Below are positions 1 through 64,000 of a stretch of 64,000 nucleotides of DNA, in pieces (within the stretch, counting starts at the first letter, position 1; each line of letters starts with the position of its first letter). A model generated the notes under the pieces. The model saw nothing but the letters and a program-made list of their open reading frames with translations, did not search any database and was not told where the DNA came from. The position numbers and the translations under genes were made by a program. The stretch spans positions 1 to 64,000 of the forward strand of contig JAFYPQ010000001.1 in NCBI GenBank assembly GCA_017559955.1, read 5' to 3'. The stretch comes from Bacteroidales bacterium (GTDB lineage: Bacteria; Bacteroidota; Bacteroidia; Bacteroidales; G3-4614).

Positions 1-1
1 A

Positions 2-334
2 AATTGGGGTGGCAATTGGCGAATGCCAACCAAAGCCGAGCAAGATGAGTTAAGAAATACAGATAACTGTACTTGGGAATGGACAACACTTAATGGGGTA
101 GAAGGTTATAAAGTAATAAGTAAAAAGAATGGTAACTCCATATTTCTTCCTGCTGCGGGCGTTCGCAGCGACGACGATCTCTACAATGCGGGTAGTAACG
201 GCTACTACTGGTCGAGTTCACTCCTCACGAGCAGCAGCGACTACGCTTACGACTTGTACTTCGATTCGGACTACGTAGATTGTGACTACTACGGCCGTTG
301 CAGCGGGCAATCTGTTCGCCCTGTATGTGAGTAG
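2..334 (+). CDS. DGR target protein, C-terminal part (FISUMP / C-type-lectin-like fold), cut by the window edge
   Basis: The frame is open from base 2, so the gene starts outside the window and the ATG at 23 is internal. The fragment opens with the NWGGNWRMPTKAEQDEL stretch typical of Fibrobacter-succinogenes-major-paralogue-type domains, runs through a GNSIFLPAAG core and ends SVRPVCE. Such domains are frequent DGR targets in Bacteroidota and adopt a C-type-lectin-like ligand-binding fold (family knowledge). The last ~55 residues are rich in Tyr, Asp and Ser at positions flanked by conserved framework (YYWSSS, GQSVRP), as expected of a diversified ligand-binding face. Broken DGR accessory and RT genes follow directly. 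A surface-exposed binding protein is likely; the ligand is unknown. Confidence 0.8.
   Translation, partial: NWGGNWRMPTKAEQDELRNTDNCTWEWTTLNGVEGYKVISKKNGNSIFLPAAGVRSDDDLYNAGSNGYYWSSSLLTSSSDYAYDLYFDSDYVDCDYYGRCSGQSVRPVCE
155..331 (+). other. DGR variable region (VR) at the 3' end of the target gene
   Basis: From about 155 to the stop codon most non-framework codons have the form NNC (gac, tac, ctc, agc, ggc, tgc), often in runs. This is the footprint of adenine-specific mutagenesis of AAC codons in a template repeat. GC content is clearly above the flanking DNA. The conserved stretch coding GQSVRP at the end would be the homing boundary. No copy of this sequence with adenines restored is visible elsewhere in the window, so the boundaries are inferred from codon pattern only. 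Confidence 0.7.
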
Positions 335-368
335 TGTGCGTAGAATTTACCATAACAAGCAAAAACAA

Positions 369-425
369 GCATAACTCCGCCCCCCCCCCCCCCGCGAGCG
401 TAAGCTCGTAAAAGCGGAGTTATGC
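369..425. repeat. GC-rich nested hairpin with a 14-C tract, just downstream of the VR
   Basis: Twelve-base arms at 369-380 and 414-425 are perfect inverted repeats. Inside them lie a run of 14 C (380-393) and a second stem, cgagc/gctcg (395-399/404-408), closing a GTAA tetraloop. DGR target genes can carry hairpin/cruciform elements a short way downstream of the VR that mark it for retrohoming (known from Bordetella phage BPP-1). The position, 35 nt after the stop codon, fits this role; it could also be a terminator, although no T tract follows. The homopolymer length may be unstable or a sequencing artefact. Confidence 0.6.
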
Positions 426-458
426 GAACAAAAAAATAAAATAAAAACAAATAAAACC

Positions 459-486
459 ATTCGACTGCGAGTACTCGCAGTCGAAT
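459..486. repeat. perfect 28-bp palindrome before the accessory ORF
   Basis: Bases 459-472 and 473-486 are exact reverse complements with no loop, and the palindrome ends 7 nt before the ATG of the MutS-like ORF. As RNA it would sequester the translation start; as DNA it could extrude as a cruciform. It may belong to the DGR target-recognition structures or be an operator or attenuator for the accessory/RT genes. Confidence 0.6.
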
Positions 487-493
487 TAAAAAT

Positions 494-742
494 ATGGCAC
501 AGCTAAAAGAGGTATTGGAAATAGAACAAACACGCCAAACAGTAGAAGAATGTTTGGTGATTTATCTTTTTCAAGAGGGAACATTTTATAGAGCGTACGA
601 ATTGAGTGCCTGGTTGTGCTTTAGATATATAAAGCAGTTTAAGGCAACACATCGCCAATTAAAGACCGAAGGAGAAAGTTTGCTGCTTATAGGTTTCCCT
701 GAAACAAGTTTAGAGAGATATTTGACCGAAAGCAAATCTTGA
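494..742 (+). pseudogene. DGR accessory MutS-like (MSL) ORF, C-terminally truncated
   Basis: The 82-residue product contains LFQEGTFYRAYELSAWL (about residues 25-41) and GFPETSLERYL (about 68-78). This pattern matches the mismatch-recognition domain I of MutS (the GDFYELF and GVPYHAVEGYL positions) and the small MutS-like accessory proteins reported next to some Bacteroidota DGR reverse transcriptases. From memory, full versions are roughly twice as long. Here the frame stops at 740-742 inside sequence that encodes the RT in another frame, which suggests that a deletion joined the front of this gene to the middle of the RT gene. The short product might still be made, but is likely nonfunctional. 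The family assignment is from motif resemblance. Confidence 0.6.
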
Positions 743-1819
743 AAATAACCTTCAAGAGTTATGTGATGAATTGTTTAATAGAACATATAAAGCTCGACCA
801 TCAACCGGCTTTATAATAAGAGACCCCAAAAAACGAGAAGTGTTTGCTGCAAATTTCAGAGATCGCATAGTACATCATCTTTATTACAACTACACACATG
901 AAATTTATGAAAGAACATTTATTCATGATACATATAGTTGCATAAAAGGCAGAGCTACTCATTACGGAATAAGCCGGTTGCAGCAGCATATTAGAAAGGA
1001 GAGTCAGAATTACAAAATACCTTGTTATACTTTAAAAATGGATATACGAGGATATTTTATGCATATAAACCGAGAAAAACTTTTGCAAATATGTTTTGGC
1101 ACTCTTGAAAAAATGGCATCTCATAAAGTCTCAAAATATTTGCCTTACAAGTGGATTGAAGTTGTAGATTTTAAATTTGTAAAATATTTGACTCAGGAGA
1201 TTGTATTGCTAAACCCTCTTGAAAATTGTATAATAGAAGGAGGCTCTGAAGATTGGAGAGATTTGCCTCATGATAAGAGCCTGTTTAATAGCCCTATGGG
1301 GTGTGGTTTGCCAATAGGAAATTTAACATCACAGTTATTTAGTAATATATATTTGAATATACTTGACCAATATGTAAAAAGAGAGCTCAAAGCAAAATAT
1401 TATGGACGATACGTAGATGATTTTTATATAGTAAGTTCGGATAAAACCAAATTACTTGAATATGCGAATAAAATAAAAACAATGCTCCTGCAAGAACTAA
1501 ATCTGAAGTTTCACGACGGAAAGATGAAAATTATATCAATCAGACAAGGAGTTGAATTTTTGGGAGCTTTTATAAAACCATATAGAATATATGCTTCACG
1601 CCAAACTATAAGTAGAATACGAAAAAAACTCCCATTACTGCAATGTCAACAGCTTACTAAGATAGTATCCTCATTAAATTCATATTGCGGAGTATTGTCG
1701 CACGGGAAAACTATAAGTTAAGGAAATACTTATTTGTGAATGATTACAATTTTTCAGAAAAAATTATATTTGATAGCAATTTACTGAAAGTTTTGGTTGT
1801 TCACTCCGGTTGCCCTTAG
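726..1819 (+). pseudogene. DGR reverse transcriptase, N-terminally truncated and C-terminally frameshifted
   Basis: The frame is open from 726. Taking the TTG at 771 as residue 1, it shows the catalytic Asp in KMDIRGYF (about residue 91), motif 4 as GLPIGNLTSQ (179-188) and YVDD (214-217). The IGNLTSQ form, in place of QGxxxSP, is the DGR-type signature. There is no start codon or N-terminal ~40-60 residues: the frame opens at a stop (723-725) at the end of the MutS-like ORF. Near 1709-1712 the reading HGK-TIS-stop shifts to YKLRKYLF in the next frame, open to a stop at 1817-1819, so one base appears to be missing. The catalytic core is intact, but the gene is probably dead. A one-base sequencing error cannot be excluded for the 3' lesion. 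Confidence 0.8.
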
Positions 1820-1847
1820 TCGCTTAGCTCCAATTAAAAATTAGTAC

Positions 1848-1910
1848 GTGGCTTCGCCACAATTAGGAATTAGAAATAAAAAACATTCCTCATTCCTCAT
1901 TTCTAATTGG
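1848..1910. repeat. dispersed short inverted-repeat element, copy A
   Basis: A small hairpin, gtggcttcgccac (1848-1860), is followed by aattaggaattagaaat (1861-1877) and its inverse atttctaatt (1899-1908). The same modules recur at 29715-29758, 30574-30602 and 31241-31375, with partial copies near 21450 and 45566. The element lies between the RT remnant and the convergent regulator gene. Confidence 0.55.
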
Positions 1911-1921
1911 CACAAAATGCC

Positions 1922-2527
1922 TTAAATCTCCCTCAAATCAACAATGCCATTCATTACGGCATAAATGGTGAGGCGGCCAATCGATTTTGAGCCTATTCTT
2001 TCGCAGATATTTTTTCGGTGGAAAATAACGGTGGAAGTTGATATGTTCAACCTGTCGGCAATCTCTTTATTGATATAGCCCTTTACAATAAGTTCAAGCA
2101 CCTCTTTTTCTCTTTGCGAAAGCTCCTCGCTTTTAGTTTTGTCGCTGTCGGAGTTTAGATGTTTTGCCGAGTGTGCATTGTTTTGAATCATAAGCAACTC
2201 TTTAATCACCTCGCGTTCGGGGCGTAAAAGATTAATCTGTTTAAAACCATTAAGGGTTGTTGCATCTCCTTCGGTTAAAACAATACACCTTCTTGCAAGT
2301 GGGGTAAAAAACTCCATGTTATTGGTTACAATTTGACTCGAAACAAAGTATAGAAAAACCTTACTCTCCGAGTTTTGGTTTAACTCATCAATATTGCTAT
2401 ACGATACAATCTCTATATTGCCCATACCCCCCATAAAAGGCATAATATCATTTAAGATAGTGCGCATAGCAAGGCAACAAAGCGAATTTTGGTGAATTAC
2501 CGCAATATGTGAGGGGTGATTTTGCAT
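1922..2527 (-). CDS. LuxR/NarL-type HTH transcriptional regulator with degenerate receiver-like N-terminus
   Basis: The 201-residue protein ends in a clear LuxR-family helix-turn-helix (about residues 136-196; LSQREKEVLELIVKGYINKEIADRLNI is the typical opening, split here by no gap). The N-terminal 120 residues have response-regulator-like size, but I see no canonical phosphoacceptor Asp context, so it may be phosphorylation-independent. It is divergent from the TonB-dependent receptor at 2662, with a 134-bp shared intergenic region, and probably regulates that receptor and itself. A TAACTTTG-like -7 box on the minus strand (2554-2547) could serve this gene. The ligand or signal is unknown. 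Confidence 0.8.
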   Translation of the reverse strand: MQNHPSHIAVIHQNSLCCLAMRTILNDIMPFMGGMGNIEIVSYSNIDELNQNSESKVFLYFVSSQIVTNNMEFFTPLARRCIVLTEGDATTLNGFKQINLLRPEREVIKELLMIQNNAHSAKHLNSDSDKTKSEELSQREKEVLELIVKGYINKEIADRLNISTSTVIFHRKNICERIGSKSIGRLTIYAVMNGIVDLREI

Positions 2528-2592
2528 AAATAAAATGTTTACTCTGCAAAGTTAATATAATTAGGCATAATATAAAACTATAAAAAATGATA

Positions 2593-2624
2593 GTTGATTG
2601 CTACATTTTTGTTTGGTAATTTTG
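2593..2624 (+). promoter_or_regulatory. Bacteroidota-type promoter for the TonB-dependent receptor
   Basis: GTTG (2593-2596, near-consensus -33) is followed after 20 bp by TAATTTTG (2617-2624, consensus TAnnTTTG -7), 37 bp before the ATG at 2662. Confidence 0.5.
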
Positions 2625-2661
2625 CAAACTAAAAAACTATAACTTTTAAGACAATAATCAA

Positions 2662-5037
2662 ATGGTAAAAAAACAGATATTATTTACTCTTTTTGCTCTC
2701 TTATCGTTTACAGTATCAGCAGAAAACACGTTATCGACTGTTTCGCCCGATTCAATAAAATATAGCATAGACTTAGACGAGGTAGAGATAGTCTCAAATC
2801 CAAAAACCAATACGCCCTTGCAATATTTCCCCGGATCGGTCTCTTTGCTTGATGCAAAGGAGTTGGAGAAAAATAATGTTGTTTCAATTAAAGACCTTTC
2901 GTCGTATGTCCCAAATCTTTACATTCCCGATTACGGATCAAAACTTATATCGGCTATGTATATTCGAGGCATTGGTTCTCGTATAAACTCTCCTGCAGTA
3001 GGATTGTATGTCGATGATGTTCCGTATCTCGATAAAAGTTCTTTCGATTTTAATTTCAGTGATATCTCAAAGGTGGAGGTTTTTCGTGGTCCGCAAGGAA
3101 CACTGTTTGGCCGTAACACAATGGCGGGATTGATAAATGTATATACCGTATCTCCATTTGATGACGAGGGATTGAAAGTTAAACTCGGCTCAGGCAATTA
3201 CGATTCGTACAATGCAATGTTGGGATATAGAAAGAAAATTTCCGATAAATTCGCTTTTTCGCTATCAGCAAACGTTGATGCGCACGACGGCTATTTTGTT
3301 AATGAATTTACTAACGAAACTTGTGGCGATGAGGATGTTGCAGGGGCAAACGTTCGTTTGCAATTCCGCCCCAACTCATCGTTAGATATATCTCTTGCAT
3401 CAAGATATGAGTATAGCAACCAAAATGGTTACCCTTATCGTAAGTATAATAAACTTACGCAAGAGGTAAGCCCGATTAATTACAATAACTATTCGGGGTA
3501 TAAACGCAATATGTCGGTAACATCGTTAAAGGTGGCATATACCCATAAAAATTTCATCTTAAATTCGGTTACAAGTTATCAGTTCTTAACCGATGATATG
3601 AACCTCGACCAAGACTTTACTACCGTTCGTGATTTTACATTACAGCAAAAACAAAAGCAAAATAGCGTAACTCACGAGATTGTGGTTAAGTCGCCTCGCA
3701 CAAAACGTGGATGGGATTGGTTGGCAGGAGTATATGGATACTATTCTCATATACGTACAAACGGACCTGTAACATTTTATGATGAAGGTTTGCAATATAT
3801 GGTTGAGACCCCATTTAACACAATGTATGCCCAAATTGCATCACGACCGGGATTTGGTGGACCAAAAGATTTAACCTTGCAGCTTGATAAATCAACGCCG
3901 TTGTGTGTAGATGGGCTATATAAAACACCTTCTTGGGGAGTTGCCGGATATTCACAAGCAACATACAATAACCTCTTTACCGAGGGGCTTTCGCTTACTG
4001 TTGGTATGCGTTTGGAATATGAGAAGACAAAACTTAGTCATAAGACAGAATCGTTACGTAATATGACAGGTGCCATAGTGGGCAGTATGCAAGTGCCGGG
4101 TATGCCATTTTCTGTCCCCATTAACGAGGCTCGTAACGTGCCGTTGTCGGTCTCGGGCAACGAAAGTATGGATGCCTTAGAGTTCTTACCTCGATTTGAA
4201 ATAGAGTATAAGATATTGCCAACACTCTTTGCCTATGCATCGGTGGCTAAAGGTTATCGCTCGGGAGGGTATAACTTTCAGGCATTTTCAAATATAATAA
4301 GAAACGAGATGATAATGGGAGCAATAGGTAGCTACTCGTCAATGTTGCCCGAATCAATGCAACAAAGTTCGGATGTGAATGCAATGATAAGTTACGCACC
4401 CGAGCATAGTTGGAACTATGAAGCGGGTATGCACTATGATAATTCCGAAAAGAGAGTAGGGGTTGACTTGGCTCTTTTCTTTATCGATTGCAAAGACCAA
4501 CAAATATCGGTTGTTGAGGGGTTTGGCAGAGTAACTAAAAATTCAGGACGTACTCACAGTACAGGAGTTGAAACTTCGTTGCGATATTCTCCAATAAAAT
4601 CGTTGGCACTATCAGCATCATACGGATATACTCATGCAGTTTTCCGTGAAAACTATGATGGTGAACGTTCATATGCAAATAACTTTGTTCCGTTTGCACC
4701 GGCACACACATTGGCTCTTGATGCAACCTACACTTTGGATATAAACAAAAAATGGTTGGATGCGATTGATTTTAATGTAGGTATGACAGGGCAAGGTCGC
4801 ATATATTGGACCGAAGCAAACGATGTATGGCAAAACTTCTATGCTTTGCTGAACTCAAACATAACACTCCGAGCAGGAAACGCATCACTCTCAATATGGG
4901 GTAAAAACCTAACCGTAACTAACTACAACGTATTCTATTTTGAAACACTTAATGCAAAGGATGTAATGTCGCAATCGTCATTTGTGGAGAGAGGCAGACC
5001 TATTACATTTGGAGTTGATGTAGTTGTTCGCTTTTAA
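2662..5037 (+). CDS. TonB-dependent outer-membrane receptor (no SusD partner)
   Basis: The 791-residue protein begins with a signal peptide (about residues 1-20, cleaved near SAEN). It has a plug domain with the RGIGSRIN, GLYVDDVPY and VEVFRGPQGTLFGRNTMAG motifs (about residues 100-160), followed by a long barrel that ends in the aromatic VVVRF terminus typical of outer-membrane proteins. It lacks the N-terminal carboxypeptidase-like domain of SusC proteins, and no susD gene is adjacent, so siderophore, cobalamin or haem-type uptake is more likely than a glycan. It is divergent from a LuxR-type regulator, with its own promoter. The substrate cannot be told from sequence. Confidence 0.88.
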   Translation: MVKKQILFTLFALLSFTVSAENTLSTVSPDSIKYSIDLDEVEIVSNPKTNTPLQYFPGSVSLLDAKELEKNNVVSIKDLSSYVPNLYIPDYGSKLISAMYIRGIGSRINSPAVGLYVDDVPYLDKSSFDFNFSDISKVEVFRGPQGTLFGRNTMAGLINVYTVSPFDDEGLKVKLGSGNYDSYNAMLGYRKKISDKFAFSLSANVDAHDGYFVNEFTNETCGDEDVAGANVRLQFRPNSSLDISLASRYEYSNQNGYPYRKYNKLTQEVSPINYNNYSGYKRNMSVTSLKVAYTHKNFILNSVTSYQFLTDDMNLDQDFTTVRDFTLQQKQKQNSVTHEIVVKSPRTKRGWDWLAGVYGYYSHIRTNGPVTFYDEGLQYMVETPFNTMYAQIASRPGFGGPKDLTLQLDKSTPLCVDGLYKTPSWGVAGYSQATYNNLFTEGLSLTVGMRLEYEKTKLSHKTESLRNMTGAIVGSMQVPGMPFSVPINEARNVPLSVSGNESMDALEFLPRFEIEYKILPTLFAYASVAKGYRSGGYNFQAFSNIIRNEMIMGAIGSYSSMLPESMQQSSDVNAMISYAPEHSWNYEAGMHYDNSEKRVGVDLALFFIDCKDQQISVVEGFGRVTKNSGRTHSTGVETSLRYSPIKSLALSASYGYTHAVFRENYDGERSYANNFVPFAPAHTLALDATYTLDINKKWLDAIDFNVGMTGQGRIYWTEANDVWQNFYALLNSNITLRAGNASLSIWGKNLTVTNYNVFYFETLNAKDVMSQSSFVERGRPITFGVDVVVRF

Positions 5038-5062
5038 CGGGAGTAACTTTACCTGTAATAAT

Positions 5063-5093
5063 TTTGAAAATATATAAACAAGTATTAAGTTTG
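5063..5093 (+). promoter_or_regulatory. candidate promoter of the sialic acid operon
   Basis: TTTG (5063-5066), 19 bp, then TAAGTTTG (5086-5093): both boxes are consensus. Transcription would start near 5100, 60 nt before the first gene and just before a terminator-like hairpin. Confidence 0.6.
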
Positions 5094-5117
5094 CACCTAA
5101 ATGAGTGCTAAAAACAT

Positions 5118-5149
5118 AACCTGAATGAAGTCTCTCATTCAGGTTTTTT
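5118..5149 (+). terminator. Rho-independent-type hairpin: TonB receptor terminator or nan leader attenuator
   Basis: An 11-bp perfect stem (5118-5128 / 5135-5145) with a 6-nt loop runs into six T (5144-5149). It lies downstream of the TonB receptor stop but also downstream of the candidate nan promoter (5063-5093) and only 11 nt before the first nan ATG. Confidence 0.75.
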
Positions 5150-5159
5150 ATTTATCAAT

Positions 5160-6416
5160 ATGATGTCTACTAAGATTAAAGAAAAAAGTTTTTACCCTTG
5201 GTTGGTGGTGATATTATTATCGGGAGTAGCATTCCTTAACTATATGGACCGTCAAATGCTTAGTACAATGCGTTTAGCAATGGCGGAAGATATTGTTGAG
5301 GTTGCAGAGAGTAATACCGGTCCTTGGGGTTGGGGTGCATTGATGGCAGCCTTTATGTGGATATATGGATTGATGAGCCCCGTATCAGGAGCAATTGCCG
5401 ACCGATTGAATCGAAAATATTTGATTGTTGGCAGTCTTTTTGTATGGTCGGCAGTAACATTCTTGATGGGATATGTCGATAACTATTGGCAACTATATAC
5501 ATTACGGGCAGTAATGGGCTTTAGTGAGGCGTTGTATATCCCCGCAGCTCTATCGTTGATAGCCGATATTCATAGTGGGAAAACCCGTTCAATTGCAATA
5601 GGAATACATATGACAGGTCTCTATCTCGGACAGATAGCGGGAGGCTTTGGCTCAATATTTTCAAACCATCTCGAGTGGCAAAATCTCTTCTTGTTGTGCG
5701 GACTTGTTGGTATGATATATGCAGTAGTGTTAATAATGTTTATAAGCGACCCAGGTCGAGAGAAGAGAGAAACATCCTCTTCTCAACCACCCGTATTAAA
5801 AGCCATAGTATTGGTGTTGAGTAATGTCGCATTCTGGGCTGTATTGTTTGTTTTTACAACATTAAGTATGCCGGGTTGGGCAACAAAAAACTGGCTGCCT
5901 GAGTTGTTGGCAAATGTAATAAACAGTAATTGGGGAATAGAGATGAGCAAAGCAATGGATTATGCCGGACCTATCGCTGTAATAAGTCTTGCAGGAGCCT
6001 CTTTCCTTGGAGCTATGATAGGAGGAAAATTATCGGACAAATGGGTGCAAAAGCATATAAAAGGCCGTGTATATACAAGTTGTATAGGACTTGCCTTAAT
6101 AGTACCGTCGTTAATTTTTATGGGATTGGGAAATAGCCTTTTTGCGGTAATATGTGCCATTCTGTGTTTTGGAATAGGATACGGATTTTTCGATACAAAC
6201 AATATGCCCATTCTCTGTCAGTTTGTTCCGTCAAATCAACGAGCAACAGCCTATGGTTTTATAAATATGGCAGGAGTTCTTGGTGGAGCGGCTATTACAA
6301 CGGCACTTGGAAATCTATCACTCGGAACAGGATTTGCACTGCTTGGCGGAGTTGTGGTATTGTCGTTGATTGTTCAGATAACAATGTTGCGACCAAAAAC
6401 AATAAATAAAGAATAA
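5160..6416 (+). CDS. nanT: MFS transporter, probable sialic acid (Neu5Ac) importer
   Basis: The 418-residue protein has twelve predicted membrane segments. The MFS signature region is visible after TM2 (AIADRLNRKYLIVG, about residues 80-93) and a short cytoplasmic linker follows TM6 (about residues 198-210). The assignment to sialic acid rests on context: the next three genes are the lyase, the epimerase and a NanM-like protein, in one direction with short gaps, as in B. fragilis-type nan clusters. Two ATGs in tandem (5160, 5163) are both possible starts. It is preceded by a consensus promoter and a terminator-like leader hairpin. Sequence alone supports only a sugar-acid-type MFS porter. Confidence 0.75.
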   Translation: MMSTKIKEKSFYPWLVVILLSGVAFLNYMDRQMLSTMRLAMAEDIVEVAESNTGPWGWGALMAAFMWIYGLMSPVSGAIADRLNRKYLIVGSLFVWSAVTFLMGYVDNYWQLYTLRAVMGFSEALYIPAALSLIADIHSGKTRSIAIGIHMTGLYLGQIAGGFGSIFSNHLEWQNLFLLCGLVGMIYAVVLIMFISDPGREKRETSSSQPPVLKAIVLVLSNVAFWAVLFVFTTLSMPGWATKNWLPELLANVINSNWGIEMSKAMDYAGPIAVISLAGASFLGAMIGGKLSDKWVQKHIKGRVYTSCIGLALIVPSLIFMGLGNSLFAVICAILCFGIGYGFFDTNNMPILCQFVPSNQRATAYGFINMAGVLGGAAITTALGNLSLGTGFALLGGVVVLSLIVQITMLRPKTINKE

Positions 6417-6435
6417 AACATTATACATAACGATT

Positions 6436-7353
6436 ATGGAAAAGATTAAAGGACTTATTGATGCCCCATTTACCCCCTTTTATGAAAACGGAGAGGTAAA
6501 CTATGAACCAATAGCGGCTTATGCCGATATGTTGTATAAAAACGGATTGAAAGGAGTTTTTATAAATGGTTCGTCGGGAGAGGGATATATGCTTACCGAC
6601 GAAGAGCGTAAACGCCTTGCAGAACGTTGGATGGAGTGTGCTCCAAAAGATTTTAAGGTAATAGTTCACGTTGGAAGCTGTTGCGTAAAATCAAGTAAAG
6701 AGTTGGCTCGCCATGCTCAAGAGATTGGTGCATGGGGTATTGGTGCAATGGCTCCTCCATTCCCTAAGATTGGACGTATTGAGGAGTTGGTTAAATATAT
6801 CGAAGAGATAGCATCCGGTGCTCCCGAGTTGCCATTCTATTACTATCATATACCAGCATTCAATGGTGCATTTTTACCAATGACCGAGTTATTGGCTGCA
6901 GTTGATGGAAGAGTTCCTAACTTCGCAGGAATAAAATATACATTTGAAAGCATCTATGAATACAATCAATGTCGTTTGTATAAAGATGGTAAATTTGATA
7001 TGCTTCATGGACAAGACGAAACCATTCTTCCCTCTCTTGCAATGGGAGGAGCACAAGGAGGAATAGGCGGAACAACTAACTACAATGGACGAGAGTTGGT
7101 TGGAATAATAGAAGATTGGAATGCTGGTAATATTGAATCGGCTCGTGAGCGTCAAAACTTCTCGCAAGAGGTGATTAATGTTATATGTCATTATCGTGGA
7201 AATATTGTTGGCGGAAAACGCATAATGAAATTAATAGGACTTGATTTAGGCAAAAACCGCACTCCGTTCCGTAATATGACCGACGAAGAGGAGGTTGCAA
7301 TGAAGAAAGAGTTGGAAGCAATAGGATTCTTTGAACGTTGTAATAAATTTTAA
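6436..7353 (+). CDS. nanA: N-acetylneuraminate lyase
   Basis: A 305-residue member of the DapA/NanA TIM-barrel aldolase family that splits Neu5Ac into ManNAc and pyruvate in the cytoplasm. GSSGEG (45-50) binds the pyruvate carboxylate, YYYHIP (about 136-141) supplies the catalytic Tyr, and GIKYT contains the Schiff-base Lys (about 167). Full length for the family. The first ATG is 19 nt after the transporter stop, and the epimerase follows 3 nt after its own stop, so the genes are almost certainly co-transcribed. The equivalent gene is named nanL in B. fragilis. The ManNAc-2-epimerase neighbour argues for lyase over dihydrodipicolinate synthase activity. Confidence 0.92.
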   Translation: MEKIKGLIDAPFTPFYENGEVNYEPIAAYADMLYKNGLKGVFINGSSGEGYMLTDEERKRLAERWMECAPKDFKVIVHVGSCCVKSSKELARHAQEIGAWGIGAMAPPFPKIGRIEELVKYIEEIASGAPELPFYYYHIPAFNGAFLPMTELLAAVDGRVPNFAGIKYTFESIYEYNQCRLYKDGKFDMLHGQDETILPSLAMGGAQGGIGGTTNYNGRELVGIIEDWNAGNIESARERQNFSQEVINVICHYRGNIVGGKRIMKLIGLDLGKNRTPFRNMTDEEEVAMKKELEAIGFFERCNKF

Positions 7354-7356
7354 ACA

Positions 7357-8538
7357 ATGGATGTAAAAGCATATATAAAAGAGTGGCAGGATAGTTACAA
7401 AAACGACTTTGTAAATAATATAATGCCTTTTTGGTTGAAGTATGGTCTTGACCGAGAAAACGGAGGCGTTTATACCTGTCTTAATCGTGATGGTTCACTG
7501 ATTGATACAACCAAATCGGTGTGGTTCCAAGGTCGTTTCGGGTTTGTGGCTGCATTTGCATATAATAACATCGAGCAAAATCCTGAGTGGCTGGCTGCAT
7601 CAAAAAGTTGCGTCGATTTTATTGAGAAGTACTGTTTCGATAGCGATGGCAGAATGTATTTTGAAGTAACGGCAGAAGGAACACCATTGCGTAAACGTCG
7701 TTACCTCTTCTCAGAGTGTTTTGCCGCAATTGCAATGTCGGAGTATTCGATAGCTTCGGGTGATAAAACATATGCATCAAAGGCATTGGACCTATTTGAG
7801 AGAATTCTTTATTATCTCGAAACTCCCGGAGTTTTAGAACCTAAATATCTCGATACTTTAAAAGCTCGAGGACACTCAATAACAATGATATTGATAAATA
7901 CCGCATCGAGAATTCGAGCTGCAATATCATCTGAAATACTTGATAAACGCATCGAAGAGTCGATATCTGATTTGAAAAAGTTCTTTATCCACCCTGAGTA
8001 TGAAGCTCTGCTCGAAATGGTAGGCGAAAACGGAGAGGTTATAGACACCATCAATGGACGTACCATAAACCCGGGACACTGTATCGAAACAGCATGGTTC
8101 TTATTGGAGGAGGCTCGTTACAGAGGTTGGGATAAAGATATTGTCGATACAGCCATTACCATTCTTGATTGGTCGTGGAAATGGGGTTGGGATGAACAAT
8201 ACGGAGGAATAATCAACTTCAAAGATTGTAAAAATCTTCCACCGCAAGACTATTCGCAAGATATGAAATTCTGGTGGCCACAAACTGAGGCTATAATTGC
8301 AACTTTGTATGCTTATTTGGCAACAAAAGATGAGAAATATCTTGAAATGCACAAACAGGTCAGTGATTGGACATACGCCCACTTCCCCGATAAAGAGTTT
8401 GGCGAGTGGTATGGGTACTTACATCGAGACGGAACAGTCGCACAACCTGCGAAAGGTAATATATTTAAAGGTCCGTTTCATATACCCCGAATGATGATTC
8501 GCTCATACATGTTATGTAATGACATTTTGAATATGTGA
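7357..8538 (+). CDS. nanE: N-acylglucosamine 2-epimerase (RenBP type), ManNAc to GlcNAc
   Basis: The 393-residue protein is of the AGE/RenBP (alpha/alpha)6-barrel family: GLDRENGGVYTCLNRDG near residues 28-44, VWFQGRFGFV near 53-62, HCIETAWFLLEEARYRG near 235-251 and a terminal GPFHIPRMMIR. This family interconverts free ManNAc and GlcNAc without phosphorylation, unlike the enterobacterial ManNAc-6-P epimerase that shares the nanE name. In B. fragilis this epimerase type is needed for sialic acid growth. It starts 3 nt after the lyase. The product GlcNAc needs a kinase, and a ROK hexokinase lies downstream at 9901. Confidence 0.92.
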   Translation: MDVKAYIKEWQDSYKNDFVNNIMPFWLKYGLDRENGGVYTCLNRDGSLIDTTKSVWFQGRFGFVAAFAYNNIEQNPEWLAASKSCVDFIEKYCFDSDGRMYFEVTAEGTPLRKRRYLFSECFAAIAMSEYSIASGDKTYASKALDLFERILYYLETPGVLEPKYLDTLKARGHSITMILINTASRIRAAISSEILDKRIEESISDLKKFFIHPEYEALLEMVGENGEVIDTINGRTINPGHCIETAWFLLEEARYRGWDKDIVDTAITILDWSWKWGWDEQYGGIINFKDCKNLPPQDYSQDMKFWWPQTEAIIATLYAYLATKDEKYLEMHKQVSDWTYAHFPDKEFGEWYGYLHRDGTVAQPAKGNIFKGPFHIPRMMIRSYMLCNDILNM

Positions 8539-8543
8539 TAAAT

Positions 8544-9764
8544 ATGAAAATTTCAAAAAAAATTGATTGGAAACATTACTGCCTCGTTATAATCATAACG
8601 GCAGTAGTGTTTCTTGTCTTTTTCAATAGGGAAGAGGATGTTGTAGAAGAGTTTGATATTCAGTATCCTTTCCCCGAAGCAACTGACGGAGCGGAAAAGG
8701 GCTTATCTGCTGTGTATGCTGGAGTGATAGATGAGTATATGCTCTTTATGGGAGGTTGTAATTTCCCTGATGTTCCTGCTGCGGATGGAGGTAAAAAGAG
8801 ATTTTATAAGGCAATTTATGCAGCTCGGATACCTGCAACTACAGACACCATATTGCAATGGAAAAAATTGGGCGATATAGAGGAGGCTTCGGCATATGGG
8901 GTCTCTGTCTCTATGTTAGGCGGAGTAGTATGTGTAGGCGGAGTGAATGGAGAGGGGAGTCTCTCAACTGCAAATATAATAATGTTGGATAAGGATTCGA
9001 TGGAGGTTCTTATTAATCCTTTACCCGATTTGCCCGTAACCCTTGATAATATGGGTGGTGCTGTAATGGATACGATGCTTTATGTTGCAGGAGGCAATGC
9101 AAACGGAGTGCCGTCGAACAGGGTATTTCTGTTGGATTTTACAAATTTGCAAGCGGAGTGGATAGAGTTGCCCTCATTCCCCGGCGAGCCAAGAGTTCAA
9201 CCCGTATGTGCTGTAATGACAAACGAACAAGGCGAAAAATCTCTCTATATATGGGGTGGATTTGCTCCTTCGGTTAATGGCTCCGAGCCATCTGTATCTC
9301 CTACAGGCTATAGATACTCTTTCCGTCAGGGAGAGTGGATAGAATTGTCCTCGCCTAAAATAGCAAACGAGGAGATATTTTTAGGTGGGGCTGCAGTAAC
9401 AGCAATAAACGATACAATCGCTCTCTTTACGGGAGGCGTAAACAAAGATATATTTTTGAAAGCACTACAACGAGAAGCTGATTTAAAAAGAGCTATATCG
9501 CAAAACGACATAACTGCTGAAAATCGATTACGCACCGAAGCAAGAGAGTATATGTTGCAATCGCCCGAGTGGTATAAATTCAACAACAGGGTATTGCTTT
9601 ATAATTCGTTAAGAAACAATTGGGAAGAGATATTTGTTACACAATCGATGGCACGAGCAGGAGCAGCATTGCTATATAAAGAAGGTTGTCTATATTCGAT
9701 AGGAGGAGAGTTGAAACCCGGAGTGAGAGTACCCGAAGTGGCTGCGGTTTCTTTGAATAGATAA
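8544..9764 (+). CDS. nanM: NanM-like kelch-propeller mutarotase, membrane-anchored
   Basis: The likely start is the ATG at 8544, 5 nt after the epimerase stop, not the GTG at 8535. An N-terminal hydrophobic segment (about residues 13-28) anchors or exports the protein. The rest contains repeated kelch-type blades (MFMGGCNFPD, GGVNGEGS, VAGGNANGVPSNRV, YIWGGFAPS, FTGGVN, SIGGELK). It resembles the cyclically permuted mutarotase family associated with sialic acid clusters, which speeds alpha/beta anomer equilibration of released Neu5Ac in the periplasm (family knowledge). About 406 residues. The last gene of the nan unit; I see no clear terminator before the rokA promoter. Confidence 0.8.
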   Translation: MKISKKIDWKHYCLVIIITAVVFLVFFNREEDVVEEFDIQYPFPEATDGAEKGLSAVYAGVIDEYMLFMGGCNFPDVPAADGGKKRFYKAIYAARIPATTDTILQWKKLGDIEEASAYGVSVSMLGGVVCVGGVNGEGSLSTANIIMLDKDSMEVLINPLPDLPVTLDNMGGAVMDTMLYVAGGNANGVPSNRVFLLDFTNLQAEWIELPSFPGEPRVQPVCAVMTNEQGEKSLYIWGGFAPSVNGSEPSVSPTGYRYSFRQGEWIELSSPKIANEEIFLGGAAVTAINDTIALFTGGVNKDIFLKALQREADLKRAISQNDITAENRLRTEAREYMLQSPEWYKFNNRVLLYNSLRNNWEEIFVTQSMARAGAALLYKEGCLYSIGGELKPGVRVPEVAAVSLNR

Positions 9765-9820
9765 AACATACAAGAAAAAAAATAAAATGTAAAATTTTAG
9801 AAAAAAGTATTGTTTTTATC

Positions 9821-9850
9821 TTTGAAATAAAAAAAAGATATATACCTTTG
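9821..9850 (+). promoter_or_regulatory. promoter of the ROK kinase gene
   Basis: TTTG (9821-9824), 18 bp, then TACCTTTG (9843-9850), 50 bp before the ATG at 9901. It indicates that the kinase can be transcribed independently of the nan genes. Confidence 0.6.
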
Positions 9851-9900
9851 CAATAATGCAATTTATATAACACATAATATAATTAAAAAACTTACTTATT

Positions 9901-10869
9901 ATGAGCAAACCTTATGTAGTAGGTATTGATATAGGTGGTACCAATACCGTATTCGGCATCGTAGATGCACGTGGAACAATTATTGACAATGGTTCAATTA
10001 AAACAGGAAAACATTCAAAAATTGAAGATTATGTAAATGAACTTTATGAGAATTTGTTCCAACTTTTAGAGAAAAACGATGCGGTTGATAAAATTGCCGG
10101 AATAGGAGTTGGAGCTCCCAATGGAAACTATTTCAATGGAACAATCGAGTTTGCTCCCAATTTGCCTTGGAGAGGAGTTTTGCCATTGGCAGATATGTTG
10201 TCAGAAAAATTCGGTATTCCCGTTGCCTTGACAAATGATGCAAATGCTGCTGCAATTGGAGAGATGACATACGGAGCTGCTCGTGGTTTGAAAGATTTTA
10301 TAATGATAACTCTTGGTACAGGTGTTGGTAGCGGAATTGTTGTTAACGGACAATTGGTTTACGGACACGATGGTTTTGCGGGAGAGTTAGGCCACGTTAT
10401 AGTAAAACCTGTAAACGGACGTGCTTGTGGTTGCGGAAGAACAGGCTGTCTTGAGACATATGCATCTGCAACAGGAGTTGCTCGCACAGCTCGTGAATTT
10501 TTGGAAATTCGTAAAGACAATAGCTTGTTGCGTCAAATACCTATTCAAGATATAACTTCAAAAGATGTTTATGATGCAGCAATCGCTGGCGACCAAATAG
10601 CTAAAGATATATTTGAATATACAGGAGATATTTTAGGAGAAGCATTTGCAAACTTTACAGCATTCTCAAGCCCGAAAGCAATAATCTTGTTTGGAGGTCT
10701 TGCAAAATCAGGCGACTTGATAATGAAACCTATCAAGGAGAGTATGGAACGCAATATGTTGAATATCTATAAAAACAAAGTTCAATTACTATTCTCTGAA
10801 TTAAAAGAGAGTGATGCGGCTGTATTAGGAGCAAGTGCTCTTGGTTGGGAAGCAAAAGATAGAAAATAA
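9901..10869 (+). CDS. rokA: ROK-family hexokinase (glucose/GlcNAc kinase)
   Basis: The 322-residue protein has the ATP-binding GIDIGGTN motif (about 8-15), the catalytic Asp in TNDANAA (D113), and the ROK zinc site GELGHV...CGCGRTGC (H165, C176, C178, C183). It phosphorylates hexoses at C6. B. fragilis RokA acts on glucose and GlcNAc, which would complete the nan route by converting epimerase-derived GlcNAc to GlcNAc-6-phosphate (inference from context). It has its own promoter upstream and a strong terminator downstream. Annotation as plain glucokinase would also be defensible; substrate range cannot be read from sequence. Confidence 0.85.
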   Translation: MSKPYVVGIDIGGTNTVFGIVDARGTIIDNGSIKTGKHSKIEDYVNELYENLFQLLEKNDAVDKIAGIGVGAPNGNYFNGTIEFAPNLPWRGVLPLADMLSEKFGIPVALTNDANAAAIGEMTYGAARGLKDFIMITLGTGVGSGIVVNGQLVYGHDGFAGELGHVIVKPVNGRACGCGRTGCLETYASATGVARTAREFLEIRKDNSLLRQIPIQDITSKDVYDAAIAGDQIAKDIFEYTGDILGEAFANFTAFSSPKAIILFGGLAKSGDLIMKPIKESMERNMLNIYKNKVQLLFSELKESDAAVLGASALGWEAKDRK

Positions 10870-10887
10870 TAAGAAACAAAACCATTT

Positions 10888-10930
10888 AGAGCGGCATTAT
10901 TTCCTTGAGCGAAGTTGTGCCGCTCTTTTT
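10888..10930 (+). terminator. intrinsic terminator after rokA
   Basis: A perfect 9-bp GC-rich stem (10888-10896 / 10918-10926) with a long loop is followed by T5. Confidence 0.7.
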
Positions 10931-10945
10931 CATAAAATGGAGGAG

Positions 10946-11551
10946 ATGGAGAAGATAAACTATTCCGATATATATGGTATAACCCCAAATAAGAAAGGAT
11001 TTGATAAGAATAGAATATTGGTGGCAAATCCTTTATTGGACGATGTATGGTTTAGCCACTCGGTAATATATTTGGCGGCATTTGATGAACAAAACGATAT
11101 AATGGGTTTTGTTCAAAACAAACCATTTCCTTTTACATTAAATTCAGTATCCGATACCTTTAAACATTTTCCCGATATTCCCGTATATTGCGGTGGTCCG
11201 GTTGAACCCGATCGTCTCTTTTTTCTACATACATTAGGCAATGCAATAATAGATTCGCAATATATAGGAAACGGAATAAGTATAGGCGGCGATATAATAT
11301 CACTATTGGCATATCTCTCAGCCGGGAATAAAATCGATGGCTACGTTAAATTCTTTTTAGGATATAGCGGATGGGGGGCATCTCAATTAAAAATGGAGAT
11401 AAAAACTCAATCGTGGGGAGTTATCGAACCTCAAAAGGATAATATTCTCTATTCTTGTGAAGATGAAAAAATGTGGCGTAATTATGTAAAAGAATTGGGT
11501 GAAGGTTATTCTTCTTGGTTAAGAGTACCGCCTTCTCCAATATTTAATTAG
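10946..11551 (+). CDS. YqgE/AlgH family protein (DUF179)
   Basis: The conserved DUF179 core is visible: GRILVANPLL-like opening (NRILVANPLLDDVWFSHSV), GFVQNKP, VYCGGPVEPDRLFFLHT, and FFLGYSGWGASQLKMEI. The frame is open from 10835 inside rokA, but the conserved part begins at MEKINYSD, so the ATG at 10946, just after the rokA terminator, is the best start (10937 is the alternative). About 201 residues. The function of the family is not settled; alginate regulation is described only for Pseudomonas AlgH. It converges with the GNAT gene, with a 21-bp gap. Confidence 0.85.
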   Translation: MEKINYSDIYGITPNKKGFDKNRILVANPLLDDVWFSHSVIYLAAFDEQNDIMGFVQNKPFPFTLNSVSDTFKHFPDIPVYCGGPVEPDRLFFLHTLGNAIIDSQYIGNGISIGGDIISLLAYLSAGNKIDGYVKFFLGYSGWGASQLKMEIKTQSWGVIEPQKDNILYSCEDEKMWRNYVKELGEGYSSWLRVPPSPIFN

Positions 11552-11572
11552 CTATCACGATAATCTTCTTTC

Positions 11573-12094
11573 TTACAAAACTTTTTGGAAAACGAAAACA
11601 TCTTTATAACCATCTTTGGTTTTAATCCAGCATTTTAAAGTTCCATTGTTGTTAAAATCACTTTTCTCAAAAAGAGATAAACATGAGAGATTGTCTGTTG
11701 CAATATGAACATACAATTGGTTTAGTAAAAGAGTATCTTTTGTATAGTTGCATAATAAATCGAGAGCCTCTTTTGCGTAACCCTTACCTCGGTAGTTGTT
11801 ATCTATTAAAAGTCCGATAGCAGCTTTAGAGTTAAACGAGTCTATATCGAAAATATCAGCAGTTCCAATAACCGAGTTGTCGTTTGTAAGGCAAATCATA
11901 AATCTTACTTGTCCTGTCTCAAAAACATTTTCATTTAAACTCCTCTCTATATAAGTCTTGATAGTGAATTTTGAAAACGGAGCCAAAGTGTTGCTCTCTT
12001 GCCAAATATCTACGCAATTTTCCCATTTGTATAGAAACTCCAAGTCTTCAGGCTCAATAGCTCTTAAATATATATTTTTGTTTTTTAAAGCCAT
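11573..12094 (-). CDS. GNAT-family N-acetyltransferase (RimJ/RimL-like)
   Basis: The 173-residue protein starts with a RimL-type beta strand (IYLRAIEPEDLEFLYKWEN), has the acetyl-CoA-binding motif A near residues 95-115 (LLIDNNYRGKGYAKEALDLL, with R/Q-x-x-G-x-G/A as RGKGYA) and a C-terminal GFxxxG-like segment replaced by FEKSDFNNNGTL. It lies 2 nt downstream of recR on the same strand and is probably co-transcribed. The substrate is unknown; ribosomal protein, polyamine or small-molecule acetylation are all possible. Confidence 0.8.
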   Translation of the reverse strand: MALKNKNIYLRAIEPEDLEFLYKWENCVDIWQESNTLAPFSKFTIKTYIERSLNENVFETGQVRFMICLTNDNSVIGTADIFDIDSFNSKAAIGLLIDNNYRGKGYAKEALDLLCNYTKDTLLLNQLYVHIATDNLSCLSLFEKSDFNNNGTLKCWIKTKDGYKDVFVFQKVL

Positions 12095-12096
12095 AA

Positions 12097-12720
12097 CTAT
12101 ATTTTGAATGATTCGGTAAAAGGAGTTCTGTTTAAAATAGATCTGCCTAAAGTTATCTCATCGGTATATTCTAATTCGTCGCCAATAGAGACGCCTCTTG
12201 CCAAAATCGAAATCTTAACATCGCAACCTGCAAGCTTTCTGAATATATAGAAATTGGTTGTGTCCCCTTCCATTGTGGTACTTAATGCGAGAATAACCTC
12301 CTTAATGTCTCCCGATTTTACTCTCTCAACAAGAGATTCAATCTCAATATCATTAGGCGAAATGCCATCAATGGGCGATATAATACCTCCTAATACATGA
12401 TATACTCCGTTGAATTGATGAGTATTTTCAATAGATATTACATCTTTAATATTTTCAACAACGCAAACCGTCGATTTATCTCGCTTTTCGTCAGAACAAA
12501 TATCGCATACGTCTTTCTCTGAAATGTTGTGGCAAACCTTGCAATATTTAATATCCTTGCGTAGTTTTATAATGGACTCGCCCAAAGCAACAGCTACATT
12601 CTCATCTTGGCGAAGCAGATGCAGAACCAATCTGAGTGCACTTTTCTTTCCAATTCCAGGTAATTTTGAAATCTCATTAACGGCACTATCCAGTAAAGAA
12701 GATGAAAAAGAGTTGTTCAT
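12097..12720 (-). CDS. recR: recombination mediator RecR
   Basis: The 207-residue protein has the helix-hairpin-helix [18 protein letters not shown] (about 19-36), the C4 zinc finger C-x2-C...C-x2-C ([16 protein letters not shown], about 59-74), and a Toprim domain beginning [14 protein letters not shown] and continuing through [11 protein letters not shown]. It acts with RecF/RecO to load RecA at gapped DNA. Full length. The GNAT gene follows 2 nt after its stop. Its upstream region (12721-12836) is shared with the divergent engB gene. Confidence 0.95.
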
Positions 12721-12836
12721 TCCGAAATAAAAAATAAACGGTTTCTGATAAAAATGAAAAATTTTGTTTCAAAAGTAACAAAAAAATCGTATCGAACCGA
12801 AGAATTTTATATATTTGTAAATGAAAAAGAAGAGAT

Positions 12837-13448
12837 ATGCAAGAAGAAATAAAAAGTGCAGAATTTGTAATAAGTAATACAAATGTAAATAAATGCCCCT
12901 CAGATGGCAAACCTGAATATGCTTTTATAGGAAGGTCTAATGTGGGTAAATCTTCATTAATAAATGCACTTACTCAAGTGAGTGGCTTGGCAAAAACCTC
13001 GTCAACTCCGGGAAAGACCCTTTGCATAAATCATTTTTTAATAAACAAAGAGTGGTATATTGTCGATTTGCCGGGATATGGATATGCTAAATGCAGTAAA
13101 GACGGACGTGAAAGAATTAAAAAAATAATAGAGGGTTATATCTTAAATAGAGAGTCGATGACACTTCTGTTTGTTTTGATAGACTCTCGCCACGAGCCAC
13201 AAAAAGTTGATACCGAATTTATGGAGTGGTTGGGTGAAAACGGAGTGCCGTTTTCTATAATATTTACCAAAGCCGATAAACTTGGAAAAACAAAATTAGA
13301 ATCGAATATAAATAATTACCGACGAAAAATGTTAGAACAATGGGAGGAGTTGCCCCCTATGTTTGTAACATCATCTGAGGATAAAAGAGGTCGAATAGAA
13401 TTATTGGACTATATATTTGAGATAAACAGAGATATCAGTAATAAATAA
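12837..13448 (+). CDS. engB: ribosome biogenesis GTPase EngB/YihA
   Basis: The 203-residue GTPase has G1 GRSNVGKSS (32-40), a conserved TPGKT G2 segment, G3 [10 protein letters not shown]4 TKADK and a G5-like TSSEDKRG. EngB is needed for assembly of the large ribosomal subunit. The start ATG at 12837 lies 20 nt after a TATATTTG -7-like box (12810-12817) for which no clear -33 box is seen, so the leader would be very short. A deaminase, DUF4494 and yggS follow on the same strand with short gaps and are likely co-transcribed. Confidence 0.94.
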
Positions 13449-13467
13449 AAAGAGGAGAAGATAATTG

Positions 13468-13962
13468 ATGAGTGCCAAAAGTAATGCGGAATTTATGAGA
13501 GAGGCAATAGCCTTGTCATTAAAAAGTGCAAAAATAGGTGAAGCACCATTCGGTGCTGTGATAGTAAAAGATGATAAAATTATAGCACGAGGGGCAGATA
13601 GGGTTAAACGAAAAATAGACCCAACAGCTCATGCCGAGATTATTGCCATAAGACAAGCAGCATCGAGGCTGAAAAAATACGATTTGTCAGGTTGTGTTAT
13701 ATATCTATCGAGCGAACCTTGTCAAATGTGTATGGCAGCCATAAAACAGGCAAACATCGATAAAATATATTATGCGTGCAACAAAAAAGATCTTGAAGAG
13801 TCGGATGTGTTAAAACGTTACTCGCATAGTATGTTGATAAAAAATAAATGGTTCGAGAGTGTAAAAATGGAGAACATTTTACGTGAAGAGGCGTTAGAAT
13901 CATTAGAGGTTTGGCAAAAAGTAACAAACGAAGAGTCGAAACAAGAAGAAAAAGAGATATAG
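13468..13962 (+). CDS. nucleoside/nucleobase deaminase, CDA fold (guanine deaminase-like)
   Basis: With the ATG at 13468 (a TTG one codon earlier is unlikely) the protein is 164 residues. The zinc-site motifs are THAE-type HAE (H55, E57 proton shuttle) and PCQMC (C85, C88). PFGAVIVKD and DPTAHAEIIAIRQA resemble B. subtilis-type guanine deaminase (GuaD) more than TadA, and a separate clear tadA is present at 22838. Guanine to xanthine conversion is the best guess, with other purine or tRNA substrates not excluded. The C-terminus ends in an acidic, lysine-rich tail. Confidence 0.8.
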   Translation: MSAKSNAEFMREAIALSLKSAKIGEAPFGAVIVKDDKIIARGADRVKRKIDPTAHAEIIAIRQAASRLKKYDLSGCVIYLSSEPCQMCMAAIKQANIDKIYYACNKKDLEESDVLKRYSHSMLIKNKWFESVKMENILREEALESLEVWQKVTNEESKQEEKEI

Positions 13963-13968
13963 AAAGAT

Positions 13969-14415
13969 ATGAGTAATTGGTTTGAATGTAAAGTAAAATA
14001 CGATAAAATTATGGAGAACGGCTTACCTAAAAGCGTAAGCGAACCATATTTGGTAGATGCATTATCATTTACCGAGGCAGAGGCACGAATAATTGAGGAG
14101 ATGAAACCATATATATCAGGAGAATTTACAGTGGCAAATATAAAAAGAGTAAAACTTGCCGATATATTCTTTGATGAGACAGGCGACAAATGGTATAAGG
14201 CAAAATTAAATTATATAACTCTTGATGAAAAGAGTGGTGCCGAGAAAAGAACTGCAGCTTTTATGTTGATACAAGCACAAGATTTTGCAACATCGTTGGC
14301 AACCCTTACGAGAGAGATGGGAACAACAATGATAGACTATGAAGTGGCCTCGATAACCGAAACTGCCATAATGGATGTGTATCGTTATGATGTTGAAAAA
14401 GGTTCGGGTCAATAA
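13969..14415 (+). CDS. DUF4494 domain protein
   Basis: A 148-residue protein beginning SNWFECKVKYDK, with a segment of the form TEAEARIIEEMKPYISGEFTVANIKRVKLADIFFD (split motifs: TEAEARIIEEM and KRVKLADIFFD). It matches the Bacteroidota-restricted DUF4494 family in size and motifs. No signal peptide or membrane segment is seen, so it is probably cytoplasmic. It sits 6 nt after the deaminase and 17 nt before yggS. The function of the family is unknown. Confidence 0.8.
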   Translation: MSNWFECKVKYDKIMENGLPKSVSEPYLVDALSFTEAEARIIEEMKPYISGEFTVANIKRVKLADIFFDETGDKWYKAKLNYITLDEKSGAEKRTAAFMLIQAQDFATSLATLTREMGTTMIDYEVASITETAIMDVYRYDVEKGSGQ

Positions 14416-14432
14416 TCAAACACCTTTCAAAG

Positions 14433-15104
14433 ATGGGGACAATTACTGAGAATATAAACAGATACAGGGCTTCACTTCCTCAAGGAGTGAAGCTTTGTGC
14501 TGTATCAAAGTTTCATCCCATATCTTCAATACAAGAGGCATACGATACAGGTCAAAGAATTTTTGGAGAGAGTAGAGTTCAAGAACTGCTTCCTAAACAA
14601 CAAAACTTGCCAGCCGATATAGAGTGGCACTTTATAGGGCATCTTCAAACCAATAAGGTAAAATATATAGCTCCGTTTATAACATTGATACATAGCGGGG
14701 ATAGTGTAAAACTATTAAAAGAGATAAATTCTTGTGCTAAAAAAGAGGGGCGAGTCATCGACGTTTTATTGCAACTGCATGTAGCTAAGGAACAAACAAA
14801 AAGCGGTTTTATGCCATCTGAGTTAGATGACTATATGGCAGGAGGAGAGTGGCGAAGTTTATCCAATATACAAATTCGAGGTGTAATGGGAATGGCAACA
14901 TATACCGATGATGAGGAGCTGATAGAGTCGGAGTTTAAGACCATCCGTCAAGAGTTTGAAAAAATCAAGCGACAATACTTTCCCGAAAATGAAAAATTCT
15001 CATATTGCTCGATGGGAATGTCCGACGACTATCCTTTGGCAATAGCGTGTGGTTCGAATATAGTAAGGGTAGGAACAGGAATATTTGGCGAAAGAATATA
15101 CTAA
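14433..15104 (+). CDS. yggS: pyridoxal phosphate homeostasis protein YggS/PLPBP
   Basis: The 223-residue protein is a single TIM-barrel PLP-binding protein: AVSKFHP carries the PLP lysine (about residue 26), GESRVQEL, WHFIGHLQTNK (about 66-76), HSGDS, GFMPSEL, and the phosphate-binding SMGMSDDYPLAIACGSNIVRVGTGIFGER terminus (split: SMGMSDDY and GSNIVRVGTGIFGER). It buffers PLP and affects amino-acid metabolism, with no known catalytic activity. The gene begins 17 nt after DUF4494 and is the last gene before the gal operon. Confidence 0.95.
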   Translation: MGTITENINRYRASLPQGVKLCAVSKFHPISSIQEAYDTGQRIFGESRVQELLPKQQNLPADIEWHFIGHLQTNKVKYIAPFITLIHSGDSVKLLKEINSCAKKEGRVIDVLLQLHVAKEQTKSGFMPSELDDYMAGGEWRSLSNIQIRGVMGMATYTDDEELIESEFKTIRQEFEKIKRQYFPENEKFSYCSMGMSDDYPLAIACGSNIVRVGTGIFGERIY

Positions 15105-15116
15105 AAAGGCTGTTTT

Positions 15117-15191
15117 TATGTTATATAACATATAGAACTATCAAACAGTCGATTTAAAATAATGCTAATTTTGTACAATCACATATTGTGA
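15117..15191 (+). promoter_or_regulatory. control region of the galactose operon: two dyads around a -7 box
   Basis: A perfect 16-bp palindrome (15117-15132) lies upstream of a TAATTTTG -7 box (15166-15173, no clear -33 TTTG). A second dyad, tcaca-tat-tgtga (15179-15191), covers the expected transcription start. The arrangement suggests regulator binding sites, but no cognate regulator gene is in the neighbourhood. Confidence 0.4.
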
Positions 15192-15214
15192 ACCTTTAAG
15201 AAAAGAATGTAATT

Positions 15215-16285
15215 ATGACATTATCAGGATTAAAACAAGCCGATTTTGAATCAGAAATAGCAGGGAAGAAAACTGCTATGTATGTTTTAAAAAACAGTAA
15301 GGGTGCCGAAATTTGCGTAACCAACTATGGTGGAGCAGTTATGTCTATAATGATGCCCGACAAAAATGGAGAGTATGCAAATGTGATACAAGGGCACGAT
15401 TCAATAGAAAAAGTAGTAAAAAGCCCCGAACCATTTTTGAGTACATTGGTAGGAAGATACGGAAACCGTATAGCAAAAGGTAAATTTACCCTTGATGGAA
15501 AAGAATATACCCTTGCAATAAATAATGGTCCAAATTCTCTTCATGGCGGACCTACTGGATTTCATGCAAGAGTTTGGGACGCTGAACAAATAGATACTAC
15601 AACTTTAAAACTGACATATACATCGGCTGACGGAGAAGAGGGATTTCCCGGAACCCTTGAAGTAACTGTTATTTATTCATTAAGTGAAGATAATGAGTTT
15701 ATAATAGAGTATTCGGCAACCACCGATAAAAAGACCATTGTAAACTTAACCCATCATGCTTTTTTCAGTTTGTCGGGAATTAAAAAAGATACAGCATCTG
15801 TTGAGAATAATATCTTAACATTGAATGCCGATTTTTACGTGCCGGTTGATGAAACATCAATCCCATATGGAAGAATTGATGCAGTAGAGGGAACACCTAT
15901 GGATTTCCGTACTCCATACGTGGTAGGTGAACGTATTGATGCAGACTTTGAGCAAACAAAGTTCGGCGTAGGTTATGATCATTGTTGGGTATTGAACAAA
16001 CGTGAACCGGGAGAATTGTCATATGCTGCAAAATGTATTGAGCCTATAAGTGGTCGCACATTGGAGGTTTATACCACAGAACCCGGAGTACAAGTATATA
16101 CATCAAACTGGCACAACGGATTTGAAGGAGCATTCGGAGCAACATTCCCAAAACGTAGTGCAATATGTTTTGAGGCACAACACTTTCCTGATACGCCCAA
16201 TAAACCACACTTCCCCGATTGCGTGTTAAATCCCGGAGAAGAGTACTATCAAAAAACCGTATATAAATTTGGAGTAGAAGAATAA
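15215..16285 (+). CDS. galM: aldose 1-epimerase (galactose mutarotase)
   Basis: The 356-residue protein has the GalM motifs: GRYGNRIAKGKF (substrate Arg/Asn region, about residues 76-87), NGPNSLHGG (about 105-113), NLTHHAFFSL with the catalytic His (about 182-191), GYDHCWVL (about 250-257) and the C-terminal CFEAQHFPDTPNKP, whose Glu is the catalytic base. It converts beta- to alpha-D-galactose for GalK. No signal peptide is seen, so it is cytoplasmic. First gene of the galM-symporter-galK set, 28 nt before the transporter. Confidence 0.93.
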   Translation: MTLSGLKQADFESEIAGKKTAMYVLKNSKGAEICVTNYGGAVMSIMMPDKNGEYANVIQGHDSIEKVVKSPEPFLSTLVGRYGNRIAKGKFTLDGKEYTLAINNGPNSLHGGPTGFHARVWDAEQIDTTTLKLTYTSADGEEGFPGTLEVTVIYSLSEDNEFIIEYSATTDKKTIVNLTHHAFFSLSGIKKDTASVENNILTLNADFYVPVDETSIPYGRIDAVEGTPMDFRTPYVVGERIDADFEQTKFGVGYDHCWVLNKREPGELSYAAKCIEPISGRTLEVYTTEPGVQVYTSNWHNGFEGAFGATFPKRSAICFEAQHFPDTPNKPHFPDCVLNPGEEYYQKTVYKFGVEE

Positions 16286-16313
16286 TCAATAATAAAACTA
16301 AACAAAAACAATT

Positions 16314-17900
16314 ATGAGTCAACAAAAAAAACAATGGGGAGCCATAATCGTAATGATTGCTCTCTTCGCAATGATTGCCTTTGTAACAAACTTATGTTCG
16401 CCAATGGCAACCATTATAAAAAGTCAAGGTGAAATTTCCAATGTGTTAGCACAAATCGGAAACTATGGTAACTTCATTGCATACCTTATCATGGGTATTC
16501 CTGCCGGAATGTTAATATCAAAATTCGGTTACAAAAAAACTGCACTTATAGGACTTGTAGTCGGAATAGCAGGTATCTTGATGCAATGGTATAGCGGACA
16601 ACTTGATGTAGAGAAAAATCTTGGATTGGTGTTCGGTGTTTATTTGGCAGGAGCATTCATCGCAGGTTTGTGTATGTGTATCCTTAACTGCGTTGTAAAT
16701 CCAATGTTAAACATCCTTGGAGGCGGTGGTAACAAAGGAAACCAATTAATTCAAATTGGAGGTGTATTTAACTCATCTGCAGCCGTAGCAGTATATATCA
16801 TAATGGGAGCATTGATAGGAGAGGCAACAAAAGCAAAAATAGCAGATGCAACACCAGCGTTAATGATTGCATTATCAATATTTGTTGTTGCATTCATTGT
16901 ACTTCTATTTACTAAAATCAAAGAGCCCGAAAGAGTTCCTGTTGATATGTCATTAGTTAAAGGTGCATTCAAATATCGCCACTTCGTATTGGGTATTTTA
17001 GGTATATTCCTATATATGGGAATTGAGGTGGGAGTACCAACATATATTCTACAATATCTGCCTGCAGATACACCGGAAGTATTGACAGAGAAAAAAGGTA
17101 TAATTGAGAAATTTAATGCCAAGGAGATTACATCAGGAGAAGCAGCGTTGGCTTATTTGGCAACAACAGAGGTTGTAAATGTTGACTCAATTAGAGCAAA
17201 AGCAATAAAAGAGTATAAAGAATCTGCAAAAGTTCCTAATGAAGCAGAAGAGATTGCAGCAGCAGATAAAGCTCAAAAAGAGTTCGAAAAATTATTAAAA
17301 GATACTGAGGAGAAAATTGCTCCTACCAAAGAGGGTAAAAGCCCCGAAATAACAACAGAGAGCATTTCAAAGACTGCATCAGGATATGGATTGGAAGAAT
17401 CTCTTGTAGGAACTATTGTAGCAGTATATTGGTTGATGATGTTGATTGGACGATTCTTAGGTGGAGCAATCGGAGGTAAAATTTCAAGCCGTACAATGAT
17501 AACAGTAGTATCTCTGTTGACAATTGTATTGGTTGGATTTGGAATGTTCGCAACAACATCTATGGTTGAAATACCCGGAATTGATTGGGCAAAATTCGAG
17601 ATGAAGTGGGCTGAGGTTCCTGTAGGAATATTGGCATTTTTATTAGTCGGATTGTGTACATCGGTAATGTGGGGAGGTATATTCAATATGGCAGTTGAAG
17701 GTTTAGGAAAATATACAGCTGTTGCATCTGGAATATTTATGACAATGGTATTTGGCTGTGCAGTAATGTTGGCAATCCAAGGATGGGTGGCAGATGTTGC
17801 AGTAGATTACCTAACAAGCTATTGGGTAGTAATAGGATGTGCAGTATATCTATTGTTCTATGCACTAATAGGTTCAAAACCTGCAAAAGTAAAAGAGTAA
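16314..17900 (+). CDS. MFS glucose/galactose-type symporter with an unusual internal loop
   Basis: A FucP/GluP-like sugar:H+ symporter by topology and by its galM-galK neighbours: membrane segments from residue 9 (GAIIVMIALFAMIAFVTNL) and sugar-binding-type motifs around residues 125-155 (NCVVNPMLN, GGVFNSSAAV). At 528 residues it is about 100 longer than typical members. The excess is a charged, Lys/Glu/Ala-rich stretch at about residues 250-360 between a membrane segment ending YILQYLP and one beginning GTIVAVYWLMM. Galactose is the likely substrate because galK starts 29 nt later. The loop could be a Bacteroidota family feature, which I could not check. Confidence 0.82.
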   Translation: MSQQKKQWGAIIVMIALFAMIAFVTNLCSPMATIIKSQGEISNVLAQIGNYGNFIAYLIMGIPAGMLISKFGYKKTALIGLVVGIAGILMQWYSGQLDVEKNLGLVFGVYLAGAFIAGLCMCILNCVVNPMLNILGGGGNKGNQLIQIGGVFNSSAAVAVYIIMGALIGEATKAKIADATPALMIALSIFVVAFIVLLFTKIKEPERVPVDMSLVKGAFKYRHFVLGILGIFLYMGIEVGVPTYILQYLPADTPEVLTEKKGIIEKFNAKEITSGEAALAYLATTEVVNVDSIRAKAIKEYKESAKVPNEAEEIAAADKAQKEFEKLLKDTEEKIAPTKEGKSPEITTESISKTASGYGLEESLVGTIVAVYWLMMLIGRFLGGAIGGKISSRTMITVVSLLTIVLVGFGMFATTSMVEIPGIDWAKFEMKWAEVPVGILAFLLVGLCTSVMWGGIFNMAVEGLGKYTAVASGIFMTMVFGCAVMLAIQGWVADVAVDYLTSYWVVIGCAVYLLFYALIGSKPAKVKE

Positions 17901-17929
17901 AATTAATTCATCATATAAACTAACTAATT

Positions 17930-19090
17930 ATGAATATAGATTTTGTCAGAAGTCGTTTCATCAAACACTTTGATGGCACAACAGGAGAACTTTATGCATC
18001 ACCGGGTCGTATCAATCTAATAGGTGAACATACCGATTACAACAACGGATTTGTATTTCCCGGAGCGGTAAACAAAGGAATTATTGCTGAGTTGAAACCC
18101 AACGGAACAGATAAAGTAAAAGCATACTCAATAGACGAAAAGGATTATGTTGAGTTTGGTTTGAACGAAGAGGATGCACCTCGTGCATCATGGGCAAAAT
18201 ACATCTTCGGAGTATGTCGTGAAATGATTAAACGTGGTGTAGAGGTAAAAGGTTTTAACACCGCTTTTGCAGGCGATGTGCCTCTTGGAGCAGGAATGTC
18301 ATCATCTGCGGCATTGGAGAGTACATATGCATTTGCCCTAAACGATATGTTTGGCGATAACAAAATTGATAAATTTGAGTTGGCAAAAGTAGGACAAGCA
18401 ACCGAGCATAACTATGTAGGAGTAAATTGCGGAATTATGGACCAATTTGCCAGTGTATTTGGTAAAGAGGGAAGCCTTATTCGTTTGGATTGCCGTTCGT
18501 TGGAGTACTCATATTTCCCATTCAATCCCAAAGGATATAAATTGGTATTGCTTAACACATGCGTAAAACACGCATTGGTTGGTTCTCCATACAACGATCG
18601 CCGTTTGAGCTGTGAACGTGTAGCAGAGGTAATCAAAGCAAAATATCCCGAAGTTGACTCTTTACGTGATGCTAACTTTGATATGCTGGAGGAGGTTAAA
18701 GATCAGCTTAAAGCCGAAGATTACGGTCGTGCAAAATATGTAATCGGAGAGGTACAACGTGTATTGGATGTATGTGATGCACTTGAGGCTGGTGATTACG
18801 AAACAGTAGGAAAGAAAATGTATGAAACACACTTCGGATTAAGCAAAGATTACGAAGTAAGTTGTGAAGAGTTGGATTTCTTGGTTGACGTGGCAATAGA
18901 TTGCAATGTAACAGGCTCTCGTATGATGGGTGGCGGTTTCGGTGGATGTACAATCAACTTGGTAAAAGATGAGTTGTACGAACTATTCATCGAAGAGGCA
19001 GAGAAGAGATATAAAGAGAAATACGGAAAATCGCCTAAAGTTTATGAAGTAGTAATAGGCGATGGCTCTCGCAAATTGGTTGTAGAATAA
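17930..19090 (+). CDS. galK: galactokinase
   Basis: The 386-residue GHMP kinase has the galactokinase signature GRINLIGEHTDYNNGFVFP (about residues 24-42), the ATP loop PLGAGMSSSAALE (about 118-130), the catalytic Asp in NCGIMDQFAS (about 170) and the C-terminal GGGFGGCTINL (about 335-345). It phosphorylates alpha-D-galactose at C1. Last gene of the gal operon; a strong terminator follows. Confidence 0.96.
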   Translation: MNIDFVRSRFIKHFDGTTGELYASPGRINLIGEHTDYNNGFVFPGAVNKGIIAELKPNGTDKVKAYSIDEKDYVEFGLNEEDAPRASWAKYIFGVCREMIKRGVEVKGFNTAFAGDVPLGAGMSSSAALESTYAFALNDMFGDNKIDKFELAKVGQATEHNYVGVNCGIMDQFASVFGKEGSLIRLDCRSLEYSYFPFNPKGYKLVLLNTCVKHALVGSPYNDRRLSCERVAEVIKAKYPEVDSLRDANFDMLEEVKDQLKAEDYGRAKYVIGEVQRVLDVCDALEAGDYETVGKKMYETHFGLSKDYEVSCEELDFLVDVAIDCNVTGSRMMGGGFGGCTINLVKDELYELFIEEAEKRYKEKYGKSPKVYEVVIGDGSRKLVVE

Positions 19091-19114
19091 TAAAAACACC
19101 ATAGAACTCTATTT

Positions 19115-19146
19115 AAAAACGGAAGTCTGCTGATTTCCGTTTTTTT
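19115..19146 (+). terminator. intrinsic terminator after galK
   Basis: A 10-bp stem (19115-19124 / 19135-19144) with a 10-nt loop continues into a run of seven T (19140-19146). Confidence 0.85.
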
Positions 19147-19258
19147 GTTGATAAATATTACCAAATAAATTTAAAATATACAGAATAAATAATTAATTTT
19201 GCAGAAGAGAATAAAATACGGTCTTACCGTGCGATATAAACCCTAACGAGTTATCAAA

Positions 19259-21295
19259 ATGGCAATCGACAAGAAAATTCAAGAGAGAGTGGCGGATAAT
19301 ATTCGCGTACTGACAGTGGCAATGGTTGAAAAAGCAAAATCGGGACACCCCGGAGGTGCTATGGGTGGAGCAGACTTTATAAATACGCTCTATTCAAAAG
19401 TGTTGGTTTATGACCCCGATGATGCAACATGGATGAATCGTGATAGATTTTTCCTTGACCCCGGACATATGTCGCCAATGTTATATAGCGTATTGGCTAT
19501 GATTGGTAACTTTACCATGGATGAGATAAAAGAGTTCCGTCAATGGGGAACAAAAACTCCGGGACATCCTGAGGTAAATATCGAACGTGGTATCGAAAAC
19601 ACATCAGGTCCTCTTGGACAAGGCCACGCTATGGCAGTCGGAGCTGCAATGGCAGAGCGTTTTATGGTGGCACGTTTCGGAGAGTGGATGTCGCACAAAA
19701 CATACGCATTTATCTCTGACGGAGGTATCCAAGAAGAGATATCGCAAGGAGCAGGTCGTATGGCAGGATACTTTGGGTTGAGCAATCTTATAATGTTCTT
19801 TGATAGCAACGATATACAACTTTCAACAGACACCGATGCCGTAACAACTGAGGATACAGCAGCAAAATATCGTGCATGGAATTGGAACGTATTGGAGATC
19901 GACGGAAACGATTCTCAAGCAATATACGATGCATTAATATCTGCACAACAAGAAGACAAACGTCCAACCTTGATTATTGGTAAAACAATAATGGGTAAAG
20001 GAGCTGTTAAAGAGGATGGAAGCAATTTTGAACGTCAATGTTCAACACACGGACAACCAATTAGTGCTGCAGGAGCATCAGTTGAGAAAACAATCCTAAA
20101 TCTTGGAGGAAATCCCGAAGAGCCATTTACATTCTATCCTGAGACAATAGCACTTTACGAAGAGCGTAAAGCCGAGTTGCGTAAAATCGTAGCCGCACGT
20201 AAAGCCGAGCAAGCAGAGTGGGAGAAAGCGAATCCAGAGAAAGCCGAGTTGCTTAAAAAATATATGTCGGGCGAAATACCTGCAATAGATTACAAATCAA
20301 TAGTATTGAAACCTAATCAGGCAACACGTGTAGCTTCGGCAACAGTATTGTCAGAGTTCGGTGAAAAAATAGGCAATATGGTTGTAGCATCAGCCGATTT
20401 GGCAAACTCTGACAAAACAGACGGTTTCTTAAAGAAAACAAAAGCATTTGCACCATATAACTTTGAGGGTGCATTCTTACACGCCGGAGTAAGCGAGATA
20501 ACCATGGCGGCAGTAATGAACGGTATGGTTCTTCATGGAGGTATGATAGCGGCAAGTGGAACATTCTTTGTCTTCTCTGATTACATAAAACCTGTAGCGA
20601 GAATGTCGGCATTAATGCGACTTCCTGTAAAATATGTATGGACACACGATGCCTTCCGTGTAGGAGAAGATGGACCAACACACCAACCCGTAGAGCAAGA
20701 GGCACAAATCCGCTTGTTAGAGGAGTTGAAAAACCATAAGGGCAAAAACAGTATGTTGGTATTACGTCCTGCCGACGGAGCGGAGACAGTGGTCGCTTGG
20801 AAATTGGCAATGGAGAATACCGATTCACCAACAGCATTGATACTATCTCGTCAAAACGTTGATGATATTCCTGCTATGAATGGCGACCGTTACGAAGAGG
20901 CTCTACAAGCAGAAAAAGGAGCATACATCGTAGCAAAAGATGAAAATCCAGATGTTGTATTGGTAGCAAGCGGAAGTGAGGTCTCAACATTAATTTCGGC
21001 GTTACCATTATTACACGAAGCAGGAATTAAAGCTCAAGTGGTATCGGCACCTTCAACAGGATTGTTCTTCAATCAAACACCTGAGTACAGAGCAAGTGTA
21101 ATACCAACCGATAAACCGGTATTCGGATTGACAGCAGGATTGCCTTCAGCAATGGCTCGTTTGGTAGGAGTAAACGGAGTAGTTTGGGGATTAGATCACT
21201 TCGGATACTCAGCACCATACAAAGTTTTGGATGACAAATTCGGATTCTCTGCCGAGAATGTACTAAAACAAGTAAAAGCAATGTTAGGAAAATAA
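19259..21295 (+). CDS. tkt: transketolase
   Basis: The 678-residue thiamine-diphosphate enzyme of the nonoxidative pentose phosphate pathway has KSGHPGGAMGGAD (about 25-37), GPLGQGHAMAVG (about 117-128), the ThDP/Mg motif GDG-like segment as ISDGGIQEEISQGA (about 154-167), the pyrimidine domain with FVFSDYIKP and THDAFRVGEDGPTHQPVEQ, and the C-terminal domain. It is a stand-alone unit bounded by the galK terminator and its own terminator. A TAATTTTG -7 box (19194-19201) lies upstream with a poor -33. Full length. Confidence 0.96.
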   Translation: MAIDKKIQERVADNIRVLTVAMVEKAKSGHPGGAMGGADFINTLYSKVLVYDPDDATWMNRDRFFLDPGHMSPMLYSVLAMIGNFTMDEIKEFRQWGTKTPGHPEVNIERGIENTSGPLGQGHAMAVGAAMAERFMVARFGEWMSHKTYAFISDGGIQEEISQGAGRMAGYFGLSNLIMFFDSNDIQLSTDTDAVTTEDTAAKYRAWNWNVLEIDGNDSQAIYDALISAQQEDKRPTLIIGKTIMGKGAVKEDGSNFERQCSTHGQPISAAGASVEKTILNLGGNPEEPFTFYPETIALYEERKAELRKIVAARKAEQAEWEKANPEKAELLKKYMSGEIPAIDYKSIVLKPNQATRVASATVLSEFGEKIGNMVVASADLANSDKTDGFLKKTKAFAPYNFEGAFLHAGVSEITMAAVMNGMVLHGGMIAASGTFFVFSDYIKPVARMSALMRLPVKYVWTHDAFRVGEDGPTHQPVEQEAQIRLLEELKNHKGKNSMLVLRPADGAETVVAWKLAMENTDSPTALILSRQNVDDIPAMNGDRYEEALQAEKGAYIVAKDENPDVVLVASGSEVSTLISALPLLHEAGIKAQVVSAPSTGLFFNQTPEYRASVIPTDKPVFGLTAGLPSAMARLVGVNGVVWGLDHFGYSAPYKVLDDKFGFSAENVLKQVKAMLGK

Positions 21296-21315
21296 TCCTA
21301 ACAATGGGATAACAA

Positions 21316-21350
21316 AAATAAAGGCTACCAATTGGTAGCCTTTATTTTTG
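21316..21350 (+). terminator. intrinsic terminator after tkt
   Basis: A perfect palindrome at 21318-21345 (14-bp arms, effective loop aatt) is followed by T5. It may also work in the opposite direction, toward ferritin. Confidence 0.88.
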
Positions 21351-21473
21351 TTTAATTATTTATTAGTTTGAGTCTTGTTACAATCAGAGATTTGGATGCC
21401 GAGATTAATATTTGTTTCACAAATGCTTTGCGTGCACTTGCTAAAAAAATCCTAATTTCTAATTGAATATAGT

Positions 21474-21995
21474 CTATTCTTTCCCTGCCAATGGAGTGGG
21501 AGTAACGTATGTGCGGGTGGCGAGGTCTTTGTCAATCATATATAAGCCAAACTTATTGCCATCAACTGCTCGCATAGCATCAATTTGCTCTTGAACATTC
21601 TCCTCCTCCTCAACTTGTTCGTCAACAAACCAAACAAGCATATTTGAAGTTGCAAAATCTTTCTCTTCTGCTGCAATATGACATAGTTCGTTAATAAGAG
21701 ATGTAACTTTGCGTTCGTGTACTATTGTATCTTCAAATGCTTCGAGCGGAGTTTCCCAACTTGTCTTAACCTCGGGTATTGGAGCAAGTTCTACTTTACC
21801 TCCACGGGCAAGTACATAATTGATAAAAATTTGAGCGTGAGCCTGCTCCTCTTTAAACTGAACGGCAAACCAATTAGCCACGCCTTTGTAACCTTTTGCC
21901 GATGCATCAACCGACATTGACAGATATAGATATGCCGACCAAAATTCAGCATTAATTTGAGCATTTAAAGCATCTTGTAATCTTTTACTTAACAT
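21474..21995 (-). CDS. ftnA: non-haem ferritin
   Basis: The 173-residue four-helix-bundle protein carries ferroxidase residues in the expected places: an N-terminal E17-type Glu in NAQINAEFWSAYLYLSM, ExxH as KEEQAHAQIF (about residues 48-57), a Glu in the third helix region and EQVEEE (about 127-132). It stores iron as a 24-mer. Bacteroides ferritin is known to respond to oxygen and redox regulators. Here a perfect 19-bp dyad (22044-22062) lies 49 bp upstream of the start codon in the region shared with the divergent SIMPL gene. Confidence 0.95.
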   Translation of the reverse strand: MLSKRLQDALNAQINAEFWSAYLYLSMSVDASAKGYKGVANWFAVQFKEEQAHAQIFINYVLARGGKVELAPIPEVKTSWETPLEAFEDTIVHERKVTSLINELCHIAAEEKDFATSNMLVWFVDEQVEEEENVQEQIDAMRAVDGNKFGLYMIDKDLATRTYVTPTPLAGKE

Positions 21996-22043
21996 CTTGG
22001 TTTTACTATTAAAGTTTGTATTATATACTATTAATATAAGAGA

Positions 22044-22062
22044 TGAACATATAATATGTTCA
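22044..22062. promoter_or_regulatory. perfect 19-bp dyad between ferritin and SIMPL genes
   Basis: TGAACATAT-A-ATATGTTCA: nine-base arms around a single central base. It lies just upstream of the SIMPL -33 box and in the ferritin upstream region, so it could control either or both genes. The regulator is unknown; the length is typical of a dimeric repressor or activator site. Confidence 0.55.
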
Positions 22063-22067
22063 AATAC

Positions 22068-22100
22068 TTTGCTAAGATAAATAATATTTTTATAACTTTG
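22068..22100 (+). promoter_or_regulatory. promoter of the SIMPL-tadA-rnz gene run
   Basis: TTTG (22068-22071), 21 bp, then TAACTTTG (22093-22100), 26 bp before the ATG at 22127. Confidence 0.6.
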
Positions 22101-22126
22101 CTCACATCAAAATAAAAAAATCAGCT

Positions 22127-22834
22127 ATGGAGAAGTATAAATTACCATTAACAGGAGCACTAATAGCCATAGGAATATTTTTAGGTGGCTTATCAATAGC
22201 AAACTCCATAATAAAAACAATGGAGATGTCGAGAGTTGTAAATGTAAAAGGTTTGTCGGTACGTGAGGTACCTGCAGATAAAGTAATTTGGCCTATAACA
22301 TATAAAGAGATAGGAAATAATTTGACCGACCTTTACAATACTCTAAATACAAAAAATGATATAATAATCACATTCTTAAAAGAAAATGGAATAGATGAGT
22401 CGGAAATAATAGTGGCGGCTCCCGAAATTGTTGATTTGCAGGCAGAGCGATATGGAAATCAAAATTATGCCTATCGTTATAATGTAACTTCAATAATTAC
22501 AGTAACTACAAATAAAGTAGAATTGGTTACAAAATTGATGCTTAAACAAGCCGATCTTATAAAGAAAGGAGTGGCTATAATAGTTGGTGGTTATGAGTAT
22601 CGTCCCGCTTTTACATTTACGGGGCTTAACGAGATAAAACCGCAAATGATAGAAGAGGCGACAATAAATGCAAGAACAGCTGCCGAAAAATTTGCGGCAG
22701 ACTCACAAAGCAAGTTGGGTAAAATAAAAACAGCAAATCAAGGACAGTTTACAATTAATGACCGAGATGGTAATACGCCACAAATAAAAGAGGTGCGAGT
22801 AGTAACAAGTGTAACCTATTTCCTTGAAGATTAA
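22127..22834 (+). CDS. SIMPL (DUF541) domain envelope protein
   Basis: The 235-residue protein has one N-terminal membrane segment (about residues 8-28, GALIAIGIFLGGLSIANSI), followed by a periplasmic SIMPL domain: VNVKGLSVREVPADKVIW opens it and EATINARTAAEKFAADSQSKLG-type sequence marks the conserved helix. The family is related to E. coli YggE, linked to oxidative stress by unknown means. Its divergence from ferritin fits a redox theme (inference). tadA follows 3 nt after the stop. Confidence 0.82.
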   Translation: MEKYKLPLTGALIAIGIFLGGLSIANSIIKTMEMSRVVNVKGLSVREVPADKVIWPITYKEIGNNLTDLYNTLNTKNDIIITFLKENGIDESEIIVAAPEIVDLQAERYGNQNYAYRYNVTSIITVTTNKVELVTKLMLKQADLIKKGVAIIVGGYEYRPAFTFTGLNEIKPQMIEEATINARTAAEKFAADSQSKLGKIKTANQGQFTINDRDGNTPQIKEVRVVTSVTYFLED

Positions 22835-22837
22835 GAT

Positions 22838-23278
22838 ATGGCTCTATCCGATGATGAACGATATATGCAAATGGCTTTACGAGAAGCCGAGCTTGCATAT
22901 AACGAAGATGAAATTCCTGTTGGGGCAGTAGTCGTGTGTAACGGAATGGTTATAGCCCGAGCCCATAACCTAACAGAGATGCTTAACGATGTAACGGCTC
23001 ATGCCGAGATGCAGGCAATAACATCTGCGACAAATCAATTGGGAGGTAAATATCTAAATAAATGCACAATGTATGTAACTCTCGAACCTTGTATAATGTG
23101 TGCCGGAGCAATAGGATGGTCGCAAATGGGAAGATTGGTATGGGGTGCCGATGATTTAAAACGAGGTTTTTCTCGTTTTGCACCTGATGCTTTACATCCA
23201 AAAACAGAAATATCAAAGGGTGTAATGGCAGAAAAATGTGCTGAAATAATACAAGAATTTTTTAAAAACAAGAGATAG
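22838..23278 (+). CDS. tadA: tRNA-specific adenosine deaminase TadA
   Basis: The 146-residue zinc deaminase has HAE (H55, E57) and PCIMC (C85, C88), with the TadA-typical DEIPVGAVVV near residues 24-33 and GAIGWSQMGRLVWGA near 90-104. It converts A34 to inosine in tRNA-Arg(ACG). It overlaps nothing, begins 3 nt after the SIMPL gene, and the small ORF at 23280 starts 1 nt after its stop. Confidence 0.93.
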   Translation: MALSDDERYMQMALREAELAYNEDEIPVGAVVVCNGMVIARAHNLTEMLNDVTAHAEMQAITSATNQLGGKYLNKCTMYVTLEPCIMCAGAIGWSQMGRLVWGADDLKRGFSRFAPDALHPKTEISKGVMAEKCAEIIQEFFKNKR

Positions 23279-23279
23279 A

Positions 23280-23552
23280 ATGAGCAAGAAAGTTATAGTG
23301 TCGTTTGAGATAAAACCCGAGATGGCAATACTTATGAGTATGATATTGCACGGAGGAACATACGGCATACAAACGGCGAGTAAATTATTAACCGCCAAGA
23401 GTATAAAGGATATGCACGATATCGGAACCTCTATAATTTCGCAGGTAGAGGAGCAAGAGGATTTGGAAGAGTATGAGGAGGAGTTACTATCTCAACTATC
23501 ACCAGACGAGCAAGCCTTCTATAAAGAGTTAAAAAGAGCAACAGGAAGGTAG
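23280..23552 (+). CDS. small conserved-looking hypothetical protein, acidic C-terminus
   Basis: The 90-residue product is not recognised. It begins MSKKVIVSFEIKPEMAILMS, has a mildly hydrophobic first half, and a strongly acidic stretch around residues 56-70 (VEEQEDLEEYEEELL). The gene is packed between tadA (1-nt gap) and rnz (16 nt before its ATG) in the same direction, which supports it being real. No signal peptide or known motif is seen. Confidence 0.6.
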   Translation: MSKKVIVSFEIKPEMAILMSMILHGGTYGIQTASKLLTAKSIKDMHDIGTSIISQVEEQEDLEEYEEELLSQLSPDEQAFYKELKRATGR

Positions 23553-23568
23553 TTGTTAGTTGTGCGTA

Positions 23569-24480
23569 ATGAAAGAGTTTGAATTGACAATATTGGGTTG
23601 TAGCTCGGCAAAACCAACACGCAAGCACCATCCTTCATCTCAAGTGCTTTCGTATAGGGGCAAACTCTTTATGATAGATTGCGGAGAGGGAACGCAACAA
23701 CAATTTTATCGATATGGGCTAAATCATAACAGATTGGGCCATATTTTTATATCGCATCTGCACGGCGATCACTGTTTTGGGCTTATAGGATTTATATCAA
23801 CGTTGGAGTTGCACTATCGTACTGGCGAAATAGTCATACATGCTCCGTCTGATTTGGAATGTTTGCTTCGTCCTCAAATTGAATATTATTGTGGAGGAGA
23901 AACATTGAAAATCCGTATTGAACCACTCCCACCTAAAGGAGGCGAGATATATAACGACGGAACTTTAAAAGTAACATCTTTCCCTTTGAAACATCGAGTG
24001 CCTACATTCGGATTTCGCTTTGAAGAGATAAATAAACTTCCTCATATAATTAAAGAACGAGTAGAGCGTTATAATATACCTTTGCGATTATTGCCTTCGA
24101 TAAAAGATGGTGCAGACTATATTACACCCGAAGGAGAGGTAATTCCTAATGGAGAGTTGGTCTCTCCGCCAACCCCCTCTGTCAGTTATGCCTATTGTTC
24201 AGATACAAAATATACTCCCTCAATAATTCCCTATATAAAGGGGGCAACGTTACTATATCATGAAGCAACCTATTTACACGAATTAGAAAAAACGGCAAAA
24301 AAACGTTATCACTCTACTGCCCTTCAAGCCGCACAAATAGCAAAAGAGGCAGAGGTTGGAGAGTTGCTTATAGGGCATTTCTCATCTCGATATAAAGAAG
24401 AAACCGTTTTGCTTAACGAGGCAAAACAAGAGTTTGTTAACAGCCGTTTGGCAAATGAGGGATTGAAAATTAAATTTTAG
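23569..24480 (+). CDS. rnz: ribonuclease Z
   Basis: The start is the ATG at 23569; an upstream TTG in frame would add three residues. The 303-residue metallo-beta-lactamase protein has SHLHGDH (H63, H65, D67, H68), an N-terminal LGCSSAKPTRKHHPSSQ, an exosite-like insertion, YCSDTKY and the third-ligand helix region HEATYLHE, with HFSSRY near the end. It matures tRNA 3' ends. yraN and birA follow on the same strand. Confidence 0.94.
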   Translation: MKEFELTILGCSSAKPTRKHHPSSQVLSYRGKLFMIDCGEGTQQQFYRYGLNHNRLGHIFISHLHGDHCFGLIGFISTLELHYRTGEIVIHAPSDLECLLRPQIEYYCGGETLKIRIEPLPPKGGEIYNDGTLKVTSFPLKHRVPTFGFRFEEINKLPHIIKERVERYNIPLRLLPSIKDGADYITPEGEVIPNGELVSPPTPSVSYAYCSDTKYTPSIIPYIKGATLLYHEATYLHELEKTAKKRYHSTALQAAQIAKEAEVGELLIGHFSSRYKEETVLLNEAKQEFVNSRLANEGLKIKF

Positions 24481-24513
24481 AGTATAAATAAATTTTACCT
24501 AATACCAAAAAAA

Positions 24514-24894
24514 ATGGCAAAGCATAACATATTGGGAAAACGGGGCGAGGAGTTGGCAAGGGAGTATCTTGCTTCAAAAGGTTATGCAATTTGTGATGTA
24601 AATTGGCACTCAGGTAAATATGAACTTGATATAGTGGCTCAGGATGGAATGGAGTTGGTTATAGTTGAGGTAAAAACCCGTTCAAAAACCGATTATGGAA
24701 ATCCTGAAGATTTTGTAACTCCACAAAAGATAAAACGTACCATAGATGCTGCAAATCACTATCTTGAATTACAACCTCACCATCTCGACATACGTTTCGA
24801 TATTATCTCTGTAATTATGGATGATGCCAATCGTGATAAGTATGAGATAGAACATATTATAGATGCATTTATGCCCGATCTTCGTACACGATGA
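24514..24894 (+). CDS. yraN: YraN family (UPF0102) nuclease-like protein
   Basis: The 126-residue protein has the UPF0102 pattern GKRGEELAREYLASKGY (about 8-24), a restriction-endonuclease-like core ELDIVAQDGMELVIVEVKTR (E/D...E-x-K), and TPQKIKRTIDAANHYL. Predicted Holliday-junction-type nuclease fold; the cellular role is not established. Its last codons overlap the birA start by 4 nt (ATGA-type overlap), so the two are translationally coupled. Confidence 0.9.
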   Translation: MAKHNILGKRGEELAREYLASKGYAICDVNWHSGKYELDIVAQDGMELVIVEVKTRSKTDYGNPEDFVTPQKIKRTIDAANHYLELQPHHLDIRFDIISVIMDDANRDKYEIEHIIDAFMPDLRTR

Positions 24895-25646
24895 AAAATC
24901 ATATACACTACCCTCAAACAACCTCAACCAACACTCTTATAAAAGATCTGTTGTGCGATAATCCTTCATTGCCGAATATGCTGGTGGTGAGTGCAGGTTA
25001 TCAGACATCTGGTAGGGGACAAAGAGAAAATATTTGGGAATCGGAACAAAACAAGAATCTATTATTCAGCATCCTATTCCGACCCGAGAAGCTGTCGGCA
25101 AAAGATGCTTTTGCCATATCTCGAATAGTCTCTGTTGCCATAGCTGGGTGGTTGAGTAAGTATGTTGGTAATATAGCGATAAAATGGCCAAACGATATAT
25201 ATAGTGGCGATAAAAAAATATGTGGCATACTTATCGAAAACTCTATAATGGGAACAAATCTTTCCTGCTCGATAGTGGGTGTTGGAATAAATATAAACCA
25301 AACAGAATTTTCGGAGAAATTACCAAATCCAACCTCTATAGCTAAAGAAACAGGGAAATCGTACAATATCGATAATATGCTTTCAGAGGTTCTCGTGAAA
25401 ATGGAAGAGCAGTACAATCACTATTTTAATGGAGGAGAAGAAGATATAAATACCAAATATCACAATCTGTTATATAGGTTAAATATCAAAGCCAAATATA
25501 AAATACAAAGTTCTAAGCAACTTAGTGAAAATGAGATTGTCGATGCTACCATTATAGGGGTTCGATCTAATGGCTGTTTAATATTAAAACATACAGATTG
25601 TAAAATTAACACATATGCCTTTAAGGAGGTACAATTCGTTTTGTAG
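24891..25646 (+). CDS. birA: biotin--[acetyl-CoA-carboxylase] ligase
   Basis: The 251-residue protein has TTSTNTLIKDLL, the biotinyl-AMP loop SGRGQRENIWES (about 38-49), KWPNDIYSGDKKICGILIE (about 98-116) and VGVGININQTEF. It lacks the N-terminal helix-turn-helix of E. coli BirA, so it is a ligase only and not a repressor. The start overlaps yraN by 4 nt. It biotinylates carboxylase subunits. Confidence 0.93.
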   Translation: MKNHIHYPQTTSTNTLIKDLLCDNPSLPNMLVVSAGYQTSGRGQRENIWESEQNKNLLFSILFRPEKLSAKDAFAISRIVSVAIAGWLSKYVGNIAIKWPNDIYSGDKKICGILIENSIMGTNLSCSIVGVGININQTEFSEKLPNPTSIAKETGKSYNIDNMLSEVLVKMEEQYNHYFNGGEEDINTKYHNLLYRLNIKAKYKIQSSKQLSENEIVDATIIGVRSNGCLILKHTDCKINTYAFKEVQFVL

Positions 25647-25671
25647 TAAATAATTGATACCATTAAGGATA

Positions 25672-26424
25672 ATGAAAAGGATAAAAACAGTTGTAATATT
25701 TCTTCTTGTAGCAATAGCATTGTCTGCACAAGATTTGGATTTTACAGCCGATCGTCCGGGAGTATCAACGGGTCCTGCCACAGTAGGTCGTAATGTAATA
25801 CAATGGGAACAGGGAGTACAATATAATGGAGATGGCGGTTGTGGACAATTTACATTCAGTAACACACTGTTTCGATATGGATTATTTGATGGTGTAGAGT
25901 TGCGATTGGGAGGAGATGCGTTTATCTATAATGATGGAGATAAATGGAAACCAGCCTTTGCAGGATTGATCATAGGAACAAAAATAAGGTGTTACGAAGG
26001 TAAGAAGGCTATTCCTGCAATATCGCTTCTTACAAACTTGGCTTTGCCCCAAACAGGGAATAAGGGATTTGTAGTGGAACGTTTGGCTCCTTCAGTTTAT
26101 CTGCTTTTCGAAAACATCGTAAACAATTGGATGAATATAGGTTATAATGTAGGAGCAGAGTGGGATGGCAAACAAGCGACACCCTCGGCATTTGTGGCAC
26201 TATGTTTAGGATTTTCGATAAACGACAGGCTTGGATGCTTTGTCGAAAGTTACAATAATTTTGCCCGATACGGAAATAATTATGGTTTGGATTTAGGATT
26301 AAACTATATGGTTGCAGAACAGGTACAACTCGATGTGGCAGCGAACATCGATGCTTGTAACCCTTCAGAATGTTGGGCTGTAAGCATAGGTTTTGTATGG
26401 CAGATTAATAACCCCTCGAAATAA
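25672..26424 (+). CDS. putative outer-membrane beta-barrel protein (phenol MetA-like transporter family)
   Basis: Starting at the ATG at 25672, the product has a signal peptide (about residues 1-20, ending LSAQ) and then LDFTADRPGVSTGPATVGRN, the opening seen in proteins annotated as MetA-pathway transporters (PF13557). Alternating aromatic and hydrophobic residues continue to the end (VGLNEL-like strands, SIGFVWQI), as expected of a 10-14-stranded barrel of about 250 residues. It begins 25 nt after birA. A role in phenol degradation is not implied; the substrate is unknown. Confidence 0.65.
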   Translation: MKRIKTVVIFLLVAIALSAQDLDFTADRPGVSTGPATVGRNVIQWEQGVQYNGDGGCGQFTFSNTLFRYGLFDGVELRLGGDAFIYNDGDKWKPAFAGLIIGTKIRCYEGKKAIPAISLLTNLALPQTGNKGFVVERLAPSVYLLFENIVNNWMNIGYNVGAEWDGKQATPSAFVALCLGFSINDRLGCFVESYNNFARYGNNYGLDLGLNYMVAEQVQLDVAANIDACNPSECWAVSIGFVWQINNPSK

Positions 26425-26466
26425 ACCAATCTAAATTTAATCAGCAGCTTTTTTATAGGTAAGTCT

Positions 26467-27315
26467 CTACTCCATGGGTTTTTCAAAGGCTTCTATTAAA
26501 GCCTCTATCTCTTTTATTATATTTTGAACATAAGGACGTTTATTTGTAAGAGAATTAACGTCTAAATAAAATCTTGCACGTTTTAGGGCAGAGTAAATAT
26601 CGGTATTTATATACTTTACGTTTTCACCCTTCTTGCCTTTTTTTTCTTCTGTCTTTACGGTGAAATTTCCATTTTTAATACTCTCCTTCGCTGAGAAATA
26701 GTAGTAGTTGCCTAAATATAGGCGGGCTTCAATATTATTTGAGTCAATATCAAAAACCTCTTTCATAACATTGATGGCAGAATTTATATCTCCCATATCA
26801 TTTAATGCCTTTGCTTTAATTATCATTATTTCTGCAATATTTGAAGGCTTGCTTTTAATAATAATATCAGCAATCTCAATTGTTTTAAGATTTTTTTTGC
26901 GGTCAAAATAAAAATCCAACAGATATATGTCTATTATCTTTTTTAAGCGAGGCTGTCTCTCTTTTAGAGTAATGAGCAGATTTTCATAAACGTCGGTACA
27001 TCTTCTCTTTATTGATAGAGATAATGTGTTGCAGAAAACCGAATCCAAACTAATACCATTCTTTTCGGCAAGTGTTATATATCTTAAAGCTCTTTCATAA
27101 TTGCTGTTTTTGCCTGCCGATATTATAGATGGAGCATATAACGATATATCACCTTTGTTCATAACAATAAGTGTGTTATAAATCTCCGAGGCCTCTATCC
27201 ACTCTCCCTTGATAAAAAATTCATCTGCCTTAATCCTGTTTTTGTTTGAGGCTTCTGTTGAAAATAAAGAGAGTGAAAACACTAAAAACAATACAATTAT
27301 ATAATTCTTATACAT
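26467..27315 (-). CDS. exported TPR-type hypothetical protein
   Basis: The ATG at 27315 (a TTG two codons upstream is less likely) gives about 282 residues, with a signal peptide (about 1-22, ending STEAS). The rest is helical with degenerate tetratricopeptide repeats, for example ADEFFIKGEWIEASEIYNTL, YERALRYITLAEKNG, ALNDMGDINSAINVMKEVF and IEARLYLGNYYY. A Lys-rich linker (EEKKGKKGE) lies near residue 225. It is probably periplasmic or outer-membrane-associated. It is a lone minus-strand gene with no clear partner, and its function is unknown. Confidence 0.7.
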   Translation of the reverse strand: MYKNYIIVLFLVFSLSLFSTEASNKNRIKADEFFIKGEWIEASEIYNTLIVMNKGDISLYAPSIISAGKNSNYERALRYITLAEKNGISLDSVFCNTLSLSIKRRCTDVYENLLITLKERQPRLKKIIDIYLLDFYFDRKKNLKTIEIADIIIKSKPSNIAEIMIIKAKALNDMGDINSAINVMKEVFDIDSNNIEARLYLGNYYYFSAKESIKNGNFTVKTEEKKGKKGENVKYINTDIYSALKRARFYLDVNSLTNKRPYVQNIIKEIEALIEAFEKPME

Positions 27316-27452
27316 ATACAAAAAAGTAGAATAGAGACTCTAAATTAATAAAGAAAATTGAAATAGTAATATTGTTTAAAAAATAAATTGATAAAACGTA
27401 TGAAAGTTCATACAAAATTTATAATTTTGAACAGAGAAAATAAAAAACTATT

Positions 27453-28169
27453 ATGGAAGTAAAGTATAAAAGAGTATTGCTTAAACTCAGTGGCGAATCG
27501 CTGATGGGAGAGAAAGGATACGGAATAGATGAAAAACACCTTGCTGCATACGCACAACAAATTAAAGAGGTTGCAGATATGGGTATTGAAATAGGCATAG
27601 TGATTGGCGGTGGAAATATTTTTAGAGGCTTGAGTGGGGCCTCAAAAGGTTTTGACCGAGTTCGTGGTGATCAAATGGGTATGTTGGCAACCGTAATAAA
27701 CAGCCTTGCTTTGCAATCGGCATTGGAAACTGCAGGACAGCCTGCCTCTGTTTTTACAGCAGTTGGAATGTTTCCTATCGGCGAACCTTACGGAAAGGGC
27801 AGAGTTATAGATGCTTTAAAAGCAGGTAAAATAGCTATTATGGCAGGAGGAACAGGAAATCCATACTTTACAACCGATACAGCATCGGCACTTCGAGGTG
27901 TTGAGATAGAGGCTGATGTTATGCTCAAGGGAACTCGTGTCGATGGTATCTATACAGCCGACCCTGAAAAAGATCCAAATGCGGTAAAATTTGATAGCAT
28001 TACATACGACGAGATTTACAACCGCAATTTGCGAGTAATGGATTTAACAGCAACAACGCTCTGTAAGGAGAATAAATTACCTATCATAGTATTTGATATG
28101 GATACAGCAGGAAATCTAAAAAAAGTACTATCGGGTGAGAATATAGGAACATTGGTATATCAAGAATAA
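27453..28169 (+). CDS. pyrH: UMP kinase
   Basis: The 238-residue amino-acid-kinase-fold enzyme has KLSGESLMGE (about 10-19), GIVIGGGNIFRG (about 49-60), GDQMGMLATVINSL (about 73-86), GGTGNPYFTTDTA (about 132-144), KGTRVDGIYTADPEKDP and DMDTAGNL. It converts UMP to UDP. It begins the pyrH-frr-rsgA run, an order common in bacteria for the first two genes. A TAATTTTG box (27422-27429) lies 24 nt upstream without a good -33. Confidence 0.96.
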   Translation: MEVKYKRVLLKLSGESLMGEKGYGIDEKHLAAYAQQIKEVADMGIEIGIVIGGGNIFRGLSGASKGFDRVRGDQMGMLATVINSLALQSALETAGQPASVFTAVGMFPIGEPYGKGRVIDALKAGKIAIMAGGTGNPYFTTDTASALRGVEIEADVMLKGTRVDGIYTADPEKDPNAVKFDSITYDEIYNRNLRVMDLTATTLCKENKLPIIVFDMDTAGNLKKVLSGENIGTLVYQE

Positions 28170-28192
28170 TAAATAAAAAAAACATATAAATT

Positions 28193-28756
28193 ATGGCAGA
28201 GGTAAAAACAATATTAGATGCAGCATCAGATAAAATGGAGATGAGCATTGCCTTTTTGGATGAGGCTTTGGCGACAATTCGTGCAGGAAAAGCATCGGCA
28301 CGTTTGTTAGATCCAGTAAGAGTAGATTATTATGGCTCGTCAGTGCCTGTATCGCAAGTGGCAACAATCGTAGTCCCCGATGCAAAGACAATTATGATTC
28401 AGCCTTGGGAGAAGAGTATGTTGCGTGAAATCGAAAAGGCAATACAAAACTCATCGGTTGGAATTACTCCCGAAAATAACGGAGAGCATATCCGATTAGG
28501 AATACCTCCTATTACAGAGGATCGTCGTCGAGACTTGGTAAAACGTTCAAAAGGAGAGGCAGAAAATGCAAAAGTGGCAATTCGTAATGCACGTCGTGAA
28601 GCAATAGAGGCATTCAAAAAAGCACAAAAGAGCGAAGGAATGCCTGAGGATATGGCAAAAGACGGAGAGGATAGCGTTCAAAAACTTCACGACAAATACA
28701 TAAAAAAAGTAGATGAGCTATTTGCCGAGAAGGAGAAAGAGATATTGACCGTATAA
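28193..28756 (+). CDS. frr: ribosome recycling factor
   Basis: The 187-residue protein has the RRF features: [20 protein letters not shown]-type N-terminal helix, [14 protein letters not shown] (about 39-52), [36 protein letters not shown] (about 97-115) and a long C-terminal helix with the [17 protein letters not shown] terminus. Full length. It works with EF-G to split post-termination ribosomes. It lies 23 nt after pyrH; rsgA follows 14 nt after its stop. Confidence 0.96.
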
Positions 28757-28770
28757 CCAAAAGAGACGAG

Positions 28771-29703
28771 TTGAGAGGTTTAGTAACTAAAAATACCGGA
28801 AGTGGTTATTGGGTGCGTCTCAATAACGAGAAAACCCTTTTATGTAAAGTAAAAGGGAACTTTCGTTTAAAAGGAATACGTACAACCAACCCTGTGGCGG
28901 TAGGCGATTTTGTGGAGGTAGAGGAGGTTGGTAATGATGTTGCTTACATAACAAAAATAGAAGAGCGTAAGAATTACATAATACGAAAAGCTTCAAATCT
29001 CTCAAAAGAGTCGCATATATTGGCAAGCAATCTGTCTCAAACGCTATTGGTTGTAACAATTGCTCATCCGCAAACAAATTTGGTCTTTATCGATCGTTTC
29101 TTGGCAACAGCCGAAGCGTATCGTGTGCCGGCAATTCTTGTATTCAATAAAGTTGATGTTTATGACGAAGAGGAGCGGGAGCTGTTAGATGCAGTAATAA
29201 ACCTATATCAAACCATAGGATATAAATGTGTAAAGGTGTCGGCCATAACGGGAGAGGGAATAGATGAATTGCGAGGAGAATTGGAAGGTAAAACAACTCT
29301 CTTGTCGGGAAATTCAGGAGTAGGGAAATCGAGTCTTATAAATGCGATAATACCCGAAGCAAATTTACGAACAGGAGATATATCCTCGTCGCACGGAACA
29401 GGAATGCACACTACGACATTTTCTGAAATGTTCGACTTGCCGACAGGAGGGGCTGTGATAGATACTCCGGGTATAAAGGGTTTTGGAACGATTGATTTTA
29501 AGGAGGCAGAAGTTTCGCACTATTTTCCTGAAATATTCAGAACTTCGGTCGATTGCAGATTTAACGATTGTACCCATCGTAACGAACCAGGTTGTGCCGT
29601 ATTAAAAGCAATAGAGGAGCAAACTATAAGTCAATCACGTTATGCATCATATTTGAGTATATTAGAAGATATAACTGGCGGTAAATACCGTACAGGAATG
29701 TAA
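28771..29703 (+). CDS. rsgA: small-ribosomal-subunit biogenesis GTPase RsgA, TTG start
   Basis: The 310-residue circularly permuted GTPase has an N-terminal OB domain ([14 protein letters not shown]), G4 NKVD (about 130), G1 [13 protein letters not shown] (about 182-194), G3 DTPGIKGFG (about 231-239) and a C-terminal zinc knuckle [14 protein letters not shown]. No in-frame ATG is present near the 5' end, and the conserved sequence begins at the TTG at 28771, so TTG is the likely start. It follows frr with a 14-nt gap and matures the 30S subunit. Confidence 0.93.
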
Positions 29704-29714
29704 ATTCAATTATG

Positions 29715-29758
29715 AATTAGAAATGGAATTTAATTTCTAATTGTTGCAAAGCCACAAC
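29715..29758. repeat. dispersed short inverted-repeat element, copy C
   Basis: aattagaaat (29715-29724) and its inverse atttctaatt (29733-29742) are followed by gttgcaaagccacaac (29743-29758). In inverse orientation this is the gtggcttYgc hairpin module of copy A (1848-1910). Confidence 0.55.
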
Positions 29759-29768
29759 ATTAATTAAT

Positions 29769-30563
29769 ATGAAACAATATTTAGACCTATTACAAAGAGT
29801 TCTTGACGAAGGAGTCGTAAAGAGCGATCGTACAGGAACAGGTACAACATCGGTGTTCGGACATCAGATGCGTTTTAAAATGGAAGATGGATTTCCTCTT
29901 TTAACAACAAAAAAGCTACACTTAAAATCAATCATATATGAATTGTTGTGGTTTTTGAAAGGCGATACCAATGCAAAATATTTGCAGGACAATGGTGTGC
30001 GTATATGGAACGAGTGGGCCGATCCTGACGGAAATCTTGGGCATATCTATGGTTATCAATGGCGTTCGTGGCCCGATTACAACGGCGGACACATAGACCA
30101 AATATCAGAGGTGGTGAATACAATAAAAAATAATCCCGACTCACGCCGAATAATAGTAAGTTCGTGGAATGTGGCAGATTTGCCAAATATGAATTTGCCT
30201 CCATGTCACTGCTTCTTTCAATTTTATGTAGCAGACGGAAAACTATCATTGCAACTATACCAACGTAGTGCCGATATATTCTTGGGGGTGCCATTTAATA
30301 TAGCGTCGTATGCCTTGTTGTTGAAGATGATGGCTCAGGTAACAGGTTTGAAAGAGGGTGATTTTGTACATACATTGGGCGATGCACACATATACAATAA
30401 TCATATGGAGCAAGTAAAATTGCAACTATCTCGTGAGCCTCGAGTTTTGCCTAAGATGAATATTAACCCTGATGTAAAAAGTATATTCGATTTTAAATTT
30501 GAAGACTTTGAATTAACCGATTACGATCCTCATCCACATATAAAGGGAGTGGTTTCGGTTTAA
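29769..30563 (+). CDS. thyA: thymidylate synthase
   Basis: The 264-residue protein matches E. coli ThyA in length. The nucleophile Cys is at residue 146 in [13 protein letters not shown], with [13 protein letters not shown] (about 19-31), [18 protein letters not shown] and [20 protein letters not shown] conserved (last motif split: [13 protein letters not shown]). It methylates dUMP to dTMP with methylene-THF. folA follows, separated by 162 bp of repeat-rich intergenic DNA. Confidence 0.97.
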
Positions 30564-30573
30564 TAAAATTAGG

Positions 30574-30674
30574 AATTAGAAATGAGGAATTAATTTCTAA
30601 TTAACAAACATACGTTTGTTGAACCTGCTCACGCTCGGCATAGTTTATGCAAGCATAATTTTGCTCTTGCATAA
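30574..30674. repeat. repeat-rich spacer between thyA and folA (element copy D and a second hairpin)
   Basis: aattagaaat (30574-30583) pairs with atttctaatt (30593-30602), the same element as copies A and C. Next is caaac-atac-gtttg, and then a 9-bp stem (30645-30653 / 30666-30674). No coding potential is apparent. Confidence 0.5.
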
Positions 30675-30725
30675 TCGCAGCGTTGTAGCATAGTCGCAAA
30701 CTAAATCCAAATTAAAAATATATTT

Positions 30726-31217
30726 ATGGCAAAAATATCAATAATAGTAGCCGTGGCAGAAGATGGGGCGATAGGTAAAAATAACTCTTTGCTTTGTCGT
30801 TTACCAAACGATTTAAAATACTTTAAATCGCTTACGCTTGGTCATACTATAATAATGGGACGTAAAACGTTCTTGTCGTTGCCCGGAGGAGCATTGCCAG
30901 GGAGAGAAAATATCGTGTTGTCTCGAACTGAAGTTGAGTATCCCTCAACCAAAACATATCATAGTGTAGAGGAGGTTATCGAGGCTGTAAAAGATCAAGA
31001 GGAGGTGTTCTTCATAGGAGGAGCACAAATATATGAGCAAACTCTTAAATATGCCGACACTCTGTATATAACAGAAATTCATTCGGCATTCCCAGATGCA
31101 GATGCATACTTCCCGAAAGTAGATAAAGCTATATGGCAAGAGGTTTCGAGACAAGATAATCCTGCCGACGAAAAACACAAACATTCATATAGCTTTGTGG
31201 TATATGAAAAGAAGTAG
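30726..31217 (+). CDS. folA: dihydrofolate reductase
   Basis: The 163-residue enzyme has IVAVAEDGAIGKNNSLLCRLPNDLKYFK split as AEDGAIGKNNSL and LPNDLKYFK (about 8-35), GHTIIMGRKTF (about 39-49), LPGRENIVLSR and VFFIGGAQIYEQTL (about 94-107). It regenerates THF after thymidylate synthase, which is encoded just upstream. The usual W in the W-R-LP motif is replaced by a C-R-LP pattern here. Single-domain, full length. Confidence 0.95.
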   Translation: MAKISIIVAVAEDGAIGKNNSLLCRLPNDLKYFKSLTLGHTIIMGRKTFLSLPGGALPGRENIVLSRTEVEYPSTKTYHSVEEVIEAVKDQEEVFFIGGAQIYEQTLKYADTLYITEIHSAFPDADAYFPKVDKAIWQEVSRQDNPADEKHKHSYSFVVYEKK

Positions 31218-31240
31218 TTGTTGATATATAGCTACACTTT

Positions 31241-31375
31241 AATTAGGAATTAGTAATACTGAAAAAGTAGGGCAAGAAAAGGAGGCAAGCGTCTCCTTTC
31301 CTTGTGTTTTCTTATAAATAAATATTTTTTTGCTTATTCTAAGAATTCTTAATTCCTCATTTCTAATTCCCAATT
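31241..31375. repeat. dispersed inverted-repeat element, copy E, enclosing a terminator
   Basis: aattaggaattag (31241-31253) is matched by the inverse ctaattcccaatt (31363-31375, one mismatch); the right arm also carries the ttcctcatttctaatt module found in copy A. Between them sits a terminator hairpin. Confidence 0.5.
31273..31311 (+). terminator. intrinsic terminator after folA
   Basis: A 12-bp stem with one mismatch (31273-31284 / 31293-31304), an 8-nt loop and a following T-rich stretch (gttttctt). Confidence 0.7.
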
Positions 31376-31385
31376 TATTAAAGTG

Positions 31386-31417
31386 CTTGCATAAATAAAA
31401 TATTTATATTACCTTTG
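31386..31417 (+). promoter_or_regulatory. rpsO promoter
   Basis: CTTG (31386-31389), 20 bp, then TACCTTTG (31410-31417), 38 bp before the rpsO ATG. Confidence 0.65.
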
Positions 31418-31455
31418 TACCGCAAAATTTTATTAACCATAAATAATTTTTAAAG

Positions 31456-31725
31456 ATGTATTTAACTTCTGAGAAAAAGAGAGAAATCTTTGAGAAATAC
31501 GGAAAGTCTAATACTGATACTGGCTCACCTGAAGCACAGATAGCATTATTTTCATACCGTATCGCTCATTTGACTGAACACTTAAAGTCAAATCACAAAG
31601 ATTATAGCACTGAAAGAGCATTGAAAATGTTAGTAGGTAAACGTCGTCGTATGCTTGATTATCTAATCAAAATTGACATTGAGCGTTACCGTGCTATCAT
31701 CAAAGAGCTTGGTATCAGAAAGTAA
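31456..31725 (+). CDS. rpsO: 30S ribosomal protein uS15
   Basis: The 89-residue protein matches bacterial S15 in length, with YGKSNTDTGSPEAQIALFSYRI-type core (GSPEAQIALF about 23-32), LTEHLKSNHKDYS and GKRRRMLDYL (about 64-73). It binds 16S rRNA helix 22 and the central domain. Monocistronic, between its own promoter and terminator. Any autoregulatory leader structure within 31418-31455 is too short to assess. Confidence 0.97.
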   Translation: MYLTSEKKREIFEKYGKSNTDTGSPEAQIALFSYRIAHLTEHLKSNHKDYSTERALKMLVGKRRRMLDYLIKIDIERYRAIIKELGIRK

Positions 31726-31757
31726 TAAGGGTAAAAGACTCTGTTACGAAAAGAGTA

Positions 31758-31789
31758 AAAGGCTGTCGAAAAAATCGATAGCCTTTTTT
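31758..31789 (+). terminator. intrinsic terminator after rpsO
   Basis: A 12-bp stem with one G-U pair (31758-31769 / 31775-31786), a 5-nt loop and a T6 tract (31784-31789). Confidence 0.85.
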
Positions 31790-31944
31790 AATGCTTTAAA
31801 TATATTTAGTATAAAATAGAGTCTCTAAGTCGTAGAAAAATTGTAACTTTGCAACCAAAATAAAACTTTGTTTTATTCGGGTAGCGAAACTTGATTAAAC
31901 GACAAGCTTTTTTAATAGCACAACCGAAAAATAAATTCTTATAT

Positions 31945-33753
31945 ATGTCGCAAGAAATCAGAAATATTGCCATTATTGCTCACGTCGATCATGGTAAAAC
32001 CACTATCGTTGATAAAATGTTACTTGCCGGGAAACTTTTCCGAGACAACCAAACATCGGGAGAGTTGATTCTCGACAACAATGATCTTGAACGTGAGAGG
32101 GGAATTACAATCTTGTCAAAAAACGTATCAATAACATATAAAGGTTGCAAAATAAACATTATAGACACTCCGGGACACGCCGACTTTGGAGGTGAGGTTG
32201 AGCGAGTACTGAATATGGCAGACGGATGTTTGTTGCTTGTCGATGCCTTTGAAGGCCCCATGCCACAAACACGCTTCGTATTGCAAAAAGCAATAGAGAT
32301 GGGCTTGAAACCTATTGTTGTTGTAAACAAAGTAGATAAGCCAAACTGTCGCCCCGATGAGGTTCAAGAAATGGTTTTCGATTTGATGTTTAACCTAAAT
32401 GCAACCGAGGAACAATTAGATTTTCCAACAGTATTCGGTTCGGCAAAACAAAACTGGATGTCGCTCGATTGGAGAAAACCAACCGAGGATATAACAGTTC
32501 TTTTGGATACAATAATAGAGACTATTCCTGCACCAAAGGTACTTGAGGGAGAGCCTCAAATGCTGATAACATCGTTAGACTTCTCTTCGTATGTAGGGCG
32601 TATAGCAGTAGGACGTATACATCGTGGAACACTTCGTGAAGGAATGGATGTATCGCTATGTAAACGTGATGGCAGTGTTGTAAAACAACGAATTAAGGAG
32701 ATGCATCTATTTGAGGGATTAGGACGTACAAAAGTAACAGAAGCATCATCGGGCGATATATGTGCACTTGTGGGAATTGAAGGTTTTGAAATTGGAGATA
32801 CCATATCGGATGCACTAAATCCTGAGCCTCTAAAAAGAATAGCCATTGATGAACCTACAATGTCGATGACATTCACAAACAACGATTCGCCATTTTTTGG
32901 AAAAGACGGAAAATTTGTAACCTCTCGCCATATTGCCGACCGTTTGGCAAAAGAACTTGACCGTAATCTTGCTTTACGAGTGGAGAAAGCAGAAGACTCG
33001 GATGTATGGACAGTCTTCGGACGAGGAGTATTGCACTTGTCGATATTGATAGAGACAATGCGTCGTGAAGGCTATGAGTTGCAAGTAGGTCAACCTCAGG
33101 TGATAGTAAAAGATATTGACGGTGTGAAAAGTGAACCTGTTGAGCAACTTACAATAAATGTTACAGAGGAGTATTCGAGCAAGATAATAGATATGGTAAC
33201 ACGTCGTAAGGGCGATTTGATGGCAATGGAGAGCCAAGGAGATCGTATACATATGGAGTTTGTGATACCATCTCGTGGAATAATAGGCTTGCGAAATAAT
33301 GTCTTAACAGCTTCAGCGGGAGAGGCAATAATGGCTCACCGATTTATGGAATATCAACCTTGGAGGGGAGAAATTGATCGTCGTTCAAACGGCTCGTTGA
33401 TAGCAATGGAGAGTGGTACAGCATACGCTTATGCAATTGATAAATTACAAGACAGAGGAAAATTCTTCATTCATCCGCAAGATGAAGTATATGCAGGTCA
33501 AGTAGTAGGAGAGAATGCAAAAGAGGGCGATATAGTTGTTAATGTTACAAAATCAAAGAAACTTACAAATATGCGAGCTTCGGGAGCAGACGACAAAGCC
33601 CGTATTATTCCACCGGTAGAGTTCTCGCTTGAAGAGGCATTGGAGTATATCAAAGAGGATGAATACTTAGAGGTAACACCACATCACTTACGTATCCGTA
33701 AAATAATATTGGACGAAATAGAACGTAAACGCCAAGCGAAACAACAAGCATAA
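31945..33753 (+). CDS. typA: translational GTPase TypA/BipA
   Basis: The start is the ATG at 31945 (MSQEIRNIAI); 18 more codons are open upstream but do not look conserved. The ~602-residue protein has G1 AHVDHGKTT (12-20), G2 RERGITI, G3 DTPGHADFGGEVE, G4 NKVDKPN, EF-G-like domains and the BipA-specific C-terminus with RASGADDKARIIPP. It is a ribosome-associated GTPase important under stress and cold. A TAACTTTG box (31844-31851) lies about 94 bp upstream with no -33 match. Confidence 0.96.
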   Translation: MSQEIRNIAIIAHVDHGKTTIVDKMLLAGKLFRDNQTSGELILDNNDLERERGITILSKNVSITYKGCKINIIDTPGHADFGGEVERVLNMADGCLLLVDAFEGPMPQTRFVLQKAIEMGLKPIVVVNKVDKPNCRPDEVQEMVFDLMFNLNATEEQLDFPTVFGSAKQNWMSLDWRKPTEDITVLLDTIIETIPAPKVLEGEPQMLITSLDFSSYVGRIAVGRIHRGTLREGMDVSLCKRDGSVVKQRIKEMHLFEGLGRTKVTEASSGDICALVGIEGFEIGDTISDALNPEPLKRIAIDEPTMSMTFTNNDSPFFGKDGKFVTSRHIADRLAKELDRNLALRVEKAEDSDVWTVFGRGVLHLSILIETMRREGYELQVGQPQVIVKDIDGVKSEPVEQLTINVTEEYSSKIIDMVTRRKGDLMAMESQGDRIHMEFVIPSRGIIGLRNNVLTASAGEAIMAHRFMEYQPWRGEIDRRSNGSLIAMESGTAYAYAIDKLQDRGKFFIHPQDEVYAGQVVGENAKEGDIVVNVTKSKKLTNMRASGADDKARIIPPVEFSLEEALEYIKEDEYLEVTPHHLRIRKIILDEIERKRQAKQQA

Positions 33754-33757
33754 AAAC

Positions 33758-33790
33758 AAAGCCTTGCTCCAATGAGCAGGGCTTTATTGT
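33758..33790 (+). terminator. terminator-like hairpin after typA
   Basis: A 12-bp stem with one G-U pair (33758-33769 / 33774-33785) and a caat loop; the T tract is weak (tttattgt). Confidence 0.6.
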
Positions 33791-33833
33791 GTATATATAA
33801 TCTATTTTGTAAATATTATTTATATTATCAACT

Positions 33834-33864
33834 TTTGCCCTTCTTAAATAGTTTATTAAATTTG
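33834..33864 (+). promoter_or_regulatory. promoter of the TamL-like gene
   Basis: TTTG (33834-33837), 19 bp, then TAAATTTG (33857-33864), 31 bp before the ATG at 33896. Both boxes are consensus. Confidence 0.68.
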
Positions 33865-33895
33865 CAATGTATAATTAAAATGCCTATCTTTTAGA

Positions 33896-36211
33896 ATGAA
33901 GATAAAATACTCTCTCTTTATAATAATCGTTTTGTTGTTGGTGTCATCGTGCCAACCTACAAAGCATGTGCCGCAAGGGGAGTATCTTTTGGATAGAGTA
34001 AAAATAGAGGTTGACAATAAAGATGTAAAATCACAATCGCTTAAACCATATCTTCGTCAACAACCCAATCACAAAACATTTGGAATAATAGGATTGCCAT
34101 TAGCTTTGTATAACTTGTCAGGGACAAAAGATAATCGTTGGAATCGTTTTATGAGAAAGATAGGAACTCCTCCGGTTATCTATGATTCTACATTAACAGA
34201 GAAAAGTAAAAATGAGATATTGAAGGCGATGAATAACAAAGGCTATATCAATGCAGAAGTTGATGTGGACACTGTTATAAAAAAACGAAAGATAAAGGTA
34301 ACTTATAAAGTAAAAAGCAATATACCATATCGCTTAAACAGAGTGGTATATAATATTCCCGATGACAGTATAGTAAAATATACATCATTAAAAGATACAA
34401 CACTAAATCTTTTAAAGCAGGGAACCTTGTTCGATTATTATATCTTAGACCAAGAAAGAGAGCGTATAGCGACAATCTTAAACAATCGTGGCTATTATTC
34501 GTTTAATAAAGATTATATAACTTATGCCGCCGATACGACAGTCGGAAATCATTTGGTCGATTTGGAGGTTAACCTTTTGCCATATCCAATAGCAAAGCCT
34601 GATGGAAGCGGAACTGTATTTGTTAAGCATCGAACCTATACTATTCGAGATGTATATTTCTTTACCGATTATAATCCTATGAATGTCGATCAGCGGTATA
34701 ATGTGCTTGATACGGTAGAGTATAAGGGTAATACAATTTACTATGGCGAGAAGCACTATTTAAAACCTTCGGTATTGGTTAACAACTGCTTTATAAAGTC
34801 GGGAGATAAATATAGTCAAAGAGTGGTTGATAATACAATGAGTGCATATGGTCGCCTAAGAGCATTTAAGTATGTCAATATTCAATTTGCTCCGGTAGAG
34901 GTGGACGGAGAGATGATGCTTGATTGTTACATATTGCTGACAAAAGGAAAAACACAAACAATATCGACAGAGTTGGAAGGGACAAACTCTGCGGGAAATT
35001 TTGGCTTTGCGGTTAGTGCTACATATCAGCACCGAAATATATTTAGGGGTTCGCAAACCTTTTCGGGGAAAATACGTGCAGCTTATGAAAATATCTCGGG
35101 CGATTTAGGAGGTTTGATAAGCAATAACTATCTCGAATTAGGTGCAGAGATGGGTATATCTTTCCCAAAATTTATATTCCCGTTTGCTAAAAACAAACAA
35201 AGGCAGAAACTCCGTCCCACGACAGAGCTCACATTAAGTGGCAATTATCAACGACGTCCCGAGTTTGTAAGGGTTATAGCCGGAGCAGGGTGGGGCTATA
35301 ATTGGTATAGCAACCGCAATCGTTTCAGGCACAAACTGGATTTAGTTGATATAAGTTACATATATTTACCAAAAGTTACAGATGAGTTTCGAGAAAATAT
35401 AAATAATCTCTCAATAGACAATCCTCTTTTGAGATATAGTTATGAAGACCACTTTATAATGAGAATGGCATATGCTGTATATCTTTCGAATTTAAATCCA
35501 GAATCAATAAATCCCACAGGAAACATATATACATTCCGTATGGTTAATGAGATAGCAGGTAATCTGTTATACGGAATATCTAATGCAATCTCCTCATCCC
35601 GACCCGAAGATGGGTATTCGATATTCGGAATTAGGTATGCTCAATATTACAAGTGTGATATGGATTATACTTATACATTCCTTTTTAACGAAAAAAACTC
35701 ATTATCGCTTCATGTGGGAGCAGGAGTTGCCATACCATACGGAAACTCAGAAATTCTTCCGTTTGAGAAACGCTATTTTTCAGGAGGAGCAAATAGTGTA
35801 AGGGGTTGGTCTGTGCGTAGTTTAGGTCCCGGTTCTTATAAAAGAACCGATCCTACAACAGATTTTATGAATCAGTGTGGAGATGTGCGATTAGACCTAA
35901 ATATCGAATACCGAAGTAAACTTATATGGAAACTTGAATTGGCAGCCTTTATCGATGCAGGAAATATTTGGACCATAAAGGAGTATGATGCACAACCTGG
36001 CGGAGCATTCAAGATAAATAAATTCTATAAAGAGTTGGCATTGGCGTATGGATTGGGTCTTCGTCTCGACTTTGATTTCTTTGTGCTTCGTCTCGACCTC
36101 GGAATGAAAGCATATAATCCAGCTGTAACAGGTAAGAGCAAATGGGTAATTTCATATCAAAACTTCACTCGTGATGCAGCACTTCACTTCGCAGTAGGAT
36201 ATCCGTTCTAA
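33896..36211 (+). CDS. tamL: TamL-type outer-membrane lipoprotein, BamA/TamA (Omp85) superfamily
   Basis: The 771-residue protein has a lipoprotein signal peptide with lipobox VSSC (Cys19), POTRA-like modules over about residues 25-330 (KSKNEILKAMNNKGYINAEVDV, YYILDQERERIATILNNRGYYSF) and a C-terminal 16-strand barrel with the Omp85 SVRGWSVRSLGPGSY motif (about 640) and terminal aromatic GYPF. The lipidated version is the Bacteroidota form of TamA, which works with TamB in envelope assembly (family knowledge). No tamB-like gene is next to it here. It has its own promoter. It could alternatively be annotated as a BamA-like surface-antigen protein. Confidence 0.85.
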   Translation: MKIKYSLFIIIVLLLVSSCQPTKHVPQGEYLLDRVKIEVDNKDVKSQSLKPYLRQQPNHKTFGIIGLPLALYNLSGTKDNRWNRFMRKIGTPPVIYDSTLTEKSKNEILKAMNNKGYINAEVDVDTVIKKRKIKVTYKVKSNIPYRLNRVVYNIPDDSIVKYTSLKDTTLNLLKQGTLFDYYILDQERERIATILNNRGYYSFNKDYITYAADTTVGNHLVDLEVNLLPYPIAKPDGSGTVFVKHRTYTIRDVYFFTDYNPMNVDQRYNVLDTVEYKGNTIYYGEKHYLKPSVLVNNCFIKSGDKYSQRVVDNTMSAYGRLRAFKYVNIQFAPVEVDGEMMLDCYILLTKGKTQTISTELEGTNSAGNFGFAVSATYQHRNIFRGSQTFSGKIRAAYENISGDLGGLISNNYLELGAEMGISFPKFIFPFAKNKQRQKLRPTTELTLSGNYQRRPEFVRVIAGAGWGYNWYSNRNRFRHKLDLVDISYIYLPKVTDEFRENINNLSIDNPLLRYSYEDHFIMRMAYAVYLSNLNPESINPTGNIYTFRMVNEIAGNLLYGISNAISSSRPEDGYSIFGIRYAQYYKCDMDYTYTFLFNEKNSLSLHVGAGVAIPYGNSEILPFEKRYFSGGANSVRGWSVRSLGPGSYKRTDPTTDFMNQCGDVRLDLNIEYRSKLIWKLELAAFIDAGNIWTIKEYDAQPGGAFKINKFYKELALAYGLGLRLDFDFFVLRLDLGMKAYNPAVTGKSKWVISYQNFTRDAALHFAVGYPF

Positions 36212-36514
36212 CAAAACACCGTTTTTTACAAAACAATATTCCTTGTTTATAAAAGTATTTCTCTTGTTAAAATAATAGCAATCAGTATCAAAAAGAGAGC
36301 AAAACTTAAATAGTTTAATCAATTTGCAATTGAAACTTATTGTCTATAACTTATTTTATTATAAAAAATAACAAAAGTTATAACTTTTATCCATTTTTAT
36401 TTGCATTAATAACTAAAAGAGGGTAAATTCGCATCTTTATTATAAGAATCTGTCAGAAACAGATAAAGAAACAGAGAGAATAATTAAATTACAAACCTCT
36501 CAAGAGATAAAATT
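36212..36514 (+). promoter_or_regulatory. upstream region of the ilv operon with promoter at 36400-36431
   Basis: This 303-bp AT-rich spacer holds TTTG (36400-36403), 20 bp, then TAAATTCG (36424-36431), a near-consensus promoter. The resulting ~77-nt leader has a small hairpin (tctgt-cagaa-acaga) but no leader peptide rich in Leu, Ile or Val codons and no T-run terminator, so classical attenuation is not supported. No ORF or RNA gene is seen in the rest. Confidence 0.5.
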
Positions 36515-38344
36515 ATGGCAAACAAATTACGCAGTGCACAGAGTACCGAGGGAAGAAGAATGGCGGGAGCAAGAGCTTTATGGAGAGCCAATGGAATGAA
36601 AGAGGAGCAGATTGGAAAACCTATAATAGCCGTAGTTAACTCATTCACACAATTTGTTCCGGGGCATGTGCACCTACACGAAATAGGACAAAAAGTAAAA
36701 GCAGAGATAGAAAAATTAGGTTGTTTTGCAGCTGAATTCAATACAATAGCAATTGATGATGGTATAGCTATGGGTCATGACGGAATGTTATACTCGTTGC
36801 CATCTCGTGATCTCATAGCCGATAGTGTGGAATATATGGTTAATGCACATAAGGCAGATGCAATGGTGTGTATAAGCAATTGCGATAAGATTACACCGGG
36901 TATGTTGATGGCGGCAATGCGATTAAATATACCGGCAATATTTGTATCGGGAGGTCCGATGGAGGCAGGAAACCTAAGAGGTAGAGCATTAGACCTTATC
37001 GATGTAATGATTGAGGGAGCAGATGCAAGCGTAACCGACGAACAAGTGGCTGAGGTAGAGAGAGTAGCTTGCCCGTCGTGTGGTTCATGTTCAGGTATGT
37101 TTACGGCAAACTCGATGAACAGCCTTAATGAAGCAATAGGAATGGCACTTCCGGGTAATGGAACAATCTTGGCAACACATAAAAACAGAGAGAATTTATT
37201 TGTCAAGGCTGCGGCACAAATAGTAGAAAACTGTCGAAAATATTACGAAGAGGGTGATGAATCTGTGTTGCCACGTTCAATAGCCACACGTGAAGCATTC
37301 TTGAATGCAATGACATTGGATATTGCAATGGGTGGTTCGACAAATACCGTATTACACTTGTTGGCAATAGCACAAGAGGCAGGTGTACAGTTTACAATGG
37401 ACGATATTGATGCATTGTCTCGAAAAGCTCCTGTCTTATGCAAAGTTGCACCAAGCTCTCATTTTCATATGCAAGATGTAAACCGAGCAGGCGGTATTAT
37501 CTCAATTATGAGTATATTGTCGCAACAAGGTTTGGTAAATACCGAGGTTAAACGTGTGGATGGTTTGATATTGGGAGAGGCTATAGATAAATATGCATTA
37601 GATGGCAAAAATTTCTCAGAAGAGGCTGCCGATTTATGGAAGAGTGCACCCTGTAATAAGTTTAATCTTAAATTAGGTTCGCAATCAAGTCAATATAAAG
37701 AACTCGATGATAACAGAGAAACAGGTTGTATAAGAGATTTCGAACATGCATACGTAAAAGATGGAGGTTTAGCTGTATTGAAAGGAAATATAGCACAAGA
37801 CGGATGTATTGTAAAAACAGCCGGAGTAGATGAGAGTATTTTCCGCTTTATAGGAACAGCCAAGGTTTTTGAATCTCAAGAAGATGCGTGTGAAGGAATA
37901 TTAAGTGAGAAAGTTCAGGCTGGTGATGTGGTGGTAATTACTCACGAGGGTCCCAAAGGAGGTCCGGGAATGCAGGAGATGCTCTATCCTACATCATATA
38001 TTAAATCTCGACATTTAGGAAAAGAGTGTGCTTTGATTACCGACGGACGCTTTTCGGGAGGAACATCGGGCTTATCGATAGGACATATATCGCCCGAAGC
38101 AGCATCAGGAGGAAATATCGGATTATTGAAGGATGGAGATATTATTGAGATAGATATTCCTGCTCGAACAATAAATGTTCGTTTGACCGATGACGAGCTT
38201 TTGTCTCGTAGAGAAGAAGAGGAGAAAAGAGGCAAATATGCATTTACGCCCAAAACACGAAACAGAGTTATCTCAAAAGCATTAAAAGTTTATGCATCGA
38301 TGGTAAGCTCTGCCGATAAAGGAGCATTTCGTATTATAGAATAA
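36515..38344 (+). CDS. ilvD: dihydroxy-acid dehydratase
   Basis: The 609-residue Fe-S enzyme of valine/isoleucine synthesis has the IlvD/Edd signatures [16 protein letters not shown] (about residues 122-137) and [20 protein letters not shown]-type C-terminal motif ([10 protein letters not shown], about 509-518), plus [17 protein letters not shown] (about 189-205). These cysteines bind the cluster. The length matches the long bacterial IlvD form. First gene of ilvD-ilvB-ilvH-thioesterase-ilvC. Confidence 0.96.
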
Positions 38345-38393
38345 TTAACTATCTTTGTTGTTCGAAAAGGATAACAAATTTTACCATTCAATT

Positions 38394-40109
38394 ATGGCAA
38401 AAGAGAAATTAACAGGTTCTGAAATCTTGATAAAAAGCCTTCTTGCAGAGGGTGTAGATACAATATTCGGATATCCGGGAGGAGCAATAACTCCTGTGTT
38501 TGATTGTATGTATGATTATCAAGAAGAATTAAAACATATATTGGTTCGCCACGAACAAGGAGCTACTCATGCGGCACAAGGATATGCCAGAGTATCTGGG
38601 AAAACAGGAGTTGTTATAGTAACTTCAGGTCCCGGAGCAACTAACACCATTACAGGAATAGCCGATGCAATGATGGATAGTACTCCGATGGTTGTAATTG
38701 CAGGACAAATGCCCTCATCGATGTTGGGAACAGATGCTTTTCAAGAGACCGATGTTGTAGGTATAACCCTTCCTATAACAAAATGGAGTTATCAAATACG
38801 TCGTGCCGAAGATGTTGCGTGGGCAGTAGCAAGAGCATTCTATATAGCTTCGACAGGACGCCCGGGTCCGGTAATGCTTGACTTCGCAAAGAATGCACAA
38901 ACCGAAGTGGCAGAATTCGAGTACAAAAAATGCAACTATATCAGAAGTTATAATCCATATCCTGCACTTAACGAGCAATCGATAAAAAGTGCAGCAGCAA
39001 TGATAAACGAGGCAAAAAAACCTCTGTTGTTGGTGGGACAAGGAGTTACCTTGGGCGGTGCCGAAAAAGAGATATTGGCTTTGATGGAAAAAGCAGAAAT
39101 ACCTGCAGCCACAACTCTTTTGGGGTTGTCGTCAATACCAACATCACACCCTCTTAATATGGGAATGATAGGAATGCACGGAAATGTTGCTCCTAATGTG
39201 ATGACAAACGAGTGCGACTTGTTGATAGCCGTAGGAATGCGTTTCGACGACAGAGTAACAGCCGTACTTGATACATATGCGAAACAAGCAAAAAAAATAC
39301 ACTTCGATATAGACCCCTCAGAGTTTAATAAAAACGTTGCAGTCGATTTATCGGTATTGGGTAATTCCAAGGAGACAATAGCTGCAGTAACCGAATATGT
39401 TCAGAAAACCGAACATAAAGAGTGGCTTAAGATGTTTGAAAGGCCAAAAACTGAAGAACAGCTTAAGGTTATAGATGTAGAAGTCTCACCCAAAGAGGGT
39501 GCTTTAAAAATGGGTGAAGTGGTAAATAAAGTATCGCAATATACCAATAACAATGCAGTGGTTGTAACCGATGTGGGACAAAATCAGATGATGGGAGTAC
39601 GCTACTCGGGATATTCTCAACCTCGCAGTGTTATCACTTCAGGAGGTCTTGGAACAATGGGATTTGGTTTGCCTGCGGCAGTAGGAGCTAAATTCGGAGC
39701 ACCCGAAAGGACAGTGTGTCTGTTTGTCGGAGATGGAGGTTTGCAAATGACGCTTCAAGAGTTGGGAACAATCAAAGCATATGGCATTAATGTAAAAATC
39801 ATATTGTTGACAAACACTGTATTGGGAATGGTTCGTCAATGGCAGGAGCTATTTTTTAACCAAAGATTTTCAGAAACAGACCTTGCTAACCCCGATTTTG
39901 TGGCATTAGCCTCGGCATACGGAATAAAAGGTCGCAGAGTTGAAAAACGAGAAGATTTGGATGATGCAATAGAAGAGATGTTGCATCATGATGGCTCGTA
40001 TCTTTTAGAAGCTGTTGTCGAAAAAGAGGAGATGGTATTCCCAATGACACCAACAGGAAAGAGTGTAAACTATGTAATGTTAAATCGCGACGAAATATAT
40101 AAATTGTAA
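38394..40109 (+). CDS. ilvB: acetolactate synthase, large subunit
   Basis: The start is the ATG at 38394 (MAKEKLTGSEIL), 49 nt after ilvD; the frame is open further upstream without an ATG in a likely place. About 571 residues, with the three ThDP-enzyme domains: GYPGGAITPVFD and the catalytic Glu in VRHEQGATHAA (about 49), a central FAD-binding domain, and GDGGLQMTLQELGT (Mg/ThDP motif) near residue 455. It condenses pyruvate to acetolactate. The stop codon overlaps the ilvH ATG by one base (TAATG). Confidence 0.95.
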   Translation: MAKEKLTGSEILIKSLLAEGVDTIFGYPGGAITPVFDCMYDYQEELKHILVRHEQGATHAAQGYARVSGKTGVVIVTSGPGATNTITGIADAMMDSTPMVVIAGQMPSSMLGTDAFQETDVVGITLPITKWSYQIRRAEDVAWAVARAFYIASTGRPGPVMLDFAKNAQTEVAEFEYKKCNYIRSYNPYPALNEQSIKSAAAMINEAKKPLLLVGQGVTLGGAEKEILALMEKAEIPAATTLLGLSSIPTSHPLNMGMIGMHGNVAPNVMTNECDLLIAVGMRFDDRVTAVLDTYAKQAKKIHFDIDPSEFNKNVAVDLSVLGNSKETIAAVTEYVQKTEHKEWLKMFERPKTEEQLKVIDVEVSPKEGALKMGEVVNKVSQYTNNNAVVVTDVGQNQMMGVRYSGYSQPRSVITSGGLGTMGFGLPAAVGAKFGAPERTVCLFVGDGGLQMTLQELGTIKAYGINVKIILLTNTVLGMVRQWQELFFNQRFSETDLANPDFVALASAYGIKGRRVEKREDLDDAIEEMLHHDGSYLLEAVVEKEEMVFPMTPTGKSVNYVMLNRDEIYKL

Positions 40110-40654
40110 TGGAAAAGCTATATACAATAACAGCACTATCTGAAAATGAAGTAGGTCTGTTAAACCAAATATCAATTATTTTTACCCGTCGCAAGCTCAA
40201 TATCGAGTCTTTATCAGTGTCGGCATCAGCCATACACGGAGTACACAAGTTTGTGATAACAACAAATTGTGATGAAGAGATGGCAATAAAGGTGGTAAAT
40301 CAGATAGAGAAAAAGATTGATGTGATACGTGCATTCTACTATGCCGAAGAAGATATAGTATATCAAGAGGTTGCCCTATATAAAGTATCAACACCGGCAC
40401 TATTGGAAGCAGGCGGATTGGAAAAATTGGTGCGTAAATATAATGCCAGAATATTGGAAATACATCCAGTATATACAATAATAGAGAAGACCGGGCATAC
40501 CGAGGAGACAGAAGCAATCTTCCGAGATCTTGATAAATATGGCGTATTGCAATTTGTAAAATCGGGTCGAGTATCAATCACCAAATCAACAATCGAACAC
40601 GTTGATAAATATTTGGAATGTCAGGAGTTGCGTAGAAAAGAGTTAGAGGAGTAG
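40109..40654 (+). CDS. ilvH: acetolactate synthase, regulatory small subunit
   Basis: The 181-residue protein starts with an ACT domain (LYTITALSENEVGLLNQISIIFTRRKLNIESLS, split: SENEVGLLNQISIIF and RRKLNIESLSVS) and continues with the ALS_ss C-terminal domain. Valine binding at the ACT dimer gives feedback inhibition in the family. The one-base overlap with ilvB indicates translational coupling and a 1:1 subunit ratio. The thioesterase gene begins 1 nt after its stop. Confidence 0.94.
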   Translation: MEKLYTITALSENEVGLLNQISIIFTRRKLNIESLSVSASAIHGVHKFVITTNCDEEMAIKVVNQIEKKIDVIRAFYYAEEDIVYQEVALYKVSTPALLEAGGLEKLVRKYNARILEIHPVYTIIEKTGHTEETEAIFRDLDKYGVLQFVKSGRVSITKSTIEHVDKYLECQELRRKELEE

Positions 40655-40655
40655 A

Positions 40656-41402
40656 ATGAAAACATTGCCAAATATATATGCAAAAACCTATAATATAGTT
40701 GCTTCGGATTGTAACGCACAACGTGAGGTAACATTGCCATTCCTTGCAAATAAAATATTGGATGTGGCAACAGAACATGCCGATATTTTAGGTATAGGTT
40801 ATGCAGATATAACACCCAAAAATCAAGCATGGGTATTGGCTCGTTTGGCGATAGAGATGGAGAGATATCCTCTACCCTACGAAACATTAACGATAGAGAC
40901 ATGGGTTGAGAGTGTTAATAAACACTTTTCAGAGCGAAATTTTTGTTTGCGTAATGAAGAGGGCAAAATATATGGATATGCTCGTTCGATATGGTTTGTC
41001 ATCGATTTAACGACAAGAAAATCTTTGGATATAAGCTCTTTTGAACAACTCTCTTCTTGTATAGGAAACAGAGTGTGCCCGATAGCAAAGATAGGCAAGG
41101 CTAAACCCATAGTCTCGGGAGAAGGATTTATATATAAAGTTAAGGCCGGGGATATAGATTATAACCGACACTTTAACAGCGGAAAGCAAGTGGAGCATAT
41201 TATAAACCTTATTTCAATGGAAGAGTTGGATACGAAATATATAGCTCGTTTTGAAATAAGTTATATGAATGAGGCTCATTTCGGACAGGAACTCTCATTG
41301 GAACGATATGAAGAAACACCACTTAACTATACGGCAGAGATGAAGCCTGTTGGCGGAGGAGCAATGATATGTAGATGTAGAATTATTTTAAAAGATAGAT
41401 AA
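40656..41402 (+). CDS. acyl-ACP thioesterase (FatA/FatB-like double hotdog)
   Basis: The 248-residue protein has two hotdog domains. The N-terminal half shows the acyl-ACP thioesterase pattern (QREVTLPFLANKILDVATEHAD, split: REVTLPFLANKILDVA; WVLARLAIEMERYP; ETWVESVNKHFSERNF), and the C-terminal half has DIDYNRHFNSGKQVEHIIN, carrying the Asn/His of the plant FatA-type active site. It releases fatty acids from ACP. Its place between ilvH (1-nt gap) and ilvC suggests a link to branched-chain acyl chains made from ilv intermediates, but this is inference. Confidence 0.85.
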   Translation: MKTLPNIYAKTYNIVASDCNAQREVTLPFLANKILDVATEHADILGIGYADITPKNQAWVLARLAIEMERYPLPYETLTIETWVESVNKHFSERNFCLRNEEGKIYGYARSIWFVIDLTTRKSLDISSFEQLSSCIGNRVCPIAKIGKAKPIVSGEGFIYKVKAGDIDYNRHFNSGKQVEHIINLISMEELDTKYIARFEISYMNEAHFGQELSLERYEETPLNYTAEMKPVGGGAMICRCRIILKDR

Positions 41403-41436
41403 ATAAAAAATTAACCTAATAAACAATTAAAAAATT

Positions 41437-42483
41437 ATGGCAATAATGAATTTTGGCGGAGTTGAAGAGAATGTAGTAACCCGCGAAGAATTTCCTTTGG
41501 AAAAAGCAAGAGAGGTATTAAAAAACGAAACAATAGCAGTAATCGGATACGGAGTACAAGGACCAGGTCAAAGTCTTAACCTTCGTGATAACGGTTTTAA
41601 CGTAATTGTAGGTCAACGTAAAGATTCAAAAACTTGGGACAAAGCAGTAGCTGACGGTTGGGTACCAGGAGAGACACTATTTGATATAAAAGAGGCTTGC
41701 GAGCGTGCAACAATTATACAATATCTATTATCAGATGCAGCTCAAATTGAGGTTTGGCCAACAGTAAAAGAGGCTTTAACTCCAGGTAAAGCACTATATT
41801 TCTCTCACGGATTTGCTATTACATACAAAGAGCGTACAGGAATAGTACCTCCCGCAGATGTTGACGTAATATTGGTAGCTCCCAAAGGTTCTGGAACAAG
41901 TTTGCGTCGTATGTTCTTACAAGGACGTGGATTGAACTCAAGCTATGCAATCTTCCAAGATGCAACAGGTCGTGCAAAAGAGCGTGTAATAGCATTAGGT
42001 ATCGGAGTAGGTTCGGGATACTTGTTTGAAACAGACTTCAAACGTGAGGTATATTCTGACCTTACAGGAGAGCGTGGAACTCTAATGGGAGCAATTCAAG
42101 GAATTTTTGCAGCACAATACGAAGTATTGCGTGCAAACGGGCATACACCATCAGAAGCATTCAACGAAACAATTGAGGAGTTGACACAATCTCTTATGCC
42201 GCTTGTTGCAGAGAACGGAATGGATTGGATGTATGCAAACTGTTCAACAACAGCACAACGTGGAGCACTTGATTGGTGGAAAAAATTCCGTGATGCTTCA
42301 AAACCAGTATTTGAAGAGTTGTATAGCGAAGTAGCAAAAGGTAACGAAGCACAACGTTCAATTGATACCAACAGCCAACCAGGATACCGTGAAGGATTAA
42401 ACAAAGAGTTGGAAGAGTTGCGTAACAGTGAAATGTGGCAAGCAGGAGTTGTTGTACGTAAACTACGTCCTGAGAACAACTAA
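41437..42483 (+). CDS. ilvC: ketol-acid reductoisomerase
   Basis: The 348-residue class I enzyme has the Rossmann motif AVIGYGVQGPGQSLNLRDNG (about 35-54), the QRKDSKTWD cofactor-specificity loop, VAPKGSGTSLRR (about 147-158), and acidic metal ligands in the knotted C-terminal domain (SDLTGERGTLMGAIQG and EETIEELTQSLMP-like segment). It converts acetolactate to dihydroxyisovalerate. Last gene of the operon, 34 nt after the thioesterase; the downstream long hairpin ends the transcript. Confidence 0.96.
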   Translation: MAIMNFGGVEENVVTREEFPLEKAREVLKNETIAVIGYGVQGPGQSLNLRDNGFNVIVGQRKDSKTWDKAVADGWVPGETLFDIKEACERATIIQYLLSDAAQIEVWPTVKEALTPGKALYFSHGFAITYKERTGIVPPADVDVILVAPKGSGTSLRRMFLQGRGLNSSYAIFQDATGRAKERVIALGIGVGSGYLFETDFKREVYSDLTGERGTLMGAIQGIFAAQYEVLRANGHTPSEAFNETIEELTQSLMPLVAENGMDWMYANCSTTAQRGALDWWKKFRDASKPVFEELYSEVAKGNEAQRSIDTNSQPGYREGLNKELEELRNSEMWQAGVVVRKLRPENN

Positions 42484-42501
42484 AAATATATAAATAAAAC
42501 C

Positions 42502-42541
42502 CGGCAGAAGGATAACATTTTAGAATGTTGTCCTTTTGTCG
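42502..42541 (+). terminator. long-stem terminator after ilvC
   Basis: An 18-bp RNA stem using several G-U pairs (42502-42519 / 42524-42541) with a ttag loop. The T tract is embedded in the right arm, so it is not a classic terminator. Confidence 0.6.
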
Positions 42542-43013
42542 TGTATAAAAAATAAGAGAAATAAAAAATTAATAAACTATCCCTTTTGTAAAATATCAGA
42601 GTAAAGGAGTGTGTTGGAGAGGCTCTTTATCTCTTTAAAGATTAAATCTTTGTATTTTGTAAATTTATACAAAATAAAGAGGTTGAACCAAAGTTTTAAT
42701 TTTGATGCAACCTTAAACCAATTTATAAACTAAACGAAAAATATATACACTAAAAAGAAATATGAATAATCTCTTTGTTTGCAAAGATATATTCATTACA
42801 AAGTAAACACAATACCCAATAAATGGTATTTTAAATTACAAATAAAGCATCTCTAATCACTAAAAATAAGTAGATTTGCTTTTTTACTATAAAAGAGAAC
42901 ATTAATTGATAATAAATTTTATTGTCAATACAATATATTCCATTAATAATACGTTATAATGTAAGTTTACATTATAAACACAGCTAAAGAAAATTGAAAT
43001 TAATATATCAAAT
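42542..43013. promoter_or_regulatory. AT-rich noncoding region before the SLBB gene
   Basis: This stretch of about 470 bp holds no ORF or tRNA-like structure. The clearest element is an 11-bp inverted repeat with a 2-nt spacer (42954-42964 / 42967-42977), 36 bp before the ATG at 43014, where an operator or 5'-UTR hairpin could sit. No good TTTG/TAnnTTTG pair is seen near the gene. Confidence 0.4.
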
Positions 43014-45560
43014 ATGAGAAAGAAAATATTGCTATTATCAATGTTGCTTATCTTTATGTCGTTACCTGTTATGTCTCAAACAATGACAGACGACGAGGTA
43101 TTGGAGTATGTAAAAAAAGCTACCGAACAAGGAGTTTCTCAAAAACAGATAGTCTTGGATTTGGCAGCAAAAGGAGTAACCAGAGCCCAAGCCGAAAGAA
43201 TAAAGGAGAAATACGATAATGATAAAAAAACGATAAATAGCAAGAGTGCTGTTGATAAAAACAGAATGAGGAATAGTGTCGAACTTCCTGAACAGATGTT
43301 TGCAGATGATAAAAAAGAGTCTGATTTGAAAGGAGAAAAACCAGCAACTCGAAAACCTTTGCAAGGAACTCGACCATACGGAACTGCTACTACCGACTCC
43401 TACTTATTAATGGACGAAGATGAACTAATGTTGGAAGAAGAGGAGGAAGATTTTCTAAGGAATGATAAAAATAAAAAGTATTTACAGTTTGAAGAAGGAG
43501 ATACAATAGAGATATTTGGTAGAAGTATATTTCAAAACAGAGATTTGACATTTGCTCCAAATCAAAACATAGCAACCCCTGATAATTACAAACTGGGTCC
43601 CGGCGACGAAGTAATTATAGATATATGGGGGGCAAGTCAAAACAGTATAATGGAGCTAATATCTCCCGATGGTTATATCTCATTACAAGATTTAGGTTTA
43701 ATTTACCTTAATGGAAAAACCATTAAAGAGGCATCTGAGTACGTAAAGCAGGAGTTGAATAAAATATATTCAGGAATAGGAGATGAAAATTCCTCAACAA
43801 AAGTAAAATTAACATTGGGCCAAATACGAACCATACAAGTAAATGTAATGGGTGAGGTATTAACCCCCGGAACATACTCTCTTTCATCGTTGTCGTCGGT
43901 ATTTCACGCAATATATTCGGCAGGAGGAACAAATCATAGAGGAAGTTTGCGTAATATACAAATAGTTCGAAGTGGTAAAAAGGTAAACAATGTTGACCTA
44001 TACTCATTTATTTTAAAAGGAGAAGACTTAGGAGATATACGTCTTCAAGATGGAGATGCAATTATAGTTCCGACATATGAAAGTCTTGTCAATATCGAAG
44101 GTAGCGTAAAACGTCCGATGTATTACGAGATGAAGAGTGGCGAGACCTTGGCTGATTTACTTTCGTTTTCGGGCGATTTCTTAGGAGATGCATATAAAAA
44201 TCATATTCAAATAACTCGCAAAAATGATAAAGAGTATGAGATATGTACAGTAGATAAGGAAGAGTATGCTTCGTTCTCGTTAATGGATGGTGATAAAGCA
44301 GTTGTCGGAGAAATAATAGAGCGATTTACCAATAAATTAGAGATAAAAGGTGCTGTATATCGTCCGGGAATATATCAATTCGGCGATAAAATAAAAACGG
44401 TAAAACAGCTAATCGAAAAGGCAGATGGAGTTATGGGTGATGCTTTTTTAAATAGAGCTGTAATGCACCGGGAGCACGCTGATTTAACACTTGAGGTTAT
44501 ACAAGTAGATGTAAAGGGTATATTAAATGGCACAACGCCCGATATTCCTCTTCAAAAAGGAGATGTCTTATATATACCAAGTATTCACGATCTTAAAGAT
44601 TTAGGAACAATATCGGTTTATGGAGAGGTTGCTCGACCCGGAGATTTCACATTTGCCGAAAACACAACAATTGAAGATATCATAATCCAAGCAGGAGGTT
44701 TAAAAGAGGCGGCTTCAACTGTAAGAGTTGATGTATCACGACGCATAAAAGATAACAAAGGAACTCAGGCTCTCAATGAAACAGGAGAGATGTTCTCATT
44801 CTCGATAAAAGAGGGGTTTGTAATTGACGGAACTCCAGGATTTATATTAGAGCCATACGACCAAGTATTCGTGCGTAAAAGCCCATCGTATAAAAAACAG
44901 ATAAATGTTCACGTAAAGGGCGAAATATTGTATGAGGGAACATATGCTTTGACGCATCGAAACGAACGATTAAGCGATCTTGTGAAAAAAGCGGGAGGCA
45001 TAATCGATGGGGCATATGTGAAAGGGGCACGTCTGGTGCGTAGAATAAATGAAGATGAGAGAGTAAAAATGGAGAAAACTCTCGATTTGGTAAGACAAAA
45101 TGCCGATTCTCTTGATATGAATAAATTAGAGTTGGGTGATGTATATTATGTAGGAATAGATTTGGAGGCAGCAATAAAGAAACCCGGAACTTCTGTCGAT
45201 TTGGTATTGCGAGAGGGAGATATTCTTGATATTCCGGAAATGAATAATACAGTAAGAATAAGTGGTGCGGTATTATATCCCAACACAGTGGTCTTTGAAG
45301 ACGGACAAAAAGTGTCGCACTATGTAGAGCAAGCCGGAGGATATGCTCCTAAATCGAAAAAGAATAAAACCTATGTGTTATATATGAACGGACAGGTTGC
45401 AAAAGCAAAGAAAAGCAGTAAAAATGTTATCGAGCCCGGATGTGAAATTATAGTGCCAAATCGTTCGCCAAAAGTAAACTTGCAAAATATAATGGCATTT
45501 GCAACATCGGCGGCATCACTTGCAACAATGGTGGCAACAATTGCTAATATTAGCAAATAG
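43014..45560 (+). CDS. multi-SLBB polysaccharide export protein (Wza-like OPX family)
   Basis: The 848-residue protein has a signal peptide (about 1-21), a charged N-terminal region with Asp/Glu runs (about 130-150), a Poly_export domain (YKLGPGDEVIIDIWG, about 192-206) and six SLBB domains, each opening with a GEV/GSV/GAV-xxPG motif (VNVMGEVLTPGTY, VNIEGSVKRPMYY, LEIKGAVYRPGIY, ISVYGEVARPGDF, VHVKGEILYEGTY, VRISGAVLYPNTV). The C-terminus has a short hydrophobic segment. It probably exports a capsule or exopolysaccharide across the outer membrane. Unusually, no chain-length regulator or glycosyltransferase gene adjoins it; ribosomal rpsP follows. Confidence 0.88.
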   Translation: MRKKILLLSMLLIFMSLPVMSQTMTDDEVLEYVKKATEQGVSQKQIVLDLAAKGVTRAQAERIKEKYDNDKKTINSKSAVDKNRMRNSVELPEQMFADDKKESDLKGEKPATRKPLQGTRPYGTATTDSYLLMDEDELMLEEEEEDFLRNDKNKKYLQFEEGDTIEIFGRSIFQNRDLTFAPNQNIATPDNYKLGPGDEVIIDIWGASQNSIMELISPDGYISLQDLGLIYLNGKTIKEASEYVKQELNKIYSGIGDENSSTKVKLTLGQIRTIQVNVMGEVLTPGTYSLSSLSSVFHAIYSAGGTNHRGSLRNIQIVRSGKKVNNVDLYSFILKGEDLGDIRLQDGDAIIVPTYESLVNIEGSVKRPMYYEMKSGETLADLLSFSGDFLGDAYKNHIQITRKNDKEYEICTVDKEEYASFSLMDGDKAVVGEIIERFTNKLEIKGAVYRPGIYQFGDKIKTVKQLIEKADGVMGDAFLNRAVMHREHADLTLEVIQVDVKGILNGTTPDIPLQKGDVLYIPSIHDLKDLGTISVYGEVARPGDFTFAENTTIEDIIIQAGGLKEAASTVRVDVSRRIKDNKGTQALNETGEMFSFSIKEGFVIDGTPGFILEPYDQVFVRKSPSYKKQINVHVKGEILYEGTYALTHRNERLSDLVKKAGGIIDGAYVKGARLVRRINEDERVKMEKTLDLVRQNADSLDMNKLELGDVYYVGIDLEAAIKKPGTSVDLVLREGDILDIPEMNNTVRISGAVLYPNTVVFEDGQKVSHYVEQAGGYAPKSKKNKTYVLYMNGQVAKAKKSSKNVIEPGCEIIVPNRSPKVNLQNIMAFATSAASLATMVATIANISK

Positions 45561-45565
45561 CTATA

Positions 45566-45596
45566 TTCTAATTAGAAAATGAAGAATTAGAAATGT
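45566..45596. repeat. partial copy F of the dispersed repeat element
   Basis: ttctaattagaaaatgaagaattagaaat resembles the aattagaaatgaggaattag core of the other copies, immediately before a terminator hairpin. Confidence 0.4.
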
Positions 45597-45630
45597 GGGT
45601 GTGAAACGGACGTTTCACACCCTTTCTTTT
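45597..45630 (+). terminator. intrinsic terminator after the SLBB gene
   Basis: A perfect 12-bp stem (45597-45608 / 45611-45622) with a tiny loop, followed by tttctttt. Confidence 0.8.
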
Positions 45631-45657
45631 ATATCAGTTGATAGTTAATAACTATTT

Positions 45658-45689
45658 CTTGCACAATAATAAAAAAAATATTATCTTTG
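45658..45689 (+). promoter_or_regulatory. rpsP promoter
   Basis: CTTG (45658-45661), 20 bp, then TATCTTTG (45682-45689), 42 bp before the rpsP ATG. Confidence 0.65.
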
Positions 45690-45731
45690 CACCGCTAAAA
45701 AATATAATAACCCTTTAAAAATTTAATTCAA

Positions 45732-46286
45732 ATGGCAACAAAAATCAGATTGCAACGTCATGGACGCAAAGATGCTCCTTTTTATCACATTGTAATCGCC
45801 GATAGCAGGGCACCACGTGATGGTAAGTTTATTGAAAGGATAGGTTCATATAATCCGAACACTAATCCTGCTACAATAAATTTGAACTTCGACAGGGCTT
45901 TATATTGGCTACAAACAGGTGCACAACCAACAGACACAACTCGTAACATTCTTTCAGCACAAGGAGTGCTTATGAAAAAACACCTTCTTGGTGGTGTGGC
46001 TAAAGGTGCATTCACTGCAGAGGAGGCTGAAAAACGCTTCGAGGCTTGGGTGGCTAACAAACAAAAAGGTGTTGAGGCATTCAAAGCTCAATTAAGTGCA
46101 GCTAAAGTTGAGGACGTAAAAAAACGTCTTGAGGCTGAGAAAGCTGTAAATGCAGCAAAAGCTGAAGAGGTATCTAAAAAACGTGCAGAGAAAGCAGCAG
46201 AATTAGCTGCAGCTGCAGCTGAGGCAGCTGCCGAGGCAACAGCAGAAGAGGCTCCCGCAACTGAGGAAGCTCCTGCCGCTGAGTAA
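45732..46286 (+). CDS. rpsP: 30S ribosomal protein bS16, with long Ala/Glu-rich C-terminal extension
   Basis: The first ~80 residues are canonical S16 ([23 protein letters not shown], split: [16 protein letters not shown] and [31 protein letters not shown]). The remaining ~100 residues are helical and rich in Ala, Lys and Glu, ending in repeats of EEAPA. Extended S16 tails are common in Bacteroidota, from memory. It is monocistronic between its own promoter and terminator and not in an rpsP-rimM-trmD operon. Confidence 0.95.
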
Positions 46287-46306
46287 TAAATATCTCACAA
46301 AAACTG

Positions 46307-46339
46307 AAGGACAGCTACAATAGTGGTTGTCCTTTTTTT
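46307..46339 (+). terminator. intrinsic terminator after rpsP
   Basis: A 12-bp stem with G-U pairs (46307-46318 / 46323-46334) and an aata loop is followed by T5 (T run 46333-46339). Confidence 0.82.
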
Positions 46340-46417
46340 ATATCCTTACAAAGTTGTTATAAACCAAAAAAAATGGTATCTTCGCAACAAGGAACAAAAA
46401 ATAAACATTATATAATT

Positions 46418-46867
46418 ATGACTATTTTAAAAGAAGGTAAAGCCGTAGGTTTGGCATGTGATCATGCAGGATACGAAGCAAAAGAGGTAATAAAATCTCT
46501 ATTAACAGAGATGGGTGTTGAGGTTAAAGATTTCGGATGCTACACAACCGATAGTGTTGACTATCCTGATTTTGCACATCCATTAGCATCTGCAGTAGAG
46601 AATGGCGAGTGTTACCCGGGTTTTGCAGTATGTGGAAGCGGAAATGGAATTAATATAACTCTTAATAAACATCAAGGCATTCGTTCGGCACTATGTTGGA
46701 CAGAAGAGATAGCGTCTCTTGCTCGTCAACATAACGATGCGAATGTTTGTGTTATGCCTGGAAGATTTATACCTGAAGAGACTGTAAAAGCTATTGCAAA
46801 AATATTCTTGGAAACAGAGTATGAAGGAGGACGTCATCAACGTCGCATCGATAAGATACCTTTGTAG
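46418..46867 (+). CDS. rpiB: ribose-5-phosphate isomerase B
   Basis: The likely start is the ATG at 46418 (MTILKEGKAV); earlier in-frame codons from 46373 are not conserved. The 149-residue RpiB/LacAB-fold protein has GLACDHAGYEAKE with the Asp-His pair (about residues 11-23), DYPDFAHPLA, VCGSGNGINI with the active-site segment (about 72-81; the catalytic Cys of E. coli RpiB lies in this GSG region), and HQGIRSALCW. It isomerises ribulose-5-P and ribose-5-P, linking with transketolase at 19259. Confidence 0.93.
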   Translation: MTILKEGKAVGLACDHAGYEAKEVIKSLLTEMGVEVKDFGCYTTDSVDYPDFAHPLASAVENGECYPGFAVCGSGNGINITLNKHQGIRSALCWTEEIASLARQHNDANVCVMPGRFIPEETVKAIAKIFLETEYEGGRHQRRIDKIPL

Positions 46868-46885
46868 AAATTGGGATTAAAAATA

Positions 46886-46924
46886 GTAAAAAACGGCTAT
46901 TCACGAAGAATAGCCGTTTTTTAC
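46886..46924. terminator. bidirectional terminator between rpiB and the sulfotransferase gene
   Basis: A perfect 17-bp stem (46886-46902 / 46908-46924) with a 5-nt loop and A and T runs on both sides, between convergent genes. Confidence 0.88.
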
Positions 46925-46943
46925 GTATCTAACGTAATAGATA

Positions 46944-48059
46944 TTAATCTTTATTCCCTAAATCGTAATTCCATTGTTTTAGAGCATAATCCCAATGCTT
47001 ATCTACCAACTCAATAGTTTCGGGTTTATATTTGTAAGCATTTTTCTTATGACCTTTCTTTTTGCCAATATATGCTTTAATTGCATCTTGAGCCTCTTCC
47101 CAACCTCCAAGATTTAGTTTCTCATAAATTTCTTTGGTTTTACCGAATGGATCTGCTTCGAAATCTTCAAATCTCAATTCAACAAGGTTGCCTTCGGGAA
47201 TTAGATTTTTGTCAGCCTCATAGCGGTTATACAATCTTGTATAGGTCTCCAAAATATCTTTATCTAACTCTTCGTTTGTGTAATCTTGAAATTTAAGAGG
47301 TTGAATGGTCTTAGAGAAAAAGTTTCGGGTCGATTCCAAAATTGTGTACGGATTACGAACCAAATATATGAACTTGGCATTTGGGAACATCTCCAAAAGG
47401 AATTTTATCCTTCCTGTATTAGGAGGATTTTTGGAAAGATATCTTTTACCATTGGTATTCCAAACAGATGTCTTAATCAAACGCTCATAGCACTCTCTGA
47501 ATGAGGCTTTCTCTTCGTCCGAAATAGTTTCGAACAAAAGATATTTGCTGCGATACTCTTCTGTGTCTTGTGGAAATACCCAAAAGTTGTAGAATGAGTA
47601 TGGCGACATATTTGACATTGCAAATTCCTCTTCTTGAGGTTGGTCGTTGTTTAATTCCATATTGTCTGCCTCACGTTTTTTTGGCATTGCCAACGCTGTC
47701 ATCTTTTTAAAGAATCCTTTAAGGGTAAACATTATGAAAGGGAATACGGTTTGGTAAGTTGATGTATATCCAAACTGTTTGTCGCATGCAAAAACATTGT
47801 GGACAAAAGTGGTACCGCTACGCCAGTGTCCAATAATGAATAGTGGTGAGTCGTTTAATTCAACCTTGCCTAATCTCTTTTTGTATCGTTTATCCTCCCA
47901 AAAGTTTAGCGAACTTAAGATTCGGCAAATAATTTTGGTAAGGTGATATTTGGTTTTGTAACCTTTATCTACTCTTCGCCCTTGACAAACACCTTTGAAG
48001 GTACTCCACGAAGCACCCACCAAAGTATTTACAGGAAGATTTTGAAATTTAAATCCCAT
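46944..48059 (-). CDS. PAPS-dependent sulfotransferase (candidate steroid/lipid sulfotransferase)
   Basis: The 371-residue protein has the 5'-phosphosulfate loop GHWRSGTTF (77-85) and the 3'-phosphate site region FIYLVRNPYTILESTRNF (R...S pattern, about 230-247), as in cytosolic sulfotransferases. KNPPNTGR precedes it. No transmembrane segment is obvious. It is 7 nt after cysN on the minus strand and ends the cysD-cysN unit, so PAPS is the expected donor. Motifs and context resemble the B. thetaiotaomicron BT0416-type sulfotransferase reported to sulfate cholesterol and other steroids. That match is from memory and gives a hypothesis on the acceptor, which could instead be a lipid or glycan. 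Confidence 0.82.
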   Translation of the reverse strand: MGFKFQNLPVNTLVGASWSTFKGVCQGRRVDKGYKTKYHLTKIICRILSSLNFWEDKRYKKRLGKVELNDSPLFIIGHWRSGTTFVHNVFACDKQFGYTSTYQTVFPFIMFTLKGFFKKMTALAMPKKREADNMELNNDQPQEEEFAMSNMSPYSFYNFWVFPQDTEEYRSKYLLFETISDEEKASFRECYERLIKTSVWNTNGKRYLSKNPPNTGRIKFLLEMFPNAKFIYLVRNPYTILESTRNFFSKTIQPLKFQDYTNEELDKDILETYTRLYNRYEADKNLIPEGNLVELRFEDFEADPFGKTKEIYEKLNLGGWEEAQDAIKAYIGKKKGHKKNAYKYKPETIELVDKHWDYALKQWNYDLGNKD

Positions 48060-48066
48060 TTGTTGT

Positions 48067-49737
48067 TTAAATTAACGATTTAACATCTTCTGCTATATTA
48101 CCCTCTTTGGCATTGCAAACAATAGTATCATTATCAACTAAACCATTGACGACAATAACAGAGTAACCTTGTTGAGCAATTTTTTTCGCAATTGTCATAA
48201 CGTTCTCTTTGTTGTCTATCTCTTCGGCGTTGATTACTATCGGCATAGCTCCGATATCAAACAGACGGCGTTCAAGAGTATATGTAAATTCGTTTATGCA
48301 ATCGTTCTTTTCTCCGTTAACTACATATACTTTGCCATCAACACCTGTTATCTTTTTACGCTCAGTAACAGATACAAGCGAGTTTCCTGCACGCATTGTA
48401 ATTTTATCCTCTTCTGTAATTGTGGAGGTTAACTCTTTCTCGTCAACCTCGCCAATAATCATACCAACAGCAGAAGTATTGTTAGTTATAGGGTCGATAA
48501 TTATAAACGAACCGCAGTTTTTGTTTTTTGTATATGGATCAAAGAAAATAGGTTCATTGGTTACGAAAACAGCTTTACCGATTTCATTTAACGAAAGAGC
48601 TTTGCAATCCGATTTCTCCATAGTGTTCACATCAACTTTGTAACGAATTTGGTCAATTCTTACACGAGTTGTGTGAGTAGTTTGTTTAATGAAGTATTGT
48701 TGATCGGGGTCCATACCTTTTTCGTCCATCCAAACTAACATAGCTTCAAAGTTTCTGCTTACTATGGGTTTATTGTTTGTATGAACCAACATCTCTCCAC
48801 GAGATATGTCAATTTCGTCCTCAAGCGTGATAGTAACCGATTGGGGAGGAAATGCACAATCAATCTCACCTTCGTATGTATGAATACCTTTAACTCTTGA
48901 AGTCTTACCCGAAGGAATAGCCATAACCTCATCTCCTTTGCGAACAATACCCGAAGCAACCTTGCCGCAAAAACCTCTGAAATCAAGATTTGGACGAAGC
49001 ACATATTGAACAGGGTATCTAAAATCATCAAAGTTGTTGTCATTGGCAATCTCAACAGTTTCAAGATAGTCGAGTAGAGGAATACCATCAAACCAAGGAG
49101 TGTTTTCCGATTTGTTTACTACGTTATCGCCTTTAAGAGCAGATAATGGGAAACATTTAACATCGGGAATATTCAAAGGCTTAATAAAATCGGTATAGTC
49201 TTTAACAATCTTGTCAAAAACCTCTTTGCTATAATCAACAAGGTCCATTTTGTTGACAGCCAATATAACGTGTTTTATCCCTAATAACGACACCAAATAA
49301 GAGTGGCGACGAGTTTGAGTAATTACACCGGTACGAGCATCAACTAAAATAATTGCAAGGTTGGCAGTCGAACCTCCGGTAATCATATTACGAGTATATT
49401 GTTCGTGTCCCGGGGTATCGGCGATAATAAATTTGCGTTTATTGGTCGAGAAGTAGCGGTAAGCAACGTCAATTGTAATACCTTGCTCACGTTCCGCTTT
49501 TAATCCGTCAAGCAAAAGAGCGTAGTCGATATTGTTTTCTCCTGCGTTTCCAACACGCTCGCTATCTCTTTCAAGAGCGTCTAATTGGTCTTCGTATAAC
49601 TTTTTACTATCAAATAGAAGTTTACCGATAAGGGTTGATTTACCGTCATCAACCGAACCTGCGGTAAGAAGACGTAAAAGGTCTTTTTTCTCGTCTTGAT
49701 CTAAAAACTCAGTAATATTTAATGTTTGTTGACTCAT
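48067..49737 (-). CDS. cysN: sulfate adenylyltransferase GTPase subunit CysN with C-terminal extension
   Basis: The 556-residue protein has EF-Tu-like G motifs: GSVDDGKST (27-35), [11 protein letters not shown] (about 107-117), NKMDLVDY (about 162-169), then beta-barrel domains. GTP hydrolysis drives APS formation by CysD. It is about 80 residues longer than E. coli CysN. The tail (about 465-556: [23 protein letters not shown] and then [21 protein letters not shown], each shown in part) resembles CysC after its Walker A loop but lacks the P loop, so it may be a vestigial APS-kinase domain. It follows cysD by 25 nt. Confidence 0.92.
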
Positions 49738-49762
49738 CTTCTAAAAAAATTAATGCAGGTTC

Positions 49763-50671
49763 TTAAAAATATCCTTCTCTCTTCTTTTGCTCCATACTTG
49801 CCTCTTGGTCAAAGTCTATGACACGAGTTGTACGCTCCGACTTGGTTGTAATCATCATCTCTTCAACAATCTTCTCAATTGTATCAGCTTCCGATTCAAC
49901 AGCACCGGTTAGAGGGTAACAGCCCAATGTACGGAAACGAACCATCTTCATTTCTGCTTTGGCACGCATCTCTTCCGGCATACGATCATCGTCTGCCAAA
50001 ATCAAGTTGCCGTCAACGTTGACAACGGGACGCTCTTTGGCATAGTATAGAGGAACGATAGGAATATTTTCCAATCTGATATATTGCCAAATATCCAACT
50101 CTGTCCAGTTTGAAAGAGGGAATACCCTGATTGATTCTCCTTTTTGAACTTTTGCGTTGTATATATCCCAAAGCTCAGGACGTTGGTTTTTGGGGTCCCA
50201 TTTATGAAAACGATCTCTGAATGAGAAAATTCTCTCTTTTGCTCGAGATTTCTCTTCATCACGGCGAGCACCGCCAAACGCAGCATCAAATTTATGTTTA
50301 TCTAAAGCTTGCAATAGGGCTTGAGTTTTCATAACATCGGTATGTACTTTACTTCCGTGAGTAAAGGGTCCTATGCCTGCCTCGTAAGCCTCTTTGTTGT
50401 ATTCTACAATTAAATTCCAACCAAACTCCTTAGCGTATTTATCACGGAAATCAATCATCTCTTTAAATTTCCATTTAGAGTCGATATGCATTAGAGGGAA
50501 TGGGACACGTCCCGGGGCAAAAGCTTTTTCGGCAAGGCGAACCATAACCGAAGAGTCTTTACCAATAGAGTAGAGCATTACAGGTTTCTCAAATTCTGCA
50601 GCAACCTCTCTAATGATATGGATTGCTTCTGCTTCAAGTTCTTTAAGATGACTTAAATTGTATTCTTTCAT
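49763..50671 (-). CDS. cysD: sulfate adenylyltransferase subunit CysD
   Basis: The 302-residue protein is an ATP-pyrophosphatase-type adenylyltransferase with the PP-loop [19 protein letters not shown] (about 33-51), [14 protein letters not shown] (about 60-73), [19 protein letters not shown] split as [16 protein letters not shown] (about 132-147) and [11 protein letters not shown]. It activates sulfate to APS together with CysN. First gene of the cysD-cysN-sulfotransferase unit. A minus-strand TATCTTTG-like box (50764-50757) lies about 90 bp upstream with no clear -33. Confidence 0.95.
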
Positions 50672-50871
50672 ATTAAAAATGGTTTCCGAAATATGTGTTT
50701 TCCCTTTATCTTATCCTATTTCTTATTATCACATATTTCATAATAAAAATTTTGTGCAAAGATATAAAAAAACTTGCATATAGCTATGGTATTACACTAC
50801 TTTATATATTTATATATAAAACCAGAGACTAATAGCTATTTCTCCTATGTGTAAGAAGTTTTCTCTCATAC

Positions 50872-50921
50872 AAAAAGATGAGGAGCAAAATATTATATTT
50901 ATTTATGCCCCTCATCTTTTT
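50872..50921 (-). terminator. terminator between the two sulfation transcription units
   Basis: A 12-bp stem (50872-50883 / 50910-50921) with A and T tracts on each side and a 26-nt loop. It ends the unit that finishes at 50941 on the minus strand. Confidence 0.7.
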
Positions 50922-50940
50922 ATCATTGAATAAGCCGTTT

Positions 50941-51633
50941 TTATTTTCTGCTTTTTACTGCTGCAATTGCCAATATAATACCCAAAGCTACACCTAATAG
51001 GGCAGCAAACAGCACTCTCAGTTCTTGAGGAAGTAGGAATGTTATTGTGTGTGCGGGGTACCAAAAAAACGGAATGGTTTTTTTGAAAACAAAACCCCAT
51101 TGAACTTTCCAGTTTAGTTCGCTAATGTATTTGCCGAAAGGAATGGGAGTAATTAAAGCTTTTACGGAGCCTCCGCAGTTTAGGATATGTGTATCGGTAA
51201 TTTTATGGATTGTCATAAATACGGGGGCAAAAATAGTATTCATTGCGACCGAAATTGCAAGAGCAACTAACACTTTGTTCAGACATAAATCTCCTGCGAG
51301 TATCAAGGTGGCATTATCCATTCCTGCAACTTGTAAAAATTGGGGAATACCTGCAGAGAATATTGTCATAGCCATACCTATACCCACACCTAATAAGCCC
51401 CAAATAACCATACGTGGAATAACTCCGAAAGTTTTGGTAATATACTTTCCGTTTGAGATTCTCATACCAATCATTTCGCCCATAGTTGCAAGAATGGCAA
51501 ACTTTAAGAAACTCATGGCAATTGCATGGTCCGAGTTAAAAGTTTTGTACCATTCATATACGGCATCGCATATGAAAAATGGTAAAAATAGAGCTATTGA
51601 AATTATTATGAATATTATATCGCACTTTTTCAT
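50941..51633 (-). CDS. multi-pass membrane protein, Mpv17/PMP22-like, in the sulfation locus
   Basis: The 230-residue protein has about four or five membrane segments (residues ~7-25, ~43-60, ~75-95, ~115-140, ~205-225). The C-terminal part, WKVQWGFVFKKTIPFFWYPAHTITFLLP followed by ELRVLFAALLGVALGIILA (shown in pieces), resembles the Mpv17/PMP22 signature (W..WP..Q..NF..VP..xRV). The match is weak-to-moderate and made by eye. It lies 6 nt after cysC on the same strand, in the cysQ-permease-cysC unit, suggesting a membrane role in sulfate, PAPS or product transport. Confidence 0.55.
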   Translation of the reverse strand: MKKCDIIFIIISIALFLPFFICDAVYEWYKTFNSDHAIAMSFLKFAILATMGEMIGMRISNGKYITKTFGVIPRMVIWGLLGVGIGMAMTIFSAGIPQFLQVAGMDNATLILAGDLCLNKVLVALAISVAMNTIFAPVFMTIHKITDTHILNCGGSVKALITPIPFGKYISELNWKVQWGFVFKKTIPFFWYPAHTITFLLPQELRVLFAALLGVALGIILAIAAVKSRK

Positions 51634-51639
51634 ATTTTT

Positions 51640-52242
51640 CTATTTAAGAGATATTCTGTCTTTAATTATTTCTTTAAGTTTTAAGATACAATCTTCAAGG
51701 TTCATTTTAGAAGTATCAATAGTAGCAAAAGGGTTTTCAGGTGCTTCAAAAGGAGCTGAAATACCTGTAAAGTCTTTAATTATACCGGCTCTTGCTTTTT
51801 TGTAAAGACCCTTTACATCTCGTTGCTCGCAAACTTCAAGAGGTGTACTTATAAATACTTCAAGAAAATCATCCTTGCCGATAATATCGCTAGCCATTTT
51901 TCTTACCTCGTTAGTGGGGCTGATAAACGAAGCAATGGTAATAATTCCGCTGTCGGCAAAAAGTTTGGCAACCTCTGCAATGCGTCGGATATTCTCTTTT
52001 CTGTCATCTTCCGAAAAACCAAGGTTGTTGTTTATTCCGGTTCTAATATTGTCGCCATCCAAGAGACGGCAAACAAAACCTTCGTTATGCAATTCTCTTT
52101 CAAGAGCAATGGCCAATGTGCTTTTTCCTGAGCCTGAAAGTCCGGTAAACCAAAGAACAACACCTCGTTGGTTGAGTAGTTTCTCTCTGTCGTTACGTTG
52201 CAACATTCTGTCGAATATAGGATATATATTTTCGGTTGGCAT
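51640..52242 (-). CDS. cysC: adenylyl-sulfate (APS) kinase
   Basis: The 200-residue P-loop kinase has GLSGSGKS (34-41), LDGDNIRTGINNNLGFSEDDRKENIRRI split as DGDNIRTGIN and FSEDDRKENIRR (about 60-86), SFISPTNEVR and the DVKGLYKKARAG loop. It phosphorylates APS to PAPS, the donor for the sulfotransferase. It is a stand-alone enzyme here, although CysN carries a CysC-like tail. It lies between the sulfate permease (39-nt gap) and the membrane protein (6-nt gap). Confidence 0.95.
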   Translation of the reverse strand: MPTENIYPIFDRMLQRNDREKLLNQRGVVLWFTGLSGSGKSTLAIALERELHNEGFVCRLLDGDNIRTGINNNLGFSEDDRKENIRRIAEVAKLFADSGIITIASFISPTNEVRKMASDIIGKDDFLEVFISTPLEVCEQRDVKGLYKKARAGIIKDFTGISAPFEAPENPFATIDTSKMNLEDCILKLKEIIKDRISLK

Positions 52243-52281
52243 AATAGTAATGTTTATAGTTGTTAGTATGTAGTTTTAAGG

Positions 52282-54111
52282 TCAATTAGTTGGAATATCT
52301 GTTAAACTGCCCCAATATATAAGCGGAACAAATATAGTGGTTATAATCCAGCAGATGATACTCAAAGGGACACCCACTTTTATAAAATCTTTAAACTTGT
52401 AACCACCAATACTTTGAACAATTAGGTTTGTTTGATAGCCGATTGGGGTAGAGAAACTTGCTGATGCAGCAATGCATATTGTAATAAAAAATGGCATTGG
52501 TTCAACTCCAAGATTATTTGCCATTGCCAATGCAATAGGGAAGGCAAGGGCGGCAGCGGCGTTGTTTGTAATAAATTCGGTAGTCAACGCTGTAACAAAA
52601 TATAGGGCAGCAATCATACCCACTGGGCCTAAATCGCCCGAAATATTAATAAGAGAGTTTGCTATGCTGTCTGCAATTCCTGAGTTTGTCATAGCTGCTG
52701 ATACCGCAAAGGCTGATGCTATCGCAATCAATACGTCCCAACTTACAAACTTGGTGTATTTTTTTGCAGGGAATAGTTTGAAAAGCGTCATTGCAAACAG
52801 AGCCAAAGCTGAAAAGTAGAACATATCTAATTTAGTTCCATTTATTTCTGGAAGATACTCACCACAAGTGGCTCCTGCAACCATCAAAATAAGAATAATC
52901 AATGCTGCCCACTTTCTGCTCTTTTGCATAGGCGCTTCATAATCGCTAACGTCAGAAATCAAGTGGAATACACTCGATTCGCCCCAAGCCGAGATAAAAG
53001 AACTATCTGTAAGAAGCAGTAAATCGTCTCCCTCTTCAAATTTTATATTTTCAAAATCAGAAGTTATTGTTTTACCATCTTTCTTTATGGCAATGATAGC
53101 TGCTCCATATTTGCGTTGAAAATCAAACTCTTTAAGTGTTTTTCTAAGTCCAGGGAAGCGGGGGGCAAGCACAACCTCAACAACCTTGTCTGCTTTTTTA
53201 ATTAGCTCGGGGTCGGCGTTTTTAATTGAGGAGAGAGTAATGCCTTCTGTTTTGGTAAGGTTTTCGATATGAATGCTTCTGCCCGGAATCATTAAAATAT
53301 CTCCCTCTTCCAATTTAATATCTATGTCGTTTATCTCAAGAAAATCTCCTTTGCGTTTAATTGCAAAAATGTCGTTTTGAGCCAAAAGATTGCAATGCCC
53401 TTTTTCGACTTTGCTCCCTATAAACGGACTATTGTCGGTAATTAAAAATTCAAAGTAAAATTCTTTTGTCTCTTCTTTCCCGGAACTGTTTGTTTTGCTT
53501 TTATCTTTGGGAAGAAGAAATTTTGAAGAAAAAAGGATATAGATAAGTCCGACTAAAAGAACAATTACTCCTACTTTTGATATCTCAAACATCGACATAT
53601 CATATTCATTATCTTGCATCATACCATATACAACAAGATTGGTAGATGTGCCTATAAGAGTACACGTTCCTCCTAATATGGTTGCATACGATAGGGGTAT
53701 AAGAAGTTTTTTAATAGGCATTTTAAAAAACTCAGCCCATTTTTTTATAATTGGTGCAAAAATTACAACAATTGCAGTATTGTTCAACAGAGAAGATATT
53801 GTAGCAATAATAGGCAACATTCTAAGTTGTACTGAGAATATCGAAGTCTTTTTTTGAGGAAGAATAAGTTTTATTAAGTAGTCTAATGCCCCCGAACGTC
53901 TAACTCCTTCGCTTACCAAGAACAGAATAGCAACGGTAATCATACCTTTGTTGCTGAATCCTTGAATCATCTCTTTTGGCGAGATTATACCGAATGCCAT
54001 AAATAGTGTAGCAACTAAAAGCAAGGTAAGACCAGGTCTCATTCTGTCTGTTGCCAAGACAATTAACATTCCTATAATTGCACACAGAACAAATATTGCT
54101 TCAAAACTCAT
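52282..54111 (-). CDS. SLC13/DASS-type sulfate permease with two TrkA-C (RCK_C) domains
   Basis: The 609-residue protein has N-terminal membrane segments (residues ~3-200), two cytoplasmic TrkA-C-type domains (about 215-390; EEGDILMIPGR and FEEGDDLLLLTDSS are the domain ends), then the second membrane bundle with the SLC13 signature around NNAAAALAFPIALAMA and ASFSTPIGYQTNLIV. In this architecture sulfate is the usual substrate, and the locus of APS/PAPS genes supports it. cysQ lies 10 nt upstream. Confidence 0.88.
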   Translation of the reverse strand: MSFEAIFVLCAIIGMLIVLATDRMRPGLTLLLVATLFMAFGIISPKEMIQGFSNKGMITVAILFLVSEGVRRSGALDYLIKLILPQKKTSIFSVQLRMLPIIATISSLLNNTAIVVIFAPIIKKWAEFFKMPIKKLLIPLSYATILGGTCTLIGTSTNLVVYGMMQDNEYDMSMFEISKVGVIVLLVGLIYILFSSKFLLPKDKSKTNSSGKEETKEFYFEFLITDNSPFIGSKVEKGHCNLLAQNDIFAIKRKGDFLEINDIDIKLEEGDILMIPGRSIHIENLTKTEGITLSSIKNADPELIKKADKVVEVVLAPRFPGLRKTLKEFDFQRKYGAAIIAIKKDGKTITSDFENIKFEEGDDLLLLTDSSFISAWGESSVFHLISDVSDYEAPMQKSRKWAALIILILMVAGATCGEYLPEINGTKLDMFYFSALALFAMTLFKLFPAKKYTKFVSWDVLIAIASAFAVSAAMTNSGIADSIANSLINISGDLGPVGMIAALYFVTALTTEFITNNAAAALAFPIALAMANNLGVEPMPFFITICIAASASFSTPIGYQTNLIVQSIGGYKFKDFIKVGVPLSIICWIITTIFVPLIYWGSLTDIPTN

Positions 54112-54121
54112 ATGCTAATGT

Positions 54122-54925
54122 TTATTTTTTAATTATAAACCAAGGGTTTAGTAGATTTTCTTTATTGTAGTTTAGAGGGGTTGTTTCGTCTGTAAGCGTA
54201 CACGACAAGCCCATAGAGCGTGCAATTGCATCACCGGCTGCAGTATCCCATTCCATTGTTGGTGCAAAGCGGGGATATACATCGGCACTTCCCTCGCATA
54301 CTAAGCAAATTTTGATTGAACTGCCAACGGAGACCATTTCTAAATCGGGGTATAGCTCTTTCTTTTTATTAATAAACTCCTCTGTTTCGGGAGATAGGTG
54401 TGAACGAGAGGCAACAACACGGAATTTTCTCTCTTCGTTATAACAAGGCATTTTATCGCTTGCCTTTATCAGATTTCCAATGCCATTAAAATCTTTAATT
54501 GAAAAATTATCAATTTTGTACGCCCCCTCGTTTTTTGCTCCGAAATAGAGAATTTTTTTTACGGGAATATAAATTACGCCTAAGATGGGAGTACCGTTTT
54601 TTACCAAAGCTATATTTACGGTAAATTCTCCATTGCGTTTAATAAACTCTTTTGTACCGTCAAGAGGATCTACAATCCAAAGCGAATCCCAATCTTTTCT
54701 TTCATTGTATGGATTACTTTTAATCTCTTCGCTAAGAATTGGAAGGCACGAGGTTTTTAACTCTTTGCATATTATGTCGTTTGACATCTTGTCGGCAATG
54801 GTTAAGGGAGAATTGTCAGCCTTAATTTCAACCCCAAAATCAGATGACTCGTCGTTATAGACTTTAAGTATCTCTTCTCCTCCCAAAAGGGCTGCTTTTA
54901 CAGCCAAATCCAAATATATTTTCAT
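54122..54925 (-). CDS. cysQ: 3'(2'),5'-bisphosphate nucleotidase CysQ
   Basis: The best start is the ATG at 54925 (MKIYLDLAVKAALLGGEEIL); a TTG 11 codons upstream opens the frame further. About 267 residues with the Li+-sensitive phosphatase motifs LSEEIKSN (about 64-71), WIVDPLDGTKEFI (83-95, DPLDGT metal site) and WDTAAGDAIA near the C-terminus. It hydrolyses PAP, the toxic by-product of sulfotransferases, to AMP. It begins the unit cysQ-permease-cysC-Mpv17-like. Confidence 0.93.
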   Translation of the reverse strand: MKIYLDLAVKAALLGGEEILKVYNDESSDFGVEIKADNSPLTIADKMSNDIICKELKTSCLPILSEEIKSNPYNERKDWDSLWIVDPLDGTKEFIKRNGEFTVNIALVKNGTPILGVIYIPVKKILYFGAKNEGAYKIDNFSIKDFNGIGNLIKASDKMPCYNEERKFRVVASRSHLSPETEEFINKKKELYPDLEMVSVGSSIKICLVCEGSADVYPRFAPTMEWDTAAGDAIARSMGLSCTLTDETTPLNYNKENLLNPWFIIKK

Positions 54926-55109
54926 TATATATAAATTCAATTCTTTAACTTGTTGCAATTAAAAAAAATAAACATATTCCGCAACAAATGCAAAAATATA
55001 AAAAATATACAAATAAAATTGATAAAATCAGTAAAAAATAGATTTTGAACACCCATTATGGAATAAAATTATATATTTGTATTCTACATTTGAAAAAGAG
55101 GCGGATAAG

Positions 55110-56363
55110 ATGATAGATATAAATCGTTATACACTAAAAAACGGGTTGCAAATTGTACATCATTTTGATAGTGAAACCAAGATAGTGGCAGTTAATATAC
55201 TCTATAAAGTTGGTGGGAAAAATGATGAGCCGACCAAAACAGGGTATGCACATTTGTTAGAACATTTAATGTTTGAGGGAAGTGAAAATGTCCCCTCCTT
55301 TGATGAGGTTTTGCAAAATGTAGGAGGGGAGAATAATGCATATACAACTCTGGATATAACAAACTACTACGATATATTGCCATATCAAAATGCCGAAACA
55401 GCCTTCTGGATTGAGAGTGATAGAATGGTATATCTAAATCTAACCGAAGAGAGTCTGTCGGTACAACGGCGAGTTGTGGCTGAGGAGTTTAAACAAAGGG
55501 TGTTAAATAGAGATTATGGCGATGTGTCGGCAATATATCGAAAATTAGCATATAAAAAACACCCATATCGAATACCCACCATTGGGGATAAATTATCGCA
55601 TATATACAATGCTGAGCTTTCTGATATAAAAAAATATTACAGACACTATTATGCACCCAATAATGCAATATTATCCGTTGTCGGAAACATAACATTTTCG
55701 GAGTGTATAAGATTGGCAGAAAAATGGTTTGGAGATATACCTGCACAACAGATAGCCAACAGACAACTTCCTGTCGAACCAATTCAACGTAAGGCGAGAC
55801 AGAAATCGGTATATCGAGATGTCCCATCAAATATGATATATAAGGTCTATCATATTACTTCGAGGTACGAAGAAGATTATCCCTGTTTTGATTTAATTAC
55901 AGATATATTGGCCTTAGGAAAATCTTCAAGACTAAAAAAAGAATTGGTCAATGATAAAAAAATATTCTCAATGGTAGATTCTGCAATAACGGGAGATGTA
56001 GAACCAGGCTTGCTTTTAGTCGTTGGTCGAATAAATCCGGGAGTAGAAATGGAGGAAGCAGATAAATATCTCTCCGAAGCCATATCAAAGCTGAGCAGTG
56101 AATGTGTATCGAACAGAGAGTTGCAAAAGGTCTTAAATAAATTTGAATCTAATCACCTCTTCGAGAATATTGGGGCAGGCGATTTGGCTGCACAATTGGC
56201 ATATTACGAAATGTTAGGTGATGCAAATAAAATAAATGAACAAATAACATTATATCGAGAGGTAACACCCGAACGAATAAAAAACGTTTCAAAGAGATAC
56301 CTTCAGCCATTTAATTGTAGTACCCTATATTACTACTCAACTTTAAATAATTTAAAAAACTAA
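55110..56363 (+). CDS. M16-family zinc metallopeptidase
   Basis: The likely start is the ATG at 55110 (MIDINRYTLKNG), not the TTG at 55077, giving about 417 residues. The inverted zinc motif is HLLEH (48-52), with the distal Glu expected in RRVVAEEFKQR about 75 residues later. The domain pair of an M16 half is complete: an N-terminal catalytic half and an inactive-like C-terminal half. Many Bacteroidota M16 genes occur in pairs; none is next to this one. A TATATTTG box (55072-55079) lies just upstream with a TTTG 24 bp before it, slightly long spacing. No signal peptide is seen. Confidence 0.9.
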   Translation: MIDINRYTLKNGLQIVHHFDSETKIVAVNILYKVGGKNDEPTKTGYAHLLEHLMFEGSENVPSFDEVLQNVGGENNAYTTLDITNYYDILPYQNAETAFWIESDRMVYLNLTEESLSVQRRVVAEEFKQRVLNRDYGDVSAIYRKLAYKKHPYRIPTIGDKLSHIYNAELSDIKKYYRHYYAPNNAILSVVGNITFSECIRLAEKWFGDIPAQQIANRQLPVEPIQRKARQKSVYRDVPSNMIYKVYHITSRYEEDYPCFDLITDILALGKSSRLKKELVNDKKIFSMVDSAITGDVEPGLLLVVGRINPGVEMEEADKYLSEAISKLSSECVSNRELQKVLNKFESNHLFENIGAGDLAAQLAYYEMLGDANKINEQITLYREVTPERIKNVSKRYLQPFNCSTLYYYSTLNNLKN

Positions 56364-56491
56364 AAAAGCACAATCTTTTTTATTTAAAAAGAAAAATTTT
56401 AATACATTTGTAAGACGAAGCAAAAAGGCTTCTAATATAAAATAATTGTAATTGTGGACGGGGAGCAAATGCTCCATAAACTTGTAAAACT

Positions 56492-58321
56492 ATGACAGAA
56501 TTAAATGATTCAGTATTAAAGGAGAATGAAACCGTAGAGGTAGAGAATGTTAGTGTTGAAAATACAGAGCAAGAATTTGCATCTGCAACAGAAGAGAGTG
56601 TTCAAAAAGAGGAGTTATCTCTGCCCGCCACAAGAATTGAAACGGTCGAACAAATCGAAAAAGCGATAGAGGGTTCTGTGTCAGAGGTTAAGGGTGAAAT
56701 AGAACAATTAAAACAACACTATTATAAACTAAGAATACAGGAGACAGAATCTGCCCGCTTAGCTTTTGAAGCATCACAATCAGAAGCAGAAGAGAAACTT
56801 CCATTTGTTGTGCCTGCAGATGAATTAGAAGAGCGTTTAAAAGCGGCTTTACAAAACTTTAAAGATAAAAAAGCTAAATTTATTGCCGAGCAAGAAGAAA
56901 AGCGAGAAGCAAATCTGGCTCAAAAACAGGCAGTTTTAGATGATATGTTAAGTCTGATAAACGATGCGGATAATGTAAATAAACGTTACGCCGAATTTCA
57001 ACAGATGCAACAATCATTTAAAAACATAACAGACATTCCAGCAACTGCCGTAACGTCGATGTGGAAAACTTATCAACTCTATGTAGAGCAGTTTTATGAT
57101 ATGCTAAAAATAAATAAAGAGTTGAGAGACTACGATTTTAAAAAGAATTTGGAGCAAAAAACCGCACTGTGTGAAGCCGCAGAGAAATTGGTATCAGAGA
57201 AAGATGTTATCTCTGCATTTAAAACATTACAACGATTACATGATGAATGGAGAGAGGTAGGCCCCGTAGATAGAGAATTACGTGAAACCATATGGCAACG
57301 ATTTAAAGATGCTTCGACAGAGGTAAATAAACGTCATCAACAACATTTCGAAAGCATTAAGGCAAAAGAGAAAGAGGCTGAGGATGCAAAAATGATAATC
57401 TGTGAAAAGTCCGAATCGATAGATTATGATGCCTTAACTAACTTCTCAGCATGGGAAGAAAAAACAAAAGAGATATTGGCATTACAAGCAGAGTGGAAAA
57501 CTTTAGGTTTTGCATCACGCAAAGTAAATACTCAACTATTTGAACGTTTCCGCAAAGCGTGTGATAACTTTTTTGCAAAAAAATCGGAATATTATAAAGA
57601 TGTTAAAGATACGTTCACATCAAATTTAGAGGCAAAACAAAGATTGTGTGAGAAAGCCGAAACTTTAAAAGATAGTACCGATTGGCAGAAGACAACAGAA
57701 AAGATGATAGCACTACAAAAAGAGTGGAAGAAGATTGGGGCAGTACCTCGAAAATATTCCGATTCTGTTTGGAAAAGATTTGTAACTGCATGTGATTACT
57801 TCTTTGAGCAAAAGACAGTTGCCATGAAGCAACAAAATGAGGAGGAAGTTAAGAATTTAGAGGCTAAGAATGTTATATTAAACAAACTTAAATCATTCGA
57901 CGAGTCGTTAGACACATCTGCGGCAGAGTCTGAATTGCGAGCAATTATAGCAGAGTGGAATGCCATAGGTTTTGTTCCATTTAAAGAGAAAGATAAGTTA
58001 AATAAAACGTTCAAAAGCGAGTTGGATAAACAATTTGCACGATTAAATATTCAAAACAAGAGTGCAAGATTGTCGGCATACGAAACCTCAATAAAGGGCG
58101 GTAATAGCAATAAGCTCTATAATGAGAGAGAGAAATTACTAAAAACATACGAACGTATCAAATTAGAAAAGCAGACACTCCAAAACAATATGGGCTTTTT
58201 AAACATATCTTCAAAACAAGGAAATTCGTTTGTTAAAGAGATGGAACGAAAGATTAAAAAGTTAAATGAAGATATGGACCTAATAGTCGCAAAAATTGAA
58301 CTTATCGATAAAAATATGTAA
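56492..58321 (+). CDS. DUF349-repeat coiled-coil protein
   Basis: The 609-residue, highly charged protein has an acidic N-terminus (about residues 1-60) and four DUF349-like repeats (about 170-540), each with a W near the middle: RLHDEWREVGPV, LQAEWKTLGFA, LQKEWKKIGAVP, IAEWNAIGFVP. Long helices predominate and the C-terminus has a coiled coil. DUF349 proteins are widespread in Bacteroidota with no assigned function. A TACATTTG box (56403-56410) precedes it without a good -33. The sugar transferase starts 20 nt later and may be co-transcribed. Confidence 0.85.
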   Translation: MTELNDSVLKENETVEVENVSVENTEQEFASATEESVQKEELSLPATRIETVEQIEKAIEGSVSEVKGEIEQLKQHYYKLRIQETESARLAFEASQSEAEEKLPFVVPADELEERLKAALQNFKDKKAKFIAEQEEKREANLAQKQAVLDDMLSLINDADNVNKRYAEFQQMQQSFKNITDIPATAVTSMWKTYQLYVEQFYDMLKINKELRDYDFKKNLEQKTALCEAAEKLVSEKDVISAFKTLQRLHDEWREVGPVDRELRETIWQRFKDASTEVNKRHQQHFESIKAKEKEAEDAKMIICEKSESIDYDALTNFSAWEEKTKEILALQAEWKTLGFASRKVNTQLFERFRKACDNFFAKKSEYYKDVKDTFTSNLEAKQRLCEKAETLKDSTDWQKTTEKMIALQKEWKKIGAVPRKYSDSVWKRFVTACDYFFEQKTVAMKQQNEEEVKNLEAKNVILNKLKSFDESLDTSAAESELRAIIAEWNAIGFVPFKEKDKLNKTFKSELDKQFARLNIQNKSARLSAYETSIKGGNSNKLYNEREKLLKTYERIKLEKQTLQNNMGFLNISSKQGNSFVKEMERKIKKLNEDMDLIVAKIELIDKNM

Positions 58322-58341
58322 GATCATAAAAAGCTCAAGAA

Positions 58342-59727
58342 ATGGGAAATAAAGGTAAAGGTCGTTTAATAAAATGGATAATAGTATTAGGAGACTTTAT
58401 CTGTATAAATATCTCCTTTGCATTAAGTTATTTCATTTTGCCGGACGATGTTATTGGCTCATTTGATTGGAGAATAGGCTGGTTATTGCTCAATATATCA
58501 TATCTCCCGGTAGTATATGCCTTTGGAGAGGTATATAATGAGCGAATAACATATATCGACTTATTACTCTCAAAAACATTAAAGTCGTTAGTTGTATTTG
58601 TGCTTATATTTCTATCTCTTGCAATGTTTTTTAATTTGGAGGTAGGAACAAAAGTACAACTATTCAACTTTGTGTCATTCTTTATCCTTTTAAATAGTTG
58701 GTGGTTTATTGCTAATAAAACAATTCGCCACTATCGTAAGAAGGGATATAATTTTAAGAGAGTAGTAATTGTAGGTGCACGTCAAACAGGGCAGATATTA
58801 TATAAAGAACTTCAATCAAATGCAGGATATGGATATTGCTTTTTAGGGTTTTTCGATAGCGAAAAACCTCAAGAGCCTAAAATAGAGGCTTTGTATAAAG
58901 GGGATATATCTGAGGTGGAGAAGTTTTGCATCGACAACAAAGTTGATGAATTATATTGTGCATTGCCAAGTAGTGAGGATGTGCATATTGTAAATATGTT
59001 GCAGATGTCCGAACGTAATACGATTCGCTTTTTTATAGTTCCCGAAGTGCGTAGATTTGTAACACGTACGTTGAGCTTTGGAAACATAGGAGCAGTACCT
59101 CTGTTGTCAGTTCGAGAGGAGCCGTTGCAACGTTGGTTGGCACGATTTGTAAAACGTTCAATCGATTTATTCTTGTCGGGAATAGTGATATTATTCTCTC
59201 CTCTATGGTTTTTGCCAATTGCGATAGCGGTAAAAAAATCATCGCCCGGTCCGGTGTTGTTCCGTCAAAAAAGGACAGGATATATGGGACGTGATTTTGA
59301 CTGTCTGAAATTCCGAACAATGCGAATTAATAAAGATAGTGATACAAAACAGGCTGAGCGTGGCGATGCCCGAATAACAAAAGTCGGAGCCTTTTTAAGA
59401 AAAACAAGTCTTGATGAATTCCCTCAATTCTTTAATGTTTTTTTAGGCGATATGTCATTAGTCGGTCCTCGTCCTCATATGCTAAAACATACTGAAGACT
59501 ACTCTAAACTGATAGACAAATATATGGTTCGCCACTTTATAAAACCCGGAATAACAGGATGGGCTCAGGTAAATGGTTATAGAGGCGAAACCAAAACATT
59601 GCAACAGATGGAGAAACGAGTCGAATATGATGTTTGGTATCTTGAGCATTGGAATATTTTTCTTGATATAAAGATAATAATCTTAACCGTATTCGGAGTT
59701 TTTAAAGGCGACGACAATGCCTTTTAG
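58342..59727 (+). CDS. polyprenyl-phosphate sugar transferase (WcaJ/undecaprenyl-phosphate glucose-1-phosphate transferase type)
   Basis: The 461-residue protein has an N-terminal block of about four membrane segments (residues ~10-125), a Rossmann-like CoA-binding-type domain (VVIVGARQTGQILYKEL, about 140-156), a fifth membrane segment (about 272-292, FLSGIVILFSPLWFLPIAIA) and the bacterial sugar transferase catalytic domain (RKTSLDEFPQFFNVFLGDMSLVGPRPH split as TSLDEFPQFFNV and MSLVGPRPH). It loads the first sugar phosphate onto undecaprenyl phosphate to start an exopolysaccharide or capsule. The sugar specificity is unknown. Its relative lies at 62618. Confidence 0.88.
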   Translation: MGNKGKGRLIKWIIVLGDFICINISFALSYFILPDDVIGSFDWRIGWLLLNISYLPVVYAFGEVYNERITYIDLLLSKTLKSLVVFVLIFLSLAMFFNLEVGTKVQLFNFVSFFILLNSWWFIANKTIRHYRKKGYNFKRVVIVGARQTGQILYKELQSNAGYGYCFLGFFDSEKPQEPKIEALYKGDISEVEKFCIDNKVDELYCALPSSEDVHIVNMLQMSERNTIRFFIVPEVRRFVTRTLSFGNIGAVPLLSVREEPLQRWLARFVKRSIDLFLSGIVILFSPLWFLPIAIAVKKSSPGPVLFRQKRTGYMGRDFDCLKFRTMRINKDSDTKQAERGDARITKVGAFLRKTSLDEFPQFFNVFLGDMSLVGPRPHMLKHTEDYSKLIDKYMVRHFIKPGITGWAQVNGYRGETKTLQQMEKRVEYDVWYLEHWNIFLDIKIIILTVFGVFKGDDNAF

Positions 59728-59772
59728 AAAAACAGGCTGAGCATAAAATTAAATTTTGTCTCAGCCTGTTTT
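59728..59772 (+). terminator. intrinsic terminator after the sugar transferase
   Basis: An 11-14-bp stem (59728-59741 / 59760-59772) with an 18-nt loop is followed by a long T run (59769-59776). A second short hairpin (59783-59814) could end the convergent fmt transcript. Confidence 0.78.
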
Positions 59773-59831
59773 TTTTATATATACCGCCATAATGTATATC
59801 TTCTATATGGCGGGTAAGTGTCTCGAATAAA

Positions 59832-60788
59832 TTATATGAATTTGCAATTCTCATTAAAAGAGAATCCACGAAGCAGTTCATCAACGCTTAAACGTTTTTT
59901 ACCAGGTAGTTGAAGAGATGTAATTCTAAGAGAATTATCACCGCAAGCAACCTCTATAAAACGTTTAGCATCTGTTTTGATACTGCCTGCATCTCCTTTA
60001 CAGGGAACAATATCAGCACTAAAAATTTTAACAGCCAAAGGCTCTTCGCCATTACCCATATCCAAAGCTGCCCAAGCAGCAGGGTAGGGCGACAGACCTC
60101 TGATTTTATTGCGTATTTTCTCGGCACTTTGGTTCCAATCTATTTTACAATCGTTTTTAAAAATTTTAGGAGCAGCTTTAAGTTCAATACCCATTGGTTG
60201 TTCAATAGTCTTTATATTGCCTTTGGCAATAGCATCAACAGTTTGACATACCATTTCTGCACCTACGTACATAAGATTGTCGTGAAGAGTGCCGGCACAA
60301 TCATCTTCTCCAATATCAACAGTACGTTGCATTATAATATTTCCTGTGTCAATTTCGTGAGTCAAAAAGAATGTTGTAACACCGCTCTCTTTATCTCCGT
60401 TCATAATAGCCCAATTTATAGGGGCGGCACCACGATATTGAGGCAATAGCGAAGCGTGAAGATTGAATGTTCCCATTGGAGGCATATTCCAAACACTTTC
60501 GGGTAACATCCTAAAAGCAACTACAATTTGCAAATCGGCATTAAGCGATTTAAGTTCGTTTAAAAAACTCTCATCTTTTAACTTCTCGGGTTGCATAATG
60601 TATAAGCCTTTGCTTAAAGCATACTCTTTAACGGCAGAATATTTTATTTTTTGTCCTCGACCGGCAGGCTTATCGGGCATCGTAACAACACCTACAACAT
60701 TATAACCTCCTTCAACAAGGCGTTTAAGGCTCTCTACGGCAAAATCGGGAGTGCCCATATATATAATTCTTATATCTTTGCTATTCAT
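59832..60788 (-). CDS. fmt: methionyl-tRNA formyltransferase
   Basis: The 318-residue protein has IYMGTPDFAVESLKRL (about 9-24), the 10-formyl-THF site with NLHASLLPQYRGAAPINWAI (H111-type catalytic His; split as HASLLPQYRGAAP) and GVTTFFLTHEIDTGNI (catalytic Asp), and a C-terminal OB domain. It formylates initiator Met-tRNA. It lies 34 nt downstream of the clcA-like gene on the same strand, so clcA and fmt may be co-transcribed. Confidence 0.96.
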   Translation of the reverse strand: MNSKDIRIIYMGTPDFAVESLKRLVEGGYNVVGVVTMPDKPAGRGQKIKYSAVKEYALSKGLYIMQPEKLKDESFLNELKSLNADLQIVVAFRMLPESVWNMPPMGTFNLHASLLPQYRGAAPINWAIMNGDKESGVTTFFLTHEIDTGNIIMQRTVDIGEDDCAGTLHDNLMYVGAEMVCQTVDAIAKGNIKTIEQPMGIELKAAPKIFKNDCKIDWNQSAEKIRNKIRGLSPYPAAWAALDMGNGEEPLAVKIFSADIVPCKGDAGSIKTDAKRFIEVACGDNSLRITSLQLPGKKRLSVDELLRGFSFNENCKFI

Positions 60789-60821
60789 TGTTATATATGT
60801 GATAAAAAGTATTCAGGTGAA

Positions 60822-62612
60822 TTAATCTTCCGAGTAGTGAACAAGTACTCTTCTGTACGAATTAAAGATCTTTGATTTTGATACAAAGCCTATATATTTT
60901 CCTTTATCCACAACTGGTAAATTCCAAGCATTGGTTTCGTCAAAAATTCTCATAACCTGCTCCATTTGCATTCCTAATTCAATTTTTGCAGAAGGAGTAA
61001 CCATAAATTTGCTTACATGAAAACGTTTGTATAGTTCGGGGCGGAACATAATGTTTCTTATGTCGTCCAATACCACCATACCCAAAAAATTGTTATCTCT
61101 GTCAACAACAGGGAAAATATTTCTATTCGATTTAGATATAGTTTGAACCATTTCTCCTAAATCCATTTCGGGAGTTACGGTAAGCAAATCGGTCTCAATA
61201 ACACTATTCATTTTCAAAAGCGTAAGCACGGCTTTGTCTTTATGGTGAGTAATAAGCTCTCCTCGTTTTGCAAGACGGTGTGTGTAAATACTGTGGCTGC
61301 TGAATATTCTTACCGTGCCGTACGACGAAAGAGAGGCAATCATCAATGGTAAGAAAAGGTCGTAACCACCGGTTAGCTCAGCGGTTAAGAAGAGAGCCAT
61401 CAAGGGGGCATGCATAACACCTGCCATAACAGCCGTCATACCCATCAGTGCAAAGTTCTTTACAGAAAGAGGGTCGGGCATATCAATAAAGTGATTGAAT
61501 ATAAAGGCAAAGATAAAACCGCACATACATCCCACATACAAACTTGGAGCAAAGGTTCCACCCACACCTCCTGCACCATTTGTTGCTGCTGTTGCAAATG
61601 ATTTAAATAGTATGATGAGAGTTATCATAAGAGTCAGGACCCAAAAGCTGTTACGTCCTTCATAAAAGAAACTCTCTTCTGTTATTGCAGTGTAGTTGCC
61701 ATTTATAATATGTTCAATAGAGTCGTAACCCTCACCGTATAAAGGCGGAAGAAAGAATATGGCGGCACTTAATATTGCCGAGCCTATGGCAAATTTAATC
61801 CAAGGCTTGTTGTTTAGTTTGCCAAATATCTTTTCCATTACTAAAATTGAACGGGTAAAATATAGCGAAATAAATCCGCAGAATATACCCAACATCAATA
61901 CAATCGGAAATCTTTGAGCCTTCCATATCTCGGTATGGTCGAATTTAAATTCAGGCATCGGACCATCAAAAATATAAATTACGGTAGCGGCTGTGGCTGC
62001 CGAAATCATAAGAGGCATAACCGAAGCCGTGGTAAGTTCAAACATCAAAACCTCAATGGTAAAAAGCAATCCTGCAATCGGGGCTTTGAATATTGCGGCA
62101 ATACCGGCGGCAGCACCGCAACAAACAAGAAGCATAAGTTGTCGGGCGTCAAGTCTGAAAATACGACCAATGTTTGAACCGATAGCCGCTCCTGTATATA
62201 CCATCGGAGCCTCGGCTCCAACCGAACCTCCAAAACCGATGGTAATAGAACTTGAAATCAAAGAGCTATAAGTGTTATGGGGCTTTAATCGGCTTTTACG
62301 TTGGGCGATAGCGTGCAGAACACGGGTAACACCATGGCTGATATTGTCTTTTACGATATACTTGACAAAGAGCCACGACAAAAGAATACCAATTAAAGGA
62401 TATACAAGAAATAGGTAATTGGCACCATCAATCGATAGATGCTCGGTTAGTAAATCCTGAATAAAATGGATAATATATTTTAGTAACATTGCCGCACCAG
62501 CAGCCCCGATACCTATTATGAGGCTTAGTATGAGAATCAAATTCTTTTCAGGAATATGTTTCTCTCTCCATACGGCAAGTTTTAGTGTCAGATTTTCTAA
62601 ATTACTTATCAT
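60822..62612 (-). CDS. CLC-family chloride channel/antiporter with C-terminal CBS pair
   Basis: The 596-residue protein has a CLC membrane domain with GFGGSVGAEAP (about 126-136; E134 aligns with the gating glutamate), GVTRVLHAI, GGVGGTFAPSLY (about 345-356) and a pore region near GVMHAPLMALFLTAELTGG. A CBS domain pair occupies about residues 465-585 (ITVTPEMDLGEMV and WNLPVVDKGKYIGFVSKSK are in the repeats). The GAEAP form replaces GREGP. It moves chloride with or without proton exchange; nucleotide binding by CBS may regulate it. Confidence 0.92.
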   Translation of the reverse strand: MISNLENLTLKLAVWREKHIPEKNLILILSLIIGIGAAGAAMLLKYIIHFIQDLLTEHLSIDGANYLFLVYPLIGILLSWLFVKYIVKDNISHGVTRVLHAIAQRKSRLKPHNTYSSLISSSITIGFGGSVGAEAPMVYTGAAIGSNIGRIFRLDARQLMLLVCCGAAAGIAAIFKAPIAGLLFTIEVLMFELTTASVMPLMISAATAATVIYIFDGPMPEFKFDHTEIWKAQRFPIVLMLGIFCGFISLYFTRSILVMEKIFGKLNNKPWIKFAIGSAILSAAIFFLPPLYGEGYDSIEHIINGNYTAITEESFFYEGRNSFWVLTLMITLIILFKSFATAATNGAGGVGGTFAPSLYVGCMCGFIFAFIFNHFIDMPDPLSVKNFALMGMTAVMAGVMHAPLMALFLTAELTGGYDLFLPLMIASLSSYGTVRIFSSHSIYTHRLAKRGELITHHKDKAVLTLLKMNSVIETDLLTVTPEMDLGEMVQTISKSNRNIFPVVDRDNNFLGMVVLDDIRNIMFRPELYKRFHVSKFMVTPSAKIELGMQMEQVMRIFDETNAWNLPVVDKGKYIGFVSKSKIFNSYRRVLVHYSED

Positions 62613-62617
62613 AAATT

Positions 62618-64000
62618 TTACATTCCACGACCTGTAAAAACAATCTTTACAGTATAAAATAAAATTTTAAAATCAATCAAAAGCGACATATTCTCTAAAT
62701 ATAGAATATCAAACTTAAGTCTTTCTATCATTTCGTCTATATTACGAGCATAGCCGTAATTAACCATACCCCATGATGTGATACCCGGTCTTACTCTATG
62801 GAGCAGACTATAATATGGAGCACGTTCAATAATTTTGTCAACAAAATATTTTCTTTCAGGTCTTGGACCCACAAGCGACATATCTCCTTTAATAACATTC
62901 CAAAATTGGGGTAATTCATCAATCCTGTATTTACGCAACCATTTCCCGAATTTAGTAATTCTTTGGTCGTTGCGACTCGATAGCATAGGAGTCTCCTCCT
63001 CAGCATTTTCAATCATCGAGCGGAATTTGTACATAGTAAACTCTTTTCGTTTAAAGCCCACACGTTTTTGCTTATAAATAACAGGACCTTTAGACCCAAA
63101 TTTTATTCTTAAAGCAACGTACGCCATCAGAGGGGAGAGAATGGTAATAGCTATACTCGAAAATATAATATCGATAAATCGTTTTATGTTCTCTTGCATA
63201 TCTGAAAGAGAGAGAACGCTTACATCTACAAACGGAGCACCGTATATATCCGATAGTCTAATTCTCGAAGTTAAAATCTCATACTCTTTGGCCTCTAACA
63301 TAATAGGCAAGTCATATTTGTATAAAGAGTTTATAAGGTTAAAGGTCTTAGCTCTATCATTGCCTTCGGGCGAAACAATTACCTTTTTTATATTCTCTTC
63401 TTTAATTATATTGTCTAAATTCGATATATCAAACAGAGGCAAATTGGAGTTGCAGCATTTTTCTCCCTCGAGTTTGACAAATCCGACAATATTGTAGCCA
63501 ACAGAATATTTTAAATTTTTAATCGATTTAATCAAATTTACAGCACCTTCGCTACAACCTAAAACAATAGTGTTAAATCCGATATTACCATTGTGAATCA
63601 ACTTGGCAGTACGAGAAGTAATAAACCATCTTCCCGAATATATCCAAACAAAAGCAATCGACCAAAGAGAGAAAACCAAATTGTAGTTGTATTCTGTATA
63701 TATATATTTGTTCATTAACGATAAGAACAAAATAGATAGAACCCAAACAAGAGTGGATATTAGAGTTGTAAAGAATTCTCCCGCTCTCGACTTAAATACA
63801 ACTCTATTATAGTATCCCGATAGATAAAAAATAAGCATCATACCTAACGGATAAATAAATTGAGCGGCAATGCTTCGGGGCGAAGATATGAAATTAAAGA
63901 ACGAACCATACATCTTGTCAAGAGGAAGAATACTATATCGGTATATATTAAAAGTAAACCACGTTGCCAAGGCGGCAAAGCAGTCCCATAATATATATCT
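62618..64000 (-). CDS. exopolysaccharide polyprenyl glycosylphosphotransferase, 5' end outside the window
   Basis: The frame runs past the right edge (upstream of the TTG at 63970 it still reads RYILWDCFAALATW), so the N-terminal start lies outside. The fragment has several N-terminal membrane segments, a middle domain with FNTIVLGCSEGAVNLIKSIK, a further membrane segment, and the catalytic region KRFIDIIFSSIAITILSPL followed by GPVIYKQKRVGF, RIDELPQFWNV and MSLVGPRPERKYF. It is a paralogue of the 58342 gene with the same domain order. It ends 5 nt before the clcA gene start on the same strand. Confidence 0.88.
   Translation of the reverse strand, partial: RYILWDCFAALATWFTFNIYRYSILPLDKMYGSFFNFISSPRSIAAQFIYPLGMMLIFYLSGYYNRVVFKSRAGEFFTTLISTLVWVLSILFLSLMNKYIYTEYNYNLVFSLWSIAFVWIYSGRWFITSRTAKLIHNGNIGFNTIVLGCSEGAVNLIKSIKNLKYSVGYNIVGFVKLEGEKCCNSNLPLFDISNLDNIIKEENIKKVIVSPEGNDRAKTFNLINSLYKYDLPIMLEAKEYEILTSRIRLSDIYGAPFVDVSVLSLSDMQENIKRFIDIIFSSIAITILSPLMAYVALRIKFGSKGPVIYKQKRVGFKRKEFTMYKFRSMIENAEEETPMLSSRNDQRITKFGKWLRKYRIDELPQFWNVIKGDMSLVGPRPERKYFVDKIIERAPYYSLLHRVRPGITSWGMVNYGYARNIDEMIERLKFDILYLENMSLLIDFKILFYTVKIVFTGRGM

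Follow-up and report, generated by a model that had tools for sequence, protein, structure and literature searches.

A chromosomal diversity-generating retroelement with a MutS-like accessory gene, probably inactivated by an internal deletion, in a Bacteroidales genome

Results

The window (the whole stretch of 64,000 nucleotides that was analysed) opens with what is very probably, at roughly 0.88, a chromosomal diversity-generating retroelement (DGR) that carries a MutS-like (MSL) accessory gene and was inactivated by an internal deletion. The window is the opening 64 kb of contig G000:C43 of a MAG of 1.9 Mb (48 contigs, 86% complete) whose relatives are Bacteroidales, and its first base is also the end of that contig (G000:C43:1). 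Its first 1.8 kb contain, in this order and all on the forward strand, the 3′ part of a target gene, two hairpins, a MutS-like ORF and a reverse transcriptase (RT) frame. Rfam gave no match within the window. Viral contigs were searched for relatives of the locus and yielded none, so that a phage-borne element is without support.

The accessory ORF (494-742) encodes the 82 residues that an earlier sequence-only reading had ascribed to a truncated MutS-like gene, and its match to Pfam MutS_I (22.5 bits) lies above the cut-off of 20.6. Among the accessory types (Avd, MSL or HRDC) we take it to be MSL, in agreement with this match, which is made by the first ~79 of ~187 residues only. Residues 1-79 are homologous to relatives of 181-187 amino acids; they are followed by out-of-register residues and a stop codon at 740-742. 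A second accessory gene was not found in the rest of this genome, and a PDB search with the accessory protein found no solved relative.

The RT frame, open between 726 and 1721 (331 codons), follows a stop codon at 723-725, and the RT remnant itself occupies 733-1721. As had been read from the letters, it opens in mid-domain without a start: every possible start is internal, the first being TTG at 771. Matches to RVT_1 (E = 2.8e-14) and, as best PHROG, to the reverse transcriptase phrog_1423 (1e-80), together with an intact DGR-type SQ motif (LPIGNLTSQLF, motif 4) and YVDD (the YxDD motif), place it in the DGR clade; a PDB search shows that it resembles the 328-residue RT of 8ub7 and also group II maturases. 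The gene is not completely translatable: the start and about 36 N-terminal residues are gone and the C-terminal frame is lost. This second lesion (1700-1819) lies near 1700-1715, where the conserved tail (..NYKLRKYLF..) passes into another frame (ORF 1685-1819, stop codon 1817-1819), which suits the end of the locus at 1819 given by the sequence-only reading. There are no inverted repeats at 1690-1960, and no other RT was found in this genome. The remnant has a dN/dS of 0.09, only four changes at positions invariant in intact RTs and no excess of changes relative to the congener SIG122 (8 versus 8, with L041 as outgroup).

SIG122 (the congener G001, locus L040, SUXK01000002.1) was found when public genomes were scanned with the RT, as were three more distant Bacteroidales loci (L041-L043). 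Its RT is 85% identical to that of the window (85-86% over the remnant) and the accessory N-terminus 84% identical, and its locus has the order target gene with variable repeat (VR) (2757-4772), stem-loop, accessory gene (4926-5489, 187 amino acids), template repeat (TR) (5650-5853) and RT (5896-7050, 384 amino acids). The congener G004 (locus L083) has the same order, with an accessory gene of 181 amino acids, a TR and the RT N-terminus, until its contig ends inside the RT. The distant loci have accessory proteins of 181-215 amino acids, and their RTs are full-length and of similar size.

In an alignment to SIG122, the window tracks the accessory gene up to codon ~79, where it switches into the RT at codon ~37. 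On the left, the agreement with G004 extends up to and including ‘LERYLTES’; on the right, it resumes at ‘ANLDNN’. When the two flanks are compared with L083 and L040, the junction falls at 730-732, within the proposed interval of 725-735, at an AAG microhomology. Relative to G004, 812 bp are absent, comprising about 100 accessory residues, the complete TR and residues 1-36 of the RT; the size and the microhomology are derived from sister species and not from the pre-deletion parent of this species. These alignments, which the sequence-only reading had proposed, support its suspected loss of the accessory C-terminus, the RT N-terminus and possibly a TR in all three parts. SIG122 also retains the RT tail that in the window is out of frame.

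The intact catalytic motifs and low dN/dS of the RT could also be taken to mean that the short arrangement is a functional compact variant, with a fused or coupled product for example. This is highly improbable, as the frames do not join (the accessory frame stops at 740-742), the RT frame opens without a start, its C-terminal frame is lost and there is no TR. Furthermore, genes as short as these occur in none of SIG122, G004 and L041-L043, relatives in which such genes would have spoken against decay, and no examined relative has this form.

The target gene (2-334) is the 3′ part of an ORF with a FISUMP / Lcl_C-type lectin-like domain, although both domain matches (Lcl_C at 3.3e-6, and FISUMP) fall below the curated cut-offs. 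Its 5′ part is on contig C19, whose terminal 141 bases (G000:C19:1-141) are, in reverse complement, identical to window 1-141; when C19 and C43 are joined, the ORF encodes a lipoprotein of about 220 amino acids, with a lipoprotein-type signal read by eye. The overlap of exactly 141 bases ends just before the VR and looks like what a k = 141 assembly graph would yield where it branches at a node; it may reflect allelic variation at the target gene within the population.

The VR (143-331) was recognised by its adenine-specific substitutions relative to the G004 TR. Confinement of TR-VR mismatches to TR adenines is the classical signature of a DGR, and it is seen at both sister loci, where 20/21 mismatches in SIG122 and 29/29 in G004 fall on TR adenines. 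The SIG122 TR also serves at least two remote VRs, on C5 and C2, in which 23/24 and 22/23 mismatches, respectively, are at A. In the window, 25/58 adenine positions and 16/140 non-adenine positions of the G004 TR are mismatched (Fisher p = 2e-6), and part of the latter are expected because this TR comes from another species. The mutagenesis footprint that the target VR was said to carry is therefore present.

That the contig breaks off at the VR of the very locus in question, overlapping C19 by exactly 141 bases, indicates a region that is hard to assemble, and since the genome is a MAG, the deletion could be an assembly or binning artefact in an organism whose DGR is intact; the second RT lesion is a frame loss, of a kind that sequence errors can produce. 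However, the ~3 bp that the sister flanks have in common at the junction would not suffice for a de Bruijn misjoin, neither repeat (VR or TR) coincides with the junction, and a search of the genome for leftover pieces of the missing segment found none. An artefact is therefore considered unlikely.

At this locus and at both sister loci, a nested stem-loop follows ~20-40 bp after the VR, as it does after remote VRs of SIG122 and G004; in the window it occupies 369-425 (fold z -7.1). With a covariance model made from five copies, 14 sites were detected across the genus, including the five in the model itself, and all 14 lie 20-350 bp downstream of a VR-like stretch; no site was found in two congeneric genomes without FISUMP targets. 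The stem-loop is the counterpart of the BPP-1 target hairpin; a hairpin or cruciform downstream of the VR is a feature of DGR targets (PMC3240598). Its loop has a C-tract (379-393) of ~14 C, compared to 5 in the sister species, that is possibly slippery. A second, perfect hairpin lies just upstream of the accessory gene (459-487, fold z -7.7), and SIG122 has a similar one in the alignment.

A search of the rest of the genome for a TR matching the VR, as had been suggested, was carried out both by DNA similarity and with the rule that each TR position is either the VR base or A, with 3 mismatches allowed. The rule recovered the TR with 0 mismatches at both sister loci (L040 and L083). Here only VRs were matched, and no TR was found near the RT or elsewhere in the 86% of the genome that is assembled; a TR or an undamaged allele of the locus could lie in the remainder. 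With neither a TR nor a complete RT gene, the locus is a decayed and not a functional DGR.

Non-adenine columns should be the same in all VRs that are copied from one template. In SIG122 and G004 most VRs differ by 1-4% at these columns, the exceptions being SIG122:C4 (20%) and G004:C30 (9-12%), whereas the four VRs of this genome differ by 17-29% and therefore no longer have a common template. Similarly, pairs of stem-loop-bearing VRs have 22/129 non-adenine differences here (C43-C8), compared to 1/131 in SIG122 and 1/129 in G004. The SIG122 exception is a VR-like stretch (G001:C4:316910-317101, L071) that stands 20% off the template-served VRs; it is probably either long decoupled from the TR or a mere domain homologue.

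These results bear on whether a TR and/or RT at another site might still act in trans to diversify the VR of an incomplete locus. Incomplete loci of Thiohalocapsa PB-PSB1 are reported to diversify, which has been explored as trans activity (PMC10907252); 14% of the present genome lies outside the assembly, and the contig break beside the VR could reflect population variation. However, the assembled genome has neither a second RT nor a TR, and its VRs do not share a template sequence, so that diversification in trans is quite unlikely.

Inactivation by the deletion, the preferred reading, also has consequences for the target. In the BPP-1 DGR, inactivating the RT, the accessory protein or the TR each abolishes activity (PMC12875486); since the TR, the RT start and part of the accessory gene have been lost here, VR 143-331 would be frozen. 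The description of the locus as formerly active is supported; as to its being now frozen, the anatomy and the VR divergence indicate that the lipoprotein is probably fixed in its last version.

Because the RT remnant shows no accelerated decay, the break looks recent. The VR divergence suggests an earlier loss of the common template by the remote VRs than the remnant does for the break, and the VRs were therefore probably decoupled in stages. On the simplest reading, the remote VRs would have been cut off from the template long ago and the core locus broken recently.

Discussion

If the locus worked as other members of the DGR family do, the RT, aided by the accessory protein, would have copied TR RNA while making errors at adenines, and the resulting mutated cDNA would have replaced the VR of a surface lipoprotein, with the stem-loop downstream of the VR marking the target site. 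A deletion of ~0.8 kb through short homology would then have joined codon ~79 of the accessory gene to codon ~37 of the RT, with loss of the TR, and a further frame loss would have struck the RT C-terminus. Lacking the TR, the RT start and a complete accessory gene, the element could no longer mutagenise, and the VR of the lipoprotein and the remote VRs (on contig C8, for example) would be frozen.

The Bordetella phage BPP-1 DGR is alike in having TR and VR (in the window, the VR only), an RT, an accessory protein and a hairpin 3′ of the VR, but its accessory protein is Avd and its hairpin a simple one of 8 bp, where here the accessory protein is MutS-like and the stem nested. Inactivated DGRs are a known phenomenon, of which the window is a well-documented further example. 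Those with a broken RT already in the DiGReF survey (PMC3521204) likewise keep the adenine footprint in the VR; their lesions are nonsense, transposon or frameshift lesions with VR and TR intact, whereas here an internal deletion has also taken the TR, along with part of the accessory gene. Target genes also outlive their machinery in Treponema denticola, where isolates without the core DGR have remnant target genes (PMC4891356), and in Thiohalocapsa PB-PSB1, where most of the degenerate DGR loci are still diversified (PMC10907252); in contrast to both, the lesion in the window can be read at base level from congeners. The readable deletion and the close intact relatives are its particular value.

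The locus is in effect a natural DGR knockout with close intact relatives, and allows active target families to be compared with frozen ones in a single genus. The divergence between VRs at non-adenine columns, ~1-3% with one template as against 17-29% here, provides a simple test of template sharing. Furthermore, remote targets, which contig-based DGR surveys miss (PMC8144416), can in practice be located by the stem-loop that they share with local ones.

It is possible, though rather doubtful, that within this one Bacteroidales genus the diversifier has repeatedly been broken or lost, while the family of stem-loop-tagged VR lipoproteins has been kept and even expanded. If so, hypervariable repertoires would regularly end up frozen in the course of evolution, and the divergence of VRs at non-adenine columns would serve to date the event.

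Several further observations were made on congeners. In G003, which is 96% complete, neither an RT nor the accessory gene was detected; it has ~17 TR-like VR stretches, together with four or more stem-loops (contigs including L048, L053, L059, L064, L068 and L072), and six of its VRs differ by 5-15% at non-adenine columns. Five VR-like stretches occur in G006, which also encodes a single RVT_1 protein (G006:C14:13778-14350, L085; open frame of 449 amino acids) that the DGR RT query did not match. Very large proteins, with open frames of 1100-2200 codons and several tandem FISUMP domains, some of them matching the VR, are encoded at G000:C15:40845-47707, on G005:C44 and at G001:C3:38258-43663.
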